This document shows positions 1 to 64,000 of a stretch of DNA of 64,000 nucleotides, piece after piece (the first letter of the stretch is position 1; each line of letters begins with the position of its first letter). Below the pieces are notes generated by a model. The model was not told the DNA's origin, did not search any database, and worked only from the letters and a program-made list of their open reading frames with translations. This DNA is from Oscillospiraceae bacterium. GTDB taxonomy: Bacteria > Bacillota > Clostridia > Oscillospirales > Acutalibacteraceae. Where the stretch lies: the NCBI GenBank assembly GCA_029225165.1, contig JAQXVY010000004.1:22321-86320 (forward strand), in the 5' to 3' direction. Made by a program: the position numbers and the translations under genes.

Positions 1-271
1 TTAGGTGTGAGGACAGAAAAATCCCTACAATTTGGTCGTTTGGCGGGATTTTGTTAAATGTATCCTCAATCAGCTTTGGCGAGGGCAGGGATGTCTTTGG
101 GTGAGCGTCCTGCATTGTCAGAAGATTGTAAAAAATCCTCTTTGTCAAATTCACATTCTCCTTGTAGTGGACATTGCCAAAGGAAACAGTCAGGGGTATA
201 GCTTCAATGTCCAGCAGAGATATTTCAAGGGGTTCAAAATCGGCGGCAGAATCGGTTATTATCCTTACCAT
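1..271 (-). CDS. DegV family protein, N-terminal part (truncated by window edge)
   Basis: Reverse-strand ATG at 271 opens a frame running off position 1: MVRIITDSAADFEPLEISLLDIEAIPLTVSFGNVHYKENVNLTKRIFYNLLTMQDAHPKTSLPSPKLIEDTFNKIPPNDQIVGIFLSSHL, a typical DegV N-terminus. Absent from the ORF track because it is open-ended. Confidence 0.85.
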   Translation of the reverse strand, partial: MVRIITDSAADFEPLEISLLDIEAIPLTVSFGNVHYKENVNLTKRIFYNLLTMQDAHPKTSLPSPKLIEDTFNKIPPNDQIVGIFLSSHL

Positions 272-330
272 AAAGTTCCTCCAAAAAAGTGTTCTGTATA
301 TTATATTGCCCCGAAAAATCACCAATAATC

Positions 331-362
331 AAAAAGCCTTGACCGTCAAGTCAAGGCTTTTG
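331..362. terminator. Intrinsic terminator 3' of nadE
   Basis: AAAAGCCTTGAC-CGTCAA-type stem-loop with GTCAAGGCTTTT between degV and nadE. Confidence 0.7.
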
Positions 363-381
363 AGTTACTTTATTAAAGTTT

Positions 382-2358
382 TTACAGCTTTTCTACCTCA
401 TCAAGCCAGATTCTTGCACTGGAATCTGTTGGCATTCGCCAGTCGCCCCTTGGAGAAAGGCATACAGAGCCAACCTTTACGCCGTCAGGCAGACAGCTGC
501 GTTTAAACTGCTGTGTGAAAAATCTTCTGTAAAATGTTTTCAGCCATTTTTTAATGGTGTCCTTGTCAAATTCGCCCTGAAAGGCGGTACAGGCAAGGCT
601 GAAAATCTTTTCGGGCTTAAAGCCAAAGCGGAGAACATAGTACAGGAAGAAGTCGTGTAGGATATACGGACCGACCTTTTCTTCTGTCTTTTGTGCTATT
701 TTTCCGTCCTTTGTAGGTGGCAAAAGCTCGGGGGAGATAGGTGTGTCAATAATATCCTCCAAAATTTCCGTACCCTCTGCAAAGATGTTGTTCTTTGCAA
801 CAGCGTCAATCATCCACTTGATAAGTGTTTTTGGTATAGAGGCATTCACACCGTACATTGACATATGGTCGGCATTGTAGGTGCACCAGCCAAGGGCAAG
901 CTCAGAAAGGTCGCCTGTACCAACAACAATTCCTCCAACCTTGTTGGCTACATCCATAAGCACCTGTGTTCTTTCCCTTGCCTGAACATTCTCGTAGGTG
1001 ATGTCGTGTACATTTTCGTCGTGACCTATGTCCTTCATATGCTGACGACAACTGTCGGCTATGGGGATTTCCATTGATGTGACGCCAAGGGCTTTCATTA
1101 GGCTGATTGAGTTGTTGTAGGTGCGGTCGGTTGTGCCAAAGCAGGGCATTGTAACTCCCACAACATCTGTCATTGGCTTGTTCATTCTCTTTGCAGTTTC
1201 GGCGCATACAAGGAGAGCAAGGGTTGAGTCCAGTCCTCCGCTTACCCCAACAACCATTTTTCCGCCGATTACGGAAATTCTCTTTTTCAGTCCCTCAACC
1301 TGCATTGAGAAGATTTCCATACATCTCTTTAGCTTTTTGCTGTTGTCGGCAGGTACGAAAGGAGTTTTGTATACAGGGTAGTATTCGCCGTTTGACACAG
1401 AATCCTTTATTGGTTTATCTGTTTCGTCAATGTAAAATTCTCTTTTTTCATTAACAAAATTTGTATAGATATCTTCGTTGAATTTTTTGTAATATACCTG
1501 ACAGTCCTTAAAGGACTTGTTTTTTCTGCGGTCTGCTCTTATTTTGCCAAGGTCTGTGTCGCATATTAACAGGTAGTCGTTGTCGATAGTCTTTTGGTTT
1601 TCTTTTAGAATAGTTCCGTTTTCGCTGATGATGGAGTGTCCGCTGTAAATCAGGTCTTGGGTGCTTTCTCCTGCACCTGCCGAGCAGTAAACATAGGTGC
1701 AGATGTTGCTTCCGCTATACTGCTTTACCATTGAACGGAGATATTCACCCTTGCCGATTGTTGCGTTGCTGGCGGATAGGTTCAGTATGATTTCCGCACC
1801 TGAAAGTGAAAGCATTGCCGAGGGTGGCACAGGCGCCCACAAATCCTCGCAGATTTCCACACCAAATTTGCAGTAGTCGTTGTCAAAAATCATATTTCCG
1901 AAGCCTATGCACTTATAGCCGGCAAAGCTCATAACTTCAAAGGGCTGATTATTCAGGTCGGTGTTTGAACTGAACCACCTTTTTTCGTAAAACTCGTTGT
2001 AATTTGGCAAAAAGGTCTTTGGCACAATGCCCACAATGTCGCCCCTTGTAATTACAACACCGCAGTTGTAAAGCTGACCTTTATATTCTACGGGACAGCC
2101 AACAATAAATGTTCCGTACAGTTTTTTTGATGTTTCTGTAATGATTCTTACGCCATCTTCTGCGTTTTCAAGCAGTTCCTGCTGAAAGAACAAATCCTGA
2201 CAGGTGTAGCCTGTTACGGAAAGCTCGGGAAATACGGTGATGTCTACATTTTCCCTGTCTGCCATTTTCATCATTTTGATGTGTTCTTCAACATTCTTTT
2301 TGGTGTCTGCAACGGTTGTGTTAATCACAGCCGAGGCTACCCTTACAAAATCGTTCAT
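382..2358 (-). CDS. nadE: Glutamine-dependent NAD(+) synthase (nitrilase-like glutaminase plus NAD synthase domains)
   Basis: 658 aa; nitrilase domain (FPELSVTGYTCQDL, EICEDLW) and synthetase P-loop VVGVSGGLDSTLALLV. Confidence 0.95.
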   Translation of the reverse strand: MNDFVRVASAVINTTVADTKKNVEEHIKMMKMADRENVDITVFPELSVTGYTCQDLFFQQELLENAEDGVRIITETSKKLYGTFIVGCPVEYKGQLYNCGVVITRGDIVGIVPKTFLPNYNEFYEKRWFSSNTDLNNQPFEVMSFAGYKCIGFGNMIFDNDYCKFGVEICEDLWAPVPPSAMLSLSGAEIILNLSASNATIGKGEYLRSMVKQYSGSNICTYVYCSAGAGESTQDLIYSGHSIISENGTILKENQKTIDNDYLLICDTDLGKIRADRRKNKSFKDCQVYYKKFNEDIYTNFVNEKREFYIDETDKPIKDSVSNGEYYPVYKTPFVPADNSKKLKRCMEIFSMQVEGLKKRISVIGGKMVVGVSGGLDSTLALLVCAETAKRMNKPMTDVVGVTMPCFGTTDRTYNNSISLMKALGVTSMEIPIADSCRQHMKDIGHDENVHDITYENVQARERTQVLMDVANKVGGIVVGTGDLSELALGWCTYNADHMSMYGVNASIPKTLIKWMIDAVAKNNIFAEGTEILEDIIDTPISPELLPPTKDGKIAQKTEEKVGPYILHDFFLYYVLRFGFKPEKIFSLACTAFQGEFDKDTIKKWLKTFYRRFFTQQFKRSCLPDGVKVGSVCLSPRGDWRMPTDSSARIWLDEVEKL

Positions 2359-2413
2359 ATTTACCCTTTCAAATTTTTTAACATTATTATTGTCAGTTCT
2401 AATTGTTTTATTA

Positions 2414-2440
2414 AAGGGGCAGAAAAACTGCCCCTTATAA
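2414..2440 (-). terminator. Intrinsic terminator
   Basis: AAGGGGCAG AAAAA CTGCCCCTT hairpin between the 2466-3041 gene and nadE. Confidence 0.55.
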
Positions 2441-2465
2441 TTACATATTTGTACTACATAAAAAC

Positions 2466-3041
2466 TTATCTGTAATGTGACAGGAAGTTTTTGTTGTAGT
2501 TTTCGTAGTCGTTAAAGCTTTTTTCTGCCTCGCTTTGGCTGCTTACTGTACCCTTGTACCAGGACTGGCTTTCGTAATAAGCCTGAATTGAGGCTGTTTT
2601 GAAGATATAGCCGTGGTGAGCGTAGATGTCGTTGATAACGCTTTGTACTGTGTCGGAAGAAAGACCTACTACATCACTTTCGTCAAAGTATCTTGTTGAT
2701 GCTCCGCTGTAGTCAATGTAACCCACAGGAGCCTGTGTTTCAGGCTCATAGTACTGAGTTGTCGGCTCATAATAAACGGTAGTAGGCTCATAATATACTG
2801 TGGTGGTAGGTGCCTTTGTTGCCTTTTTCTTTGTAGCAGAAGGCGCAGTTGCCTTTTTGGTGGTAGAGGTTTTATCTCTGAATGAAAATGTTACTGATTC
2901 CGAAATTGAAACGGTAGGCTCCTTAAAGGTTGCCTGTGTGGTGGATTCTGAATCTGTTTTGCTTATAAAGTCACATCCTACAAATGTAAGGAGTGTAACA
3001 AATACCAGTAGTATTGGGAGCGTTGTAAATATTTTTCTCAT
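2466..3041 (-). CDS. YARHG-domain lipoprotein with YYEPTT repeats
   Basis: Lipobox-like FVGC after a signal peptide; tandem TTVYYEPTTVYYEPTTQYYEPET; C-terminal VINDIYAHHGYIFKT...YESQSWYKG resembles YARHG. Confidence 0.75.
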   Translation of the reverse strand: MRKIFTTLPILLVFVTLLTFVGCDFISKTDSESTTQATFKEPTVSISESVTFSFRDKTSTTKKATAPSATKKKATKAPTTTVYYEPTTVYYEPTTQYYEPETQAPVGYIDYSGASTRYFDESDVVGLSSDTVQSVINDIYAHHGYIFKTASIQAYYESQSWYKGTVSSQSEAEKSFNDYENYNKNFLSHYR

Positions 3042-3239
3042 AGTGACCTCCTATATAATTAATGGGTAATTAGTGTTATGACAAATTTCTACACCTTTAC
3101 TTTACCAAATAACAATTATTTAGTCAATATTTAAAGATAATTATTCCAAAAATGTAATTAACCCTTGTAATTTATACCCAAAATGTATTAAAATCATATC
3201 AGTTATATTTTACTCAAGGATATACGGGAGGAAACAAAT

Positions 3240-4595
3240 ATGCATGTGGTTGTTATCGGTGGCGGTAAGATAGGAAAGTTCCTTATCAGCAGTCTTAGAG
3301 AAGAAGGCCATGATGTTGTTGTAGTTGATATTGACGAGCAAAGAGTTGACAGAATTGTTGAGGAACAGGATGTTAACGGAATTTGCGGCAACGGAACACA
3401 TTACGATGTGCTTAGGGAGGCAAATATTCAAAATGCTTACCTTGTTATAGCCACCACACTTTCCGATGAGATAAACATACTCTCTTGTCTTATAGCCAGA
3501 AAAATGGGCGCAAGACACGCTATTGCAAGAGTTCGTGGGCCTGAATATGTCAATCAGATTGACTTTATGAAGAACGAATTACGAATATCAATGATGGTTA
3601 ACCCCGATATGAGCGTTGCAAATGAAATATCCCGTATTTTGAAATTCCCTGCCGCCACAAATTACGAAACCTTTGCAAACGGCAGAATTGATATGATTGA
3701 GGTTCAGGTCAAGGGCGACAACAACATTATTGACAAGCCTATATACGAAATTTCCCGTATGTACGGCAATCAGTTTTTGATTTGTGCCGTTCGCCGAAAT
3801 GAGGATGTGTTTATCCCAAACGGTAATTTTGTTATCCGTGAAAAGGACAGCATCTACATCTGCGGTTCTCACAAAACCATTGAAAATATCCTGAAGGGAA
3901 TGAAAATCCTCAAGCACAGGATAAAAAATGTTATGATAATAGGCGGTTCACGAATTGCCCACTACCTTACAATGATGCTTATGAAAATGGGTATGAATGT
4001 GACTGTAATTGAGAAAAATAGAGAAAGGTGCAAGTTCCTTGCAGACCATTTGCCTGACGCAAGAATTGTCCTTGGCAACTCCGCCGACCACAATCTGCTT
4101 ATAGAAGAGGGTATTGCAAGATGTGACGCTGTGGTAAATGTTACCGACAGTGACGAGGGCAATTTCCTTGTGGCTATGTACGCCCAAAGCTTTAATGTGA
4201 AAAAACTGGTGACAAAGATAAACGAGCCTGAATTTTATCAGTTATACAACAAAATTATGGGTGAAAGTGCCATATCAATGAGCCAGATTACATCTTCAAT
4301 AATTGTAAAATATATGAGGGCAAAGCTGAATGCAGAGGGAGAGGAAATCAAAAATCTGTATAAGCTGATGGACGGCAGAATTGAGGCAATAGAATTTGTT
4401 GCACAGGGCAATAAGGACTATATCGGAGTTCCCATAAAGGAGCTTAAATTCAAAAAGGATATACTTATAGCCGCAATCAGCAGAAAAAGGAAGATTATTT
4501 TCCCCACAGGTGACGATACAATACAGGAGAATGACTCTGTAATTGTTGTTACAAAGGGTAAGGCTATTCGTTCGTTAGAGGATATATTTGTATGA
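3240..4595 (+). CDS. trkA: Trk system potassium transporter TrkA
   Basis: Two RCK-type NAD-binding domains (MHVVVIGGGKIGKFL; NVMIIGGSRIAHYL). Confidence 0.93.
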   Translation: MHVVVIGGGKIGKFLISSLREEGHDVVVVDIDEQRVDRIVEEQDVNGICGNGTHYDVLREANIQNAYLVIATTLSDEINILSCLIARKMGARHAIARVRGPEYVNQIDFMKNELRISMMVNPDMSVANEISRILKFPAATNYETFANGRIDMIEVQVKGDNNIIDKPIYEISRMYGNQFLICAVRRNEDVFIPNGNFVIREKDSIYICGSHKTIENILKGMKILKHRIKNVMIIGGSRIAHYLTMMLMKMGMNVTVIEKNRERCKFLADHLPDARIVLGNSADHNLLIEEGIARCDAVVNVTDSDEGNFLVAMYAQSFNVKKLVTKINEPEFYQLYNKIMGESAISMSQITSSIIVKYMRAKLNAEGEEIKNLYKLMDGRIEAIEFVAQGNKDYIGVPIKELKFKKDILIAAISRKRKIIFPTGDDTIQENDSVIVVTKGKAIRSLEDIFV

Positions 4596-6040
4596 ACTAT
4601 CGTGCAGTAATTAATATTTTAGGCAAAATTATGTTCCTTGAGGGGGCGCTTATGACTCTGCCCCTGATAGTAGCCATAATTTACGGAGAAACAAGTACAT
4701 ACATTTCGTTTGTTATTCCCATTTGTATTCTGCTTGGTATAGGGTTGATTTTCGGAATAAAAAAGCCGAAAAATACTATGCTCCTTGCAAGAGAAGGACT
4801 GGCAATCTGCGGTCTTGCCTGGATTTTTATGTCACTTTTCGGATGTTTGCCATTTGTTATTTCGGGAATGATACCAAACTATTTGGACGCATTTTTTGAA
4901 ACTGTGTCGGGATTTACCACCACAGGCTCAACCGTTATGACAAAAATTGAGGGCAACCCCCTTGGACTGCTGTTTTGGAGGAGCTTTACCCACTGGATTG
5001 GCGGTATGGGTGTTCTCACATTTTTAATGGCAGTTGTGCCACAGGGTGACGGTCAGTCAATGCACCTTATGCGTGCAGAGGTGCCGGGGCCTAAGGCAGG
5101 TAAAATTGTGAGCAAAATGACTGACACGGTGAGGATTCTCTATGTCCTTTACTTCATCCTAACCGTTGCGGAAATTGTTTTCCTTATGTTCTCAGGCATT
5201 GGCTTTTACAACAGCGTTGTCACAGCCTTGGCTACAGCAGGTACAGGAGGCTTTTCCGTAAAGGACGCATCTATTGCAGGGTACAACAGTCCGTATGTTG
5301 AATATGTTGTAGCGTCATTTATGATGCTGTTCGGCGTAAACTTTAACCTGTATTTCTTCCTGATTATGAGGAAGTTTGGTGCTGTGTTTAAGGACGAGGA
5401 GTTCAGAGCTTACATCTGCATAGTAGCATCAAGTGTTGGGTTAATTGCCGTTAATCTCCTCACAACCTCTCAGGTTGCCTTTGAAAAGGCTTTCAGAGAT
5501 TCCTTCTTTACCGTCACATCAATTATAAGTACCACAGGCTTTGTAACGGCGGATTTTGAACAGTGGTCAATTTTTGCCAAGATAATCCTTGTTTTGCTTA
5601 TGTTTGTAGGCTCAATGGCAGGCTCAACAGGTGGCGGAATTAAGGTCAGCCGACTAATCATTTATTTTAAGCAGATGATTAACGATTTAAGGCAGATGAT
5701 TCGTCCCCGTCAGGTTATGAGCGTCAGGCTGAACAAAAAAAGTGTTGACAACAGCATACTAAAGGGCATCAACACCTATCTTGTTATCTATGTTTTTATT
5801 ATCATTACAAGCGTTTTGCTTGTCAGCATAGAGGGTGAAAGTCTGGTTACAACCTTTACCTCCGTTGTTGCCTGCTTTAACAACATAGGCCCCGGTATGG
5901 AGGATGTTGGTGCAACGGCAAACTTTGCCCATATGAGTGTGCTGAGCAAAATTGTCCTTAGCTTTGATATGCTTGCCGGCAGACTTGAAATTTTCCCAAT
6001 GATGATACTGTTTATACCGTCACTGTGGAAGAGGCATTGA
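4592..6040 (+). CDS. trkH: Trk/Ktr potassium transporter membrane subunit TrkH
   Basis: Polytopic protein with GFTTTGSTV, GGMGVLTFLMA and AGSTGGGIKVSR; overlaps trkA stop. Confidence 0.93.
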   Translation: MNYRAVINILGKIMFLEGALMTLPLIVAIIYGETSTYISFVIPICILLGIGLIFGIKKPKNTMLLAREGLAICGLAWIFMSLFGCLPFVISGMIPNYLDAFFETVSGFTTTGSTVMTKIEGNPLGLLFWRSFTHWIGGMGVLTFLMAVVPQGDGQSMHLMRAEVPGPKAGKIVSKMTDTVRILYVLYFILTVAEIVFLMFSGIGFYNSVVTALATAGTGGFSVKDASIAGYNSPYVEYVVASFMMLFGVNFNLYFFLIMRKFGAVFKDEEFRAYICIVASSVGLIAVNLLTTSQVAFEKAFRDSFFTVTSIISTTGFVTADFEQWSIFAKIILVLLMFVGSMAGSTGGGIKVSRLIIYFKQMINDLRQMIRPRQVMSVRLNKKSVDNSILKGINTYLVIYVFIIITSVLLVSIEGESLVTTFTSVVACFNNIGPGMEDVGATANFAHMSVLSKIVLSFDMLAGRLEIFPMMILFIPSLWKRH

Positions 6041-6060
6041 TAAAAAATGATAAAAATAAC

Positions 6061-6102
6061 GGCTGTGAAATTGTTAATTCAATCTCACAGCCTGTTTTTT
6101 TG
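6061..6102 (+). terminator. Intrinsic terminator of trkAH
   Basis: GGCTGTGA...TCACAGCC followed by TGTTTTTTT. Confidence 0.75.
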
Positions 6103-6120
6103 CCTAAAGCAAATCGCTGA

Positions 6121-6762
6121 TTACAGAGTATTAGCACCTAAAATCCTCTTTGTCACGTCTGTCAGCTTTTCCTCAAATTCATTGTCCTCACTGCAAACAG
6201 AAAGCTGATAGCCCTCTACATTGTATTCCTTAAAGTAATATGGGTTGTTGTTGATGTTTTGCTCTACCCTAATGTCACCGCCGTTAAGGTTAATGCTTGT
6301 TTTGCGAAGATTTCTTCCAATACCGGTGCCGATACATTTCAGGAAAGCCTCTTTCAGCGTCCACAGCCTTGTAAAGGTTCTGTCGGGGTCGTAGCTTTGG
6401 TCTATCTGTATGTTTTCCTCAAGTGTAAAGAATTTTGAGGCTATCTTCCTTCTGCCCCTTTGCAAAAGCTCAATGTCAACTCCCACAGGCTCGTTAGAAA
6501 CGGAAAGCACTACATATCTTCCGCTGTGGCTGATGTTAAACTGTGTTTCCAAAGCCTGTGGCTTTCCGCCTATTCCGTAGGAGGTTATCTCCCCGATAAA
6601 GGTTTTTATCAGAAGTCCTGCCCCAAGGGATTGCTTTTGCGGGGTGTTCTTTGGAAGTCTTAAAATCTTTTTTCTCCGCTCCTTGTCAACGGTTTCAAGC
6701 TTCTTTTCAAAAAGCTCCCTGTTGTCAAGGGCGTCTGTGTTTAATATATAAGTCTTAATCAT
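6121..6762 (-). CDS. 4'-phosphopantetheinyl transferase superfamily protein
   Basis: FNISHSGRYVVLSVSNEPVGVDIE and FTRLWTLKEAFLKCIGTG motifs. Confidence 0.9.
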   Translation of the reverse strand: MIKTYILNTDALDNRELFEKKLETVDKERRKKILRLPKNTPQKQSLGAGLLIKTFIGEITSYGIGGKPQALETQFNISHSGRYVVLSVSNEPVGVDIELLQRGRRKIASKFFTLEENIQIDQSYDPDRTFTRLWTLKEAFLKCIGTGIGRNLRKTSINLNGGDIRVEQNINNNPYYFKEYNVEGYQLSVCSEDNEFEEKLTDVTKRILGANTL

Positions 6763-6786
6763 AAAAAAATCACGCCTTTGTGAAAT

Positions 6787-7260
6787 TTATTCTTTCTCAT
6801 CAGATTTTTTCGAGAGTCCGCTGAATGTTGGTATTGTCATTTCATACATACCGTTTGACCTTTTGATTAGTATAGCCAGTAAAAATATAATTTTAAAGAA
6901 TAAAAAAACAGCTGCACCAATCATAACGCACCAACCCCACAGGTGGTCAATGTTGCCGAAACCCACAGTAATTACAAGTGCAAAACCGATTACGAGAAAT
7001 TCCGTAACAGACGCTGCCTTTGGAGCAAAAATCAACAGCACAAGAAACGCCGGCCAAAATACAAAATCCAAGTATTTTGCCGGTGGCCCGAAGAGCCATC
7101 CGCATACTTGATCAATGGGGATAAATGTAGCTAAAAAGGGAATTATTATCTTGAAAATAATTCCAAAGCTGTTCCCGAATTTTTTTCCGATAAAATCAAA
7201 AAATTTAACCAGTGTCATCCTTAAAATCCTATCACAATTAGTATATTTGAATTTTATCAC
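6787..7260 (-). CDS. Putative integral membrane protein; start may be at the internal MTLVKF Met
   Basis: 157 aa, multiple hydrophobic segments; no recognised family. Confidence 0.55.
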   Translation of the reverse strand: MIKFKYTNCDRILRMTLVKFFDFIGKKFGNSFGIIFKIIIPFLATFIPIDQVCGWLFGPPAKYLDFVFWPAFLVLLIFAPKAASVTEFLVIGFALVITVGFGNIDHLWGWCVMIGAAVFLFFKIIFLLAILIKRSNGMYEMTIPTFSGLSKKSDEKE

Positions 7261-7399
7261 ATTAATAAGTGAATGTCGAGTTGTTTTTTTGTTATTCTGT
7301 TTCTTTTATTAAAGATTTATTCTGCAAAAGTGCAAATACTTGATTATTCTAAATGCAAAAGGTATAATATATGGGAAATAAACGAAAAGAAGTGTTACT

Positions 7400-8569
7400 A
7401 TGCAGGAATATATGCGTGTAAGGGCAGAAGTAGACCTTGATGCAATACATCACAACCTGTCACTTGCAAAAAGCGTTATTAACAAGGATACTCAGCTTAT
7501 GGCTGTTATCAAGGCTGACGGATACGGTCACGGTGCAAATCAAATTGCAAAGTACTGTGATGATGTTATCGACAGATATGCAGTTGCTATCCCCGAGGAG
7601 GGCATAGACCTTAGAAAAGCAGATTTTACAAAGCCCATAAACCTTTTGGGCTACACACATCCTACCCAGTATGAGGATGTAATAAACTACGATTTAATCC
7701 CTGCAATTTTTACCCTTGATATGGCTAAAAGGCTTTCCGATACGGCAATTTCTATGAAAAAAACCGTAAAAATACATATAAAGGTTGATACGGGAATGAG
7801 CCGAATAGGCTTTGCCGACAATGACGAAAGTGTTGATGTAATTAAGGAAATCAGCCTGTTGCCTAATTTGGAGATAGACGGAATATTTACCCATTTTGCA
7901 AGGGCAGACGAAAAGGATAAATCTGTTGCAAAGAGTCAGTTTGAAAGATTTACAAATTTTGTAAATAAGCTGAAGTCAAAAGGACTTAAAATTCCAAACT
8001 GTCACATAAGCAATTCTGCCGCAATTATGGAGCTTTCCCATATGAATTTGCAGATTGTAAGAAGCGGAATTATCACCTACGGTCTTTATCCAAGTGAGGA
8101 GATGGTCAAGGAAAATTTCAAAATTATCCCGGCAATGGAGCTGAAGTCACAGGTGTCATTTGTAAAAACACTAAAGGCAGGAACTCCCGTTGGGTACGGC
8201 GGTACATATGTGACAGATAAGGAAACTGTAATTGCCACCATACCTGTGGGCTATGCCGACGGCTATCCTCGTTCTCTTAGCAACAAGGGCAGAGTGCTTA
8301 TAAAAGGACAGTCTGCACCTATTGTCGGCAGGGTTTGTATGGATCAGTTTATGGTTGATGTAACCTGTATTGAGGGAGTTAAGCAGGGGGACACAGTAAC
8401 CCTTATGGGAAAAGACGGTGAGGAATTTATCAGCTGTGAGGAGCTTTCAGACCTTTCAGGAAGTTTTAATTACGAATTTGTGTGCGACATCAGCAAGAGA
8501 GTTCCAAGGGTTTACTTTAGGGACGGAAATATTGTGGATGTTGTAAAATATGTAGGCAAAGGACTATAA
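7400..8569 (+). CDS. alr: Alanine racemase
   Basis: VIKADGYGHGA PLP-lysine motif, HIKVDTGMSRIGF, VGRVCMDQFMVD. Confidence 0.95.
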   Translation: MQEYMRVRAEVDLDAIHHNLSLAKSVINKDTQLMAVIKADGYGHGANQIAKYCDDVIDRYAVAIPEEGIDLRKADFTKPINLLGYTHPTQYEDVINYDLIPAIFTLDMAKRLSDTAISMKKTVKIHIKVDTGMSRIGFADNDESVDVIKEISLLPNLEIDGIFTHFARADEKDKSVAKSQFERFTNFVNKLKSKGLKIPNCHISNSAAIMELSHMNLQIVRSGIITYGLYPSEEMVKENFKIIPAMELKSQVSFVKTLKAGTPVGYGGTYVTDKETVIATIPVGYADGYPRSLSNKGRVLIKGQSAPIVGRVCMDQFMVDVTCIEGVKQGDTVTLMGKDGEEFISCEELSDLSGSFNYEFVCDISKRVPRVYFRDGNIVDVVKYVGKGL

Positions 8570-8576
8570 AATTATA

Positions 8577-8612
8577 GGGGGCTGTTGTTTATAAAACAAC
8601 AGTCCTTTTTTA
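8577..8612 (+). terminator. Intrinsic terminator of alr
   Basis: GGGCTGTTGTTT ATA AAACAACAGTCC TTTTTT. Confidence 0.75.
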
Positions 8613-8810
8613 AAAAATTTACAATGAAAACGCTATGAAAGATAAGTCCTATAATTCGTCAAAGTTTAGTATTTATCCCTTATTTTATAACATTATTTGT
8701 CGAATTATTCCATTGAACAGAAAACCTGTTTGAAGTATAATGTTTATGAAGTGTGTTATATAGAAAGTTATATAACCATAAGAAAAGAAAAAGGGGTATT
8801 AAGGGAGAAT

Positions 8811-10262
8811 ATGTACAAAAAGAGTTATCAAAGCTGGCGAAAACACTTTGACTTTTTGCTTTTGGATGTTTTGTGCCTGCATATTTCTTATATTTGTGCC
8901 TTTTGGATGTTTAACGGCTGGGGAAACCCTTATGGCGTAAGCTTGTACAGAATTTGTGTTTTGATGGCAACCCTGGTAGAGGTGCTTGTGGCAATATTTT
9001 TTGAATCCTACAAGCATATTTTACAGCGAGGGAAATACAGGGAATTTGTTGCAGTTCTAAAGCACTACGCACTGTGCACCTTGAATTTTGTTTTACTGTT
9101 GTTCTTTTTGCAAAACGAGAATAAGGTTGACAGACCGTTTCTTTTGATTTGGCTGGGCGTTGCATTTGTTGTTACATATTTTGAGAGATTTTTCTGGAAA
9201 ATTTTACTGACTAAAAGGGCAGACGCCTCAGGTAAAAGGGCAATGCTTGTTGTAACAACAGGCGATCGAATGACATCTGTTATAAATAATATCAAAAACA
9301 ACAATTATGTTCGATACAAAATTATGGGTATTTCCGTAATTGACCAAGACCTAAAGGGTCAGCATATTGACGGAATAAGTATTGTTGCCAACAGCGATGA
9401 TATTTGTGAATTTGTCTGCAAAAACTGGGTTGACGAGGTATTTATTGACCTTGGAGACGAAGGCTTTACCCCTGACTTTTTGATTGAACAGTTTGAATCT
9501 ATGGGGGTTGTTACCCATATTAATCTTCTTAACGACAAGAGTGTTTTGGGCAGGAGGCAGTTTATTGAGCGTGTTGCAGGCTACACAGTGCTTACCACAT
9601 CCATAAACTATGCAAGTCCTGCAAGTCTTTTTGTTAAGCGTACCATTGACATTATAGCAGGAATATTCGGTTGTATATTAACCGGCTTGCTTTTCCTAAT
9701 CTTTGCACCGATGATTTATAAAGAATCTCCCGGTCCAATATTCTTTTCACAAGAGCGTGTAGGTAAAAACGGAAAAACCTTTAAGATTTATAAATTCAGA
9801 AGTATGTACCTTGACGCTGAGGAAAGGAAAAAGGAGCTTGAGTCACAAAATGCCATTGAGGGCGGACTTATGTTCAAAATGGAGGATGACCCAAGAATTA
9901 TCGGCTACAAAAAGTTGCCTGACGGCTCCTTTAAAAAGGGAATCGGTCACTTCCTAAGGCGTACAAGCGTTGACGAATTTCCTCAGTTTTTGAATGTTTT
10001 ATTAGGGGATATGAGCCTTGTAGGTACTCGTCCTCCAACTGTTGACGAATGGCAGAAGTATGAGCTTCACCACAGAGCAAGGCTTTCCACAAAGCCGGGC
10101 ATTACAGGACTTTGGCAGGTTAGCGGCAGAAGTGAGATTACCGATTTTGAAGAAATTGTTAACCTTGACAGGGAATATATCCGCAACTGGTCAATAGGAA
10201 ACGATATAAAAATCCTCCTTAAAACGGTTAAGGTCGTTTTGAGGGGCGAGGGTTCAATGTAA
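8811..10262 (+). CDS. Undecaprenyl-phosphate sugar phosphotransferase (exopolysaccharide initiating glycosyltransferase)
   Basis: ORF track start 8697; preferred ATG 8811 preceded by AAGGGAG. N-terminal TM segments, C-terminal bacterial sugar transferase domain (GPIFFSQERVGKNGKTFKIYKFRSMY, RRTSVDEFPQFLNVLLGDMSLVGTRP). Confidence 0.9.
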   Translation: MYKKSYQSWRKHFDFLLLDVLCLHISYICAFWMFNGWGNPYGVSLYRICVLMATLVEVLVAIFFESYKHILQRGKYREFVAVLKHYALCTLNFVLLLFFLQNENKVDRPFLLIWLGVAFVVTYFERFFWKILLTKRADASGKRAMLVVTTGDRMTSVINNIKNNNYVRYKIMGISVIDQDLKGQHIDGISIVANSDDICEFVCKNWVDEVFIDLGDEGFTPDFLIEQFESMGVVTHINLLNDKSVLGRRQFIERVAGYTVLTTSINYASPASLFVKRTIDIIAGIFGCILTGLLFLIFAPMIYKESPGPIFFSQERVGKNGKTFKIYKFRSMYLDAEERKKELESQNAIEGGLMFKMEDDPRIIGYKKLPDGSFKKGIGHFLRRTSVDEFPQFLNVLLGDMSLVGTRPPTVDEWQKYELHHRARLSTKPGITGLWQVSGRSEITDFEEIVNLDREYIRNWSIGNDIKILLKTVKVVLRGEGSM

Positions 10263-10289
10263 TACTATTATAATTATAGGAGTAGCATT

Positions 10290-11186
10290 ATGAAGGGAAT
10301 TATACTTGCCGGAGGCTCCGGCACAAGACTTTATCCGCTTACAAAGGTAACTTCAAAGCAGTTGTTGCCAATTTACGACAAGCCTATGATTTACTATCCT
10401 ATGTCTGTGCTTATGAATGCAGGCATTCGTGACATTCTCATCATCTCAACACCACAGGATACACCAAGGTTTGAGTCGCTTTTAGGGGACGGTCATCAGT
10501 TCGGGGTAAACCTTTCATACAAGGTTCAGCCATCTCCTGACGGACTTGCACAGGCATTTATCATTGGTGAGGAATTTATCGGTGACGATACTGTGGCAAT
10601 GGTTTTGGGTGACAATATTTTTGCAGGTCACGGACTTAAAAACAGGCTTTTATCTGCTGTTGAAAACGCAGAGCAGGGCAGAGGCGCAACCGTGTTCGGC
10701 TACTATGTTGATGACCCCGAGCGTTTCGGTATTGTTGAATTTGACAAGGACGGCAGAGCAATTTCCATTGAGGAAAAGCCCGAAAAGCCAAAGAGCAACT
10801 ACTGTGTAACAGGACTTTATTTCTACGATAACCGTGTTGTTGAGTATGCAAAAAATCTAAAGCCCTCTGCAAGAGGCGAATTGGAAATCACAGACCTTAA
10901 CAGGATTTACCTTGAAAATAAGGAGCTTAATGTTGAACTTTTGGGACAGGGCTTTACTTGGCTGGACACAGGAACACACGAAAGCCTTGTGGAGGCAACA
11001 AACTTTGTTATGACTATTGAAGGTCATCAACACCGCAAGATAGCCTGTCTTGAGGAGATTGCCTATCTAAACGGATGGATTTCCAAGGAAGAAGTACTTA
11101 AGGTTTACGAAGAGCTGAAGAAAAATCAGTACGGACAGTACCTTAAGGATGTTATTGACGGAAAATATATTGACGCCAACAACTGA
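10290..11186 (+). CDS. rfbA: Glucose-1-phosphate thymidylyltransferase
   Basis: [37 protein letters not shown]. Confidence 0.96.
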
Positions 11187-11231
11187 TAATTATAAAAATA
11201 AACAAGAAGTACATAAAGTGAGGAGTTTACT

Positions 11232-12251
11232 ATGAATATTATTGTAACCGGCGGAGCAGGATTTATCGGGTCAAACTTTGTTTTTCATATGCTGAAAAAG
11301 TATCCCGATTACAGAATAATTTGTCTTGACAAGCTGACATATGCAGGTAATTTGTCAACCCTGGCACCTGTTATGGACAACCCGAATTTCCGCTTTGTAA
11401 AGGCTGACATCTGCGACAGAGAAGCAGTTTACAACCTTTTTGAGGAGGAAAAGCCTGATATGGTGGTTAACTTTGCGGCGGAAAGCCATGTTGACCGTTC
11501 CATTGAAAACCCTGACATCTTCCTGAAAACTAACATTATGGGTACAGCAGTTCTTATGGACGCTTGTCGCAAGTACGGAATTACCCGTTACCATCAGGTT
11601 TCCACAGATGAGGTTTACGGAGATTTGCCACTTGACAGACCTGACCTTTTCTTTACAGAGGAAACACCGATACACACAAGCAGTCCGTATTCATCATCAA
11701 AGGCAGGAGCAGATTTGCTTGTTCTTGCATACCACAGAACCTACGGTTTGCCTGTTACAATCAGCCGTTGCTCCAACAACTACGGTCCTTATCACTTCCC
11801 TGAAAAGCTGATTCCCCTTATGATAGCAAATGCCCTTAACGACAAGCCTTTGCCTGTTTACGGAGAAGGTCTTAATGTTCGTGACTGGCTCTATGTTGAG
11901 GACCACTGCAAGGCTATCGACCTGATTATCCACAAGGGTAAGGTTGGCGAGGTTTACAATATCGGCGGTCATAACGAGATGAAGAACATTGATATTGTTA
12001 AAATAATCTGCAAGGAGCTTAACAAGCCCGAGAGCCTTATCACATATGTTACAGACCGTAAGGGTCACGATATGCGTTATGCTATTGACCCAACAAAAAT
12101 CCACAATGAGCTTGGCTGGCTCCCTGAAACAATGTTTAAGGACGGCATCAAAAAGACAATTCAGTGGTACCTTGACAACCGTGAATGGTGGGAAACAATC
12201 ATCAGCGGAGAATACCAAAACTACTACGAAAAAATGTACGGTGACAGATAA
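11232..12251 (+). CDS. rfbB: dTDP-glucose 4,6-dehydratase
   Basis: TGGAGFIGSNF, YHQVSTDEVYGDL, YSSSKAGADLL. Confidence 0.96.
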   Translation: MNIIVTGGAGFIGSNFVFHMLKKYPDYRIICLDKLTYAGNLSTLAPVMDNPNFRFVKADICDREAVYNLFEEEKPDMVVNFAAESHVDRSIENPDIFLKTNIMGTAVLMDACRKYGITRYHQVSTDEVYGDLPLDRPDLFFTEETPIHTSSPYSSSKAGADLLVLAYHRTYGLPVTISRCSNNYGPYHFPEKLIPLMIANALNDKPLPVYGEGLNVRDWLYVEDHCKAIDLIIHKGKVGEVYNIGGHNEMKNIDIVKIICKELNKPESLITYVTDRKGHDMRYAIDPTKIHNELGWLPETMFKDGIKKTIQWYLDNREWWETIISGEYQNYYEKMYGDR

Positions 12252-13183
12252 TGAAGGTTTTAGTTACAGGTGTTGCAGGTCAGCTTGGACACGATGTGAT
12301 GAACGAGCTTTATAAAAGGGGTTATGAGGGCGTTGGCTCCGATATAGCGCCCTCTTACAGCGGAAATGAGGACGACACACCGGTTACAACAATGGAGTAT
12401 GTTCCAATGGACATTACAGACGAATCTGTTGTAAAAAAGGTTGTTGCAGAGGTTAACCCCGATGTAGTAGTTCACTGTGCCGCTTGGACTGCTGTTGACA
12501 ATGCAGAGGATGAGGAAAACCTTGACAAGGTTATGACCATCAATGTTAAGGGAACAGAAAATCTTGCAAAATCCTGCAAAGAAAATGACTGCAAAATGGT
12601 GTACATCAGCACCGACTATGTCTTTGACGGACAGGGCGAAAAGCCTTGGGAGGAGGACTGCAAGGATTATGCACCGCTCAATGTTTACGGAAAGTCAAAG
12701 CTCCTTGGGGAACAGGCAGTAAGCTCTGTTCTGGACAAGTACTTTATTGTCCGTATAGCTTGGGTGTTTGGCACAAATGGAGGAAACTTCATCAAAACTA
12801 TGCTCAATGTGGGCAAAAGGTTTGATACATTAAAGGTTGTGAACGACCAGATAGGCACACCTACATATACATTCGATTTGTCACGACTTCTTGTTGATAT
12901 GCTTGAAACAGACAAGTACGGATATTACCACGCAACAAATGAGGGTGGATATATATCCTGGTATGACTTTGCCTGTGAAATTTTCCGTCAGGCGTCACAG
13001 TACGATTCTGCTTACGGCAAGGTGAAGGTTTTGCCTGTTACCACAGAGGAATACGGCGTTTCAAAGGCAGCCCGTCCATTTAACAGCAGACTTAGTAAGG
13101 CAAAGCTAAAGGAAAAGGGTTTTGCTCCTTTACCCCTATGGCAGGACGCACTTAGCAGATATTTAAAGGAAATTGAATTTTAA
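12251..13183 (+). CDS. rfbD: dTDP-4-dehydrorhamnose reductase
   Basis: MKVLVTGVAGQLGHDV, STDYVFDGQGEKPWEE, NVYGKSKLLGEQ. Confidence 0.94.
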   Translation: MKVLVTGVAGQLGHDVMNELYKRGYEGVGSDIAPSYSGNEDDTPVTTMEYVPMDITDESVVKKVVAEVNPDVVVHCAAWTAVDNAEDEENLDKVMTINVKGTENLAKSCKENDCKMVYISTDYVFDGQGEKPWEEDCKDYAPLNVYGKSKLLGEQAVSSVLDKYFIVRIAWVFGTNGGNFIKTMLNVGKRFDTLKVVNDQIGTPTYTFDLSRLLVDMLETDKYGYYHATNEGGYISWYDFACEIFRQASQYDSAYGKVKVLPVTTEEYGVSKAARPFNSRLSKAKLKEKGFAPLPLWQDALSRYLKEIEF

Positions 13184-13199
13184 AAAAGAGGATTTTGTT

Positions 13200-13802
13200 A
13201 TGTCACAGATTAAGGTTACAAAATGTCCTATTGAGGGACTTTACATCATTGAACCGGCAGTTCACGGTGACAGCCGAGGATATTTTATGGAAACATACAA
13301 CAAAAAGGATATGGAAGAATGTGGTCTGAATATGGACTTCGTTCAGGACAATCAAAGTATGTCCACCAAGGGTGTGCTTAGAGGACTTCACTTCCAAAAG
13401 GAATATCCACAGGGCAAGCTTGTTCGTGCAATCAAGGGCAGTGTTTTTGATGTTGCGGTTGACCTCCGTTCAGGCAGTGAAACCTACGGAAAGTGGTTTG
13501 GCGTTGAGCTTACCGAGGAAAACAAAAAGCAGTTTTATATCTCAGAAGGCTTTGCCCACGGATTTCTTGTACTTTCCGAAACAGCAGAATTTTGCTACAA
13601 GGTAACTGACTTTTACCACCCCGGTGACGAGGGCGGACTTGCATGGAACGACCCTGAAATCGGCATTGAGTGGCCAAGCCTTGTAGGTGAATACAAGGGC
13701 AGTGCCGACTCGGAGGGCTACACCCTTGAGGACGGAACTCCACTTAACCTTAGTGACAAGGACAAAAAGTGGCTTGGGCTAAAGGACACATTTAAATTTT
13801 AA
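13200..13802 (+). CDS. rfbC: dTDP-4-dehydrorhamnose 3,5-epimerase
   Basis: ORF track start 13173; preferred ATG 13200. DSRGYFMETY, GVLRGLHFQ, EGFAHGFLVLSE. Confidence 0.95.
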   Translation: MSQIKVTKCPIEGLYIIEPAVHGDSRGYFMETYNKKDMEECGLNMDFVQDNQSMSTKGVLRGLHFQKEYPQGKLVRAIKGSVFDVAVDLRSGSETYGKWFGVELTEENKKQFYISEGFAHGFLVLSETAEFCYKVTDFYHPGDEGGLAWNDPEIGIEWPSLVGEYKGSADSEGYTLEDGTPLNLSDKDKKWLGLKDTFKF

Positions 13803-13823
13803 GAGTTTTTTGGAGGTGTTAAT

Positions 13824-14003
13824 ATGGCAAAATCAAATTGCGATATGTGCGCGCATTATATCTATGATGAAGAATTTGACTATTACACCTGTGATATTAA
13901 TTTAGACGAGGACGAGGCGGTCAGATTTATGCAGGGCAATTTTGACAATTGTTCATTTTACGACCCCTATGATGAATATAAAATCGTAAGAAAGCAGAAC
14001 TAA
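13824..14003 (+). CDS. Small Cys-containing acidic protein (DUF6472-like), 59 aa; missed by the ORF track
   Basis: GGAGG 6 nt upstream of ATG; MAKSNCDMCAHYIYDEEFDYYTCDINLDEDEAVRFMQGNFDNCSFYDPYDEYKIVRKQN. Confidence 0.75.
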   Translation: MAKSNCDMCAHYIYDEEFDYYTCDINLDEDEAVRFMQGNFDNCSFYDPYDEYKIVRKQN

Positions 14004-14011
14004 TGTTGAAA

Positions 14012-14045
14012 ATATGCTCCCGTGGTTTCACAGGAGCATTTTATT
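14012..14045 (+). terminator. Intrinsic terminator
   Basis: ATGCTCC...GGAGCAT followed by TTTA. Confidence 0.6.
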
Positions 14046-14047
14046 CA

Positions 14048-14215
14048 TTTAGGGAAACACTGATTAAATCATTTGCACAGATTGTGCAGTCAGATTTTTT
14101 GTCGGTATGTTCAAAAAACCGTAGGAATACTGACGTATTGCGAGGATTTTTTGGGCATACCGACGGAAAATATGCAAACAAGATGTGTAAAGTGATTTAT
14201 TCAGTGTTTCCTTAG
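14048..14215. mobile_element. MITE-like palindromic element, copy E1
   Basis: Ends TTAGGGAAACACTGATTAAATCA / (rc) CTAAGGAAACACTGAATAAATCA; near-identical inverted copy at 52669-52835; shared 28-bp core at 14119-14146. Confidence 0.8.
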
Positions 14216-14485
14216 TTATACTATGCCGTTGATAAAAAATCTGGCATATTTTGTAATATACAGGTATAATAAGACAGTTTTTGTCCTGTAATTTTGCACA
14301 AATAAATTTTCAAAAAATGCTTTCTGAATATGCACAAAATGGAAAATTGAGTTTTAAGAAAATAACTGTGCAAAAAAATTGTTTCATTATAAAATATGTG
14401 ATATAATCCTATAGTCAGAAAATATAATTAAAGGGTTAGAATAAAACACAGTTTTATGTTACTAATCAGATTTTGGAGGTAAAGT

Positions 14486-15283
14486 ATGATTTGTAAAAAT
14501 TGCGGTAAAGAAATTGCGGATAACTCCCGTTTTTGCACACTTTGCGGTGCAAAGCAGGATGAACAAAGTGCACCTGTACAGCAGACTGCTCCCGTTCAGA
14601 ATGAAACACCTGTTTCAAACGAAGTTCCGCCACAGGGAACAGCCCCTGTTGAAAATGCAGTGCCTACACAGACAACTGTTGACCCGGCCGGTCAGCCCAC
14701 AGGAGTACCTTATCAGCCAACAGCTCCCGTTGCAAAGAAGTTTGACTTTAAGAAGTATCTTCCCATGCTAATTGCCATTGCCGGTGGAGTAGTAGCAGTT
14801 ATCATTGTTATTTGTGTTGTTGTGAACATTGTATCCAACAGCGGTGTTAAGGGTGTTGTTAACCGTATGGAAGACGCTGTCAACGACAGGGATATTGATA
14901 AGTTTAAGGAACTATATCCTGATTTCGTTGTTGAGGAAATGGATATTGACGAGGAAACAATGGAAAGCGCTTTCGGCTTGATTGACGGCTTTGATTTTGA
15001 TGTTGACTTTGAAGTTGTTGACGAAGAGGATATTACAGACGAGGACTATGAGTATGATGACTCTATGACTTGGGCTGAATATATTCAGGAAAATTATGCC
15101 GACAACTATATTGAATATGATGACGAAGAAGTTGACGCAGTTAGTAAGGTTACTGTTAAAATGGAAATGGACTTTGACAACGGTATTGCAAACGCACTTG
15201 CAGATGCTTTAACCGATTCTGTTGAGGAAAAGGAAATAACCTGTGTTAAGGTTGACGGCGACTGGTACATTTATGAAAATTAA
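14486..15283 (+). CDS. Zinc-ribbon domain, single-TM protein with acidic extracytoplasmic domain
   Basis: MICKNCGKEIADNSRFCTLCGAKQ zinc ribbon, Pro/Gln/Thr-rich linker, TM, acidic C-terminus. Confidence 0.8.
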   Translation: MICKNCGKEIADNSRFCTLCGAKQDEQSAPVQQTAPVQNETPVSNEVPPQGTAPVENAVPTQTTVDPAGQPTGVPYQPTAPVAKKFDFKKYLPMLIAIAGGVVAVIIVICVVVNIVSNSGVKGVVNRMEDAVNDRDIDKFKELYPDFVVEEMDIDEETMESAFGLIDGFDFDVDFEVVDEEDITDEDYEYDDSMTWAEYIQENYADNYIEYDDEEVDAVSKVTVKMEMDFDNGIANALADALTDSVEEKEITCVKVDGDWYIYEN

Positions 15284-15302
15284 TTAATCAAACTTCACCA
15301 CA

Positions 15303-15329
15303 AAGCTCCCGTAATAGGGAGCTTTTCTT
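15303..15329. terminator. Intrinsic terminator between convergent genes
   Basis: AAGCTCCC GTAATA GGGAGCTT TTC. Confidence 0.65.
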
Positions 15330-15338
15330 ATGTGATAG

Positions 15339-16271
15339 TTATTGCAGAAAAATACCAAACAATAAGGGAATTGTCACAATGCACATCAGCTGGCTGACAA
15401 GTGCAAGGCTACCTCCCAGCTTTGGGTCTTTTCCGTATGCCGAGGGGATAATAACTGTGTTAAGTCCCAACGGCATTGCGTTGGCACAAAGGGCAACGCT
15501 TACAATATCCTTTGGAGTGTTAAGTAAGTTAAGAATCACCACAATTAGAAGGGGCATAACAAAAATCCTTGCAACTGCAATGATATATACCTTGTAGTTT
15601 TTCAGCTGACTTAAAATAGGATAACTGCCGATTACAAAGCCTGTAAGTATCATAGCCATAGGGGACATTGCCTTTGATGCTCCGCCTATGATAGAGGGCA
15701 AAAAGTTTAGCTGTGCAGGAATATACCTAAGTGCATTTGTAAGCCCCATAACAGCACCTATAAGCAGGGATATGCATATTGGGTTAAGGAAACTTTTAAA
15801 GGAAAAACTCCTGTTGCCCTCAGTTGGAATAAGCCAAGCAACTCCCAAGGAAAATGTATATAGGTTTAGAGGGAGAATAAACAGCAGATAGTCAAACAGC
15901 AGCTCAGGTGCAACGCCCTCAACGAAAGCAATTCCCAAAAAGGCAAAATTGCACACAGTAAAGGAGTAGCGGTATATCCGCTGAATGTATGGGTCTTTGT
16001 GAAAAAATCTACCGAATAAAAGCCCTACAATAATGCAAAAAAGCAAAATTACAGAGGAATACAGCATAATATGCCATTTGCTCACAAAATTCTCCACAGT
16101 ACATTTGTCCATAAAGGTGTTAATAATGGTTGCCGGCATAAGTATATAGTTTAAAAGTCTGGATATTACCGTTGGAGTATTTTCAGGCAAAAATTTTCCC
16201 CTACACAGGAAAAATCCCATACCCATATACCCAAACAGAATAAGTATTTGATTAATTGTGGTCAAAAGCAT
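15339..16271 (-). CDS. AEC (auxin efflux carrier) family transporter
   Basis: About 10 TM segments; PTVISRLLNYILMPATIINTF and MPLGLNTVIIPSAYGKD typical of the family. Confidence 0.85.
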   Translation of the reverse strand: MLLTTINQILILFGYMGMGFFLCRGKFLPENTPTVISRLLNYILMPATIINTFMDKCTVENFVSKWHIMLYSSVILLFCIIVGLLFGRFFHKDPYIQRIYRYSFTVCNFAFLGIAFVEGVAPELLFDYLLFILPLNLYTFSLGVAWLIPTEGNRSFSFKSFLNPICISLLIGAVMGLTNALRYIPAQLNFLPSIIGGASKAMSPMAMILTGFVIGSYPILSQLKNYKVYIIAVARIFVMPLLIVVILNLLNTPKDIVSVALCANAMPLGLNTVIIPSAYGKDPKLGGSLALVSQLMCIVTIPLLFGIFLQ

Positions 16272-16371
16272 AAAATCCCCCTAAGGTATTGTTAGAAAAA
16301 CAGAAAGTATTATTCCTGTTTTTTGAATTTATCCCATTATCCATACAATAATGTCATTCATAGCCACCACT

Positions 16372-16532
16372 CTGTCATTCCGAGCTTGTCGAGGAATCTG
16401 AAAGGAAAGCAGTCGTGCATAAAGCGACACTATCAGGTTATATGAAAATATTATTTCTCTAACAAAATCGGTGACAGAGGAAGGGGATTCCTCGCTACGC
16501 TCGGAATGACAGGGTGTTGTGCGGAATGACAG
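16372..16532 (-). repeat. Dispersed repeat bounded by TGTCATTCCGAGC, copy R1 (inverted relative to R2/R3)
   Basis: CTGTCATTCCGAGCTTGTCGAGGAATC...GGATTCCTCGCTACGCTCGGAATGACAG; its reverse complement aligns with 17913-18061. Confidence 0.8.
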
Positions 16533-16608
16533 GCGGATGGGCTTTTATTTCTTGACCTTGTGTTTGATTAATGATAGAATTATCGTATAACATTACAGGA
16601 GTTTAGTT

Positions 16609-17895
16609 TTGGAAAGAGTAAAAAATCAATCGGACAAAAATATAAATAAAGAAAAAACACCCATCAGCATAATCAGGGTGACAGTAGGTGCATCAATAGG
16701 TGTTTGCGTTCTTGTACTTCTTTGGCTTTTTGTGTACTATACAGGAATTTTTGATGTATCCCCAAGTGGCTTTGAGGTGAATATGAGGGGTAGCGGTATG
16801 GAGATTGTAAGCTATACCGGAGAAGAAAAAAATCTCAAAATTCCCAAAACTATCAACGGTCACAAGGTGGTTTATATAGGTGAAAAAGCCTTTTACAAAA
16901 ATGACACCGTGGAAAAGCTTGTGTTGCCCTCAACAGTAAAAGAGGTTGGCAAACAGGCCTTTGCCGATACAAAATCACTAAAAGAGATTGAATTTTCCTC
17001 AAAATACACCCAGTTTGGTGAGGGTGCTTTTGAAAATTCCTCTGTTGTAAAGGCAAAGCTTCCTACAAGACTGCAAAAAATCAGCGATTGTATGTTCAAA
17101 AATTGCAAAAGTGTTACAAATGTGTCCTTTCCTGATGACCTGAAAAGCATAGGTGATGAGGCTTTTTCGGGATGTTCCTCCCTGAAATCAATGACCATAG
17201 GTGACGAGGTCCTAAAAATCGGAAAGGATGCCTTTGCCAACGAGCAAACAGGCTTTACACTAAACAGTATTATCGGCAGTGAAACAGAAAACTATGCCAG
17301 AGATAACGGAATTGAGTATGTTCCCTGCAACTCCTATTATGAGGCTTATACAAAATATAGTTTACACTACGGCAAAAACAGCCTTAACACCCAACAGGTT
17401 TCCGAGGGCAGAAGAGGAATCCTGTCTTTCTTCCCAAGTGCAACAGGCTACTACCGAATTACCCTTGAGGGCAAGGGCGTTAGCTTTTTTGTTACAGACG
17501 CAATCAAGGATAACCAAGTTTGTCCCTCAATAAAGGGTGACGAAAGCGACTTTATCGGTTATTATCAGCAGGGAAAGGAGTACTTTTTCCCTGTTCGTTC
17601 CGACGGATTTGTAAACTATGAAGTAAATGTTGCAAAAACGGACAAGGACATTGCCTCTATGTACAAAAAGGGAGAAAATCTGCTGAAAGGCAAGGGCAAG
17701 TGCAGTCTTGACAGCGGTTCTTCTCTGTATAAAAACCACAGCACAAATTCGGAAAATGTAGCGCAGGTTAATTCCGACATTATGCTTACAAAGGTGCTTG
17801 ACTACTATATCGAGGACAGCAAACACATATGGTATCAAATCAACGCCAATGTGGGCGGAGCAGGCAAGCAGGATTTGTGGTTTAGGAGTAAATAG
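16609..17895 (+). CDS. BspA-type leucine-rich-repeat surface protein (TTG start)
   Basis: N-terminal TM; LRR_5 repeats (IGEKAFYKNDTVEKLVLPSTVKEVGKQAFADTKSLKEIEF; IGDEAFSGCSSLKSMTIGDEVLKIGKDAF). Confidence 0.85.
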   Translation: MERVKNQSDKNINKEKTPISIIRVTVGASIGVCVLVLLWLFVYYTGIFDVSPSGFEVNMRGSGMEIVSYTGEEKNLKIPKTINGHKVVYIGEKAFYKNDTVEKLVLPSTVKEVGKQAFADTKSLKEIEFSSKYTQFGEGAFENSSVVKAKLPTRLQKISDCMFKNCKSVTNVSFPDDLKSIGDEAFSGCSSLKSMTIGDEVLKIGKDAFANEQTGFTLNSIIGSETENYARDNGIEYVPCNSYYEAYTKYSLHYGKNSLNTQQVSEGRRGILSFFPSATGYYRITLEGKGVSFFVTDAIKDNQVCPSIKGDESDFIGYYQQGKEYFFPVRSDGFVNYEVNVAKTDKDIASMYKKGENLLKGKGKCSLDSGSSLYKNHSTNSENVAQVNSDIMLTKVLDYYIEDSKHIWYQINANVGGAGKQDLWFRSK

Positions 17896-17912
17896 GGTTT
17901 TCACCACTACCT

Positions 17913-18061
17913 CTGTCATTCCGAGCTTGTCGAGGAATCCCCTTCCTCTATCACTCATTTTGTTAGAGAAATCATACTTTTATATAACCTATTGGTGTCG
18001 ATTAATGCACTACTGCTTTCCTTTCAGATTCTTCGGTCGTTTCACTTCCTTAGAATGACAG
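17913..18061 (+). repeat. Dispersed repeat bounded by TGTCATTCCGAGC, copy R2
   Basis: CTGTCATTCCGAGCTTGTCGAGGAATCC...TTAGAATGACAGG; similar to R1 (inverted) and R3. Confidence 0.8.
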
Positions 18062-18120
18062 GGAGAGAAGTTTCACCCCCCCTCAGAATGACAAGATGAG
18101 TGGCATAAGGCGAAAAAAAC

Positions 18121-18168
18121 AAAAAATGGTCTGTCGCAAATCTAAGAATTTAGCGATAGACCATTTTG
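18121..18168. terminator. Bidirectional intrinsic terminator
   Basis: AAAATGGTCTGTCGC...GCGATAGACCATTTT. Confidence 0.7.
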
Positions 18169-18205
18169 TCATATTATTTTGTAATTATAATTTTTGCAAA
18201 CTTCC

Positions 18206-18787
18206 TCAATTCCTCTTCAGGTCGTCCAAGCTCCACTTTGTGCCTGTGTCGTGTTCAATATAGTCAAGGAGCTTGTCGCTGTCGTCAAAATATCTGTAAA
18301 GGTCACTGCATTTTTCCCTTACAAAGCCCTCACGCATTGAATGTTCCATCATTTCTTCCATACTGTCGTAATATCCGTTGATGTTGTAAACTGCTATTGG
18401 CTTGTTGTGTCTGCCAAGCTGTTTAAGGGTGACAATCTCAAAAAATTCTTCAAAGGTACCAACACCGCCGGGTACAATGATAAAGGCGTCTGCCATATCC
18501 TCCATTTTTGCCTTTCTTTCCCTCATTGTATCTGTGGTGAAAAGCTCTGTACATTCCTCAAAAAGTCCCTCAATGCCCTCTTCAACAAAGAATTTCGGCA
18601 CAACGCCGTAGATTTCTCCGCCGGCTTTCTTCATACCTCTTGCAGAGGCACCCATAAGTCCTTCGCCTCCTGCACCGAAAACAAGCTGATGATTCCTTTT
18701 ACCCATCTCATATGCAAATTCCTCAACAGTTTTGATGTAGTTTTCGTTTATTATATTACTGGCTGAGCCAAAAACACATATTTTCAT
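18206..18787 (-). CDS. TIGR00730/LOG family Rossmann-fold protein
   Basis: FGAGGEGLMGASARG and VPGGVGTFEEFFE motifs. Confidence 0.92.
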   Translation of the reverse strand: MKICVFGSASNIINENYIKTVEEFAYEMGKRNHQLVFGAGGEGLMGASARGMKKAGGEIYGVVPKFFVEEGIEGLFEECTELFTTDTMRERKAKMEDMADAFIIVPGGVGTFEEFFEIVTLKQLGRHNKPIAVYNINGYYDSMEEMMEHSMREGFVREKCSDLYRYFDDSDKLLDYIEHDTGTKWSLDDLKRN

Positions 18788-18928
18788 ATTGATACCTCTT
18801 TTTATATATCTTTTTTCTGAATATATTATATATTATATTTTAACTTTTATCAATAAATAACTGTGTTGTAAATGGGATTTTATAGTAGTATAATTTATAT
18901 ATAGTCTTTTTTTAAAAGGTGAAAGGTT

Positions 18929-19531
18929 ATGTCGTATATTTGCTTAATCGGAAATGAATATGGTATAGTTGCCGCCTCGGATTCAAGAGAAACTGTGGGT
19001 AATGGAAAATATTTTGACAATCGGCAAAAGGTATTTTGCGACAAAAAGCAGGGGCTTATTTGGGCTTGTTGCGGAATTACAAAGCATTTGGGCAAGGATT
19101 ATCTTCGTCTTGTGGAATTTATTATGAGGGACAGCAAAACTACCTTTGACCAAAAGCTTGATTACCTTGAAAAGAGCATATGCAAGGTTACTGCACAGGC
19201 TGTTGACGACTTAGGCTCAAAAAGTGCTATGGATATTCTTGTGGGTAAGGTGGACAAACGCACAATGATGATAAGAATGAACTTCGCTATGGGGAATATG
19301 GACAGAAAGGTGTTCTTTTCGCCCTTAGCCTTAGAGGGCGGATGCGGAAAATTGCTGTGTCCCAAGATGAAGTTAAAGGAATACAAAGATCTTTTGCTGC
19401 CCGACCTAAAGAAATATGCTCATAATCGTGTTGAAAGCGTAATATATAAAGATAGAGAATTATCGGCAAATTGCCCGTCAAGAGAAAATTCCGTTGGCGG
19501 AAGAGTACTTTGTGAGTGTATAAAAAGGTAA
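18929..19531 (+). CDS. Hypothetical protein, possibly Ntn-hydrolase/proteasome-like
   Basis: IVAASDSRETVGNGKYFDNRQKVFCDKKQGLIWACCG resembles the N-terminal strand region of proteasome-like Ntn hydrolases; weak. Confidence 0.45.
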   Translation: MSYICLIGNEYGIVAASDSRETVGNGKYFDNRQKVFCDKKQGLIWACCGITKHLGKDYLRLVEFIMRDSKTTFDQKLDYLEKSICKVTAQAVDDLGSKSAMDILVGKVDKRTMMIRMNFAMGNMDRKVFFSPLALEGGCGKLLCPKMKLKEYKDLLLPDLKKYAHNRVESVIYKDRELSANCPSRENSVGGRVLCECIKR

Positions 19532-19723
19532 ATTTAGGTATTTTAATCCCGTATTAAAGAATTGTTAATAATTTGTTCATAAAATTTATGCTTTTTTAAT
19601 AGTTTTTTCAAAATAAAGTTATGGAAAGTGAGAATAGTTTATTATTCGGCAATTTGGTATAATCAAATATAGTTAGACTGATAGATTGAGAATAGATTAT
19701 TTTTAGAAAGAGGGTTCTTATTT

Positions 19724-22700
19724 ATGAGAAAAATATGTAAACCATTATCAATGCTGTTGGCGCTTGTTTTGCTGGCTACAACTGCAACATTCTCAGTTCT
19801 TTCTGCAACAAATGATTACAATTCGAGTGGGGCTGATATTGAAGTGGAAGCAACATCTGCATACACAAATTCAGGCGAAAGCTACAATACTTACAGCGGA
19901 AACGACCTTGGTGCGGTTTATTCCAAGGACTCCACAACATTTAAGGTGTGGGCTCCGTCTGCTACAAAGGTACAGCTAAAGCTGTACAACACAGGTTCCG
20001 ACAGCGAAACAGGAGCCGGTGTAATCGGTACATACGATATGTCCAAGGACAGTACAAACGGCGTTTGGTCAATTACCCAAAGCGGTGACCTTAACGGTAA
20101 GTACTACACATATCTTGTAACCGTTAACGGTACAACAAAGGAAACCCGTGATGTATATGCCAATGCCGCCGGTGTAAACGGTAGGCGTTCAATGGTTGTT
20201 GACCTTAGCAGTACCAATCCTGACGGCTGGTCAAACGACAGGCATATTCTCTTTGACAATGCTCCCGAGGCTGCAGTTTGGGAGGTTTCCGTAAGGGACT
20301 TTTCCATTGACAGTACATCAGGTGTGGACGCTGACAAGCGTGGTAAATATATGGCGTTTACACAGCACGGAACAACCCTCAACGGTGCCGGTGTTCTCAA
20401 GACAGGTATAGATTACCTTATTGAAAACAATATTAACTGTGTTCAGATTATGCCAATGTACGACTTTGGCTCTGTTGACGAAACAAAGGGCGGACAAAAC
20501 TGGGGATATGACCCAATGAACTACAATGTTCCCGAGGGCTCCTTCTCCTCAAACCCATATGACGGTGCTGTTAGAATCAAAGAGCTTAAATCTATGATTA
20601 AGGCACTTCACGATGCAGGCATTTCCGTAATTATGGATGTTGTTTACAACCATACCTACAACACAAGCGACTCTGCATTTGAAAACACTGTTCCGGGCTA
20701 CTACTACAGAATGAACGGAAGTACATTCTTAAACGGCTCAGGCTGTGGAAATGTTACAGCATCTGACAAAACAATGTACAGAAAGTATATGATTGATTCT
20801 GTAAAATACTGGGCAAACGAGTACCATATTGACGGTTTCCGTTTTGACCTTATGGGCTGTCACGACTATACTACAATGAACAACATCCGTGCAGAGCTTG
20901 ACAAGATTGACAAGCGAATCATTATGTACGGTGAGCCTTGGATGGCTGACTGGGGTGGCGGAAACGGTATTGCAAATTCCTCTGCTGCTATTATGGATAA
21001 TGCAAGCAAGTTAAATCCAAGGGTAGGATGCTTTAACGATAAGATGAGAAATGCCCTGAAGGGTGGCACAAGCGACAAATCCTCAGGTTTTATTCAGGGT
21101 TCAACCTCAAGCACAGCAGATGTTAAAGCCGGTTGTATGGCTCATACATCATCAATTCTTGGTAAGTGGTCACAAGCTCCAAGCCAGACAGTAACCTACA
21201 ACTCCTGTCACGATAACCTTACCCTTTGGGATAAGATTTTGTATTCACAGGGAAGCACAGATTACAACGGTTCCAACGGAACATTCCTTGCAATGAACAA
21301 ACTTTCTGCGGCTCTTGTTCTCACTTCACAGGGAGTTGCCTTTACACAGGCAGGTGAAGAATTTGCAAGAACCAAAAGAGGTGACGAGAACTCCTACAAC
21401 ACAGGTGACGCTGTAAACAAAATTGACTGGACACGAATTTCACAGTATTCAAGCCTTAGGGAATACTACAAGGGTCTTAGATTAATCAGACAGGTTTACA
21501 GTCCGTTTACAGACGGAACAAACACATCTGTTGGACAGTCATACTTTTCAGGCTCAAACTCCGTAATTGCATACACAATGCAGAACAAAACTGCAAACGC
21601 CGCTAACGAGTGGGGAACAGTTGCTGTTATTGCAAACAACAGCGCCTCTACTCAGTCTGTAACACTAAAGGCAAGTACAACACTTCCAACCTCTTGGGCA
21701 ACAATAGTTAACGGTTCAAGTGCAGGACTTAAGAACTTGGGCACTGTAACAGGCACAACAATCTCTGTTCCGGGAAGAACAGCAATGGTGCTTGTTGACT
21801 TGGCGTCCTTTAACGAAAAGAATATTCAGGGACCAACTACAACTGTTCCGACTACTTCTACACCGGCTAACGGAACTGTTACTTGGAATACAACAAAGAT
21901 CAAAGGCTTTGCTGACGGTGTAGCGTATGAGGATTTGGCAGGTTCAACATCAAGAATTACAAAGACAGTTGTTCCTGAGGACGGATACGAGATTGCATAT
22001 GTAAAGGTTGTTACAGGCGGTGCAGATGTTACATCAACTGCATACAATTCTGCAACAGGTATAATCGACTTTACCCGTAACGGCAACGCAGAGATTACCT
22101 TGATTGCAACAAAAATTCCATCTACTCATCTTTACGGGGATACTAACGAGGACGGAAAAATCAATGTTAGAGATGTAACAACTATCCAAAAGTATATTTG
22201 CAACCCTGACGACTCCTTAAGTGATGTTGGAAAGAAAGCATCAAATGTTAACGGTGACGAGGGAATAGATGTTCAGGACGCAACTGTTCTGCAAAAGTAT
22301 ATCGCCAAGGTTATCACTTCACTTCCTGTTGGCGACTCTTTCTCTGATGAAAAACCAACATTTACAATTCCAACAGAAACAACAACTTCTACAACAGCTA
22401 CCGTTCCTACAAGCACACAAACATCACCAACAAATCCTTCCGGTTCAATTACAGTCAACTTTGTATCAAATGTTGACAATGGTAATGAAAGATGGGCTGC
22501 ATATTGCTGGACAGACACAAACAATATGTGGTTTGATGTAGTTAACGGACAGGTTACTGTTCCAAGCAGTATGGAGAATATTATCTTTGTAAGATTTGAC
22601 GGCACCTCCACAGAGAATAAGTGGGATGAAGAGGGCGCAACAGTTAAATATGTTTGGAATCAGACTGACGACTTATTACTCGGCTCGGGTTCAACCTACA

Positions 22701-22756
22701 CAGTTACCGGCTGGGGCGACGGCTGGGGTGCACCCCTTGAAGGCTCTTGGTCATAA
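19724..22756 (+). CDS. Secreted type I pullulanase (GH13) with dockerin and C-terminal putative starch-binding domain
   Basis: Signal peptide; CBM48-like N-terminus; WGYDPMNYNVPEGSFSS, VIMDVVYNHTY, GFRFDLMG catalytic region; dockerin GDTNEDGKINVRDVTTIQKYI...VNGDEGIDVQDATVLQKYIA. Confidence 0.93.
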   Translation: MRKICKPLSMLLALVLLATTATFSVLSATNDYNSSGADIEVEATSAYTNSGESYNTYSGNDLGAVYSKDSTTFKVWAPSATKVQLKLYNTGSDSETGAGVIGTYDMSKDSTNGVWSITQSGDLNGKYYTYLVTVNGTTKETRDVYANAAGVNGRRSMVVDLSSTNPDGWSNDRHILFDNAPEAAVWEVSVRDFSIDSTSGVDADKRGKYMAFTQHGTTLNGAGVLKTGIDYLIENNINCVQIMPMYDFGSVDETKGGQNWGYDPMNYNVPEGSFSSNPYDGAVRIKELKSMIKALHDAGISVIMDVVYNHTYNTSDSAFENTVPGYYYRMNGSTFLNGSGCGNVTASDKTMYRKYMIDSVKYWANEYHIDGFRFDLMGCHDYTTMNNIRAELDKIDKRIIMYGEPWMADWGGGNGIANSSAAIMDNASKLNPRVGCFNDKMRNALKGGTSDKSSGFIQGSTSSTADVKAGCMAHTSSILGKWSQAPSQTVTYNSCHDNLTLWDKILYSQGSTDYNGSNGTFLAMNKLSAALVLTSQGVAFTQAGEEFARTKRGDENSYNTGDAVNKIDWTRISQYSSLREYYKGLRLIRQVYSPFTDGTNTSVGQSYFSGSNSVIAYTMQNKTANAANEWGTVAVIANNSASTQSVTLKASTTLPTSWATIVNGSSAGLKNLGTVTGTTISVPGRTAMVLVDLASFNEKNIQGPTTTVPTTSTPANGTVTWNTTKIKGFADGVAYEDLAGSTSRITKTVVPEDGYEIAYVKVVTGGADVTSTAYNSATGIIDFTRNGNAEITLIATKIPSTHLYGDTNEDGKINVRDVTTIQKYICNPDDSLSDVGKKASNVNGDEGIDVQDATVLQKYIAKVITSLPVGDSFSDEKPTFTIPTETTTSTTATVPTSTQTSPTNPSGSITVNFVSNVDNGNERWAAYCWTDTNNMWFDVVNGQVTVPSSMENIIFVRFDGTSTENKWDEEGATVKYVWNQTDDLLLGSGSTYTVTGWGDGWGAPLEGSWS

Positions 22757-22801
22757 TTGGCTTATTTCGCAGAAAATCGAAATAGAAAAATAATAAAATT
22801 T

Positions 22802-22831
22802 GGGCGTACCCATATGGGTGCGTCCTTTTTT
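22802..22831 (+). terminator. Intrinsic terminator of pullulanase gene
   Basis: GGGCGTACCC ATAT GGGTGCGTCC TTTTTT. Confidence 0.75.
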
Positions 22832-22872
22832 GCATATAGCTTTCTCTGTAATTCCGAGGATACCCTCTCATC

Positions 22873-23055
22873 CTGTCATTCCGAGTTTGTCGAGGAATCC
22901 CCTACCTTTACCACCGACTATGTTAGGGAAATCATACTTTCATCTAACCTGTCAGTGTCGATTTATGCACTACTGCTATCCTTTCAGATTCTTCAGTCGC
23001 TTTGCTCCCTCAGAATGACAGAGAGGAAAAATTTGCTCCCTCAGAATGACAGAGA
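22873..23055 (+). repeat. Dispersed repeat bounded by TGTCATTCCGAG, copy R3
   Basis: CTGTCATTCCGAGTTTGTCGAGGAATCCCC...CCCTCAGAATGACAGAG, with a partial duplication of the right end. Confidence 0.8.
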
Positions 23056-23310
23056 AGATGAATTTCATTTCCACCACATTTTTTTGTATAAGTTTTATAA
23101 AAATAACCATTTTACTTGTGAAGTATTTATTTTCGTTGTAAATATGAACAAAATATTAACATAAGATTTGGTGATGATTACCATTTATTTCTATTTGTAC
23201 TTATGATAGACTAAATTAAAACGTTTTATTTATATACTGTTAACATTTTGATAGTATATATTTAATATAAGAACATATAACAAAACAAAATTTTAGGAAG
23301 GAGAACAATT

Positions 23311-26300
23311 TTGAAAAAAGGTAAGTTGACAAAATTAATGGCAAGGGCATCAACTGCTGTTATTTTGGCGTTTATGACTGCTATATCCTGCTTTTCTGTT
23401 ATTGCTGTAAATACAGAAAATGCGGATACCGGCGCTAATTCAGACTTAGTAGAATCCGGTGAACAGCTTACACAGAATAAGGACTATTACCTTATCGGTA
23501 CCTTTAACAACTGGGCAAAGAGTGACCCCGACTGGAAGTTGACAGGAGATAGTTACGGTAACTGTTATACCGGCACTTTTACGCTTACAGGCTCCGAAAC
23601 TAATTACCAATTCAAGGTATATAACAGTGACGGAAACTACTACTCTGCAAAAGGTCACTGTTTTAACAGTAGTAATACTGTTAAAACAGGACTCGTTTCA
23701 GGTGCCAATAATGACCAGATTGAGTGTATTGCTACCTCAGGTTCAATTACCCTTAATGTAAAGCTCTACTGTGAGTACAGCGGTGACAGCCGTCTTGAAA
23801 TCAAACAGAGCATATCAGGAAGCGGTGGGGTTACTGAAATTACCAAGGGAAATACCACAGATTCCGGGGTGTACAGTGCAAATATTGACATTGAAAACCA
23901 AACCGGCGGTACAGAGATTATTTCTGTAAACGGTTCGTTCTATGACTACTATATGGACGAGGAAATAAGGAATGGCGGACGCTGGCGCAGTAGTCTGACA
24001 GGCTATTACAGGTCTGTTGAAAACGGCAACGAGGCTGCCGCCCGTGAGCCTTTTGAATGCTTTAACAAGGCTTTAGGTGAGTATAGTTCCCTTAACAGCG
24101 ATTGGAACTATCCGCTTTACTTTGGTAACTTCTATAACAAACCTGATGATTATACAGGCAGAGGATTGGGTGGACTGAAAAAGTTTAAAATAATACCAAA
24201 CGATTCAAATGCCACAACATCAACAGTTAACGGCTCTGTTTCTGCTCTTGTTGACACCACCCTTAACAGTGACGGTATGCTTACTGCAAACGGAGTTACA
24301 CTCCCTTACTTTAACGCCAAATGGCTTAAAGATAACGGATACGGCACAGTCATTAACTCGCCTTTCCCAATGAGGAAGTCCCAGACTGCAAAGGGCAACG
24401 ATTACTTTGAGTTTGACAGTAACAATGGTAAGGATAACTGCTACTTTAGCGGTTACTCCACAAACCAGTACACAATGAACTACGCCTACAATTTAAACGA
24501 GTACAAGGTTAAGGACGCACTAAGCGGATTTTCAGACGAAGGTGACGGATACGGATTTTTCCCATTTGACCGTTCAACCGAGCATAACGGAAATGCCTAT
24601 GACTTTGGCTTTGGTATGCGACTTGACATTGACTTTACCCTTGGTGAAAACGGCACAATCGGCAGTGGTGCAAATAAAGAGAATACACAGTTTAAATTTT
24701 CAGGTGACGACGACCTTTGGGTATATCTTGACGGTGTACTTGTCCTTGATATGGGCGGTGACCACAAAAAGTCCGGCGGCTTAATTGACTTTGCCAAAAA
24801 GAAGTCCTATGTAAACAACATAGACACTTCCTACCAGGAAGATAAAGAAAACGCTTTGAATTATGTTGAAGACACAAGTGTTTCAGGCTACGGATGTTCA
24901 GCAGAGTTCCCACAGCTTTTTGCAAACAATGCAAACACAACAAGCACCTATGCTTTGGGTACTTCAGAATTTGACAATAACAACCCTAATGTAAAGCATA
25001 CCCTTACAGTTTTCTATATGGAAAGAGGTATGATTGAGTCAAACCTTAGTGTTGGCTTTAACTTTGTTCCTGCAAAGGACTCCCTAAAGGTAACTAAAAC
25101 CGTTGACACATCGGAAGTTAACCCTCGCCTTGCTGACAAGGTTGAGAATTTAGATTCCTTTGGCTATGCAGTAAAGAACGCACCTGCTTTGGATGGTGTT
25201 CCTACAGATATTTCAAACAAAAACTATACCTTTAACGACAGCTCAGACGGACACAGCTACTATGCTGTTACAGGCGGTAATTCATTCTCCTTGGCAAACG
25301 GCGATAGTGCTGTTTTCAGCGAACAGTTTGTTCCCGGTTCGTATATTCAGGTTACCGAGAATGACTCTCCAAAGGATACAATTGTTACATTAAACCAAGA
25401 CAGACTGCTTTTCTTTGACCCGTCAGGATGTACATGGTTCGGTGACAGCGGTGCTGTTCCTGCAATAGCACAGAATTATGACGGTACAACACCTTCTAAT
25501 TACAGTTTGATGTCATCCTATAAGGTTGACGGAAAAACATATTACTACTACCCGATTTCCGACACCACAACTACATTTACCATAGCAAGAAAAACTACAA
25601 ATGGTATATACAACAGATTTAAGTTTGATGTTGAGGCTGATGATAACGGAAAACTAACAAGTAACTATATTAAAGCCGGTAGTGTATGGAACGGAGATAC
25701 CGAGGGACAAAACACCTGCCAAACATATTCTTCAACCGACACAAAGGGCATTACATACACAAAGTTTACTAACGCCTATCCCGACACAACCCAAAGTGTG
25801 ATTAAGACAAGCAACAGAAGTAAAATTGCTTACAGTCCTTCTTGGAGTCTTTACGATATTTCTGCAAGTAACGAAACTTCTGAATCTAACTTAGTTGAGT
25901 CAGGCACAGGAGAAGAATCGTCACTATTCCAATATATCAACAAGTCTAATGACGAAATGCTTTCTACACATATGCTGTTGTCATATGTAAACACAGTATA
26001 TACAAACGATATTACCGTTAACAAAACAGTTGTTGACAAGGACGAAAAAGTACTTTCCGATGACAATACAGAATTTACCGTAAAGCTCCTTGTTGACCTT
26101 GATGATGACGATATATACGAGGACTACGGATTAACCGGAACAATCAGTCAAAATAATCCTTATGTATTCAGGGGTATTCCACAGGGTGTTGACTATCAGA
26201 TTGTTGAGGAAGATTCGTACGGATACACCAACTTAACGGATGTAATTGAAGGTACTCTTGGCAAAGAAAGTGCCCGACACACCTTTACAAACCGTAAGGA

Positions 26301-27288
26301 AGAGGCAAAGTACACTCCTGCTGTGACCAAGACTCTTGACGGTGAAAACTACTATGGTGAAAAATTCACATTCACCTTAGAGGGTATGGAGTCAATCGTC
26401 CTTGGCAATGATGAAACACTGGACACAACGGAAATTGGAAGTCAAACAGTTACAAAGATTCCGTCAGAAACTCCCGGCAAGGTCACTTTTGAAAGCATTA
26501 CATATGACGGAGAGGGTACTTACCTTTACAAAATCACAGAGGGAAGCGTAAACGACACTGACTATCAGACTGACAGTGATGCAATTATCCTAAAGGTTGT
26601 AGTAAGCCGAAATAACGACAATACCCTTAGTCTGACTCCTACATATTACAAGGGAAATCTTAACGATTACTTGGTTGATTCAGAGAACGGCGACTTTGTA
26701 ACATTTGACTATGAATCATTTATGGATAGAAATGCAACCGATACCCCAACCTTTGAAAATGTTTCCACACCCGGCTCTGTTACAATAAACAAAACAGACG
26801 GTGAGGGAAATGCCCTTGGTGATGTTACTTTTGCCCTTTACAAGGTCAGCGGTGACGGTGCTGATGTTTCCGGATTAACATCAACAGGCGAAACCACTTC
26901 CAACGAAAACGGTGTAGCACAATTTAATAACCTTGCTATTTTTACTGACGACAGCAAAACCAGTAACGAAAGCGGTATTACCGACTATACTAAGGAATAC
27001 CAATGGTATTGTGTGAAAGAGGTTTCAACTAAGGAAGGTCATATTAAAGACCCGGAGATGCAGTACTTCTGCCTGCCTATGGCAGACTCAACCACAGGGG
27101 AGATGAAGTACAGCATTACTCTTGATTATGTTAACCCTGTTATTACAGTACCTATGGCAAGCGGTACTCCAACAACATTCTTTATGATTTTAGGAATGTG
27201 CATTGTGGGCTTGTCACTATTCTCGGGCGGATGCTACATAGTTGGCACAAGGAGAAGAAAATCCGTAAACTGTCGCCACGGCAGATAA
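23311..27288 (+). CDS. Large pilus/ancillary adhesin: fibro-slime domain plus Cna-B/FctA-type isopeptide domains (TTG start)
   Basis: Signal peptide; YLIGTFNNW N-terminal module; fibro-slime GYGFFPFDRST...FKFSGDDDLWVYLDGVLVLDMGGDH; pilin-like YTPAVTKTLDGENYYGEKFTFTLEGME; C-terminal TM and RRRK tail. Confidence 0.85.
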   Translation: MKKGKLTKLMARASTAVILAFMTAISCFSVIAVNTENADTGANSDLVESGEQLTQNKDYYLIGTFNNWAKSDPDWKLTGDSYGNCYTGTFTLTGSETNYQFKVYNSDGNYYSAKGHCFNSSNTVKTGLVSGANNDQIECIATSGSITLNVKLYCEYSGDSRLEIKQSISGSGGVTEITKGNTTDSGVYSANIDIENQTGGTEIISVNGSFYDYYMDEEIRNGGRWRSSLTGYYRSVENGNEAAAREPFECFNKALGEYSSLNSDWNYPLYFGNFYNKPDDYTGRGLGGLKKFKIIPNDSNATTSTVNGSVSALVDTTLNSDGMLTANGVTLPYFNAKWLKDNGYGTVINSPFPMRKSQTAKGNDYFEFDSNNGKDNCYFSGYSTNQYTMNYAYNLNEYKVKDALSGFSDEGDGYGFFPFDRSTEHNGNAYDFGFGMRLDIDFTLGENGTIGSGANKENTQFKFSGDDDLWVYLDGVLVLDMGGDHKKSGGLIDFAKKKSYVNNIDTSYQEDKENALNYVEDTSVSGYGCSAEFPQLFANNANTTSTYALGTSEFDNNNPNVKHTLTVFYMERGMIESNLSVGFNFVPAKDSLKVTKTVDTSEVNPRLADKVENLDSFGYAVKNAPALDGVPTDISNKNYTFNDSSDGHSYYAVTGGNSFSLANGDSAVFSEQFVPGSYIQVTENDSPKDTIVTLNQDRLLFFDPSGCTWFGDSGAVPAIAQNYDGTTPSNYSLMSSYKVDGKTYYYYPISDTTTTFTIARKTTNGIYNRFKFDVEADDNGKLTSNYIKAGSVWNGDTEGQNTCQTYSSTDTKGITYTKFTNAYPDTTQSVIKTSNRSKIAYSPSWSLYDISASNETSESNLVESGTGEESSLFQYINKSNDEMLSTHMLLSYVNTVYTNDITVNKTVVDKDEKVLSDDNTEFTVKLLVDLDDDDIYEDYGLTGTISQNNPYVFRGIPQGVDYQIVEEDSYGYTNLTDVIEGTLGKESARHTFTNRKEEAKYTPAVTKTLDGENYYGEKFTFTLEGMESIVLGNDETLDTTEIGSQTVTKIPSETPGKVTFESITYDGEGTYLYKITEGSVNDTDYQTDSDAIILKVVVSRNNDNTLSLTPTYYKGNLNDYLVDSENGDFVTFDYESFMDRNATDTPTFENVSTPGSVTINKTDGEGNALGDVTFALYKVSGDGADVSGLTSTGETTSNENGVAQFNNLAIFTDDSKTSNESGITDYTKEYQWYCVKEVSTKEGHIKDPEMQYFCLPMADSTTGEMKYSITLDYVNPVITVPMASGTPTTFFMILGMCIVGLSLFSGGCYIVGTRRRKSVNCRHGR

Positions 27289-27300
27289 ATGATTCAGTTT

Positions 27301-27470
27301 ATTAGGGCTTGTTTAATAAATGACAAAACGCCCAGAAAAGCGGATATTTTTCCGCAATACTGCGTTATTTTTCCTCGAAATACGCCAGTATTCCATCGAA
27401 AAAATGCCTTGTCTTGCGAAAAAATCTCTCGCTTTTTGTGCATTCCGCTATTTATTAAACAAGCCCTAAT
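27301..27470. mobile_element. MITE-like palindromic element, copy E2
   Basis: Perfect 21-bp terminal inverted repeats ATTAGGGCTTGTTTAATAAAT; shared core at 27372-27399. Confidence 0.82.
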
Positions 27471-27503
27471 TAAAAAATATATATTTAAAAGGAGAAAAAA
27501 GAA

Positions 27504-28886
27504 ATGAAAAAGACATTTATGAAAATTATGGCAGCTGTTCTTGCTGTATTGATTATGGCTGTTGCTATACCATTCGGCGCAGGCGCAGCCCTCACAAGCG
27601 GAAACAGTTATATTTTTACACTCAAGTGTGACAAGACAGACTTTGGCTTCACAGTTTATCAGCTTGCAACTATCGACACAACAACCGGTGATGTAACAGT
27701 TACCGACGGTGTTGCTGACGCTGTTAAAACGGCTATCGAAAACGGTAGCTCAGCTTCTGCAATTATCAGCGCCGCTGACGCAACAGAATCACTTGGCTCT
27801 GTTTCCGACACATTCCAGCCTACAGATGCAAGCACAACAAAGGATTTTAGCACAGTTCCCGGTTACTACTATGTAAAGTGCACACGTATGCCACAGGGTG
27901 CCTCTGCTGCATCTTCACTTATTGTAACACAGTATGAGAACAATGCTTGGGTTGAAAATGCCGGCACTATTGATGTAGGCGGTAAGGTTGGTACTGTCAG
28001 CCTTGACAAGAAGATTGTTGAAAATAATAAGGAAGTAAAATACACATCTGCAAGTGTTGGCGAAACAGTAACATTTAAGCTCAAGGCTTCTGTTCCCAGC
28101 AATGTTTCCGAAAAACTTACAGAAATGACTATCACAGATACAATGGAAGCAGGTCTTTCTGCAACAGATGTAAATATTGTATCAGTTAAGCAGGGTACAG
28201 CAGACATTAAATACTCAAAGGTTGATGTTCAGGACGCAACATTCGGTATCAAGATTGACAGCAATGTACTTACAAAGGATTCCTTCTACCAGAATGGTGA
28301 TGTAGTTGTAACATTTACAACTATGGTTACTCCTCAGGCAACTGTTGGTCGTGACAGCAACGACAACACAGTTGGTATTCAGTATAAGACAACCGGAAAT
28401 GTTAAAACTCAACAGGGTCCTACTGTTCAGGTGTTTACATTTAATGTAGAGGTAATTAAGGTTGACTCAAATAGCAACAAGCTTCAGGGTGCAAAATTTG
28501 GTCTTTACAGCCAAAGAGATTGCAGTGATAACAGTAAGCTTGCAGAGGCAACAACAGACAGAGCGGGTACAACAAACTTTGGCGGAAAACAGCTAAAGGC
28601 AGGTACATACTATGTAAAAGAGCTTGAGGCTCCAAAGGGTTATATCCTTGATTCAACTGCTTATCCTGTAACTATCGAACCTAACTACGATACAACAGGT
28701 GGCACGGTAACAGTAAGAGATTATCAGGCAAATTCAGACGGAAAAATCACAGTTGAGAACATCAAGATTTCTGCTCCACAGACAGGTGGTATGGGCACAA
28801 TGATGTTCACAATCGGCGGTGCAGCTCTTATCGCAGCAGCAGGCGTAATGTTTGTTATGCTTAAGAGAAAAAAGACTTCCAAGTAA
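27504..28886 (+). CDS. Major pilin backbone (isopeptide-forming, sortase substrate)
   Basis: Signal peptide; E-box YYVKELEAPKGYIL; C-terminal sorting signal APQTGG-TM-KRKK. Confidence 0.9.
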   Translation: MKKTFMKIMAAVLAVLIMAVAIPFGAGAALTSGNSYIFTLKCDKTDFGFTVYQLATIDTTTGDVTVTDGVADAVKTAIENGSSASAIISAADATESLGSVSDTFQPTDASTTKDFSTVPGYYYVKCTRMPQGASAASSLIVTQYENNAWVENAGTIDVGGKVGTVSLDKKIVENNKEVKYTSASVGETVTFKLKASVPSNVSEKLTEMTITDTMEAGLSATDVNIVSVKQGTADIKYSKVDVQDATFGIKIDSNVLTKDSFYQNGDVVVTFTTMVTPQATVGRDSNDNTVGIQYKTTGNVKTQQGPTVQVFTFNVEVIKVDSNSNKLQGAKFGLYSQRDCSDNSKLAEATTDRAGTTNFGGKQLKAGTYYVKELEAPKGYILDSTAYPVTIEPNYDTTGGTVTVRDYQANSDGKITVENIKISAPQTGGMGTMMFTIGGAALIAAAGVMFVMLKRKKTSK

Positions 28887-28914
28887 TTAAACATTAATGA
28901 TAAGTAATAGTTTC

Positions 28915-28943
28915 GGGATGCGGGCAACCGCATCCCTTATCTT
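28915..28943 (+). terminator. Intrinsic terminator between major pilin and sortase
   Basis: GGGATGCGG GCAA CCGCATCCC TTATCTTT. Confidence 0.7.
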
Positions 28944-29025
28944 TATAATTGCAACAGTTCTTGAAATATACGGCAGTTTACCTTATAATTAAAGGTGATG
29001 AACGCATTTATTTAAGGAAGATTTT

Positions 29026-29925
29026 ATGAAGAAAAAAATTGGACTGATTTTTGTAATTCTTTTGTTTGTCGTTGGCATCGGAATAATGTCCTACCCAATG
29101 ATAAGCGCAATGATTAACAACCACGCCCTTGCACAGGAGAGCCGGGTTTATTATAATACCGTAAAAAATATGGATAATAAGAGGTACAGGGAACTGCTTT
29201 CACAGGCGAAAAGCTACAACGAAAGCCTTACCGACAATGTTATTATCACCGACCCGTTTGATGAAGAGGCATACAGAAAAATCGGCGCAAACTACGAAAA
29301 AACCTTAGATGTTGACGGTAAGGGTCTAATCGGCTATGTTGAAATTCCAAAGATTAGCGTTAATCTTCCTATCTATCACGGTACTTCCGAAAAAATCCTG
29401 CAAAAGGGAGCAGGTCATCTCCAAAATACATCTCTGCCTATTGGTGGAAAAAGCACTCATTCGGTAATTTCTGCCCATACGGGAATGCCCACAGCCACAA
29501 TGTTTGATTACCTGACAGAAATGAAAAAGGGAGATGCCTTTTACATCCGTGTTATCGGCAAAACTTTAAAATATCAGGTTGACCAAATCAAGGTTGTACT
29601 TCCGGAGAAAACACAGGATTTGCACATCGTCAAAGGTGAGGACCACATAACATTGCTCACCTGTACACCTTACGGACTTAACACCCACAGGCTACTTGTC
29701 CGTGGAGTGAGAGTGCCTATGGATAAAAGTGATGATGAGCAAACTGTTCAGCAGGCAACCTTTAGGGACGGATATATGTACCTCTTTGGCTACCGTATTC
29801 CTTATTGGGTTGTGACAATAGTGATTGTGGGCTTTGTAATCCTTGTAGCAACTATTGTTTTTGCTGTGGTGAGGAAGAATAAAAAGAAACTTCAAACATC
29901 AGTTGACATCAACGGTAGTGAGTAA
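29026..29925 (+). CDS. Class C sortase
   Basis: HSVISAHTGMP (His) and TLLTCTPYGLNTHRLLVRG (TLxTC, Arg); C-terminal TM. Confidence 0.93.
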   Translation: MKKKIGLIFVILLFVVGIGIMSYPMISAMINNHALAQESRVYYNTVKNMDNKRYRELLSQAKSYNESLTDNVIITDPFDEEAYRKIGANYEKTLDVDGKGLIGYVEIPKISVNLPIYHGTSEKILQKGAGHLQNTSLPIGGKSTHSVISAHTGMPTATMFDYLTEMKKGDAFYIRVIGKTLKYQVDQIKVVLPEKTQDLHIVKGEDHITLLTCTPYGLNTHRLLVRGVRVPMDKSDDEQTVQQATFRDGYMYLFGYRIPYWVVTIVIVGFVILVATIVFAVVRKNKKKLQTSVDINGSE

Positions 29926-29937
29926 GGGGGCAAAGGA

Positions 29938-30726
29938 GTGAAAAATAAAAAAGTACGAGTGACATTTACAATTATTGCAACTGTTATGCTTATTGCAGGG
30001 ATAGGACTGATTTTGTTCCCGACCATTTCCAACTGGTACGGAAAAAGTGTGGCTAAGGATATTTCAAACACCTTTGACCAAAGCACAAGTAATCAAATGG
30101 ATGGTTCCTTTAGGGAAGCAAAAAAGAAGGGCATTGTTGATGATGAGGGATACCTTAAAGACGGTTCCTCGGACTACCCCATATATTTCAAGGCAGATAT
30201 TGAAAGGTTAAAGCGTGACAGCATAGAGTATAACGAAATGCTGAAAACAAAGCAAAGGGAAAAGCTGACAGACGAAATTGCCTATGAACAGCCCTCCCTA
30301 AAGCTTAGTGAATATGGAATTTTTAACGGTGTTTACGGCTATGTTGAGGCACCTGCCATTGATATGAAACTGCCGATTTACTTGGGCACAGGCAGAAATC
30401 ATATGGAGTATGGCTCGGCACACCTGACATATACATCACTGCCTATCGGCGGTAAGGACACAAACTGCGTACTTGCAGGACACACAGGATATGTGGGCAG
30501 AATATTCTTCGATAACATCCGAAATTTGAAAATCGGAGATGAAATTAAGGTTAAAAATTACTGGTCAACGCTAAAATATTCTGTAACAGAAACGAAAGTA
30601 ATTACACCAAAACAGATGGATGACATTTTCCTTAAAGAGGGTAAGGATATGCTGATTTTGATGACCTGTATTAAGACAGACGGCAGTGGATTTGACAGAT
30701 ATTTGGTATTTTGCGAAAGGAAGTAA
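29938..30726 (+). CDS. Second sortase (GTG start)
   Basis: CVLAGHTGYVGRIFFDNI and LILMTCIKTDGSGFDRYLVF; no C-terminal TM. Confidence 0.88.
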   Translation: MKNKKVRVTFTIIATVMLIAGIGLILFPTISNWYGKSVAKDISNTFDQSTSNQMDGSFREAKKKGIVDDEGYLKDGSSDYPIYFKADIERLKRDSIEYNEMLKTKQREKLTDEIAYEQPSLKLSEYGIFNGVYGYVEAPAIDMKLPIYLGTGRNHMEYGSAHLTYTSLPIGGKDTNCVLAGHTGYVGRIFFDNIRNLKIGDEIKVKNYWSTLKYSVTETKVITPKQMDDIFLKEGKDMLILMTCIKTDGSGFDRYLVFCERK

Positions 30727-30728
30727 TT

Positions 30729-31106
30729 ATGGATAAGGAACTTAACAGATTGCAAAGGGAAGAGGCAGGAAAAAGGCTGAAAATTTTGGGATACCCACAG
30801 GATGTTTGCCAAAAATATAAGGACAAATCTTTTATGCTAAAATTACAAGAGGCAGACAGCGGAGATGTCCCCGAAGAAATTAATATTGCACCGTTCCTAA
30901 AAATGGAGCAGGACGAAAACATATTTACCTACCTTTACAGATATTCTGTAACAGAAGATGGAAAATTGCAGTTAAGACTGTTTTTCGTCACAGACAAGGT
31001 GGATGAGTGGGAAAAGGACAGAGAAACCTTGTGCAGTGCAATGGAAAAGGGAATAGATACGAAAGACGCAAAATCAATATTCCGTACATTTGTCCGCCCA
31101 ATGTGA
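30729..31106 (+). CDS. Hypothetical protein at the end of the pilus operon
   Basis: Follows the sortase within a few nt; 125 aa from the preferred ATG 30729 (track start 30711). Confidence 0.6.
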   Translation: MDKELNRLQREEAGKRLKILGYPQDVCQKYKDKSFMLKLQEADSGDVPEEINIAPFLKMEQDENIFTYLYRYSVTEDGKLQLRLFFVTDKVDEWEKDRETLCSAMEKGIDTKDAKSIFRTFVRPM

Positions 31107-31246
31107 TGTTTTCCCTGATATTATCCGCAATAAAAACGATAAAGCAAATAAATACAAAAAATAATATATTTTTGCAATTATTTTTCAAAAAGCTATTGAC
31201 AATTCACCATAACTTATTATATAATAATCAGGCACGAAAATTAAAA

Positions 31247-31323
31247 CGAGGTGTAACTCAGTTTGGTAGAGTGCTTGGTTTGGGACCAAGATGCCGCAGG
31301 TTCGAGTCCTGTCACCTCGACCA
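31247..31323 (+). tRNA. tRNA-Pro (anticodon TGG)
   Basis: Acceptor CGAGGTG/CACCTCG, anticodon arm CTTGG-TTTGGGA-CCAAG, TTCGAGT T-loop, encoded CCA. Confidence 0.95.
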
Positions 31324-31324
31324 T

Positions 31325-31357
31325 AAATTCAGCATACAGATGTGTGCTGAATTTTTG
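31325..31357 (+). terminator. Hairpin with T-tract after tRNA-Pro(TGG)
   Basis: AATTCAGCA...TGTGCTGAATTTTT. Confidence 0.65.
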
Positions 31358-31406
31358 CTATTTAGTTTTATCACAAGAATGTGACAAAACAGGACAAATT
31401 CCATAA

Positions 31407-31483
31407 CGAGGTGTGGCTCAGTTTGGTAGAGCGCTGCGTTCGGGACGCAGAGGCCGCAGGTTCGACTCCTGTCACCTCGACCA
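31407..31483 (+). tRNA. tRNA-Pro (anticodon CGG)
   Basis: Acceptor CGAGGTG/CACCTCG, anticodon arm CTGCG-TTCGGGA-CGCAG, encoded CCA. Confidence 0.95.
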
Positions 31484-31484
31484 T

Positions 31485-31522
31485 TAAAACAGGTAATGCA
31501 TCGGCATTACCTGTTTTAATTT
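31485..31522 (+). terminator. Intrinsic terminator after tRNA-Pro(CGG)
   Basis: AAAACAGGTAATGC ATCG GCATTACCTGTTTT. Confidence 0.7.
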
Positions 31523-31985
31523 TAAACAAGCAACGAGGTGACAGGAGTCGAAGGTGACGAGTACGACCGCCGCCAGTGGCGGAGGAAGGGAGTACGAGGA
31601 AGAGCCGCAACAAGGAGTTTGAGGAAGTGCATTTATGCACGACGCTAAACGACTATGTTGCAATCGGAGTAAAGAAAACAGTCCTGTGGACTGTTTTTGG
31701 GGAGAGTGTAGAAGATACTATTGTAGGAAATAGTGTTTCTTCTTTGTATATAATATATCGCCTATTCTTATAAATTAATTGCAAAACATTTACTAAAATG
31801 ATATGATATTTTTAGGAAATTAACTGTATAGGAATAGGAGGGGGTTATGTCCTTTCAATGTCAGTAGCAGATGAAAGAAATTCTGACTTGGTTGGTACAT
31901 TTCATATTACTTCAACATGGAAAAAGTCAGAAAATACATACAAGCTTATTTTTAATATGGATTCAAGAATTATGTGAGGTGCAAA

Positions 31986-32240
31986 ATGGATAAAATATGT
32001 CAAAGTTGTGGTATGCCTATTACTTCTAATGAGCAGTTAGGCACAGAAAATGATGGAAAAATAAATAACGACTACTGTAAATACTGTTACGAAAAAGGTG
32101 AATTTATTGACAAGGTGACAATGGAAGAATACATAGAAATGTGTTCACAATACGGTTCACAGGCAGGAATGACAAATGAAGAAATGAAAGAGCATTGTGA
32201 AAAGCTTTTCCCTACATTAAAAAGGTGGAAAGCGGAATGA
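31986..32240 (+). CDS. Zinc-ribbon domain protein
   Basis: MDKICQSCGMPITSNEQLGTENDGKINNDYCKYCYEKGEF; track start 31974. Confidence 0.8.
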   Translation: MDKICQSCGMPITSNEQLGTENDGKINNDYCKYCYEKGEFIDKVTMEEYIEMCSQYGSQAGMTNEEMKEHCEKLFPTLKRWKAE

Positions 32241-32269
32241 TTAGTATTGGCAAATAATGATTTGTATTT

Positions 32270-33859
32270 ATGGTGGTGTGCGTTATGAATGAAGAAACAA
32301 ATAAGGGGTTGACCCTGCTGAAAAAAGGGCAGAAAGGACTGCTTCACCTGATTTTCAGCCGATTGGGACTGATTTTGCTGCTGTTGGCAGTTCAGATTTT
32401 TGTTATGTTCGGTGTATTCTATTGGTTTGCAGAGTTTCTCCCTCATATCTATGGCGGAATGATACTATTTATGGCGGTTATGGTGCTATATCTCATTAAC
32501 AGTCGTATGGACGCATCGGCAAAGCTTACTTGGATGATGGTTATTATGCTGTTGCCTGTATTCGGAGCGTTGCTGTTTTGGTACACTCAAAGGGACTTGG
32601 GGAATCGCACCCTGAAAAAGCGTATGAATTGGCTGATTGACCATACAAGAAAGAGTATTCCTCAATCCCAAAAGCTGATGGAAAATCTGGACAAGGAGGC
32701 TCCGGAGGTTTCGGCACTTACCCGATATTTAGGTCGTACCGGGTGCTATCCTGTCTATGAAAACACTGATGTAACATATTTTCCATTGGGAGAAAATATG
32801 TGGGAGGAAATGCTTAAGCAACTGGAACAGGCAGAGCATTTTATCTTTTTGGAATATTTCATTGTAGATGAAGGTCTGATGTGGGGCAAAATATTGGAGA
32901 TTTTGGCTCGGAAAGCCAAGCAGGGTGTTGAGGTTCGTGTAATGTACGACGGCACCTGTGAATTCTCAACACTGCCACACGATTATCCAAAGCGATTGAA
33001 GGAGCTGGGTATTCAGTGCAAAATGTTTTCCCCTGTGACTCCCTTTCTTTCCACTCACTATAATTATAGGGATCACAGAAAAATTATGGTGATTGACGGA
33101 CACACAGCCTTTACAGGAGGTGTGAATTTGGCAGATGAATACATAAATCATAACAGCAAATACGGTCATTGGAAGGATGTAGGTGTTATGCTTAAGGGCG
33201 ATGCAGTAAAAAGCTTTACCTTGATGTCATTGCAGAGCTGGAACATTGATGAAAAACATCCTGAGTTCCAAAAGTATTTGGACTATCCGACTTTTGTACC
33301 TGACAATACTTCAGGATATGTAATTCCATATGGTGATTGCCCTCTTGATCAGGACAAGGTGGGCGAGCGTATTTATATGGATATTCTGAACAGGGCGCAG
33401 AGGTATGTTCATATTATGACGCCCTATCTGATAATGGACAACGAAATGGAAACAGCGCTGAAATTCGCTTCAGAGCGTGGAGTGGAAGTGTCTTTAATTC
33501 TCCCGGGAGTGACTGACAGTGCAGCCGCTCACGGCTTGGCATGGACTCACTATGCCTCGTTGCTGGAGTCGGGCGTGAAAATCTACGAATACACACCGGG
33601 ATTTGTTCACGCAAAGGTATTTGTCAGCGATGACAGAGAAGCGGTGGTAGGCACCATCAATATGGATTACAGGAGCCTTTATCATCACTTTGAGTGCGCA
33701 ACCTATTTGTACAAAACCGCCTGTATAACAGATATTGCAGAGGATTATAAGGAAACTCTTTCAAAGTGCGTTGAGATAACACCTCGGTCACAAAAAAAGG
33801 TGAAATTAAGCCGTAAGGTGATAGGTATCCTCCTAAAAATTTTTGCTCCTTTGATGTAA
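32270..33859 (+). CDS. cls: Cardiolipin synthase
   Basis: Two PLD motifs: HYNYRDHRKIMVIDGHTAFTGG and FVHAKVFVSDDREAVVGTINMD. Confidence 0.93.
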   Translation: MVVCVMNEETNKGLTLLKKGQKGLLHLIFSRLGLILLLLAVQIFVMFGVFYWFAEFLPHIYGGMILFMAVMVLYLINSRMDASAKLTWMMVIMLLPVFGALLFWYTQRDLGNRTLKKRMNWLIDHTRKSIPQSQKLMENLDKEAPEVSALTRYLGRTGCYPVYENTDVTYFPLGENMWEEMLKQLEQAEHFIFLEYFIVDEGLMWGKILEILARKAKQGVEVRVMYDGTCEFSTLPHDYPKRLKELGIQCKMFSPVTPFLSTHYNYRDHRKIMVIDGHTAFTGGVNLADEYINHNSKYGHWKDVGVMLKGDAVKSFTLMSLQSWNIDEKHPEFQKYLDYPTFVPDNTSGYVIPYGDCPLDQDKVGERIYMDILNRAQRYVHIMTPYLIMDNEMETALKFASERGVEVSLILPGVTDSAAAHGLAWTHYASLLESGVKIYEYTPGFVHAKVFVSDDREAVVGTINMDYRSLYHHFECATYLYKTACITDIAEDYKETLSKCVEITPRSQKKVKLSRKVIGILLKIFAPLM

Positions 33860-33907
33860 ATGAAATTATTTCCGTTTTTTAGGAAACGCTGATAAATAAG
33901 GCATTTT

Positions 33908-33940
33908 AAAAGGCTCAAGTTCATTTGAACTTGAGCCTTT
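33908..33940. terminator. Bidirectional intrinsic terminator between convergent genes
   Basis: Perfect stem AAAGGCTCAAGTTCA TT TGAACTTGAGCCTTT. Confidence 0.75.
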
Positions 33941-33963
33941 GACTTAGGGAAATACTGAATAAA

Positions 33964-35994
33964 TCACTTTACATTAACTTTCAGATTAAGGGTTTTTACG
34001 CCATTAACCTTGATTTTCAGGGTTGTTGTTCCCTTTTTAAGTCCTTTGATTTTTAGAACCGATGTACTTACCTTTGAATTAATTTTTGCAATCTTTGTGT
34101 TTGTGTACTTATTGTCTATGGTTGCAACCTTACCGCTGATTAATACTGTGGCAGTACCGCCCTTTTTCACCTTAACTGTTGTTTTTGTGAGCCTTGGTGC
34201 TGTTGCAACAACTACCTTGCAAGTCAGCTTTTTGCCTGTTGTAAGTGTGGCTGTAACCGTTGCTGTTCCTTTGCTAAGTGCTGTTATCTTACCGTCCTTA
34301 ACTGTGGCAACATTTTTGTTTGATGTTGTCCAGGACCTTACTGTTCCGCCAACAGCCTTTATGGTTTTGCTTCCACCTGACTTTAGGATAACCTTTGACA
34401 ATGTCAGCTTTGGTGAGGTTACAACAGTTACCTTACAGGTGAGCTTTTCCCCTGTTGTTAAAGTTGCGGTGATTGTTGCAGTGCCTTTGCCCACCGCTGT
34501 CACCTTTCCGTTATTAACAGTCGCAACATTTTTGTTTGAGGTTTCCCAGGCTTTTGCTGTGCCGTCTGTAACCTTTAAAATCTTAGTATCACCGGCTTTA
34601 AGGGTTAATTTTGATTCAGAAAGCTTTGCCTGATTCTGAATTTTCCTGACTTCGCCCTCAAGTAGTACCTGCTCACCCCAAGCTTTTACAAGATACTCAT
34701 TTTTATCAGCTTTTTCAACCGAGTATTCAGATATTTTATATTCTCCTGTATCATAATTCAAATATCTTCTTTTTGGTGTTACAGATACTATTTCATATCC
34801 ATAATCGGGGATAATCTGAAAATAAAAGGAATAATCATAATTAACAATTTGACTTTCAATTGGGTAACTATAACTTGGAGTTGTTCCATCTCCGGGGATA
34901 TATTGGTATAAAGATACATGTTCCAAATTTGTTGTAAAAGAGCAAAGTGAGCCTATTCCGTGAACTGTATGTGCAGAACTATTAGTTAAGGCTCCTATTG
35001 TAATATCTCCGGTAACACAAGGAATATCAATAGTGTATGTGTATTCATCAACCTCTATCGGATCAATAAAAGTGTCTTTGCCCATTACAACACCTATATC
35101 ACTAATTATGTCATAAGCAAGGGTTTCCTTGCCTTTTACCGTAGTAGTAAAACTACTTCCATATTTACAGTAATTAGGCTTGTAAGAGAAATTTAATTCA
35201 TCTCCATCACAGGCATATAAGTAATTTACCTTTACATATCCGTCTTTATCTTGGTTTGTTGCCTTTTTCTCTGCAACTACTTTAACAAACATACTTCCCG
35301 ACGGCATATACCTAAGTGTATAAGAGCCGTCCTCATTTTTTGTCAATGTATCAGCAGACTCACCGTCAAGCATATCCTGCTCACGATAATCATAACCCTT
35401 GGCAAGTGGTTCACCGTAATAATTTACAGTATCGTAAAGATAAGCACAGGTGTTAACTGCCTTAATTTCCTTTATTTCGTAACCCTCTTTTGGTGTGAAG
35501 GTTTCTTCAAAATAGAAAGAACCGTTTGGCAAATAATAATCCTCACAGCCGTAGTACTTAACATTAGGCATATCGGACACTACATTTTCTAATACCCTGA
35601 CAATTTCACCGTAACCGCTACTTCCGACTTGAACCGCACCGGTCTTTGACGCAGTATATGCAGAGATATACAGATTTCCTGTAACCTTAGGAATGTCAAC
35701 GGACAAGGTGTAGTCGTCAACAGCCTTTGGCTCAACTATGGTGCCGTCATCCATAATTACTCCAACCTTAATCTCGCCCATTTCTTCTTTGTTTTTAATT
35801 GAGATTGTTGTGGAGTAGCTGTCGCCCTTTTTCACTTCAAGAGAAGTGTTGCTGATAACAGCTTCTGTTTTGTTGAGTATGGTAACAGCATATGTATCTG
35901 CCCCGGTTGTTTCGGCACTAACCGCAGGTAATGCAGTGACAATCATAGACAGCATTAACACCATAGAAAGTGTGATTGACAATAGCTTTTTCAT
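33964..35994 (-). CDS. Secreted Ig-like (Big2) domain surface protein
   Basis: Signal peptide; two near-identical Big2 repeats (TSNKNVATVNNGKVTAVGKGTATITATLTTGEKLTCKV / TSNKNVATVKDGKITALSKGTATVTATLTTGKKLTCKV). Confidence 0.85.
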   Translation of the reverse strand: MKKLLSITLSMVLMLSMIVTALPAVSAETTGADTYAVTILNKTEAVISNTSLEVKKGDSYSTTISIKNKEEMGEIKVGVIMDDGTIVEPKAVDDYTLSVDIPKVTGNLYISAYTASKTGAVQVGSSGYGEIVRVLENVVSDMPNVKYYGCEDYYLPNGSFYFEETFTPKEGYEIKEIKAVNTCAYLYDTVNYYGEPLAKGYDYREQDMLDGESADTLTKNEDGSYTLRYMPSGSMFVKVVAEKKATNQDKDGYVKVNYLYACDGDELNFSYKPNYCKYGSSFTTTVKGKETLAYDIISDIGVVMGKDTFIDPIEVDEYTYTIDIPCVTGDITIGALTNSSAHTVHGIGSLCSFTTNLEHVSLYQYIPGDGTTPSYSYPIESQIVNYDYSFYFQIIPDYGYEIVSVTPKRRYLNYDTGEYKISEYSVEKADKNEYLVKAWGEQVLLEGEVRKIQNQAKLSESKLTLKAGDTKILKVTDGTAKAWETSNKNVATVNNGKVTAVGKGTATITATLTTGEKLTCKVTVVTSPKLTLSKVILKSGGSKTIKAVGGTVRSWTTSNKNVATVKDGKITALSKGTATVTATLTTGKKLTCKVVVATAPRLTKTTVKVKKGGTATVLISGKVATIDNKYTNTKIAKINSKVSTSVLKIKGLKKGTTTLKIKVNGVKTLNLKVNVK

Positions 35995-36177
35995 TCTAAA
36001 CTCTCCTTTTACTAATAAATTTTGCTTTGCAAAAACTTATTTAACCATTTTTATCACCTTATTTGATTAGAAAAGTATTTAATTGGTTTATATCCATATT
36101 TTAGCACTTTGAGACAACAAAGTAAAGATAATTAATGTATAAATGACGAACTTTTTGTTAATTATGCAAAAATGTAA

Positions 36178-36525
36178 TACGGCTTTGCGCCAACATGCTA
36201 TGATGACAACGGGGATATTTATTCTGTTACAAAGTCAGAAAACGGAGATATTTTCACCTTTGACTGTTCCTACAACAATTTGGAGATTTCCTTTGGCAAG
36301 GTGCAGGATTTAAATGAGGTATGGGAACGGTTTACAGAATATATCGAATTTTCCAATGACTATTTAAAGCCCTATAACACCTTGCTCACAGGCTTTGGAA
36401 TAAATCCCTACAGACAGTATAACAACAACATTCCTATTCCAAACGGCAGATACAGAATGCTTTTTAATTACCTCAACTCCTACAAGGAGCATCAGCCTGA
36501 AAAGCAGTTTTTTCATCATAATTAA
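36178..36525 (+). pseudogene. 5'-truncated CDS remnant
   Basis: Frame is open from just after a stop at 36175-36177 without a plausible start until a TTG at 36280; protein-like sequence (YGFAPTCYDDNGDIYSVTKSENGDIFTFDCSYNNLEISFGKVQDL...). Confidence 0.55.
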
Positions 36526-36722
36526 AATACAGTTGTATAATTTTGACAAATAATGCCTCAATTTTCTATGACTTGTTACAAATAGATTGATGTTTTCAAC
36601 AAAATATATTGTGTTTTTTTGACGATAATGCTAATTTATTATTTATAGCAAAAATTGTATAATGTATGTAAGAATTAGTAATATGTAAATTATAATTCGG
36701 AAATCAACAGGAGGAATATTTT

Positions 36723-37856
36723 ATGAAAAAAATAATATCAGCGGTACTGACCCTTGCAATGTTGATAACAATGTTTGTTGTTCCCGTAACAGGGACATCG
36801 GCAAAAACAACTAAAAAAGTGCCTACTACCTATATTGCAACAAATAGAAGTTATGCAGTAAAGAATGGTTCTGTGTTCTGTTTTGACAAGGGAAAACTCC
36901 AGTACAGAACTAAACAGGGCAAAACAAAAACCCTTGCAAAGTTTTCTGATCTTTACACTTGTAAGTATTATGTAAGGAGTAATACTGTTTACTATAATAC
37001 CAATAACCAAAAGTCCCACTGCCTTATGCAGGTTGGCTTAAACGGAAAGAATAAAAAGAAGCTTTACAGCAGTAAAAATTCAGTTGTAATGGTAATCGGC
37101 GGATACGGCTCAAGTGTTATTTTCCAATGCGGAGAAAAGATTTGCAGGTATAAGGACGGCAAGGTAAAAACACTTGTTAAAACCGATGACGGTGGCTTGC
37201 TTTCTTCACTCACGCAGATATTTAACGGAAAAATTTACTATAATAACAAATCCTATGATTTAGCAACAGGTAAGACAAAAACTTTCATGGCGGATTTTAC
37301 TTATTCAACAAAGAATTATCTGTACTTTGTAAACAGTAAAATGGATTTGAAAAGGCTTGATAAGTCCGGCAAAATCAATACTGTAGCTACAAGGATTACC
37401 GACCTGAACTATGCTGACGGTGATACGGTTTGTTTCAGTAAGAAGAACAGTAATAATAAAGAGGTATTTTACAGAAGAACAGGCGTAAAGAATAAGGCAG
37501 TACAGCTTTGTACATGGAATGATATTTATAGTAAGATTAAAAATAAGGACGATTTAAAGTCAAGCTCAATGCATTCTGTTACTATGGAGATAGCAGGAGG
37601 CAAGGTGTACTTATCTCCTCTCGTTATGGGTGGTATGGAGTATGACGAAAAGACCGGTACATTCAGTGACTTTATATTCCGTCAGTCACTCCTTTCTGTT
37701 CCTGTAAAGGGCGGTACACCGAAGATGGTTTACGAATGCAAGGGTTATGACGGTATAAAAGTTATGACAATTAACAATAAACTGCAATATAAGGTGATTA
37801 AAAACCTGTACGACCTAAAAAATAATTTATATGAAGATGTTTTTTCAATGATGTAA
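36723..37856 (+). CDS. Secreted hypothetical protein (DUF5050-like repeats)
   Basis: Signal peptide; YYNTNNQKSHCLMQVGLNGKNKKKLY-type repeated beta segments. Confidence 0.65.
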   Translation: MKKIISAVLTLAMLITMFVVPVTGTSAKTTKKVPTTYIATNRSYAVKNGSVFCFDKGKLQYRTKQGKTKTLAKFSDLYTCKYYVRSNTVYYNTNNQKSHCLMQVGLNGKNKKKLYSSKNSVVMVIGGYGSSVIFQCGEKICRYKDGKVKTLVKTDDGGLLSSLTQIFNGKIYYNNKSYDLATGKTKTFMADFTYSTKNYLYFVNSKMDLKRLDKSGKINTVATRITDLNYADGDTVCFSKKNSNNKEVFYRRTGVKNKAVQLCTWNDIYSKIKNKDDLKSSSMHSVTMEIAGGKVYLSPLVMGGMEYDEKTGTFSDFIFRQSLLSVPVKGGTPKMVYECKGYDGIKVMTINNKLQYKVIKNLYDLKNNLYEDVFSMM

Positions 37857-37873
37857 ATTACTGAAAAAATTTG

Positions 37874-37908
37874 GCTGTGACGAGTGAAAAATTCGTCACA
37901 GCTTTTTT
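37874..37908 (+). terminator. Intrinsic terminator
   Basis: GCTGTGACGA...TTCGTCACAGC TTTTTT. Confidence 0.8.
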
Positions 37909-37988
37909 ATTTTTATTAATTTTTCAACCCTTTAAGTCAGAAAATAAATTCAGCGTAAAATTTAGTTGAATAAATTGTTACAAATTCC

Positions 37989-38017
37989 TTGCAAAATTTT
38001 AACCTATGGTATATAAT
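37989..38017 (+). promoter_or_regulatory. Candidate sigma-A promoter of mraZ/dcw
   Basis: TTGCAA -N17- TATAAT. Confidence 0.65.
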
Positions 38018-38027
38018 AGTGTTTGTT

Positions 38028-38065
38028 AAGTGGCATTCCGTGTCAATTCGTGACACTAAGTGTTG
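38028..38065 (+). promoter_or_regulatory. Candidate MraZ operator (four GTG repeats at 10-bp period)
   Basis: GTG at 38030, 38040, 38050, 38060 directly upstream of mraZ. Confidence 0.65.
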
Positions 38066-38119
38066 AAGGATGATAGGCGAATGTCATTTTTATTCTGAAT
38101 TTGGAGGTGGCAGATAAAT

Positions 38120-38536
38120 ATGTTCTCGGGTATGTCGGTTCATTCCGTTGACGCTAAGGGCAGAATTGTTCTGCCACAAAGATTCAGGGAGGCTCTTGGT
38201 GAGGAATTTTATGTTACCAACGGCTTTTCCAGCAATATTCAGATTATGTCAGTTGAAGAATTCAACCGCCTAAAGGATCAAATTCGTGAGCTTCCTGCAA
38301 AGAGTGCTTTGGCGCTCCAGTATGTTCTTTTATCTGCCGCAACCCTTGTGAGCCCTAACTCACAGGGCAGAATTCAGTTACCCCAAAAACTGCGTGAGGA
38401 CAGTGCCATTGAGGGCGAGGCTGTTGTTGTGGGTATGGATACAAGAATTGAAGTTTGGAACAAGGAACGGTTTGACCAATTTATTGACGACAAGAAGAAA
38501 GATTTGGACGACGCTCTGAGTCTTTTAAGGATTTAA
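38120..38536 (+). CDS. mraZ: Transcriptional regulator MraZ
   Basis: HSVDAKGRIVLPQRFREAL and second SpoVT/AbrB-like repeat SPNSQGRIQLPQKLRE. Confidence 0.95.
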   Translation: MFSGMSVHSVDAKGRIVLPQRFREALGEEFYVTNGFSSNIQIMSVEEFNRLKDQIRELPAKSALALQYVLLSAATLVSPNSQGRIQLPQKLREDSAIEGEAVVVGMDTRIEVWNKERFDQFIDDKKKDLDDALSLLRI

Positions 38537-38542
38537 TCCAAG

Positions 38543-39475
38543 ATGAGCTTTAATCATATTCCCGTGTTGCTCAAGGAGTGCATTGAGGGGCTTAATATAA
38601 AAGAAAACGGAATTTATGTTGATGGCACAGCAGGCGGTGGAGGTCATTCGGCAGAAATTCTCAAACATTTAAAGTGCGGTAAGCTGTTTTCCATTGACAG
38701 GGATCCTGACGCAATCAGAACAGTTACGGAGAGGTTTAAGGATGAGCCTAATTCCATAATAATCAAGGGTTGCTTTGGAGATATGAAGTCCCTGTTAAAG
38801 GACAGAGGAGTAAATCAGGTTGACGGAGTTTTACTGGACATTGGCGTCAGCTCACATCAGCTTGATACAGAGTCAAGGGGCTTTAGCTTTCACAAGGACG
38901 CTCCCCTTGATATGAGAATGAGCCAAAGCGGTACAACGGCCGCCGACCTTGTTAATAACCTTAGCTATGAAGAGCTTAGAGATATAATCTACCGCTATGG
39001 CGAGGACAAGTACGCACCATCCATAGCAAAAGGCATCGTAAAGGCAAGGGAAGAGGGAAAAATCGAAACCACCCTTCAGCTTGCAGAAATTATAAAGTCA
39101 AGTGTGCCTCAAAAGGTAAGGAGAGAGGGACATCCTGCCCGAAAAACCTTTCAGGCACTTAGAATAGAAGTAAACGGTGAATTAACCCAGCTTGAAAATG
39201 GCTTGGAGGACGCATTTGATATGCTTGCTTTCGGTGGCAGGCTTGCAGTAATCACATTCCACTCCTTAGAGGACAGAATTGTCAAGAAGAAAATGGCGTC
39301 CTGGTGTCAGGGCTGTACCTGTCCAAAGGACTTTCCTGTGTGTGTTTGTGGAAATTCACCAAAGGCAAGGCTTGTAAACCGCAAGCCAATAGAGGCTGAA
39401 ATTTCCGAATTGGAAAATAACGCCCGTAGCCGAAGTGCAAAGCTGAGAATTTGCGAAAAAATTTATGTAAAATGA
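38543..39475 (+). CDS. rsmH: 16S rRNA (cytosine(1402)-N(4))-methyltransferase
   Basis: HIPVLLKECIEGL, VDGTAGGGGHSAEIL, RKTFQALRIEVN. Confidence 0.96.
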   Translation: MSFNHIPVLLKECIEGLNIKENGIYVDGTAGGGGHSAEILKHLKCGKLFSIDRDPDAIRTVTERFKDEPNSIIIKGCFGDMKSLLKDRGVNQVDGVLLDIGVSSHQLDTESRGFSFHKDAPLDMRMSQSGTTAADLVNNLSYEELRDIIYRYGEDKYAPSIAKGIVKAREEGKIETTLQLAEIIKSSVPQKVRREGHPARKTFQALRIEVNGELTQLENGLEDAFDMLAFGGRLAVITFHSLEDRIVKKKMASWCQGCTCPKDFPVCVCGNSPKARLVNRKPIEAEISELENNARSRSAKLRICEKIYVK

Positions 39476-39708
39476 CAATTTTGTATTATTTGACTGGACA
39501 AATCACACTATATGTAGTAAAATATTTCAGTAGTGTAATTAAGGTTACAAAAACACAATCGATTGTGTTACAAATCGGTTGCAAATAAATACATATAGTA
39601 TTTTCTTATTTTTCTTTATTTGAATTTTTGGTGAGATAACGAACCTATATATCACAATATGTAGATTGTTGTCTTTTTGGTATATAAGATATTGCAGGGA
39701 AGTTTAAT

Positions 39709-40227
39709 ATGACATTTTTTAAAGACAATAATGCATATGATATATCGTTCTTTGATACGGACAGCACAGCAAGGGATATTTCCTATAGCCCTGAGCCTGT
39801 TCGTAAGAAAAAGGGCAAAGTGGTTAGAATGCCACGCAGAAAAAGAGAACAGAATAGACGACGCAAGCACAATCCTCTTAAGTTAGCTGTTGGATTTGCA
39901 CTTTCTGCTATTGTTGTTGCTGTTGTTGCCACCATGATCTATGGTCAGGTACAGCTTACCGAGCTTAATCAAAATATTGCCGATGCTCAGGATATGCTGG
40001 AGAACAGCCAAAGCGAGTACACTCAAATGCAGATGAAAGTTGACGCAAAGTACACAACTGCTATTGTAGAGGAGTATGCACAGGACAAGCTGGGAATGTA
40101 CAAGGCTTCCAACAGTCAAAAGGAATTTGTGGATCTTTCCAGCGGAGATAAAGCAGAGGTTGTGTCCGATGCTGATAAAAGTATCTTTGATACTATTGCG
40201 GATGCAATATCCTCTCTGTGGTCATAA
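39709..40227 (+). CDS. FtsL-like cell division protein
   Basis: Single TM plus coiled coil (LTELNQNIADAQDMLENSQSEYTQMQMKV), position between rsmH and ftsI. Confidence 0.75.
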   Translation: MTFFKDNNAYDISFFDTDSTARDISYSPEPVRKKKGKVVRMPRRKREQNRRRKHNPLKLAVGFALSAIVVAVVATMIYGQVQLTELNQNIADAQDMLENSQSEYTQMQMKVDAKYTTAIVEEYAQDKLGMYKASNSQKEFVDLSSGDKAEVVSDADKSIFDTIADAISSLWS

Positions 40228-40329
40228 GTGGGACAGTTATGTAATAAGATTATAGAGGGTAACAAGAGTTGAGATTAGGCGAATCTTAACTCTTTTTCCG
40301 TATTTATTGAAAAGAAAGGAGCAGATAAA

Positions 40330-42573
40330 ATGTCAAAGCCAAAGCCGGGTGCAGCCCAAACACTTAGCCGAAGGTCTGCCTTACTGCTCATTATTCTTAT
40401 ATTGTTAGGTTTTGGAGCGGCAATTTGCCGTATTGCATTTTTGCAGATTGTAAAGGGCGAGGAGCTTAGCCAAAAGGCTGTTGAGCAACAGCTTCACGAC
40501 ACAGAAATATCTGCAAAAAGAGGTACAATTTACGACAGAAACGGAAAGCCACTTGCACAGAGTGCCTCTGTGTGGAGGGTTGTAATGGCTCCTGCATATT
40601 TTGAAGAAGATGAACAGAGGGAGTATGTTGCCGAGAATCTTGCAAAAATCCTTGACCTTAACTATGAGGATGTTTTAGAGGAAACAAAGCAAAATTCCTA
40701 CTATGTCAATGTTAAGAGAAAGATTGAAAGTGAAGAAAGGGAGCAAATCCTAAAGCTTCAGGATAAGATTGAAGAAGAATACGGCATAAAAAATGTAATA
40801 GATTTGCTTGATGATTACAAAAGATATTACCCATACAACGAACTTGCATCTTCCGTAATCGGTTTTACCGGTGCGGACGACCAAGGTCTTGAGGGAGTTG
40901 AATATCAGTACAACAAGTACCTCTCCGGTACAAAGGGCAGACTTGTTTCTGCAAGGAACTCAAGGGGTGCGGATATGCCCTTTGAGTATGAACAGAATAT
41001 TGAGGCAGAGGACGGAAATAATATTGTTCTCACAATAGACGAAACTGTTCAGGCTATCTGCGAAAAATATATGGCTCAAAATATACAGGACTTTAATGTA
41101 TATAACCGTGGCTGTGCAATAATGATGGATGTAAATACCGGTGAAATTATTGCAATGGCAACTGTGGGAGGCTTTGACCTTAACGAGCCATACACCATTG
41201 CAGATAAGGAAACGAAGAAAGAGATTGACGCAATAACCGACGAAAAAAAGAAGAATAAAGCCATTAGCGAGGCACTTACAAAGCAATGGAGAAACAAGGC
41301 AATTTCCGACACCTATTATCCCGGTTCTGTATTTAAGATAATCACATCTTCAATGGGACTTGAGGAGGGCGTAATCTCCACAGACGACACCTTCTTCTGC
41401 TCAGGCGGAATGACTGTGGGCGACAGGGAAATCCACTGTCACGATACTAACGGTCACGGCACACAAACCTTTGAACAGGCTATTATCAACTCCTGTAACC
41501 CTGCATTTATGCAGATTGGCGCAAAGATTGGTGCAGAAAAGTTTTGGGAGTATTATCAGGCTTTCGGCTTTTCTGAATTGACAGGAATTGACCTGCCAGG
41601 CGAAAGTGACGACATATTCTTCTCCCAAGACGGTTCAATGCTTGTAACCGACCTTGCAGTTGCATCCTTTGGTCAGAACTTCTCAATCACGCCTATTCAG
41701 ATGATAACTGCTGTTGCCTCCGTTGCCAACGGAGGAAATCTTGTTCAGCCCCATGTGGTTAAGCAGATTCAGGACAGCAAGGGAAATGTTATCAAGAACT
41801 TTGATACAAAGGTAAAAAGAAAAGTAATCTCAGGTGATGTTTCGGAAACCCTAAACGGAATACTTGAAAGAAACTCCAAACAGGGCGGAGTAAAGGCAGG
41901 ATATGTTGCAGGTTACAGAGTAGCAGGAAAAACCGGTACATCGGAAAAAAAGGTTGACTTAAACGATGACGGCGAGGAGGACTATATCGCATCATTCCTG
42001 GGCTATGCCCCTGCCGATAACCCAAAGTATGCAATGCTGATGTTCTTCGACACACCTGTGGGCGGCGCTTACTATGGCTCAATTGTATCAGCGCCTGTGT
42101 TCTCGTCTATTATGGAGGAGGTTTTGCCTTATCTTGAGGTTGAAACAGAATATACAGACGAGGAGCTGGAGAATATCGACAGCGTAGCCGGTATATATTC
42201 CGGCCTTACACCAAGCGAGGCTGAACAACAGGTTCAAAGCGACAATTTGGTGGCTGTAATAAAGGGAACAGGAGAAAAGGTTATAGCTCAGGTTCCCGAG
42301 GCGGGTGCATCCGTTCCAAACGGAGGAACAGTTGTGCTTTACACAGACGAAAGCTCAGCAAAGGAAACTGTTGAGGTTCCTAACCTAATCGGGTACAGTC
42401 TTAGCGAGGTAAACAATGTGGCGGCAGCATACGGACTGAATGTTTCGGTTAAGGGTGCGTCAACCACAAGTGACGCTTTGTCAACTCAGCAAAGCTTGCC
42501 TGAGGGTACAAAGGTAAGTGAGGGTACTGTGGTGACGGTAACATTTGCGGCACAAACAGGTATTGCGGACTGA
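40330..42573 (+). CDS. Penicillin-binding protein 2 (FtsI/SpoVD type) with PASTA domains
   Basis: Transpeptidase YYPGSVFKIITS, SCNPAF, GKTGTSEK; C-terminal PASTA repeats. Confidence 0.93.
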   Translation: MSKPKPGAAQTLSRRSALLLIILILLGFGAAICRIAFLQIVKGEELSQKAVEQQLHDTEISAKRGTIYDRNGKPLAQSASVWRVVMAPAYFEEDEQREYVAENLAKILDLNYEDVLEETKQNSYYVNVKRKIESEEREQILKLQDKIEEEYGIKNVIDLLDDYKRYYPYNELASSVIGFTGADDQGLEGVEYQYNKYLSGTKGRLVSARNSRGADMPFEYEQNIEAEDGNNIVLTIDETVQAICEKYMAQNIQDFNVYNRGCAIMMDVNTGEIIAMATVGGFDLNEPYTIADKETKKEIDAITDEKKKNKAISEALTKQWRNKAISDTYYPGSVFKIITSSMGLEEGVISTDDTFFCSGGMTVGDREIHCHDTNGHGTQTFEQAIINSCNPAFMQIGAKIGAEKFWEYYQAFGFSELTGIDLPGESDDIFFSQDGSMLVTDLAVASFGQNFSITPIQMITAVASVANGGNLVQPHVVKQIQDSKGNVIKNFDTKVKRKVISGDVSETLNGILERNSKQGGVKAGYVAGYRVAGKTGTSEKKVDLNDDGEEDYIASFLGYAPADNPKYAMLMFFDTPVGGAYYGSIVSAPVFSSIMEEVLPYLEVETEYTDEELENIDSVAGIYSGLTPSEAEQQVQSDNLVAVIKGTGEKVIAQVPEAGASVPNGGTVVLYTDESSAKETVEVPNLIGYSLSEVNNVAAAYGLNVSVKGASTTSDALSTQQSLPEGTKVSEGTVVTVTFAAQTGIAD

Positions 42574-42596
42574 CGAAGGGATAGTGAACTTTAGGC

Positions 42597-43028
42597 TTGA
42601 ATAATCAAATTGTAATTAAGGGTGACTCACCTGACAAAAAAGAAGTAGAAATGCTTTTGAAAAACTGCGTCAGCAGTCAGTCACTTGAAACTAAAGTCCC
42701 TGTAACCCTTGTCCTTGACAACGCTTATCACGATTTTGACATCAAGGGTGCTTTGGCTGTTCCTGCATCTAACAAAATGTATGACGGTGGGGAAAAGCTG
42801 ACATATTCAACAGTAAATCAAAGTGCTGATGTTGTTGGACTGAATATTCAGGACAGAGAAAATCAAAGGTGCTTTGAACTGCTTTACGGAGCAGAAATGG
42901 GCAGAATTTTTGTAAGTAAAAGCAAGGATATTGCCATTCCCTCTGTAGTAGCGGCGGCGTCTGCTTTAATAGCAGGGAAAATTCCGGTAAAAAAGGTTAT
43001 TGAGGAAATCAATAATCAATTAAAATAA
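42597..43028 (+). CDS. Uncharacterised 143-aa protein inside the dcw cluster (TTG start)
   Basis: Open frame filling the ftsI-mraY gap in operon orientation; no recognised family. Confidence 0.7.
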   Translation: MNNQIVIKGDSPDKKEVEMLLKNCVSSQSLETKVPVTLVLDNAYHDFDIKGALAVPASNKMYDGGEKLTYSTVNQSADVVGLNIQDRENQRCFELLYGAEMGRIFVSKSKDIAIPSVVAAASALIAGKIPVKKVIEEINNQLK

Positions 43029-43054
43029 AAGAAGTATTAAATGAGGTGAGTTAG

Positions 43055-44086
43055 ATGTTAAACGGTATATGGGCGGCATTGGCGGCTGTGGTTGCCTTTG
43101 CTATCTCGGCGGCAGTTGGAAAGGTTCTTATTCCGGCGTTGCACAAGTTAAAATACGGTCAAACCATTTTGGATATAGGACCTTCCTGGCATAAGAAGAA
43201 AGAGGGTACTCCAACAATGGGCGGAATAATGTTTATCATCGCCATTGTTGTTTCAACAGCGGTTGTCACAACCTGTTTAGCCCTCTTTGGAAGTATTTAC
43301 GAGCCAACAGGATACTCCTTTGGCAAGGAAGTATTTATGATGATAGTAAGCCTTGCTATGGCGTTTTTGTACGGTGCAGTAGGCTTTTTGGACGACTACA
43401 TCAAGGTTGTTAAAAAGAGAAACCTTGGACTTACAGCAAAGCAGAAGCTGGGTTTTCAGTTTGGAATAGCCATTGCATATGTAGCCGTTAACGCATTTTT
43501 CGGCTACGGCAGCAAAACTTATATTCCGTTTTTGGGAACAGTTGACTTTGGCAGCTTTGCCATTGTGTATTATATAATCAGCGTTATCGTAATCGTGGGC
43601 ATTGTAAACGCAGTTAACCTTGCTGACGGAATTGACGGACTTGTAGGCTCGGAAACTTTCTTTGTAGCGCTGTTCTATATGATTGTTGCAAGCATTATGT
43701 CCAGTCCTGCAACAACTGTGCTTTCCTCAGCAATTGCAGGTGGATGCCTTGGATTTTTGATTTGGAACTTTAACCCTGCAAAGGTGTTTATGGGCGACAC
43801 AGGCTCTTTGTTCCTTGGCGGTGCTGTTTGCGCTATGGCTTTTGCAATGAATATGCCTGTAATCCTAATACCGATGGCTTTGGTATATATCATTGAAATG
43901 CTTTCGGTTATTTTGCAGGTTTCATACTTTAAATTAACTCACGGAAAAAGACTTTTCAAAATGAGCCCTATTCATCATCACTTTGAAAAATGTGGTTGGA
44001 GCGAAACAAAAATTGTAGTTGTTTTCAGCTCCTTTACTGTGGTTGTTGGTATAATTGTTACAGCCTTAGTAATTTTAGGACTTTGA
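43055..44086 (+). CDS. mraY: Phospho-N-acetylmuramoyl-pentapeptide transferase
   Basis: KKEGTPTMGGIMF, FLDDYIKV, NLADGIDGL, FMGDTGSLFLGG, SPIHHHFE. Confidence 0.96.
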   Translation: MLNGIWAALAAVVAFAISAAVGKVLIPALHKLKYGQTILDIGPSWHKKKEGTPTMGGIMFIIAIVVSTAVVTTCLALFGSIYEPTGYSFGKEVFMMIVSLAMAFLYGAVGFLDDYIKVVKKRNLGLTAKQKLGFQFGIAIAYVAVNAFFGYGSKTYIPFLGTVDFGSFAIVYYIISVIVIVGIVNAVNLADGIDGLVGSETFFVALFYMIVASIMSSPATTVLSSAIAGGCLGFLIWNFNPAKVFMGDTGSLFLGGAVCAMAFAMNMPVILIPMALVYIIEMLSVILQVSYFKLTHGKRLFKMSPIHHHFEKCGWSETKIVVVFSSFTVVVGIIVTALVILGL

Positions 44087-44123
44087 TTTATCATATATAT
44101 GGTTAGTAGAAAGGAGGAGCGTA

Positions 44124-45365
44124 ATGTCAACACAAACCTTGAAGAGAATGTCGTCGGAAAGACAGCGTACCTCAAAAAGCTACAATAGAAAAAGAGGAAC
44201 AGTTAACTCAAAAACTCCTCCAAAGGGTAGAAAAAAACACCTTTCCCTATTTTCTGTGGGTATGGGTATTGACCTGCCCTTTTTGATAATAATTCTGTTG
44301 CTCCTTGTAATCGGCCTTATTATGATGTTTTCTGCATCCTATCCGGTTGCATACTACAACAACGGCGACAGCCTGTATTTTCTCAAAAGACAGCTTATGT
44401 TTGCCGCTATCGGCATAACACTGATGTTAGGTATTTCCTACATAGATTATCACATACTTCACCATCTGGCATACATTTTTTTGGGGATTTCCTATTTCGC
44501 CCTTGTTCTGGTGCTTATACTTCCTCCGGTTCAAAATGTGCACCGTTGGGTTGGTGTTGGCGGTTACGGTATTCAGGCGTCGGAGTTTTCAAAATTTGCA
44601 ATAGTTCTTTTCCTTGCCCGTTGGGGTAGCTTGTACTACGAAAAAATGAATACGATAAAGTACGGTGTAATGCCTGCTTTAACTGTGTTTGTCAGCACAG
44701 CCCTTTTGCTTGTTCTTGAGCCTCACTACTCAGGCATAGTTATTGTGCTTTTGCTTACGGTTATGATGCTGTTCCTTTCGGGTATTAAAACAAGGTGGCT
44801 TGTTATGGCATTTATAGCCGCCGGAGTGGCTTTCCTTATTGCTTGGGCAACAGGAATTTTGTCATATGCTATGACCCGAATGGAGGGCTGGGGTCAGGCG
44901 CTTGAATATACAAACGAAAAAATGTGGCAAACAACTTGGCAGACAAGAAACAGCCTTTATGCAATAGGCTCCGGAGGATTTTTCGGATTGGGACTTGGCA
45001 ACTCAAGGCAAAAGTATTTGTACCTTCCTGAGCCTCAAAACGACTTTATCTTCGCTATTGTGTGCGAAGAGCTTGGACTTATGGGAGCTATTGTAATTTT
45101 GGCTATATTTGCTTTTCTGGTTTACAGGGGTATTTTTATTTCCCTGCGTGCTCCCGACCGTTTCGGCAGACTTCTGGGAATAGGCTTAACCTCCCAAATC
45201 GGAATACAGGTTATTCTTAATATATTCGTTATTACAGACTGGTTGCCAAACACAGGCATCAGCTTGCCCTTCTTCTCCTACGGAGGAAGTTCGCTGATAG
45301 TACTTTTGGCACAGATGGGTGTTGTGCTTTCCATATCACGACATTCAAATATTGAAAAAGCATAA
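44124..45365 (+). CDS. ftsW: SEDS-family peptidoglycan polymerase FtsW
   Basis: LPEPQNDFIFAIVCEELG and NTGISLPFFSYGGSSL. Confidence 0.93.
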   Translation: MSTQTLKRMSSERQRTSKSYNRKRGTVNSKTPPKGRKKHLSLFSVGMGIDLPFLIIILLLLVIGLIMMFSASYPVAYYNNGDSLYFLKRQLMFAAIGITLMLGISYIDYHILHHLAYIFLGISYFALVLVLILPPVQNVHRWVGVGGYGIQASEFSKFAIVLFLARWGSLYYEKMNTIKYGVMPALTVFVSTALLLVLEPHYSGIVIVLLLTVMMLFLSGIKTRWLVMAFIAAGVAFLIAWATGILSYAMTRMEGWGQALEYTNEKMWQTTWQTRNSLYAIGSGGFFGLGLGNSRQKYLYLPEPQNDFIFAIVCEELGLMGAIVILAIFAFLVYRGIFISLRAPDRFGRLLGIGLTSQIGIQVILNIFVITDWLPNTGISLPFFSYGGSSLIVLLAQMGVVLSISRHSNIEKA

Positions 45366-45377
45366 TGAGGTGAAAAA

Positions 45378-46496
45378 ATGAGGATTCTTTTTGCAGGTGG
45401 CGGAACAGCAGGCCACATCAACCCTGCTTTGGCTATTGCAGGTTATGTAAAAAAACAAAATCCCAATGCCGAAATACTCTTTGTAGGCAACAAAGGCGGT
45501 ATGGAGGAAAGGCTTGTTCCTCACGCAGGATTTAACTTTAAGTCCATTGTTATCAGCGGATTCAGAAGAAGCTTTGGGGTAAAGGCTGTTGGACACAACA
45601 TAGCAACAGTTAAGAGAATGTTTACATCCTCTGTTGCCTCAAAAAAGATTATAAAGGAATTTAAGCCGGATTTGTGTGTCGGCACAGGAGGATATGTCAG
45701 CGGTCCTGTACTTCGCACAGCGGCAAAGATGGGTATTCCAATCATTATTCACGAGCAAAACGCATATCCCGGAGTAACAACAAAAATGCTCTCAAAGCTG
45801 GCTAAAAAGGTAATGATTGCTATTCCCGATGCAAAAAAGTATCTGGATAAAAGCCTTGACTTTGTTGTAACAGGCAACCCTGTAAGACAGGAGATTTTGT
45901 CTGCCCACAGAGATGAGGCAAGGAAAGAGCTTGGCCTTGATGAAAGACCTGTTGTGCTTTCCTTTGGAGGCTCCTTGGGTGCAAGAAAAATAAACGAAAA
46001 CCTTGCCGACCTTATTGCCCGCAGCGGTAAGGACGGAAAGTATCAGCATATTCACGCCTACGGTCAGTACGGAAAGTGGTTCCCTGACCTTGTTAAGGAA
46101 AAGGGTGTGGATATAGAAAAATGTTCAAACCTTGACATAAGAGAATATATAAACAATATGGCAACCTGCCTTGCTGCGGCAGATGTGGTTATTTCAAGAG
46201 CCGGTGCAATTACCCTATCTGAAATTCAGGCACAGGGTAAGCCGGCGGTGCTTATTCCCTCACCTAATGTTGCAGAAAATCATCAGTACCACAATGCAAT
46301 GGCGCTGGTAAATAAAAAGGCAGCAGAAATTATTGAGGAAAAGGATTTAACACCAAGCCTTCTTATCAAGAAGGTGGATAAGCTACTTGGAAGTAAAGAG
46401 GTACTTGAAGAATACAGTAAAAACGCCGGAAAAATGGCTATTGTTGATGCCAACGAAAGGATTTATCAGGTTATTCAAGAGGTAATTTCAAGGTAG
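45378..46496 (+). CDS. murG: UDP-GlcNAc:lipid I GlcNAc transferase
   Basis: MRILFAGGGTAGHINPALAIA, GTGGYVSGPV, HEQNAYPGVTTK. Confidence 0.96.
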   Translation: MRILFAGGGTAGHINPALAIAGYVKKQNPNAEILFVGNKGGMEERLVPHAGFNFKSIVISGFRRSFGVKAVGHNIATVKRMFTSSVASKKIIKEFKPDLCVGTGGYVSGPVLRTAAKMGIPIIIHEQNAYPGVTTKMLSKLAKKVMIAIPDAKKYLDKSLDFVVTGNPVRQEILSAHRDEARKELGLDERPVVLSFGGSLGARKINENLADLIARSGKDGKYQHIHAYGQYGKWFPDLVKEKGVDIEKCSNLDIREYINNMATCLAAADVVISRAGAITLSEIQAQGKPAVLIPSPNVAENHQYHNAMALVNKKAAEIIEEKDLTPSLLIKKVDKLLGSKEVLEEYSKNAGKMAIVDANERIYQVIQEVISR

Positions 46497-46554
46497 CACA
46501 ATTATCAATTCCCGTCATAAAATATGGAGCAATGGTTTCATTATTTTGTAAAGG

Positions 46555-47817
46555 GTGTTGTTTGTGGCTAAGCTGATTGTTGAGGGCGGTAATAAAATAA
46601 AAGGTCAGGTGGATGTTCAAGGGGCTAAAAACAGCGCCTTGCCAATGCTTTCCGCCACCTTGCTTACAGAGGACGAAAGCATCCTTCACTGTTGTCCTCA
46701 AATCAGCGACATTGACGCAGCAATAAGAATTTTGCGTTACTTAGGGTGCAGTGCAAAAATGCACAACCATACTGTTGTTGTTGACAGCAGCGGTATGAAC
46801 AGATATGATATACCCGAAAATTTAATGAGGAAAATGCGTTCCTCCGTTGTATTTTTAGGTGCAATAATTGCCCGAACAGGCAGGGCAGAGCTGTACTTCC
46901 CCGGAGGATGTGAATTAGGACCCAGACCAATTGACTTGCACCTTGATTCCCTTAGGAAGATGGGTGTTTCAATTGATGAAAGGTTTGGGTGTATTTCCTG
47001 CAAGGTAAAGGATAACCTCCACGGTGCAAAGATTGTTTTGCCCTTTCCAAGTGTGGGTGCAACTGAAAATATTATCCTTGCGGCTGTACTTGCCAAGGGA
47101 ACAACTATTATAGCAAATGCCGCCCGTGAGCCTGAAATTATTGATTTGTGCGACTACCTTGTGAGATGCGGTGCCGAAATTTACGGTGCCGGTGAAAGCA
47201 CAATTATCATTTACGGTGTTGAAAAGCTTAAGGGTTCTGTTCACACCATTATTCCCGACAGAATTGTTGCAGCAACACTTATGGCTTGCTGTGCTGTAAC
47301 AGGTGGCGAAATTCTATTAAAGGGTATCATAACCGGTCACATAGAGTCCATAATTCCTCTGTTTGAGGAGATGGGATGTACAGTTGCCATAAAAGACGGC
47401 AATCTTCACCTTGTATGTCCCAAAAGGCTGAAAAGCTTTAAATATGCAAGGACAATGCCTTATCCCGGATTTCCCACAGACGCACAGGCGGTTATGATGT
47501 CTGTTGCAACTGTGGCACAGGGAACAACGGTATTTGTTGAAAATATATTTGAAAGCAGATACCGCCATGTTGAGGAGTTAACAAGGCTTGGCGCAAACAT
47601 CAAGGTTGCAAACAAGGTGGCTGTGGTTGAGGGTGTTGACAGACTCTTTGGCACAAAAGTGTCGGCTAAGGAGCTTAGAGGTGCAGCTTCACTTGTGGTT
47701 GCCGGTCTTAGAGCAGAGGGAATAACAGAGATTGACGGAATAAAATTTCTTGAAAGAGGTTACGAAAATCTTGAAGTAACCCTTACTGAATTAGGTGCAA
47801 ATATAAAGAAAGTATAA
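46555..47817 (+). CDS. murA: UDP-N-acetylglucosamine 1-carboxyvinyltransferase
   Basis: KIKGQVDVQGAKNSALPML, FPGGCELGPRPIDLHL, YPGFPTDAQAVMMS. Confidence 0.93.
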   Translation: MLFVAKLIVEGGNKIKGQVDVQGAKNSALPMLSATLLTEDESILHCCPQISDIDAAIRILRYLGCSAKMHNHTVVVDSSGMNRYDIPENLMRKMRSSVVFLGAIIARTGRAELYFPGGCELGPRPIDLHLDSLRKMGVSIDERFGCISCKVKDNLHGAKIVLPFPSVGATENIILAAVLAKGTTIIANAAREPEIIDLCDYLVRCGAEIYGAGESTIIIYGVEKLKGSVHTIIPDRIVAATLMACCAVTGGEILLKGIITGHIESIIPLFEEMGCTVAIKDGNLHLVCPKRLKSFKYARTMPYPGFPTDAQAVMMSVATVAQGTTVFVENIFESRYRHVEELTRLGANIKVANKVAVVEGVDRLFGTKVSAKELRGAASLVVAGLRAEGITEIDGIKFLERGYENLEVTLTELGANIKKV

Positions 47818-47827
47818 GGAAAGGGGT

Positions 47828-49231
47828 GTGAAAATGGCTAAGAAAAAATCTGCAAAAAGGAAAAATGCGGGCAAAATAGTCCTTGAGGATGACAGAAAAT
47901 CAAGGGGTAAAAGTGTAAAGACAAATTCCAAAAAGAAACCTGCCAAAAAGCCTGTTAACAGGGCACACAGATATGATGATTTTGACTACATCCGCCCCGG
48001 TCGTGACGTGGAATTTTCCCGTGGCATCGGAGATGTTAATATGCCGACTCCCCCTAAAGCTCAACCTGTTGACAGAACAAAGAAAAGGGTGGATAACAAG
48101 AAAAAGAAAGCCCCTCAAAACAAGAAAACAAAAATTCACAACAGAAACAAAGAATTTTTAGGAAAAAATGTTTCAGGCAGCGGAGTTTACGAGGACGAAT
48201 TTTACGATAACAAAACAAGGAAGAAGAAAAAGCCTTCATCCCAAAGCCACACAACCCGCCGTAGCCTCAAAATATTTACATATGCTGCTATTGTGGGTGT
48301 TGTGGTAGTTTTGGGCATCACACTTTCCCTTACAGTATTTTTCAAAACAGCCCAATTTGAGGTTAACGGAAAGACAAGATATGATAAACAGGAAATTATA
48401 AATGCCTGCGGAATTAAAGAGGGAGAAAATATTTTTATCGCCGACAAAAAGAGGGCGTCGGAAAATATAGTAAACGCCTTTCCGTATATCGCTCAGGCAG
48501 ATGTTTCCTTTGGCTTTCCCGACAGAATTGTAATTGATGTAACAGAGGGCAAAGCTAAATATATGGTGAAGTATGCCAAAAAGGAATTTTGCGTTGTTTC
48601 CAAAGAGGGCAGAATTTTAAAAATTGCAAAAAAGAAAATCGCCGATTTGCCCCTTGTTAAGGGCTTAACCCTAAAATCAAATGTTCCCGGAACATATGTG
48701 GAATACAGCGAAAAAAGTATGTCCACAGCACTTGAAGCTATTGTCAAAAGTGTAGATAATTGCGGACTGAAGGATTTGACAGAGATAAATGTTTCGGACA
48801 AGGCAAACCTGACCTTTACCTATGACGGCAGAGTGCTTGTAAAGCTTGGTGTTCCCGAGGATATTGACTACAAGGTGAGAACTGCTAAAGCCATAATTAC
48901 GGACAAGCTTGACCCCAATAATACAGGAATTATACAGGGTACTCTTGATGTTAGTCAGTGTAAGGAAACAAAGAGAAGTTACTTTAACGAAAAGTCCATT
49001 GTAACCTCGGTATCTGACAATAGCCAAACTGAAACAACTGCACCTGTACAGGATTACTATGCAGACCCAAATGCTTATGTTGATCCAAATGCATACGCAG
49101 ACCCCAACGCATACGCAGACCCAAATGCTTATGCAGACCCTAACGCATATGTTGACCCTAACGCATATGTTGACCCTAACACATATGTTGACCCTAATGC
49201 CTACACCGACCAAGGCGGAGCAGTGCAGTGA
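47828..49231 (+). CDS. FtsQ/DivIB-type cell division protein with C-terminal DPNAYx repeat tail
   Basis: Basic N-terminus, TM, POTRA-like FKTAQFEVNGKTRYDKQEIINACGIKEGENIF; position between murA and ftsZ. Confidence 0.85.
   Translation: MKMAKKKSAKRKNAGKIVLEDDRKSRGKSVKTNSKKKPAKKPVNRAHRYDDFDYIRPGRDVEFSRGIGDVNMPTPPKAQPVDRTKKRVDNKKKKAPQNKKTKIHNRNKEFLGKNVSGSGVYEDEFYDNKTRKKKKPSSQSHTTRRSLKIFTYAAIVGVVVVLGITLSLTVFFKTAQFEVNGKTRYDKQEIINACGIKEGENIFIADKKRASENIVNAFPYIAQADVSFGFPDRIVIDVTEGKAKYMVKYAKKEFCVVSKEGRILKIAKKKIADLPLVKGLTLKSNVPGTYVEYSEKSMSTALEAIVKSVDNCGLKDLTEINVSDKANLTFTYDGRVLVKLGVPEDIDYKVRTAKAIITDKLDPNNTGIIQGTLDVSQCKETKRSYFNEKSIVTSVSDNSQTETTAPVQDYYADPNAYVDPNAYADPNAYADPNAYADPNAYVDPNAYVDPNTYVDPNAYTDQGGAVQ
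49064..49207 (+). repeat. Eight in-frame 18-bp tandem repeats (DPNAYV/A)
   Basis: GAC/GAT CCN AAT/AAC GCN TAY GNN repeated within the ftsQ-like CDS. Confidence 0.9.
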
Positions 49232-49414
49232 AATAACGATGTATTTTGTCAAAAATATGATGTTAAACACCATATATAGATATGCTTTTGGAATTTTAAG
49301 ATAAACCCGAAAATTACTTGATTTTTTTGTGTAATTATGTTAACCTATACAATAGATATTCTATGAAAATAATAGATAGTTTTTTACATATAAGGTTGCA
49401 AGGAGGAAGTAAAA

Positions 49415-50506
49415 ATGGCTTTTGAGTTAGAAAATGAACCAATGAATTATTTGCCTGTTATTAAGGTTATAGGTGTCGGTGGCGGCGGCGGTAACGCCAT
49501 TAATCGAATGGTGGCTACCGAGGTACAAAATGTTGAATTTATCGCTGTCAACACAGATGAGCATGTTCTTCAGTTCTCCAAGGCTGACAAGAAGATTCAG
49601 ATTGGCGAAAAGATTACAAGAGGTAAGGGTGCAGGTTCTTTGCCGCAAATCGGTCAGCAGGCTGCTGAGGAATCCAAGGAAGAAATTGCAGCTCTCCTTA
49701 AGGATACAGATATGGTATTCGTTACTGCCGGTATGGGCGGCGGCACAGGTACAGGTGCTGCTCCTGTTGTTGCAAGTATTGCAAAGGAAATGGGTATCCT
49801 TACAGTTGCTGTTGTAACAAAGCCTTTTGCCTTTGAGGGTAAAAAGAGAATGGCTCAGGCAGAGCAGGGTATTCAGGAGCTTGCAACATCTGTTGACTCT
49901 TTGATTATTGTTCCTAACGAAAGATTAAAATATTTCAGCGACCAGTCCATCACATTGAAAAATGCTTTCAGCATTGCCGATGATGTTCTCCGTCAGGGTG
50001 TTCAGAGTATTTCTGACCTTATCCTTGTTCCCGGTCTTGTAAACCTTGACTTTGCTGATGTTACAGCAATTATGAAGAATGCCGGCTATGCTCATATGGG
50101 CATCGGTAAGGCTTCCGGTAAGGACAAGGCTACTCTTGCAGCAGAACAGGCTATTTCTTCTCCGCTTTTGGAAACAGCAATCGACGGTGCAAAGGGTGTT
50201 ATCATCAATGTTACTGCATCTGCTGATATTTCACTTGAGGATATCGACACCGCTTCAACAATGATTTCTCAAAAGGCTTCCGAAGATGCTAACATCATCT
50301 GGGGTGCTGTTATTGACGAAAATATGGAGGACGAAATCAGCGTTACAGTTATTGCAACAGGCTTTAACGGTGATGACACAAGGGTTTCTGACGACAGAAA
50401 GCCTGCTTTTAAGGACGCAAAGAAATCCGCTAAAAAGGAAGTTAAGCCTCAGGACGATGACGAGGATGATACTTTCTATGACATTATGTCGATATTTAAT
50501 AAATAA
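49415..50506 (+). CDS. ftsZ: Cell division protein FtsZ
   Basis: [48 protein letters not shown]. Confidence 0.97.
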
Positions 50507-50521
50507 TTTATTTATGACTTT

Positions 50522-50550
50522 TAGGGGCTGTTTTGACAGCCCCTTTTATT
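50522..50550 (+). terminator. Intrinsic terminator of ftsZ
   Basis: AGGGGCTGT TTTG ACAGCCCCT TTTATT. Confidence 0.75.
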
Positions 50551-50592
50551 ATTATCTTTACTTTTTGATTTGATAGTGTTATATTATATCTG

Positions 50593-50862
50593 TGGACTGT
50601 ATTATCGTGTTGTAAACGGTACCATATAATGATTTTATTTATTAACCTTTACAGCTTATATCCGTAAGGAATGGGACTGGGTTGTCACCTGTAAAAGGGT
50701 GATATGGATTTGCAATATAAATGATTTATATTTCCGTAAAAATAAATATGTTGTTTCAGTTGTGTTTCTTTATATTGAAGTATAAGAACACTGTGCGTTA
50801 TATGTTCAGTCCATCCTCTGTTTGCCGTAAAGTACTATGGTGAAACAGCAGGTGGATTTTTT
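50593..50862 (+). ncRNA. Candidate structured leader/attenuator upstream of panB
   Basis: TGGACTG (50593-50599) complementary to CAGTCCA (50807-50813), which overlaps the 5' arm of a strong terminator at 50810-50862. Confidence 0.4.
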
Positions 50863-50931
50863 GCTTTATAAAAGATAAAAATAAAGAAAAGGATTATTCA
50901 TCCCTTGAAAACATTTTGAAAGGAAAAGAAT

Positions 50932-51783
50932 ATGAAAAAGAATAATGTGGCAACCTTTGCAAAGATGAAGAAAAATAACGAGAAAATTACAATGCTCACC
51001 TCCTATGATTACTCCACAGCAAAGTTGGTGGATAACTCCGGTGTGAACGCAATTTTGGTTGGGGACAGCCTCGGCAATGTAATGCTTGGCTATGAGGACA
51101 CAGTTTCCGTTACAATGGAGGATATGATTACCTTTGGCAGTGCAGTTTCAAGAGCCGGTAAAAATGCTATGGTGGTAATTGATATGCCCTTTATGTCCTA
51201 TCAAATTTCCGATGAACAGGCACTTGAAAATGCCGGCAGACTGATGAAAGAGGCAAGGGCAAACGCTGTTAAGCTGGAGGGTGGCAAAGAGGTTTGCAGT
51301 CAGATTAGAAAAATTACAAGTGCCGGTATTCCTGTTATGGCTCATATCGGTATGACACCTCAAAGTGTAAATGCCTTTGGCGGTTTTAAGGTGCAAGGCA
51401 AGGATATTGAAAATGCAAAGAAAATAGTTGAAGATGCACTTGCAGTAGAAAAGGCAGGGGCATTTGCCGTAGTAATTGAATGTGTACCGGCAGATTTGGC
51501 GGAGTACATCACAAGTAAACTGACTATTCCAACAATCGGAATCGGTGCGGGTAAGGGAACAGACGGTCAGGTGCTTGTTTATCAGGATATGCTTGGTATG
51601 TTCAGCGACTATGTTCCCAAGTTCGTAAAGCACTATGCAAAGGTTGGGGAAATTATGCAAAATGCCTTCGAGGAATACGACACAGAGGTAAGGAACGGTG
51701 CTTTTCCAAGTGAGGAGCATAACTTTGCCATTGACGAAAGTGTTATGGAGGAAATCAAAAAGTCATTTGAATTTCCATTTTAA
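50932..51783 (+). CDS. panB: 3-methyl-2-oxobutanoate hydroxymethyltransferase
   Basis: KITMLTSYDYSTAKLVD, ILVGDSLGNVMLGYEDT, MAHIGMTPQSVN. Confidence 0.95.
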   Translation: MKKNNVATFAKMKKNNEKITMLTSYDYSTAKLVDNSGVNAILVGDSLGNVMLGYEDTVSVTMEDMITFGSAVSRAGKNAMVVIDMPFMSYQISDEQALENAGRLMKEARANAVKLEGGKEVCSQIRKITSAGIPVMAHIGMTPQSVNAFGGFKVQGKDIENAKKIVEDALAVEKAGAFAVVIECVPADLAEYITSKLTIPTIGIGAGKGTDGQVLVYQDMLGMFSDYVPKFVKHYAKVGEIMQNAFEEYDTEVRNGAFPSEEHNFAIDESVMEEIKKSFEFPF

Positions 51784-51809
51784 TAATTCTATTTTAATCA
51801 GGAAAGAGG

Positions 51810-52664
51810 ATGAGCAATTTGAAAATTGCAACTACAATTCAGGAAGTAAGAGATACCGTCAAAGAGTGGAAAAGCCGGGGGCTTTCAGTAGGTCTTGTGC
51901 CTACAATGGGCTACCTTCACGAGGGACACGGAAGTCTTATTAAAACCTCTGCATCAGAGTGTGACAAAACAGTTGTAAGTGTTTTCCTGAATCCAACACA
52001 GTTTGCCCCTAATGAGGATTTGGAGTCATATCCAAGGGATTTTGAACAGGACAAGGTGTTGTGCGAAAAAATGGGCGCTGACCTTGTTTTCCACCCTGAG
52101 GTAAGTGAGATGTATGAGCAGGACAACGCAACATTTGTGGAAATACTTTCAGAAATGCCAAAACAGCTCTGCGGAAAAACCCGTCCAATCCACTTCAGAG
52201 GTGTTTGCACCGTTGTATCAAAGCTGTTTAACATAGTTACCCCCGACAAAGCATTCTTTGGAGAAAAGGACGCACAACAGCTGGCTATAATCAAAAGAAT
52301 GGTCAGAGATATGTCCTACGGCATAGAGATTGTGGGCTGTCCTATAATTAGGGAAGAGGACGGTCTTGCTAAGTCAAGCCGTAACACCTACCTTAATGAG
52401 GAGGAGAGAAAGGCGGCTCTGTGCCTTTCCAAAGCAATCTTTTTAGGTCAAAGTCTTGTTGAAAACGGGGAAATAGATGCAAAAAAGGTAATTGAGGAAA
52501 TGAAAAGCCTTATTAACAAGGAGCCTTTGGCAAGGATAGATTATGTTGAGGCTGTTGACGGAGTGACAATGATGCCTGTTGACAAGATAGAAAAGGACAC
52601 CCTTGTTGCAATGGCAGTTTACATTGGAAAAACAAGATTGATTGATAATTTTTCTGTAAAATAA
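51810..52664 (+). CDS. panC: Pantothenate synthetase
   Basis: VGLVPTMGYLHEGHGSLI, FGEKDAQQLAII, DGLAKSSRN. Confidence 0.96.
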   Translation: MSNLKIATTIQEVRDTVKEWKSRGLSVGLVPTMGYLHEGHGSLIKTSASECDKTVVSVFLNPTQFAPNEDLESYPRDFEQDKVLCEKMGADLVFHPEVSEMYEQDNATFVEILSEMPKQLCGKTRPIHFRGVCTVVSKLFNIVTPDKAFFGEKDAQQLAIIKRMVRDMSYGIEIVGCPIIREEDGLAKSSRNTYLNEEERKAALCLSKAIFLGQSLVENGEIDAKKVIEEMKSLINKEPLARIDYVEAVDGVTMMPVDKIEKDTLVAMAVYIGKTRLIDNFSVK

Positions 52665-52668
52665 TGTC

Positions 52669-52835
52669 CTAAGGAAACACTGAGTAAATCACTTCACACA
52701 TCTTGTTTGCATATTTTCCGCCGGTATGCCCAAAAAATCCTCGCAATGCGTCAGCATTCCTGCGGTTTTTTGAACATACCGACAAAAAATCTGACTGCAC
52801 AATATGTGCAAATGATTTAATCAGTGTTTCCTTAA
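52669..52835. mobile_element. MITE-like palindromic element, copy E3 (inverted copy of E1)
   Basis: CTAAGGAAACACTGAGTAAATCACTTCACACATC...TTAATCAGTGTTTCCTTA; begins 5 bp after panC stop; core at 52738-52765. Confidence 0.8.
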
Positions 52836-52858
52836 TAAAAAATAATAAGGGAAAAAAC

Positions 52859-52885
52859 AAAACCGTCTGGTAACAGGCGGTTTTG
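52859..52885. terminator. Intrinsic terminator
   Basis: AAAACCGTCTG GTAA CAGGCGGTTTT. Confidence 0.65.
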
Positions 52886-52907
52886 CTTATGTCTTATACT
52901 TTTCCTG

Positions 52908-53450
52908 TTATTCTTCCATCTGCTTTCCCAAAAATGCGGCGGCACTTTGGCAAAGCTTAATTTCGGAGTCGGTTGGAATTTTTACGGTGTCGCTTTGCAG
53001 CATACAAACAGCTCCTGTCACATCGCCCGATGCGATGATGGGATAAATAATTGATGCCGGAGAGTCAATGCCCTCCACAGGCAGTGTGTCGCCGTTGCTG
53101 TTTTCTGTGGCGGTGTAGCTCCTGCGTTGCTCCATATAGTTTTCAAGTGTTTGGGTAACTCGTCGTTCCATAAATTCACGGCGACTTGCCCCTGCAACTG
53201 CAATAACATGGTCACGGTCGGTGATAACCGTTGGCATTTGGCTTATTCTTGTCAGCACCTCTGCATATTGGGTTGCAAAGTTGCCCAGCTCCCCAACAGG
53301 GGAATATTTCTTAAAGACAACCTCCCCATCGGTAGCGGTGAAAATTTCCAGCGGGTCACCCTCCCTGATACGGAGAGTTCGTCTTATTTCCTTAGGAATA
53401 ACAACCCTGCCCAAGTCGTCAATTCTTCTTACAATTCCTGTGGCTTTCAT
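52908..53450 (-). CDS. spoVT: Stage V sporulation protein T (AbrB N-terminus plus GAF-like domain)
   Basis: MKATGIVRRIDDLGRVVIPKEIRRTLRIREGDPLEIF; track start 53474. Confidence 0.93.
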   Translation of the reverse strand: MKATGIVRRIDDLGRVVIPKEIRRTLRIREGDPLEIFTATDGEVVFKKYSPVGELGNFATQYAEVLTRISQMPTVITDRDHVIAVAGASRREFMERRVTQTLENYMEQRRSYTATENSNGDTLPVEGIDSPASIIYPIIASGDVTGAVCMLQSDTVKIPTDSEIKLCQSAAAFLGKQMEE

Positions 53451-53677
53451 ATATATAACATTTCCTTTCATCATATTAATGGTTTTTGAACCCAGTAATA
53501 TTATCTGTAAGTAAATTTTGACTATGCCAAAAAATATAAGGTTTATTTTGGAAATAAAATATTTTCACAAATAAATTCCCTCGATACATATTGTGTTATG
53601 TATTGAGGGATTATTTTTTGAATTATTGTAAAACCGGGATTAACTCTTTTTCTTAGGATGTAGAAATTTTTTCATAT

Positions 53678-53704
53678 AAAAAGAAAAGTCCCAATTATAG
53701 GACT
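53678..53704 (-). terminator. Candidate intrinsic terminator of the crRNA-like minus-strand RNA
   Basis: Minus strand AGTCCT ATAATT GGGACT TTTCTTTTT. Confidence 0.6.
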
Positions 53705-53710
53705 GAGTTT

Positions 53711-53753
53711 GTGTTATACTGTATGTGAAATTAAATCACATACAGTATAACAC
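53711..53753. repeat. Perfect 18-bp inverted repeat with 7-nt loop
   Basis: GTGTTATACTGTATGTGA AATTAAA TCACATACAGTATAACAC. Confidence 0.95.
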
Positions 53754-53825
53754 TCCAATTTGGATAGATTTAATTGTTTTTTAAAATATACACTCTTTAA
53801 AATCCAATTTGTTTAGATTTACTTA

Positions 53826-53854
53826 ATTTTATCACATAATATCCAAAATATCAA
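53826..53854 (-). promoter_or_regulatory. Candidate promoter of the crRNA-like RNA
   Basis: Minus strand TTGATA -N17- TAAAAT with TGA directly upstream of the -10 (extended -10). Confidence 0.6.
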
Positions 53855-53907
53855 ATGAGCGTTTTATACTTAAATTATAAATATTGATAGATAAATTAGT
53901 GAAAATG

Positions 53908-53929
53908 ATTTAATTAAATATACACTTGG
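53908..53929 (-). promoter_or_regulatory. Candidate target of the pseudo-spacer, next to a CCA PAM-like trinucleotide
   Basis: Minus strand CCA-AGTGTATATTT; AGTGTATATTT equals the first 11 nt of the pseudo-spacer AGTGTATATTTTAAAAAAC. Confidence 0.6.
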
Positions 53930-53931
53930 TG

Positions 53932-53959
53932 TTGACAAAGCGAAATATTGTGATATACT
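53932..53959 (+). promoter_or_regulatory. Candidate cas operon promoter
   Basis: TTGACA -N16- TATACT with extended -10 TGA. Confidence 0.7.
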
Positions 53960-54082
53960 AAATACAAAACAGAATTATTTAGCGATTTTAGTCGAATAAA
54001 AGAATATCTTGTAAAATTCAATATATTTTGTGAATAAATTTGTCTTAATTGTTTTTTATTATTATTAAAACAGGAGGTAAAA

Positions 54083-54811
54083 ATGAAAATTCTATTACAG
54101 TTTGTTTTGAAGAACAACAAATTGCCGGTAGATTACAGGCGAGTCTTTCTTTCCTTTTTCAAGCGAGTGCTCTCTGAAATTGCAGGTGGTGAGTATTACG
54201 AAAAATATTACTTCACCCCCCAAAGAAGAAATTTTACTTTTGCAGTGTATTTGCCTCACCCAAAATTCACTAAAAGTGAAATTACACTTGAAAAGAATGA
54301 ACTGCGTCTTACATTTTCTACCGCAGACAAAACCACAGGTTTTGTTTTTATGTCAGCTTTTATCAAGTATAAGGGCAGGAGTTTTCCGGCAACTTTGGGC
54401 AATACATTTACATTAACAAATGTTACTCAACAGTTGGAAAAGCAGACAAATTCAAAGGAAGTACTGGTGAAGATGTTAAGTCCTCTGTGTATCAGGGAGC
54501 ATAATGAAGAGGATAACACCGACAGGTATTTTTCTGTTGACAGCGACGAATTTCAGGAAAAAGGAAACAAAATTATCCAAGGTCAGCTTTTAGAATCGGG
54601 CTTTGACGAGGTTATGGTTTCCAAATTTACCATAAAACCCGTCAGCGGAAAAAAGACTGTTGTGTATCACTACGGAAACTACATTGAATGTAGCCTTGGT
54701 GAGTTTATCATCAGCGGTGACAAGGCGATAATAAATTATCTTTTACAAAGCGGTATCGGTTCAAGAAAATCAGCAGGATTTGGCTTTTCGTTACTTTTGG
54801 CTGAGGGATAG
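54083..54811 (+). CDS. cas6: CRISPR endoribonuclease Cas6
   Basis: 242 aa, first gene of the cas operon; C-terminal SGIGSRKSAGFGFSLL glycine-rich motif. Confidence 0.9.
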   Translation: MKILLQFVLKNNKLPVDYRRVFLSFFKRVLSEIAGGEYYEKYYFTPQRRNFTFAVYLPHPKFTKSEITLEKNELRLTFSTADKTTGFVFMSAFIKYKGRSFPATLGNTFTLTNVTQQLEKQTNSKEVLVKMLSPLCIREHNEEDNTDRYFSVDSDEFQEKGNKIIQGQLLESGFDEVMVSKFTIKPVSGKKTVVYHYGNYIECSLGEFIISGDKAIINYLLQSGIGSRKSAGFGFSLLLAEG

Positions 54812-54822
54812 GAGGTGATTGC

Positions 54823-56214
54823 TTGAAAATTAAGATTGACTATAGAGGATATGACGCACTACTCCAGCCCACCGACTGGAGATATGCGTCGGCAACACTT
54901 GGACTCTTAAAATTTTTGAAATACTATGGCTTTGACTATGAAATTTTGAATAATTGCGATGAAAAGCCTTGTGGTGCTGTGTACGGCTTTGACGGTATCC
55001 TGTACAAGCAGGAATACATTACAGAGGAAAATTATCTGCTTTTTGCAGAGCATCATTTTTCTAAGGATATGACGCATATCAGTATTCTAAATATGCTTAA
55101 AAAGGAAGAACTCAGTGATGAAGATGTTAAGACTGTCAACGAACTTTTAAAGAGCAAAACTGTATTGAAAAAGGTTATGGGCAAGGTTAAGTTTGACGGT
55201 GCAAATAAGGACGAAATAACCTCGCTGATTGAAAAAAACAGGCTTGAAATTATCAAAAGCATATTTAGATACGGAAAAAATCTTTACAGTAACTACTGCA
55301 ACAGCAATCTGTTGTTGACAGGTGAAAACAACCATTGCAGATTGACAGGCTATTCCGTTGACGAGGGCAGAAAAACAAGGTTTTTAGGCTTTTGCTTTTC
55401 AAAGGACAGCTTTGACAGCAACGACATACCGGAATTTGATTTCATCCCTTTTGCGTTTTCAAATGGCGATATGTACGAAACCTACTTTATCAACAACAAC
55501 TACTCCGTTGAAACCCTTGAAATTACAAGTGAAATTCTCTCTGAGGAGTTAGGCAAAGTTGAAAAAAGGGACTCAAGAACAAAGCTGCTTGCAGTTTTGC
55601 AAAGGGTTGAAAACTTTATTAACTATGATGTGGAAATCATTGTTAAGTCAAGGGATAATGAATATTACAACTCTCTGTATGTAAGGCTTGAATGCCTTAA
55701 AAAACTAAAGGATTTGAACGATAACTCGTTGAATTATACTATAAAAATAACAAATGAATACGAAATAAGCGTTGAGTGTGAAGTTTATGACCGTTGCCTT
55801 AATAATGTCTTGCTTGATGACCTTATTGAAAGAATGTTGGTACATTATTTTGAAAAGGATGTGAACAAGTCTATTGTTAAACAAATAACAGAAAATTTAA
55901 TTACAATTAATGCATCATGGAAAGGAAATTTAGAGATGAAAAAAATTGCAAATGATTTGGGATACAAGGCTAATATGATTCTTTTGGATAAAGACAAAAG
56001 TAAGGTTGGCATATTTAAGCGAAAACTCACAAGTGCATTTATTGCTCATGATTATGACAGAGTGATGGATATTATGCTAAAATTATCGGAATATGCAGAG
56101 ATGGATTTATCATTTTTTGTGAACTTCTTTGAAGAACCTGAAAAGAACAGAGAATTGATGTATGAATTTATATGCAAATTAGAAGTTCCGTCAGAGGACA
56201 AATCAAATAAGTAA
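54823..56214 (+). CDS. cas8: Type I-B Cas8 large subunit (Cst1/Cas8a1-like), TTG start
   Basis: Located between cas6 and cas7; N-terminal LQPTDWRYASATLGLLKFLKYYG; GGAGGTGATT upstream. Confidence 0.8.
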   Translation: MKIKIDYRGYDALLQPTDWRYASATLGLLKFLKYYGFDYEILNNCDEKPCGAVYGFDGILYKQEYITEENYLLFAEHHFSKDMTHISILNMLKKEELSDEDVKTVNELLKSKTVLKKVMGKVKFDGANKDEITSLIEKNRLEIIKSIFRYGKNLYSNYCNSNLLLTGENNHCRLTGYSVDEGRKTRFLGFCFSKDSFDSNDIPEFDFIPFAFSNGDMYETYFINNNYSVETLEITSEILSEELGKVEKRDSRTKLLAVLQRVENFINYDVEIIVKSRDNEYYNSLYVRLECLKKLKDLNDNSLNYTIKITNEYEISVECEVYDRCLNNVLLDDLIERMLVHYFEKDVNKSIVKQITENLITINASWKGNLEMKKIANDLGYKANMILLDKDKSKVGIFKRKLTSAFIAHDYDRVMDIMLKLSEYAEMDLSFFVNFFEEPEKNRELMYEFICKLEVPSEDKSNK

Positions 56215-56232
56215 AAAGGAGATTGATTTATT

Positions 56233-57111
56233 ATGAAAAAAACAGCACTAACCCTAACAATAATTGCAAATATGACAAGCAACTACGGAGAAAGCCTTGG
56301 CAACATTTCAAGCGTACAAAAGGTATTCAGAGATGGAAAGGAATACGCCACAAGGAGCAGAGAAAGCCTTAAAAATGCTATTTGTGTTCAGTCAGGTCTT
56401 TATGACGACTTGCAAACTTCAAGTGTTACAGTTGCACAAAAACTCGTTACAAAGGACATCAATGCGGCAACCTGCAAAGCACTGGAGGGTGGATATATGT
56501 CCACAAAGGATGTTACATACATCAGGAACAGCTCCTTCTACCTCACCGACGCAATTTCGGCAGAGCCTTTTATCAATGACGCCCGTTTTCACAACAACCT
56601 TTTCCTTGCAACCAATTACGCAAAGGCTAACGGTAAAAATGTTCAAAATGATGCAAAAGAGTGTGGACTGAATCCATATCAGTACGAGTATGACAAGTCA
56701 ATCAAGATTTACAGCCTTACCATTGACCTTGAAAAGGTTGGTGTTGACGAAAACTTTGGTGCAGAGGCTGACAATGAGGAAAAGTGCAGTCGTGTACTGT
56801 CAATCATTGACGCAGTAGAAAATCTTTCCCTTGTTGTAAAGGGCAACCTCGACAACGCAGAGCCGATTTTCGTTGTTGGCGGACTTTCTCCGAGGAAAAC
56901 CCATATGTTTGAAAACGCAGTAAGGGTTGTGGGCAAAAACCTTGTAATTGAGCCTGTCAAGGAAAAACTGGATATGGGCTTTGCCTGCGGACTTATGCGA
57001 AACGGTCAGCTTGGCAACGAGGACGACATTGTGAGAGAACTAAATCCGACCACTGTGCCAAAGTTTTTTGGTGAGTTAAGGGAAGAAGTAAAGGAATATT
57101 TTGCAAATTAA
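56233..57111 (+). CDS. cas7: Cas7 (Cst2/DevR family)
   Basis: MKKTALTLTIIANMTSNYGESLGNISSVQKV; DevR/Cst2-like. Confidence 0.9.
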   Translation: MKKTALTLTIIANMTSNYGESLGNISSVQKVFRDGKEYATRSRESLKNAICVQSGLYDDLQTSSVTVAQKLVTKDINAATCKALEGGYMSTKDVTYIRNSSFYLTDAISAEPFINDARFHNNLFLATNYAKANGKNVQNDAKECGLNPYQYEYDKSIKIYSLTIDLEKVGVDENFGAEADNEEKCSRVLSIIDAVENLSLVVKGNLDNAEPIFVVGGLSPRKTHMFENAVRVVGKNLVIEPVKEKLDMGFACGLMRNGQLGNEDDIVRELNPTTVPKFFGELREEVKEYFAN

Positions 57112-57123
57112 GGTGGAATTAAT

Positions 57124-58194
57124 ATGAAAGCTGTAAGACTTCATATAAAGCAAAACAGCGCAAATTACAGGAAAGAGGAAACCGTAAATTGCCGAATGAC
57201 CTACCCTTTGCCACCTCCTTCCACTATAATCGGTGCTGTGCATAATGCCTGTAAATACACAAGTTACCACCCTATGAAGGTCAGCATACAGGGCAAGTAC
57301 GGCTCGCTGAAAACAAAAATGTACAAGGATAACTGCTTTTTAAATTCCCTGCAAAACGACAGAAATACCCTTGTAAAAATGCGAAATCCCGATATGCTGT
57401 CAACAGCATATGATGTTGTTGCTGTGGCACAAAATTCCCAGGGCAACGACTTTGACAAGGGTATTACAATCAATGTGGTAAATCAAAAGCTTTTGGATGA
57501 ATACCGATTTTTGAGAAGAACAAAAAAGCGTATTGATAAGCACAAAAAGCTCATTAAGGGAATGAAGGATAAGGCTAAAAAAATGAAGGCGGACGAAACT
57601 GTTTCCGAAAAGGATTTTAAAGTCTTTAGCGACAGGGTAAAGGAAATTGAAACCGCTTATAAAAGGTATGAGGAGCAGAAGTACACAGTGCCCTACTCAA
57701 AATTCAGAACCCTTGCCACAGGCCCAAAGTATATTGAAATGCTTTACGATATTGAGCTTGTAATTCATATTGTAAGCGATGAACAGACAATGACGGACAT
57801 TGTAAACAACATTGGAAACCTGACTGCAATAGGCAGGGGAGAGGACTTTGTTGAGGTGCTGGAATGCTGTGAAACAGAACTTCAGGAGGGGGAGATAACA
57901 ATAAAAAATGGTATTCGCAGATATGAAAAAAATATCTATATGCCACTTGAAGTTCTTGATAAAAATAAGGATACCGTTAAAGTTTTTAGCAAAGCTGTTG
58001 GGGAAAGAATGCAAGGAACAAAGTATCTTATGCCAAAGGATTATACCGTTGAGTATTTAAAGGGCGGTATGAGGAAAAGAAATTTCAACAAAATCCCTGT
58101 ATTATATGGTAGCCTTAGATACATAAAAGGGCAATGTGACGGTGTATATAAGGATTCTTTTAACGGACAGGATTATGCTGTATTTTTGGTTTAG
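57124..58194 (+). CDS. cas5: Cas5 (type I-B), with a charged internal insertion
   Basis: KAVRLHIKQNSANYRKEETVNCRMTYPLPPPSTIIGAVHNACKY N-terminal RAMP motif. Confidence 0.9.
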   Translation: MKAVRLHIKQNSANYRKEETVNCRMTYPLPPPSTIIGAVHNACKYTSYHPMKVSIQGKYGSLKTKMYKDNCFLNSLQNDRNTLVKMRNPDMLSTAYDVVAVAQNSQGNDFDKGITINVVNQKLLDEYRFLRRTKKRIDKHKKLIKGMKDKAKKMKADETVSEKDFKVFSDRVKEIETAYKRYEEQKYTVPYSKFRTLATGPKYIEMLYDIELVIHIVSDEQTMTDIVNNIGNLTAIGRGEDFVEVLECCETELQEGEITIKNGIRRYEKNIYMPLEVLDKNKDTVKVFSKAVGERMQGTKYLMPKDYTVEYLKGGMRKRNFNKIPVLYGSLRYIKGQCDGVYKDSFNGQDYAVFLV

Positions 58195-58197
58195 GGG

Positions 58198-60462
58198 TTG
58201 CAAATGGATATAGATTACTATTTCAAAAAGTACCTAGAAATTATTAAAACAGATAAGTTTAATGACGAAAAGCTCTTGGCTAAGCCAACAGAGTCTTTGC
58301 GAAGTCATACTGATAATGTGGTTAAACAAGCTTTCTTGCTAATGAAAATGAATTACATAAAATCAGAAAAGCTATTCTGGGATTTACTTATTTCTTGTGA
58401 ATTTCATGACTATGGAAAGATGAATGATATGTTCCAGAAAAGAGTTTCCCCAAACTATCGTAAATTTGCCTTTGATAAAGATAACGAGGTTGCACATTCT
58501 GCTATATCAATATTTTTTATCGATGATACTATTTGTAACAATTTTATCAGCGTGTTATTTGCGGTTTTATATCATCATTATAGAAAGGTTGAACCATCAT
58601 ATTGGATTGATAATGATCCTGAACTCGTTGATAAATTTTTAGAGGAGTTTGACAGTGTATTAAATTATGATGATATTCAAATATACCTTGGTGAAATTCA
58701 AGAACTATTTAAAACTCCCCTCGAATCCCCCGAAAAACAATACGCAGTACTGTTAAAGGGTCTATTGCACAAGTGCGATTATAGTGCCAGTGCCGGTATA
58801 GAGTGCGAAAAGAAAAATGATTTTCTCCTTGAATGTATTGATAACTGGAGTAAGAATAATTTTGAGGATGATTTTGAGTATAACAAACTGCAAATCTTCT
58901 GTTTGGACAACAGGGATAACAATTTGATTGTAACCGCCCCTACAGGAATGGGCAAAACAGAGGCGGGCTTGCTGTGGTGCGGTAATAACAAATGTTTCTT
59001 TGTTTTGCCCTTAAAAACTGCAATAAACGCTATGTATGACAGAATCAAAAAACTGTCCGGTGCTGATTTTAAGGATAGAGTTGCCCTTGTACATTCAGAT
59101 ATGAAATCATACTATCTTAAGGAAACAGACAAGAACAGTGACGAATCATTTGATTTTGATTACTTGGAGTACAGCAAACAGTTTTCCTTGCCTATTACAG
59201 TTTGTACCCCTGACCAAATTTTTGACTTTGCCCTAAAATATCCCGGCTATGAATATAAACTTGCAATTTCCTCCTATTCAAAATTTATAATTGATGAAAT
59301 TCAAATGTATTCTCCCGATGTGCTTGCCGCCATAATTTATGCAATTAAAATGATACACACAGTTGGAGGTAAGGTTGCAGTTTTAACCGCAACCTTGCCA
59401 CCCTTCGTAAAGAAAGAATTGCTGAAAATTTTTGGAGATGATGTGGTGCTGAACGACTTTTCCGATGAGGGAAAATTAAGACACAATGTAAAGGTGATTG
59501 AGGATAAACTCACTTCTCAAGATGTATATGATATTGTATCAAATACTAATGATGAAATAGTAAAGAAATACCTTGTTGTCTGCAACTCAATTCCAACAGC
59601 AAACAGAATTTACAGGGAACTCAAAGAGGGCGATATTGACGCCGATATTCACCTTTTTCACGCCAATTTTATTCAAATAGACAGAATGGAAAAAGAGAAA
59701 AATATTAAGAAAACCTCTGATAAAGAGCAAAAGGATATGCAAAGACCCGAAATATGGGTTTCAACCTCCGTTGTTGAGGCAAGTCTTGATATTAATTTTG
59801 ATATTCTTATTACAGAATTATCCGATTTATTCTCCCTGTTCCAAAGGTTTGGCAGAGTTAACAGAAATGGAAAAAAGGACTTTTCAAAATATAATTGCTA
59901 TGTGTTTACCGAGTTACAGGATACTGCAACAAAATTTGTTGACAAAACAATCCACAGCCTTTCCAAAGAGGCAATAATATCTGTTGACGGAGTTGTTACA
60001 GAAAAAGACAAAAATGAACTTATCGAAGAGCATTTGTCAGCAGAAAAAATTGAAAATTCACAGTATTACAAAGATTATTGTACCGTAATGGGCAATTATC
60101 AAAACGGCTATGATTATCTGAAAAGCAAGGATGACGGAATACGCAGTATTGACCGTATCAGCGTAATTCCCGAGCCTGTTTATGACGATAATTTTGGGAT
60201 AATTTGTGATGCCCTTGAAGTTTTGAAATCAAAGGAATCAACCCGAGATGATAAACTCAATGCAAGTGACGACATTAATTTGCTGACTGTTTCTGTTCCT
60301 ATGTACAGGTGCAAGAAACATAAAACAAAGAAATATGTTGACAGCCGTTACAACAATATACCCGTTGTCAACTGCAAGTACAGTAAGGAAACCGGAATAG
60401 ATTTTGAAGAGTCTGGCTCGGAAAACAATGATACAAGTGAAACAGAGGACCACTTTTTGTGA
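58198..60462 (+). CDS. cas3: Cas3 helicase-nuclease with N-terminal HD domain
   Basis: HD region (SCEFHDYGKMNDMFQ), Walker A TAPTGMGKTEAGLL, DEIQ box, VSTSVVEASLDINFD. Confidence 0.93.
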   Translation: MQMDIDYYFKKYLEIIKTDKFNDEKLLAKPTESLRSHTDNVVKQAFLLMKMNYIKSEKLFWDLLISCEFHDYGKMNDMFQKRVSPNYRKFAFDKDNEVAHSAISIFFIDDTICNNFISVLFAVLYHHYRKVEPSYWIDNDPELVDKFLEEFDSVLNYDDIQIYLGEIQELFKTPLESPEKQYAVLLKGLLHKCDYSASAGIECEKKNDFLLECIDNWSKNNFEDDFEYNKLQIFCLDNRDNNLIVTAPTGMGKTEAGLLWCGNNKCFFVLPLKTAINAMYDRIKKLSGADFKDRVALVHSDMKSYYLKETDKNSDESFDFDYLEYSKQFSLPITVCTPDQIFDFALKYPGYEYKLAISSYSKFIIDEIQMYSPDVLAAIIYAIKMIHTVGGKVAVLTATLPPFVKKELLKIFGDDVVLNDFSDEGKLRHNVKVIEDKLTSQDVYDIVSNTNDEIVKKYLVVCNSIPTANRIYRELKEGDIDADIHLFHANFIQIDRMEKEKNIKKTSDKEQKDMQRPEIWVSTSVVEASLDINFDILITELSDLFSLFQRFGRVNRNGKKDFSKYNCYVFTELQDTATKFVDKTIHSLSKEAIISVDGVVTEKDKNELIEEHLSAEKIENSQYYKDYCTVMGNYQNGYDYLKSKDDGIRSIDRISVIPEPVYDDNFGIICDALEVLKSKESTRDDKLNASDDINLLTVSVPMYRCKKHKTKKYVDSRYNNIPVVNCKYSKETGIDFEESGSENNDTSETEDHFL

Positions 60463-60469
60463 GGGAAAT

Positions 60470-60967
60470 ATGTCAAACAATGATGTAACAGGTATGCAGG
60501 TATATTACTACTATGTTTGCAAGAGGAAATTGTGGTATTTTTCCAATGAGCTTACAATGGAAAGTGAAAACGAAAATGTGAAAATTGGGAAAATTATTGA
60601 TGAAACTTCTTACAAAAATAAAAAGAAGCATATAATGATTAACAACACCATTAACATTGATTACATTTCGGAGCATAAGCTTTTGCACGAGGTAAAAAAG
60701 AGTAAGCACATTGAAGAGGCAAGCATTGCGCAGATTAAGTATTACTTGTATTATCTGAAAAAATATGGGGTAGAAGGGCTAAAAGGGAGAATTGATTTTC
60801 CTCTTCTAAAACAAAGTATAGATGTTGAATTATCAAAGGATGATGAAACAGAAATTGAAAAAGTCATTGAGGATATTAACAAAATTGTAGATATGGATTT
60901 GCCACCTGAGTTTATAAAGAAAAGGATATGCAAGTCCTGTGCTTACTATGATTTGTGCTGTATTTGA
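60470..60967 (+). CDS. cas4: Cas4 exonuclease
   Basis: YYVCKRKLWYF N-terminal Cys and C-terminal CKSCAYYDLCC cluster; track start 60404. Confidence 0.92.
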   Translation: MSNNDVTGMQVYYYYVCKRKLWYFSNELTMESENENVKIGKIIDETSYKNKKKHIMINNTINIDYISEHKLLHEVKKSKHIEEASIAQIKYYLYYLKKYGVEGLKGRIDFPLLKQSIDVELSKDDETEIEKVIEDINKIVDMDLPPEFIKKRICKSCAYYDLCCI

Positions 60968-61120
60968 TACTAATACCTAATCAAAAGCAGACAATCTTTG
61001 CGGTCAAATTTCCAGAGTACTGCGTTGTCGTCCTTGCAAGGCGTCAGCCTTACTGCGTCATCCGCCTTGTCCTCTGAAAATTATCCTCACAAATATAAGT
61101 CTGCTTTCTATTATGTATCA
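60965..61120. mobile_element. MITE-like palindromic element E4 between cas4 and cas1
   Basis: Imperfect TIRs TGATAC...AAAGCAGAC / GTCTGCTTT...GTATCA; shared core TCCTTGCAAGGCGTCAGCCTTACTGCGT at 61031-61058. Confidence 0.75.
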
Positions 61121-61134
61121 GTATGAGGTGTAAA

Positions 61135-62127
61135 ATGCAAGAGAGTTACTATATCTATTCATCGGGAAATCTAACCCAAAAGGACAACACATTGAGATTT
61201 AAAACCCTTGACGGGGACACAAAGGATTTGCCTATTGAAAACATCAAGGAAATATACATAATGAACGAAATAACAGTAACATCCAAGTTGCTTAATCTGT
61301 TCTCAAAGTACGGTGTCATTGTGCATTTTTTCAATCACTATCAGTTTTACATAGGTAGTTTTTGTCCAAAGGAAAGCAAGCTTGCAGGTCAGTTACTTGT
61401 TCAACAGGCACTTGTGTACAGTGATTACACCAACAGACTTTCAATAGCACAGGAGTTTATTAAGTCTGCGTCCTTTAACATCTATCGAAATTTAAGGTAT
61501 TATAACGGCAGAGGTAAGGATGTTTCTTCCTCAATGAAAAGGATAGAAAATCTCCGAAAAAATATTGAAAAAACCGAAAGCATCGAAGAACTAATGGGTG
61601 TTGAAGGGAATATCAGACAGGAATATTACAAGGCGTGGAACATCATAATTGACCAAAATATTGATTTTGAGAAAAGGGTATATCATCCTGCCGACAATAT
61701 GATAAACAGCCTTATTTCTTATGTGAATACCTTGGTTTATACCAAAACCCTGTCAGAGATTTACAAAACACAGCTAAATCCCACAATCAGCTTTCTTCAC
61801 AAGCCCGGCACAAGGCGGTTTTCGCTTGCATTGGATATTTCAGAGGTGTTCAAACCGCTAATTGCCGACCGTCTTATTTTCTCTTTGCTCAATCGCAATC
61901 AAATTACAGAGGACAGCTTTGTGAAAGATTTAAACGGATTACAGCTAACCGAAAAGGCGTCAAAAACTATTATGGCAGAGCTTGACAATAAGCTAAAGAC
62001 TACGATTTTTCATAAGGAGCTAAATAAAAATGTGTCTTATCAATTCCTAATTCGTCTTGAATTATACAAATTGATAAAACACATTATCGGAGAAAAAGAG
62101 TACAACGGTTTTGAAATGTGGTGGTAA
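61135..62127 (+). CDS. cas1: Cas1 integrase (type I-B)
   Basis: YYIYSSGNLTQKDNTLRF, LHKPGTRRFSLALDISEVFKPLIADRLIF; track start 61123 overlaps the RBS. Confidence 0.95.
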   Translation: MQESYYIYSSGNLTQKDNTLRFKTLDGDTKDLPIENIKEIYIMNEITVTSKLLNLFSKYGVIVHFFNHYQFYIGSFCPKESKLAGQLLVQQALVYSDYTNRLSIAQEFIKSASFNIYRNLRYYNGRGKDVSSSMKRIENLRKNIEKTESIEELMGVEGNIRQEYYKAWNIIIDQNIDFEKRVYHPADNMINSLISYVNTLVYTKTLSEIYKTQLNPTISFLHKPGTRRFSLALDISEVFKPLIADRLIFSLLNRNQITEDSFVKDLNGLQLTEKASKTIMAELDNKLKTTIFHKELNKNVSYQFLIRLELYKLIKHIIGEKEYNGFEMWW

Positions 62128-62130
62128 AAT

Positions 62131-62409
62131 ATGTATGTAATTCTTGTGTATGACATACTATGCGATGATAAAGGCAAAAAAGTATTGCCTAAAATTTTTA
62201 AAATTTGCAAAAAATACCTTGTTCACATCCAAAATTCTGTTTTTGAGGGGGACTTGAGCAAATCAAATGCAATTGCATTAAAGAAAGAACTTGCCCAATA
62301 TGTGCGTAAGGACAAGGATTCTGTGATTATGTTTCATACCCGTGAGGAACGGTGGCTTAACAAGGAATTTTTGGGAATTGAAGAGGACAAAACCTCTAAT
62401 TTTTTGTGA
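62131..62409 (+). CDS. cas2: Cas2 endoribonuclease
   Basis: MYVILVYDILCDDKGKKVLPKIFKICKKYLVHIQNSVFEGDLS. Confidence 0.95.
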   Translation: MYVILVYDILCDDKGKKVLPKIFKICKKYLVHIQNSVFEGDLSKSNAIALKKELAQYVRKDKDSVIMFHTREERWLNKEFLGIEEDKTSNFL

Positions 62410-62594
62410 TACATACGGTTGTCGACCCCTTGTAATGAGAAAATGTACGGGGGTTGACAGACGGTAAAAATTCAGTGTTTATGGTGATTCCAAGAGGAAA
62501 ACAAATTTAAAAATCGAATTGATAACAAATTTTTGATACCTCGACAATTTGTGTACAATTAAAGCTGATAAACACTGAACTTTTTGCCTTGCGG
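62410..62594 (+). promoter_or_regulatory. CRISPR leader
   Basis: AT-rich region between cas2 and the first repeat; candidate promoter TTTTGA -N17- TACAAT; 12-bp inverted pair TTCAGTGTTTAT / ATAAACACTGAA. Confidence 0.75.
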
Positions 62595-64000
62595 CTATAA
62601 ATCTATCCATACTGGATTTTAAATTGATGCATTTCGTGCGTTTTTATATTTTCCATAAGCTATAAATCTATCCATACTGGATTTTAAATTCTTGATTTTA
62701 ATTTCTGAAGGAAACAGACAAAAACTATAAATCTATCCATACTGGATTTTAAATCGAATTTCCTTTCGTTCTTCCTCAAAGGGGTCAATCTATAAATCTA
62801 TCCATACTGGATTTTAAATTTGATGAATTAGGCAAAACATTACCCGGTACAAAGTCTATAAATCTATCCATACTGGATTTTAAATATAATACAAGACGCA
62901 TTGTATAATGGAGGAATTTCCTATAAATCTATCCATACTGGATTTTAAATATTACTGCTCTTTGTGATGCAGAAGGTAAAGAGATATATAAATCTATCCA
63001 TACTGGATTTTAAATAAACACCAGAAAGGAAAAAATATGAAAGATTTGACTATAAATCTATCCATACTGGATTTTAAATTTATCTTGAAATCATTTCTGC
63101 GATTAGTGTCTGCACTATAAATCTATCCATACTGGATTTTAAATTCGTTCTCGTTACACTCATCTTCAGACTTGTAACTAACTATAAATCTATCCATACT
63201 GGATTTTAAATACTGTGGTACTGTTGGGTCGATCTCGCTTTCGTACTATAAATCTATCCATACTGGATTTTAAATAATTAATGACGATGCACCGTTATCA
63301 CGAACAGTATACTATAAATCTATCCATACTGGATTTTAAATAACTGAAATTACTTGAAAGAGTAGGAAAAATCAAGACTATAAATCTATCCATACTGGAT
63401 TTTAAATTTGAAAAAAAGCAAAACAGATAAGAAAGCATACAACACTATAAATCTATCCATACTGGATTTTAAATTTGAGGGAAGAAATTGTTTACAAATC
63501 AATACGCAAACTATAAATCTATCCATACTGGATTTTAAATTAAGAGGTTATAAAACTATAAAGAAAAATTACTTTACTATAAATCTATCCATACTGGATT
63601 TTAAATACAGAATATGTTGTTTTAGACTTGGAAACAACCGGGCTATAAATCTATCCATACTGGATTTTAAATTTCTTGTCTTGTTCTGTGATTAACTCAC
63701 CAGGTTTGCTATAAATCTATCCATACTGGATTTTAAATCCTAATTCAAATATGTAGGTGTTAGGTAACAAATGCTATAAATCTATCCATACTGGATTTTA
63801 AATCTTTGATGCCTGGGTTTTTAATACCGCCTCTGAAGCTATAAATCTATCCATACTGGATTTTAAATTTGAAACTATGACATCATTTTCATCAGTGAAG
63901 TACACCTATAAATCTATCCATACTGGATTTTAAATTAATAGGAAAGTTAAAATCCTCCCTCAATTTATCATCTATAAATCTATCCATACTGGATTTTAAA
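62595..64000 (+). CRISPR. Type I-B CRISPR array, 22 repeats visible (last cut at window edge), spacers 34-37 nt
   Basis: Repeat CTATAAATCTATCCATACTGGATTTTAAAT starting at 62595, 62660, 62725, 62790, 62856, 62921, 62986, 63050, 63115, 63182, 63246, 63312, 63378, 63445, 63511, 63577, 63643, 63709, 63774, 63839, 63906, 63972; internal hairpin ATCCA-TAC-TGGAT followed by an 8-nt tag TTTTAAAT. Confidence 0.99.

Follow-up and report, generated by a model that had tools for sequence, protein, structure and literature searches.

A crRNA-like RNA predicted to guide a type I-B Cascade to its own cas promoter in a Ruminococcus-group gut bacterium

In type II-A CRISPR systems, Cas9 represses its own promoter via a short natural guide, the long-form tracrRNA. 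The primary study of CreR guides is said to be one entitled 'Widespread RNA-based cas regulation...'. CreR autorepression is reported for types I-B, I-E and V-A (PMC13131331, PMC12737573, PMC12948488). CreR being already published for type I-B, the unit presented here adds to a known kind. The pairing rules of such guides have been worked out for the type I-B CreA of Haloarcula: mutating any of nucleotides 1–5 or 7–11 abolishes repression, and mutations at nucleotides 6 or 12 have no effect (PMC8501985). Haloarcula guides of 24 nt or less repress without cleavage or interference, and those of 20 nt and less repress weakly (PMC10989794). Racrs are RNA-based anti-CRISPRs in viral genomes that inhibit CRISPR by repeat mimicry (PMC10651486).

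The unit lies in a 64,000-nt stretch of DNA (hereafter the window), in the intergenic region between the divergent genes spoVT and cas6. It is very probably a CreR: a crRNA-like RNA through which a type I-B (Cas8a1/Csx8) Cascade would repress the cas operon that encodes it. What we observe directly is its anatomy, a unique seed-plus-PAM match, covariation across species and a six-nucleotide pairing imprint. In the predicted direction of transcription, the parts of the unit are:

53826–53854, minus strand: putative promoter of the crRNA-like RNA, TTGATA-N17-TAAAAT, with TG preceding the -10 (a consensus match only)
53795–53824, minus strand: ΨR1, degenerate repeat AAGTAAATCTAAACAAATTGGATTTTAAAG, 22/30 identical to the array repeat CTATAAATCTATCCATACTGGATTTTAAAT
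53776–53794, minus strand: pseudo-spacer AGTGTATATTTTAAAAAAC, 19 nt (the array spacers are 34–37 nt)
53746–53775, minus strand: ΨR2, degenerate repeat, 20/30 identical to the array repeat
53711–53753, minus strand: 18-bp hairpin, GTGTTATACTGTATGTGA / TCACATACAGTATAACAC, with its start where Cas6 is expected to cut ΨR2
53687–53704, minus strand: intrinsic terminator AGTCCT-ATAATT-GGGACT, then TTTCTTTTT, found by a terminator scan

This is a one-spacer mini-CRISPR with degenerate repeats beside a cas operon, and within the first 62.5 kb of the window ΨR1 and ΨR2 have no equal as a same-strand repeat pair. The 8-nt 5' handle TTTTAAAG comes from ΨR1 and is identical to the array-repeat handle at 7 of 8 positions; a repeat variant with TTTTAAAG is present also in an array stretch on contig C29. 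ΨR2 agrees with the array repeat at 17/22 positions of its 3'-handle part and at 3/8 of its last 8 nt: the 22-nt part AATTAAATCTATCCAAATTGGA, whose stem TCCA-AAT-TGGA is seen in the fold, has been kept and the last 8 nt have been lost. In nine loci, identity stands at 92% for the ΨR1 handle, at 53% for the final 8 nt of ΨR2 and at 77% for the 22-nt part that ΨR2 keeps. The same division of the handles between ΨR1 and ΨR2 is reported for CreA (PMC9458426).

The RNA of the unit folds at -45.2 kcal/mol (z = -7.7 against shuffles), mostly owing to the hairpin and the terminator. Terminator-like sites in the region are above chance (3 against 0.1 expected); promoter-like sites number 7 against 5.2 expected in shuffles, and the promoter scan alone is weak evidence for a minus-strand promoter. 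The 18-bp hairpin is a perfect palindrome, and the same form was not seen in relatives. A dispersed repeat it is not, as the genome holds no second copy at two or fewer mismatches. Its Rfam matches are sub-threshold microRNA look-alikes only, which we take as chance for that reason; a 3' stabiliser and an extra terminator are candidate roles.

The neighbouring cas genes form a complete type I-B operon with an array downstream, and they include the I-B signature genes (Cas8a1/Csx8, Cst2/DevR and Cas1b by TIGR profiles):

53960–54082, plus strand: cas6 leader, 123 nt, without a terminator and with AGGAGGT before the ATG
54083–54811, plus strand: cas6 (TIGR01877, E 3.5e-22)
54823–56214, plus strand: cas8a1/csx8 (TIGR02670, E 1.1e-108)
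56233–57111, plus strand: cas7 (Cst2/DevR) of type I-B (TIGR02585, E 8.5e-55)
57124–58194, plus strand: cas5b (TIGR01895 at E 1.3e-16, short of its curated cut-off; TIGR02593 clears its own)
58198–60462, plus strand: cas3, HD and helicase (TIGR01587, TIGR01596)
60470–60967, plus strand: cas4 (TIGR00372)
61123–62127, plus strand: cas1 (TIGR03641)
62131–62409, plus strand: cas2 (TIGR01573)
62595–64000, plus strand: CRISPR array with repeat CTATAAATCTATCCATACTGGATTTTAAAT, running off contig C4

The end of contig C29 (L029) holds more array with the repeat CTATAAATCTATCCATACTGGATTTTAAAT; the array probably continues there, with degenerating repeats at one end and two adjacent spacers that are identical. 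Comparison of the window and related arrays with phage records, and of six exact spacer patterns with IMG/VR, gave no usable protospacer, so that the PAM is not derived from the system's own spacers.

The guide finds its match beside a PAM at the promoter of this operon:

53916–53926, minus strand: seed target AGTGTATATTT in the cas6 promoter region, matching the first pseudo-spacer bases at 11/11 positions
53927–53929, minus strand: putative PAM 5'-CCA, adjoining the seed target
53932–53959, plus strand: cas promoter TTGACA-N16-TATACT, with 11/12 consensus matches and TG before the -10, the best in the region (hexamers at 53932–53937 and 53954–53959)

Over the first 18 guide positions, 15 match. 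A single site in the 1.97-Mb assembly, the one at the cas6 promoter, has the pattern CCN-AGTGTnTATTT, and a search of the rest of the genome found no second seed-plus-PAM target. Moreover, no CC-flanked seed match arose when the promoter region was put through 20,000 dinucleotide shuffles, even with position 6 left free. The 19-nt spacer is short and partly matched, and would not be expected to license interference. Pseudo-spacers in related loci run from 16 to 30 nt (median 19); given that a 20-nt guide is weak in Haloarcula, 19 nt may be near the limit.

A sequence-only reading of this DNA had already listed a minus-strand promoter, ΨR1, pseudo-spacer, ΨR2, hairpin and terminator, and each is present where it was placed, with the claimed repeat identities (22/30 and 20/30) confirmed against the array repeat. 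It had also paired the first 11 nt of the pseudo-spacer with minus-strand 53926–53916 next to 5'-CCA, which is exact, and had put this match five bp upstream of TTGACA, which is right if the first seed base is taken as the starting point; between the end of the PAM and TTGACA there are 2 bp.

What does the targeted promoter drive? A highly unlikely answer is that the RNA is the CreA antitoxin of a CreTA-like addiction module, with the promoter driving a CreT toxic RNA or peptide encoded in the 123-nt leader. The guide architecture of CreTA is identical, and the window's leader, at 129 nt from the -10 to the ATG, exceeds that of most relatives. However, most of those relatives have less than 85 nt between the -10 and the first start codon, which leaves little space for a gene, and we found no terminator between the targeted promoter and cas6. 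The longest ORF fully contained in the leader has 12 codons, with a GTG start and no Shine-Dalgarno sequence, and the others have at most 2 codons; no plausible creT lies under the targeted promoter.

If the unit is a CreR, its guide should follow its own promoter from species to species. In same-genus genomes with an orthologous cas6, this gene is preceded by the same pair of degenerate repeats, with different pseudo-spacers. Scanning 85,462 species genomes with a Cas7 alignment gave 80 related loci, mostly from Clostridia. Ectopic repeat pairs upstream of cas6 were called by repeat similarity only, ignoring targets, and were filtered to 17 distinct loci. In 14 of these 17 target-blind loci the pseudo-spacer has a CC-flanked 10/10 seed match (positions 1–5 and 7–11) to the cas6 promoter region of that locus. 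Mismatched spacer/region pairings yielded 2 such matches in 272, and random re-assignment of spacers gave a mean of 0.93 matches and a maximum of 8 in 20,000 trials. The seeds of the target-blind loci differ between species. A clean CC-flanked 10/10 match is absent in the other three (L033, L046 and L056, the last at 9/10). Further matches come from loci with one recognisable repeat, where the background of 10/10 CC-targets is 0.06% of positions; these loci were left out of the statistic because some had been noticed partly through their target.

The nearest orthologues can be aligned without gaps or breaks, base for base, through both element and operator, and seed and operator change together: on the plus strand, the window has ACACT/TGG where L041 and L042 have ATATT/AGG, with spacer and target altered alike. 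The sequence-only reading had suggested that homologous loci keeping the repeats without a conserved seed–promoter match would speak against it; the related loci show the opposite. Its broader proposal, a CreR/CreA-like regulator, is supported by the covariation and narrows to the CreR branch, since between the targeted promoter and cas6, which it feeds, there is neither a toxin gene nor a terminator. Taken as sequence comparison, this is unusually clear evidence for a CreR.

A guide candidate tuned to its own cas6 promoter region is present in 27 of the 80 scan loci, and also in the window and in one locus from a family search. Roughly two in three of the related cas loci have no detectable element, from which we conclude that it is dispensable. 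On the Cas7 tree the element occupies 28 of 81 rows with 17 label changes, a number matched or undercut in 2 of 500 shuffles; its distribution is more clustered than in most shuffles. The spread is also patchy, which indicates that the element repeatedly arose, disappeared or decayed beyond recognition. Two further observations concern individual loci. Downstream of ΨR2, L042 (Ruminococcus sp. FMBCY1) carries two minus-strand copies of GTCTTTACCATA. The Cas7 of L087, from a record titled Lutibacter sp. B2, groups firmly with Clostridium, pointing to a mislabelled genome or a transfer.

The matched pairs carry the imprint of a Cascade. Across the 28 loci with a CC-flanked match, the match frequency is about 1.0 at positions 1–5 and 7–11, and falls to 0.36 at position 6, 0.39 at position 12 and 0.36 at position 18, with about 0.38 expected by chance. 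Between the later dips pairing resumes: positions 13–17 are matched at 0.76 (106/140, against 21/56 at positions 12 and 18; Fisher p = 9e-7), a difference that holds in 15 target-blind loci alone (p = 0.007). The imprint was not built in, because positions 6 and 12–18 were unused in scoring. Dips at 6, 12 and 18 are what a type I Cascade predicts, since it leaves every sixth guide base unpaired. The PAMs of the 28 loci are CCT (14), CCA (12) and CCG (2); scoring favoured the CC and left the third base free. CCW is a validated PAM of the C. difficile I-B system (PMC8406132).

These data also bear on whether the unit does anything at all. It might be the functionless remnant of a decayed second CRISPR array that matches the promoter by coincidence, as its degenerate repeats (20–22 of 30), its single remaining spacer unit and the many related cas loci without an element would allow. 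A coincidence, however, would not let differing seeds each match their own promoter region in 14 of 17 target-blind loci (against the 2 of 272 cross-pairs) or return matching to chance at every sixth position, and a remnant would not be expected to divide roles between the ΨR1 handle and the 22-nt part of ΨR2 or to have its own terminator; we consider this exceedingly unlikely. Just as implausible is an ordinary DNA-binding protein that reads one AT-rich word in spacer and promoter beside merely CRISPR-like repeats: both copies are the same word in each genome and so bindable in principle, but such a site would not sit exactly behind a repeat handle, with CCW preceding the target and the handle preceding the spacer, nor should its word vary among species or have free bases at every sixth position.

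For the CreR reading we can sketch a mechanism, in which transcription, Cas6 processing, repression and relief are inferred from characterised CreR and CreA systems. Cas6 would cut the minus-strand RNA at ΨR1 and ΨR2, yielding a short crRNA-like RNA with an 8-nt 5' handle, a 19-nt guide and a 22-nt 3' handle, to be loaded into the type I-B Cascade. Guide nucleotides 1–5 and 7–11 would pair with the site that adjoins CCA and shortly precedes the -35 in the cas6-8-7-5-3 promoter. This pairing would be too short for Cas3 recruitment and cutting, so that Cascade would occlude the promoter and cas expression would fall. Relief could come from array crRNAs, or from anti-CRISPR proteins, that draw Cascade away. 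The immune complex of this Ruminococcus-group gut bacterium, in other words, probably switches down its own production.

Operators in the relatives are placed in several ways. In most, the target touches the -35 hexamer or is found immediately before it, the promoters being assigned by consensus matches (uncertain in L055, L075, L086 and L120). In L035, L069 and L082 the matching site is downstream of the predicted -10, implying a roadblock rather than promoter occlusion there. One pseudo-spacer of L045, a Ruminococcus MAG from horse faeces, has two 10/10 operators, with CCA upstream of the -35 and with CCT downstream of the -10, an arrangement that suggests double repression. The target is on the plus strand in L056, L059, L066, L077, L086, L096, L098, L099 and L106, so that Cascade would face the opposite way, relative to the promoter, from the Ruminococcus loci.

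We see an even chance that guide/operator control in Csx8-type I-B loci is long-standing and coevolving across Clostridia. Guide and operator would then drift together, pairing at positions 13–17 would be under selection, and the varied operator positions, ahead of the -35, past the -10 (L035, L069, L082) or on either side of the promoter (L045), would make graded CRISPRi circuits with different set-points.

The comparison turns a guess from a single genome into a comparative result and adds a clear CreR candidate to the I-B systems of the Ruminococcus group. Its guide/operator pairs display the six-base imprint of Cascade without any experiment, and amount to ready-made designs for short-guide CRISPRi in I-B systems. 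The pairs also imply that cas expression in these gut bacteria hinges on Cascade availability, and such dependence would bear on tools that supply guides to the native system.

How does the unit compare with known systems? It resembles a Racr in being a repeat-like RNA, yet Racrs are viral and built on a solitary repeat; here a guide matched to the promoter, with two repeats, lies beside a complete cas operon, and we set this assignment aside. With the long-form tracrRNA it has in common an RNA-guided effector acting on its own promoter, although that effector is Cas9 with a tracrRNA and not Cascade with a mini-CRISPR. The CreA of CreTA (Haloarcula I-B, Acinetobacter I-F) is closer, sharing the ΨR1–ΨS–ΨR2 order, an 8-nt handle that survives in ΨR1 but not in ΨR2, and seed pairing at nucleotides 1–5 and 7–11 (PMC8501985, PMC9458426); unlike CreTA, the window has a target that drives cas6 directly and no CreT gene. 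Closest of all are the CreR units of types I-B, I-E and V-A. The loci described here differ from them in host lineage (the Ruminococcus group and other Clostridia) and effector lineage (I-B with Cas8a1/Csx8), and the unit of the window also in the extra 18-bp hairpin of its 3' part; it shares with them a mini-CRISPR beside the cas operon, partial complementarity between guide and cas promoter, and a toxin-free design.
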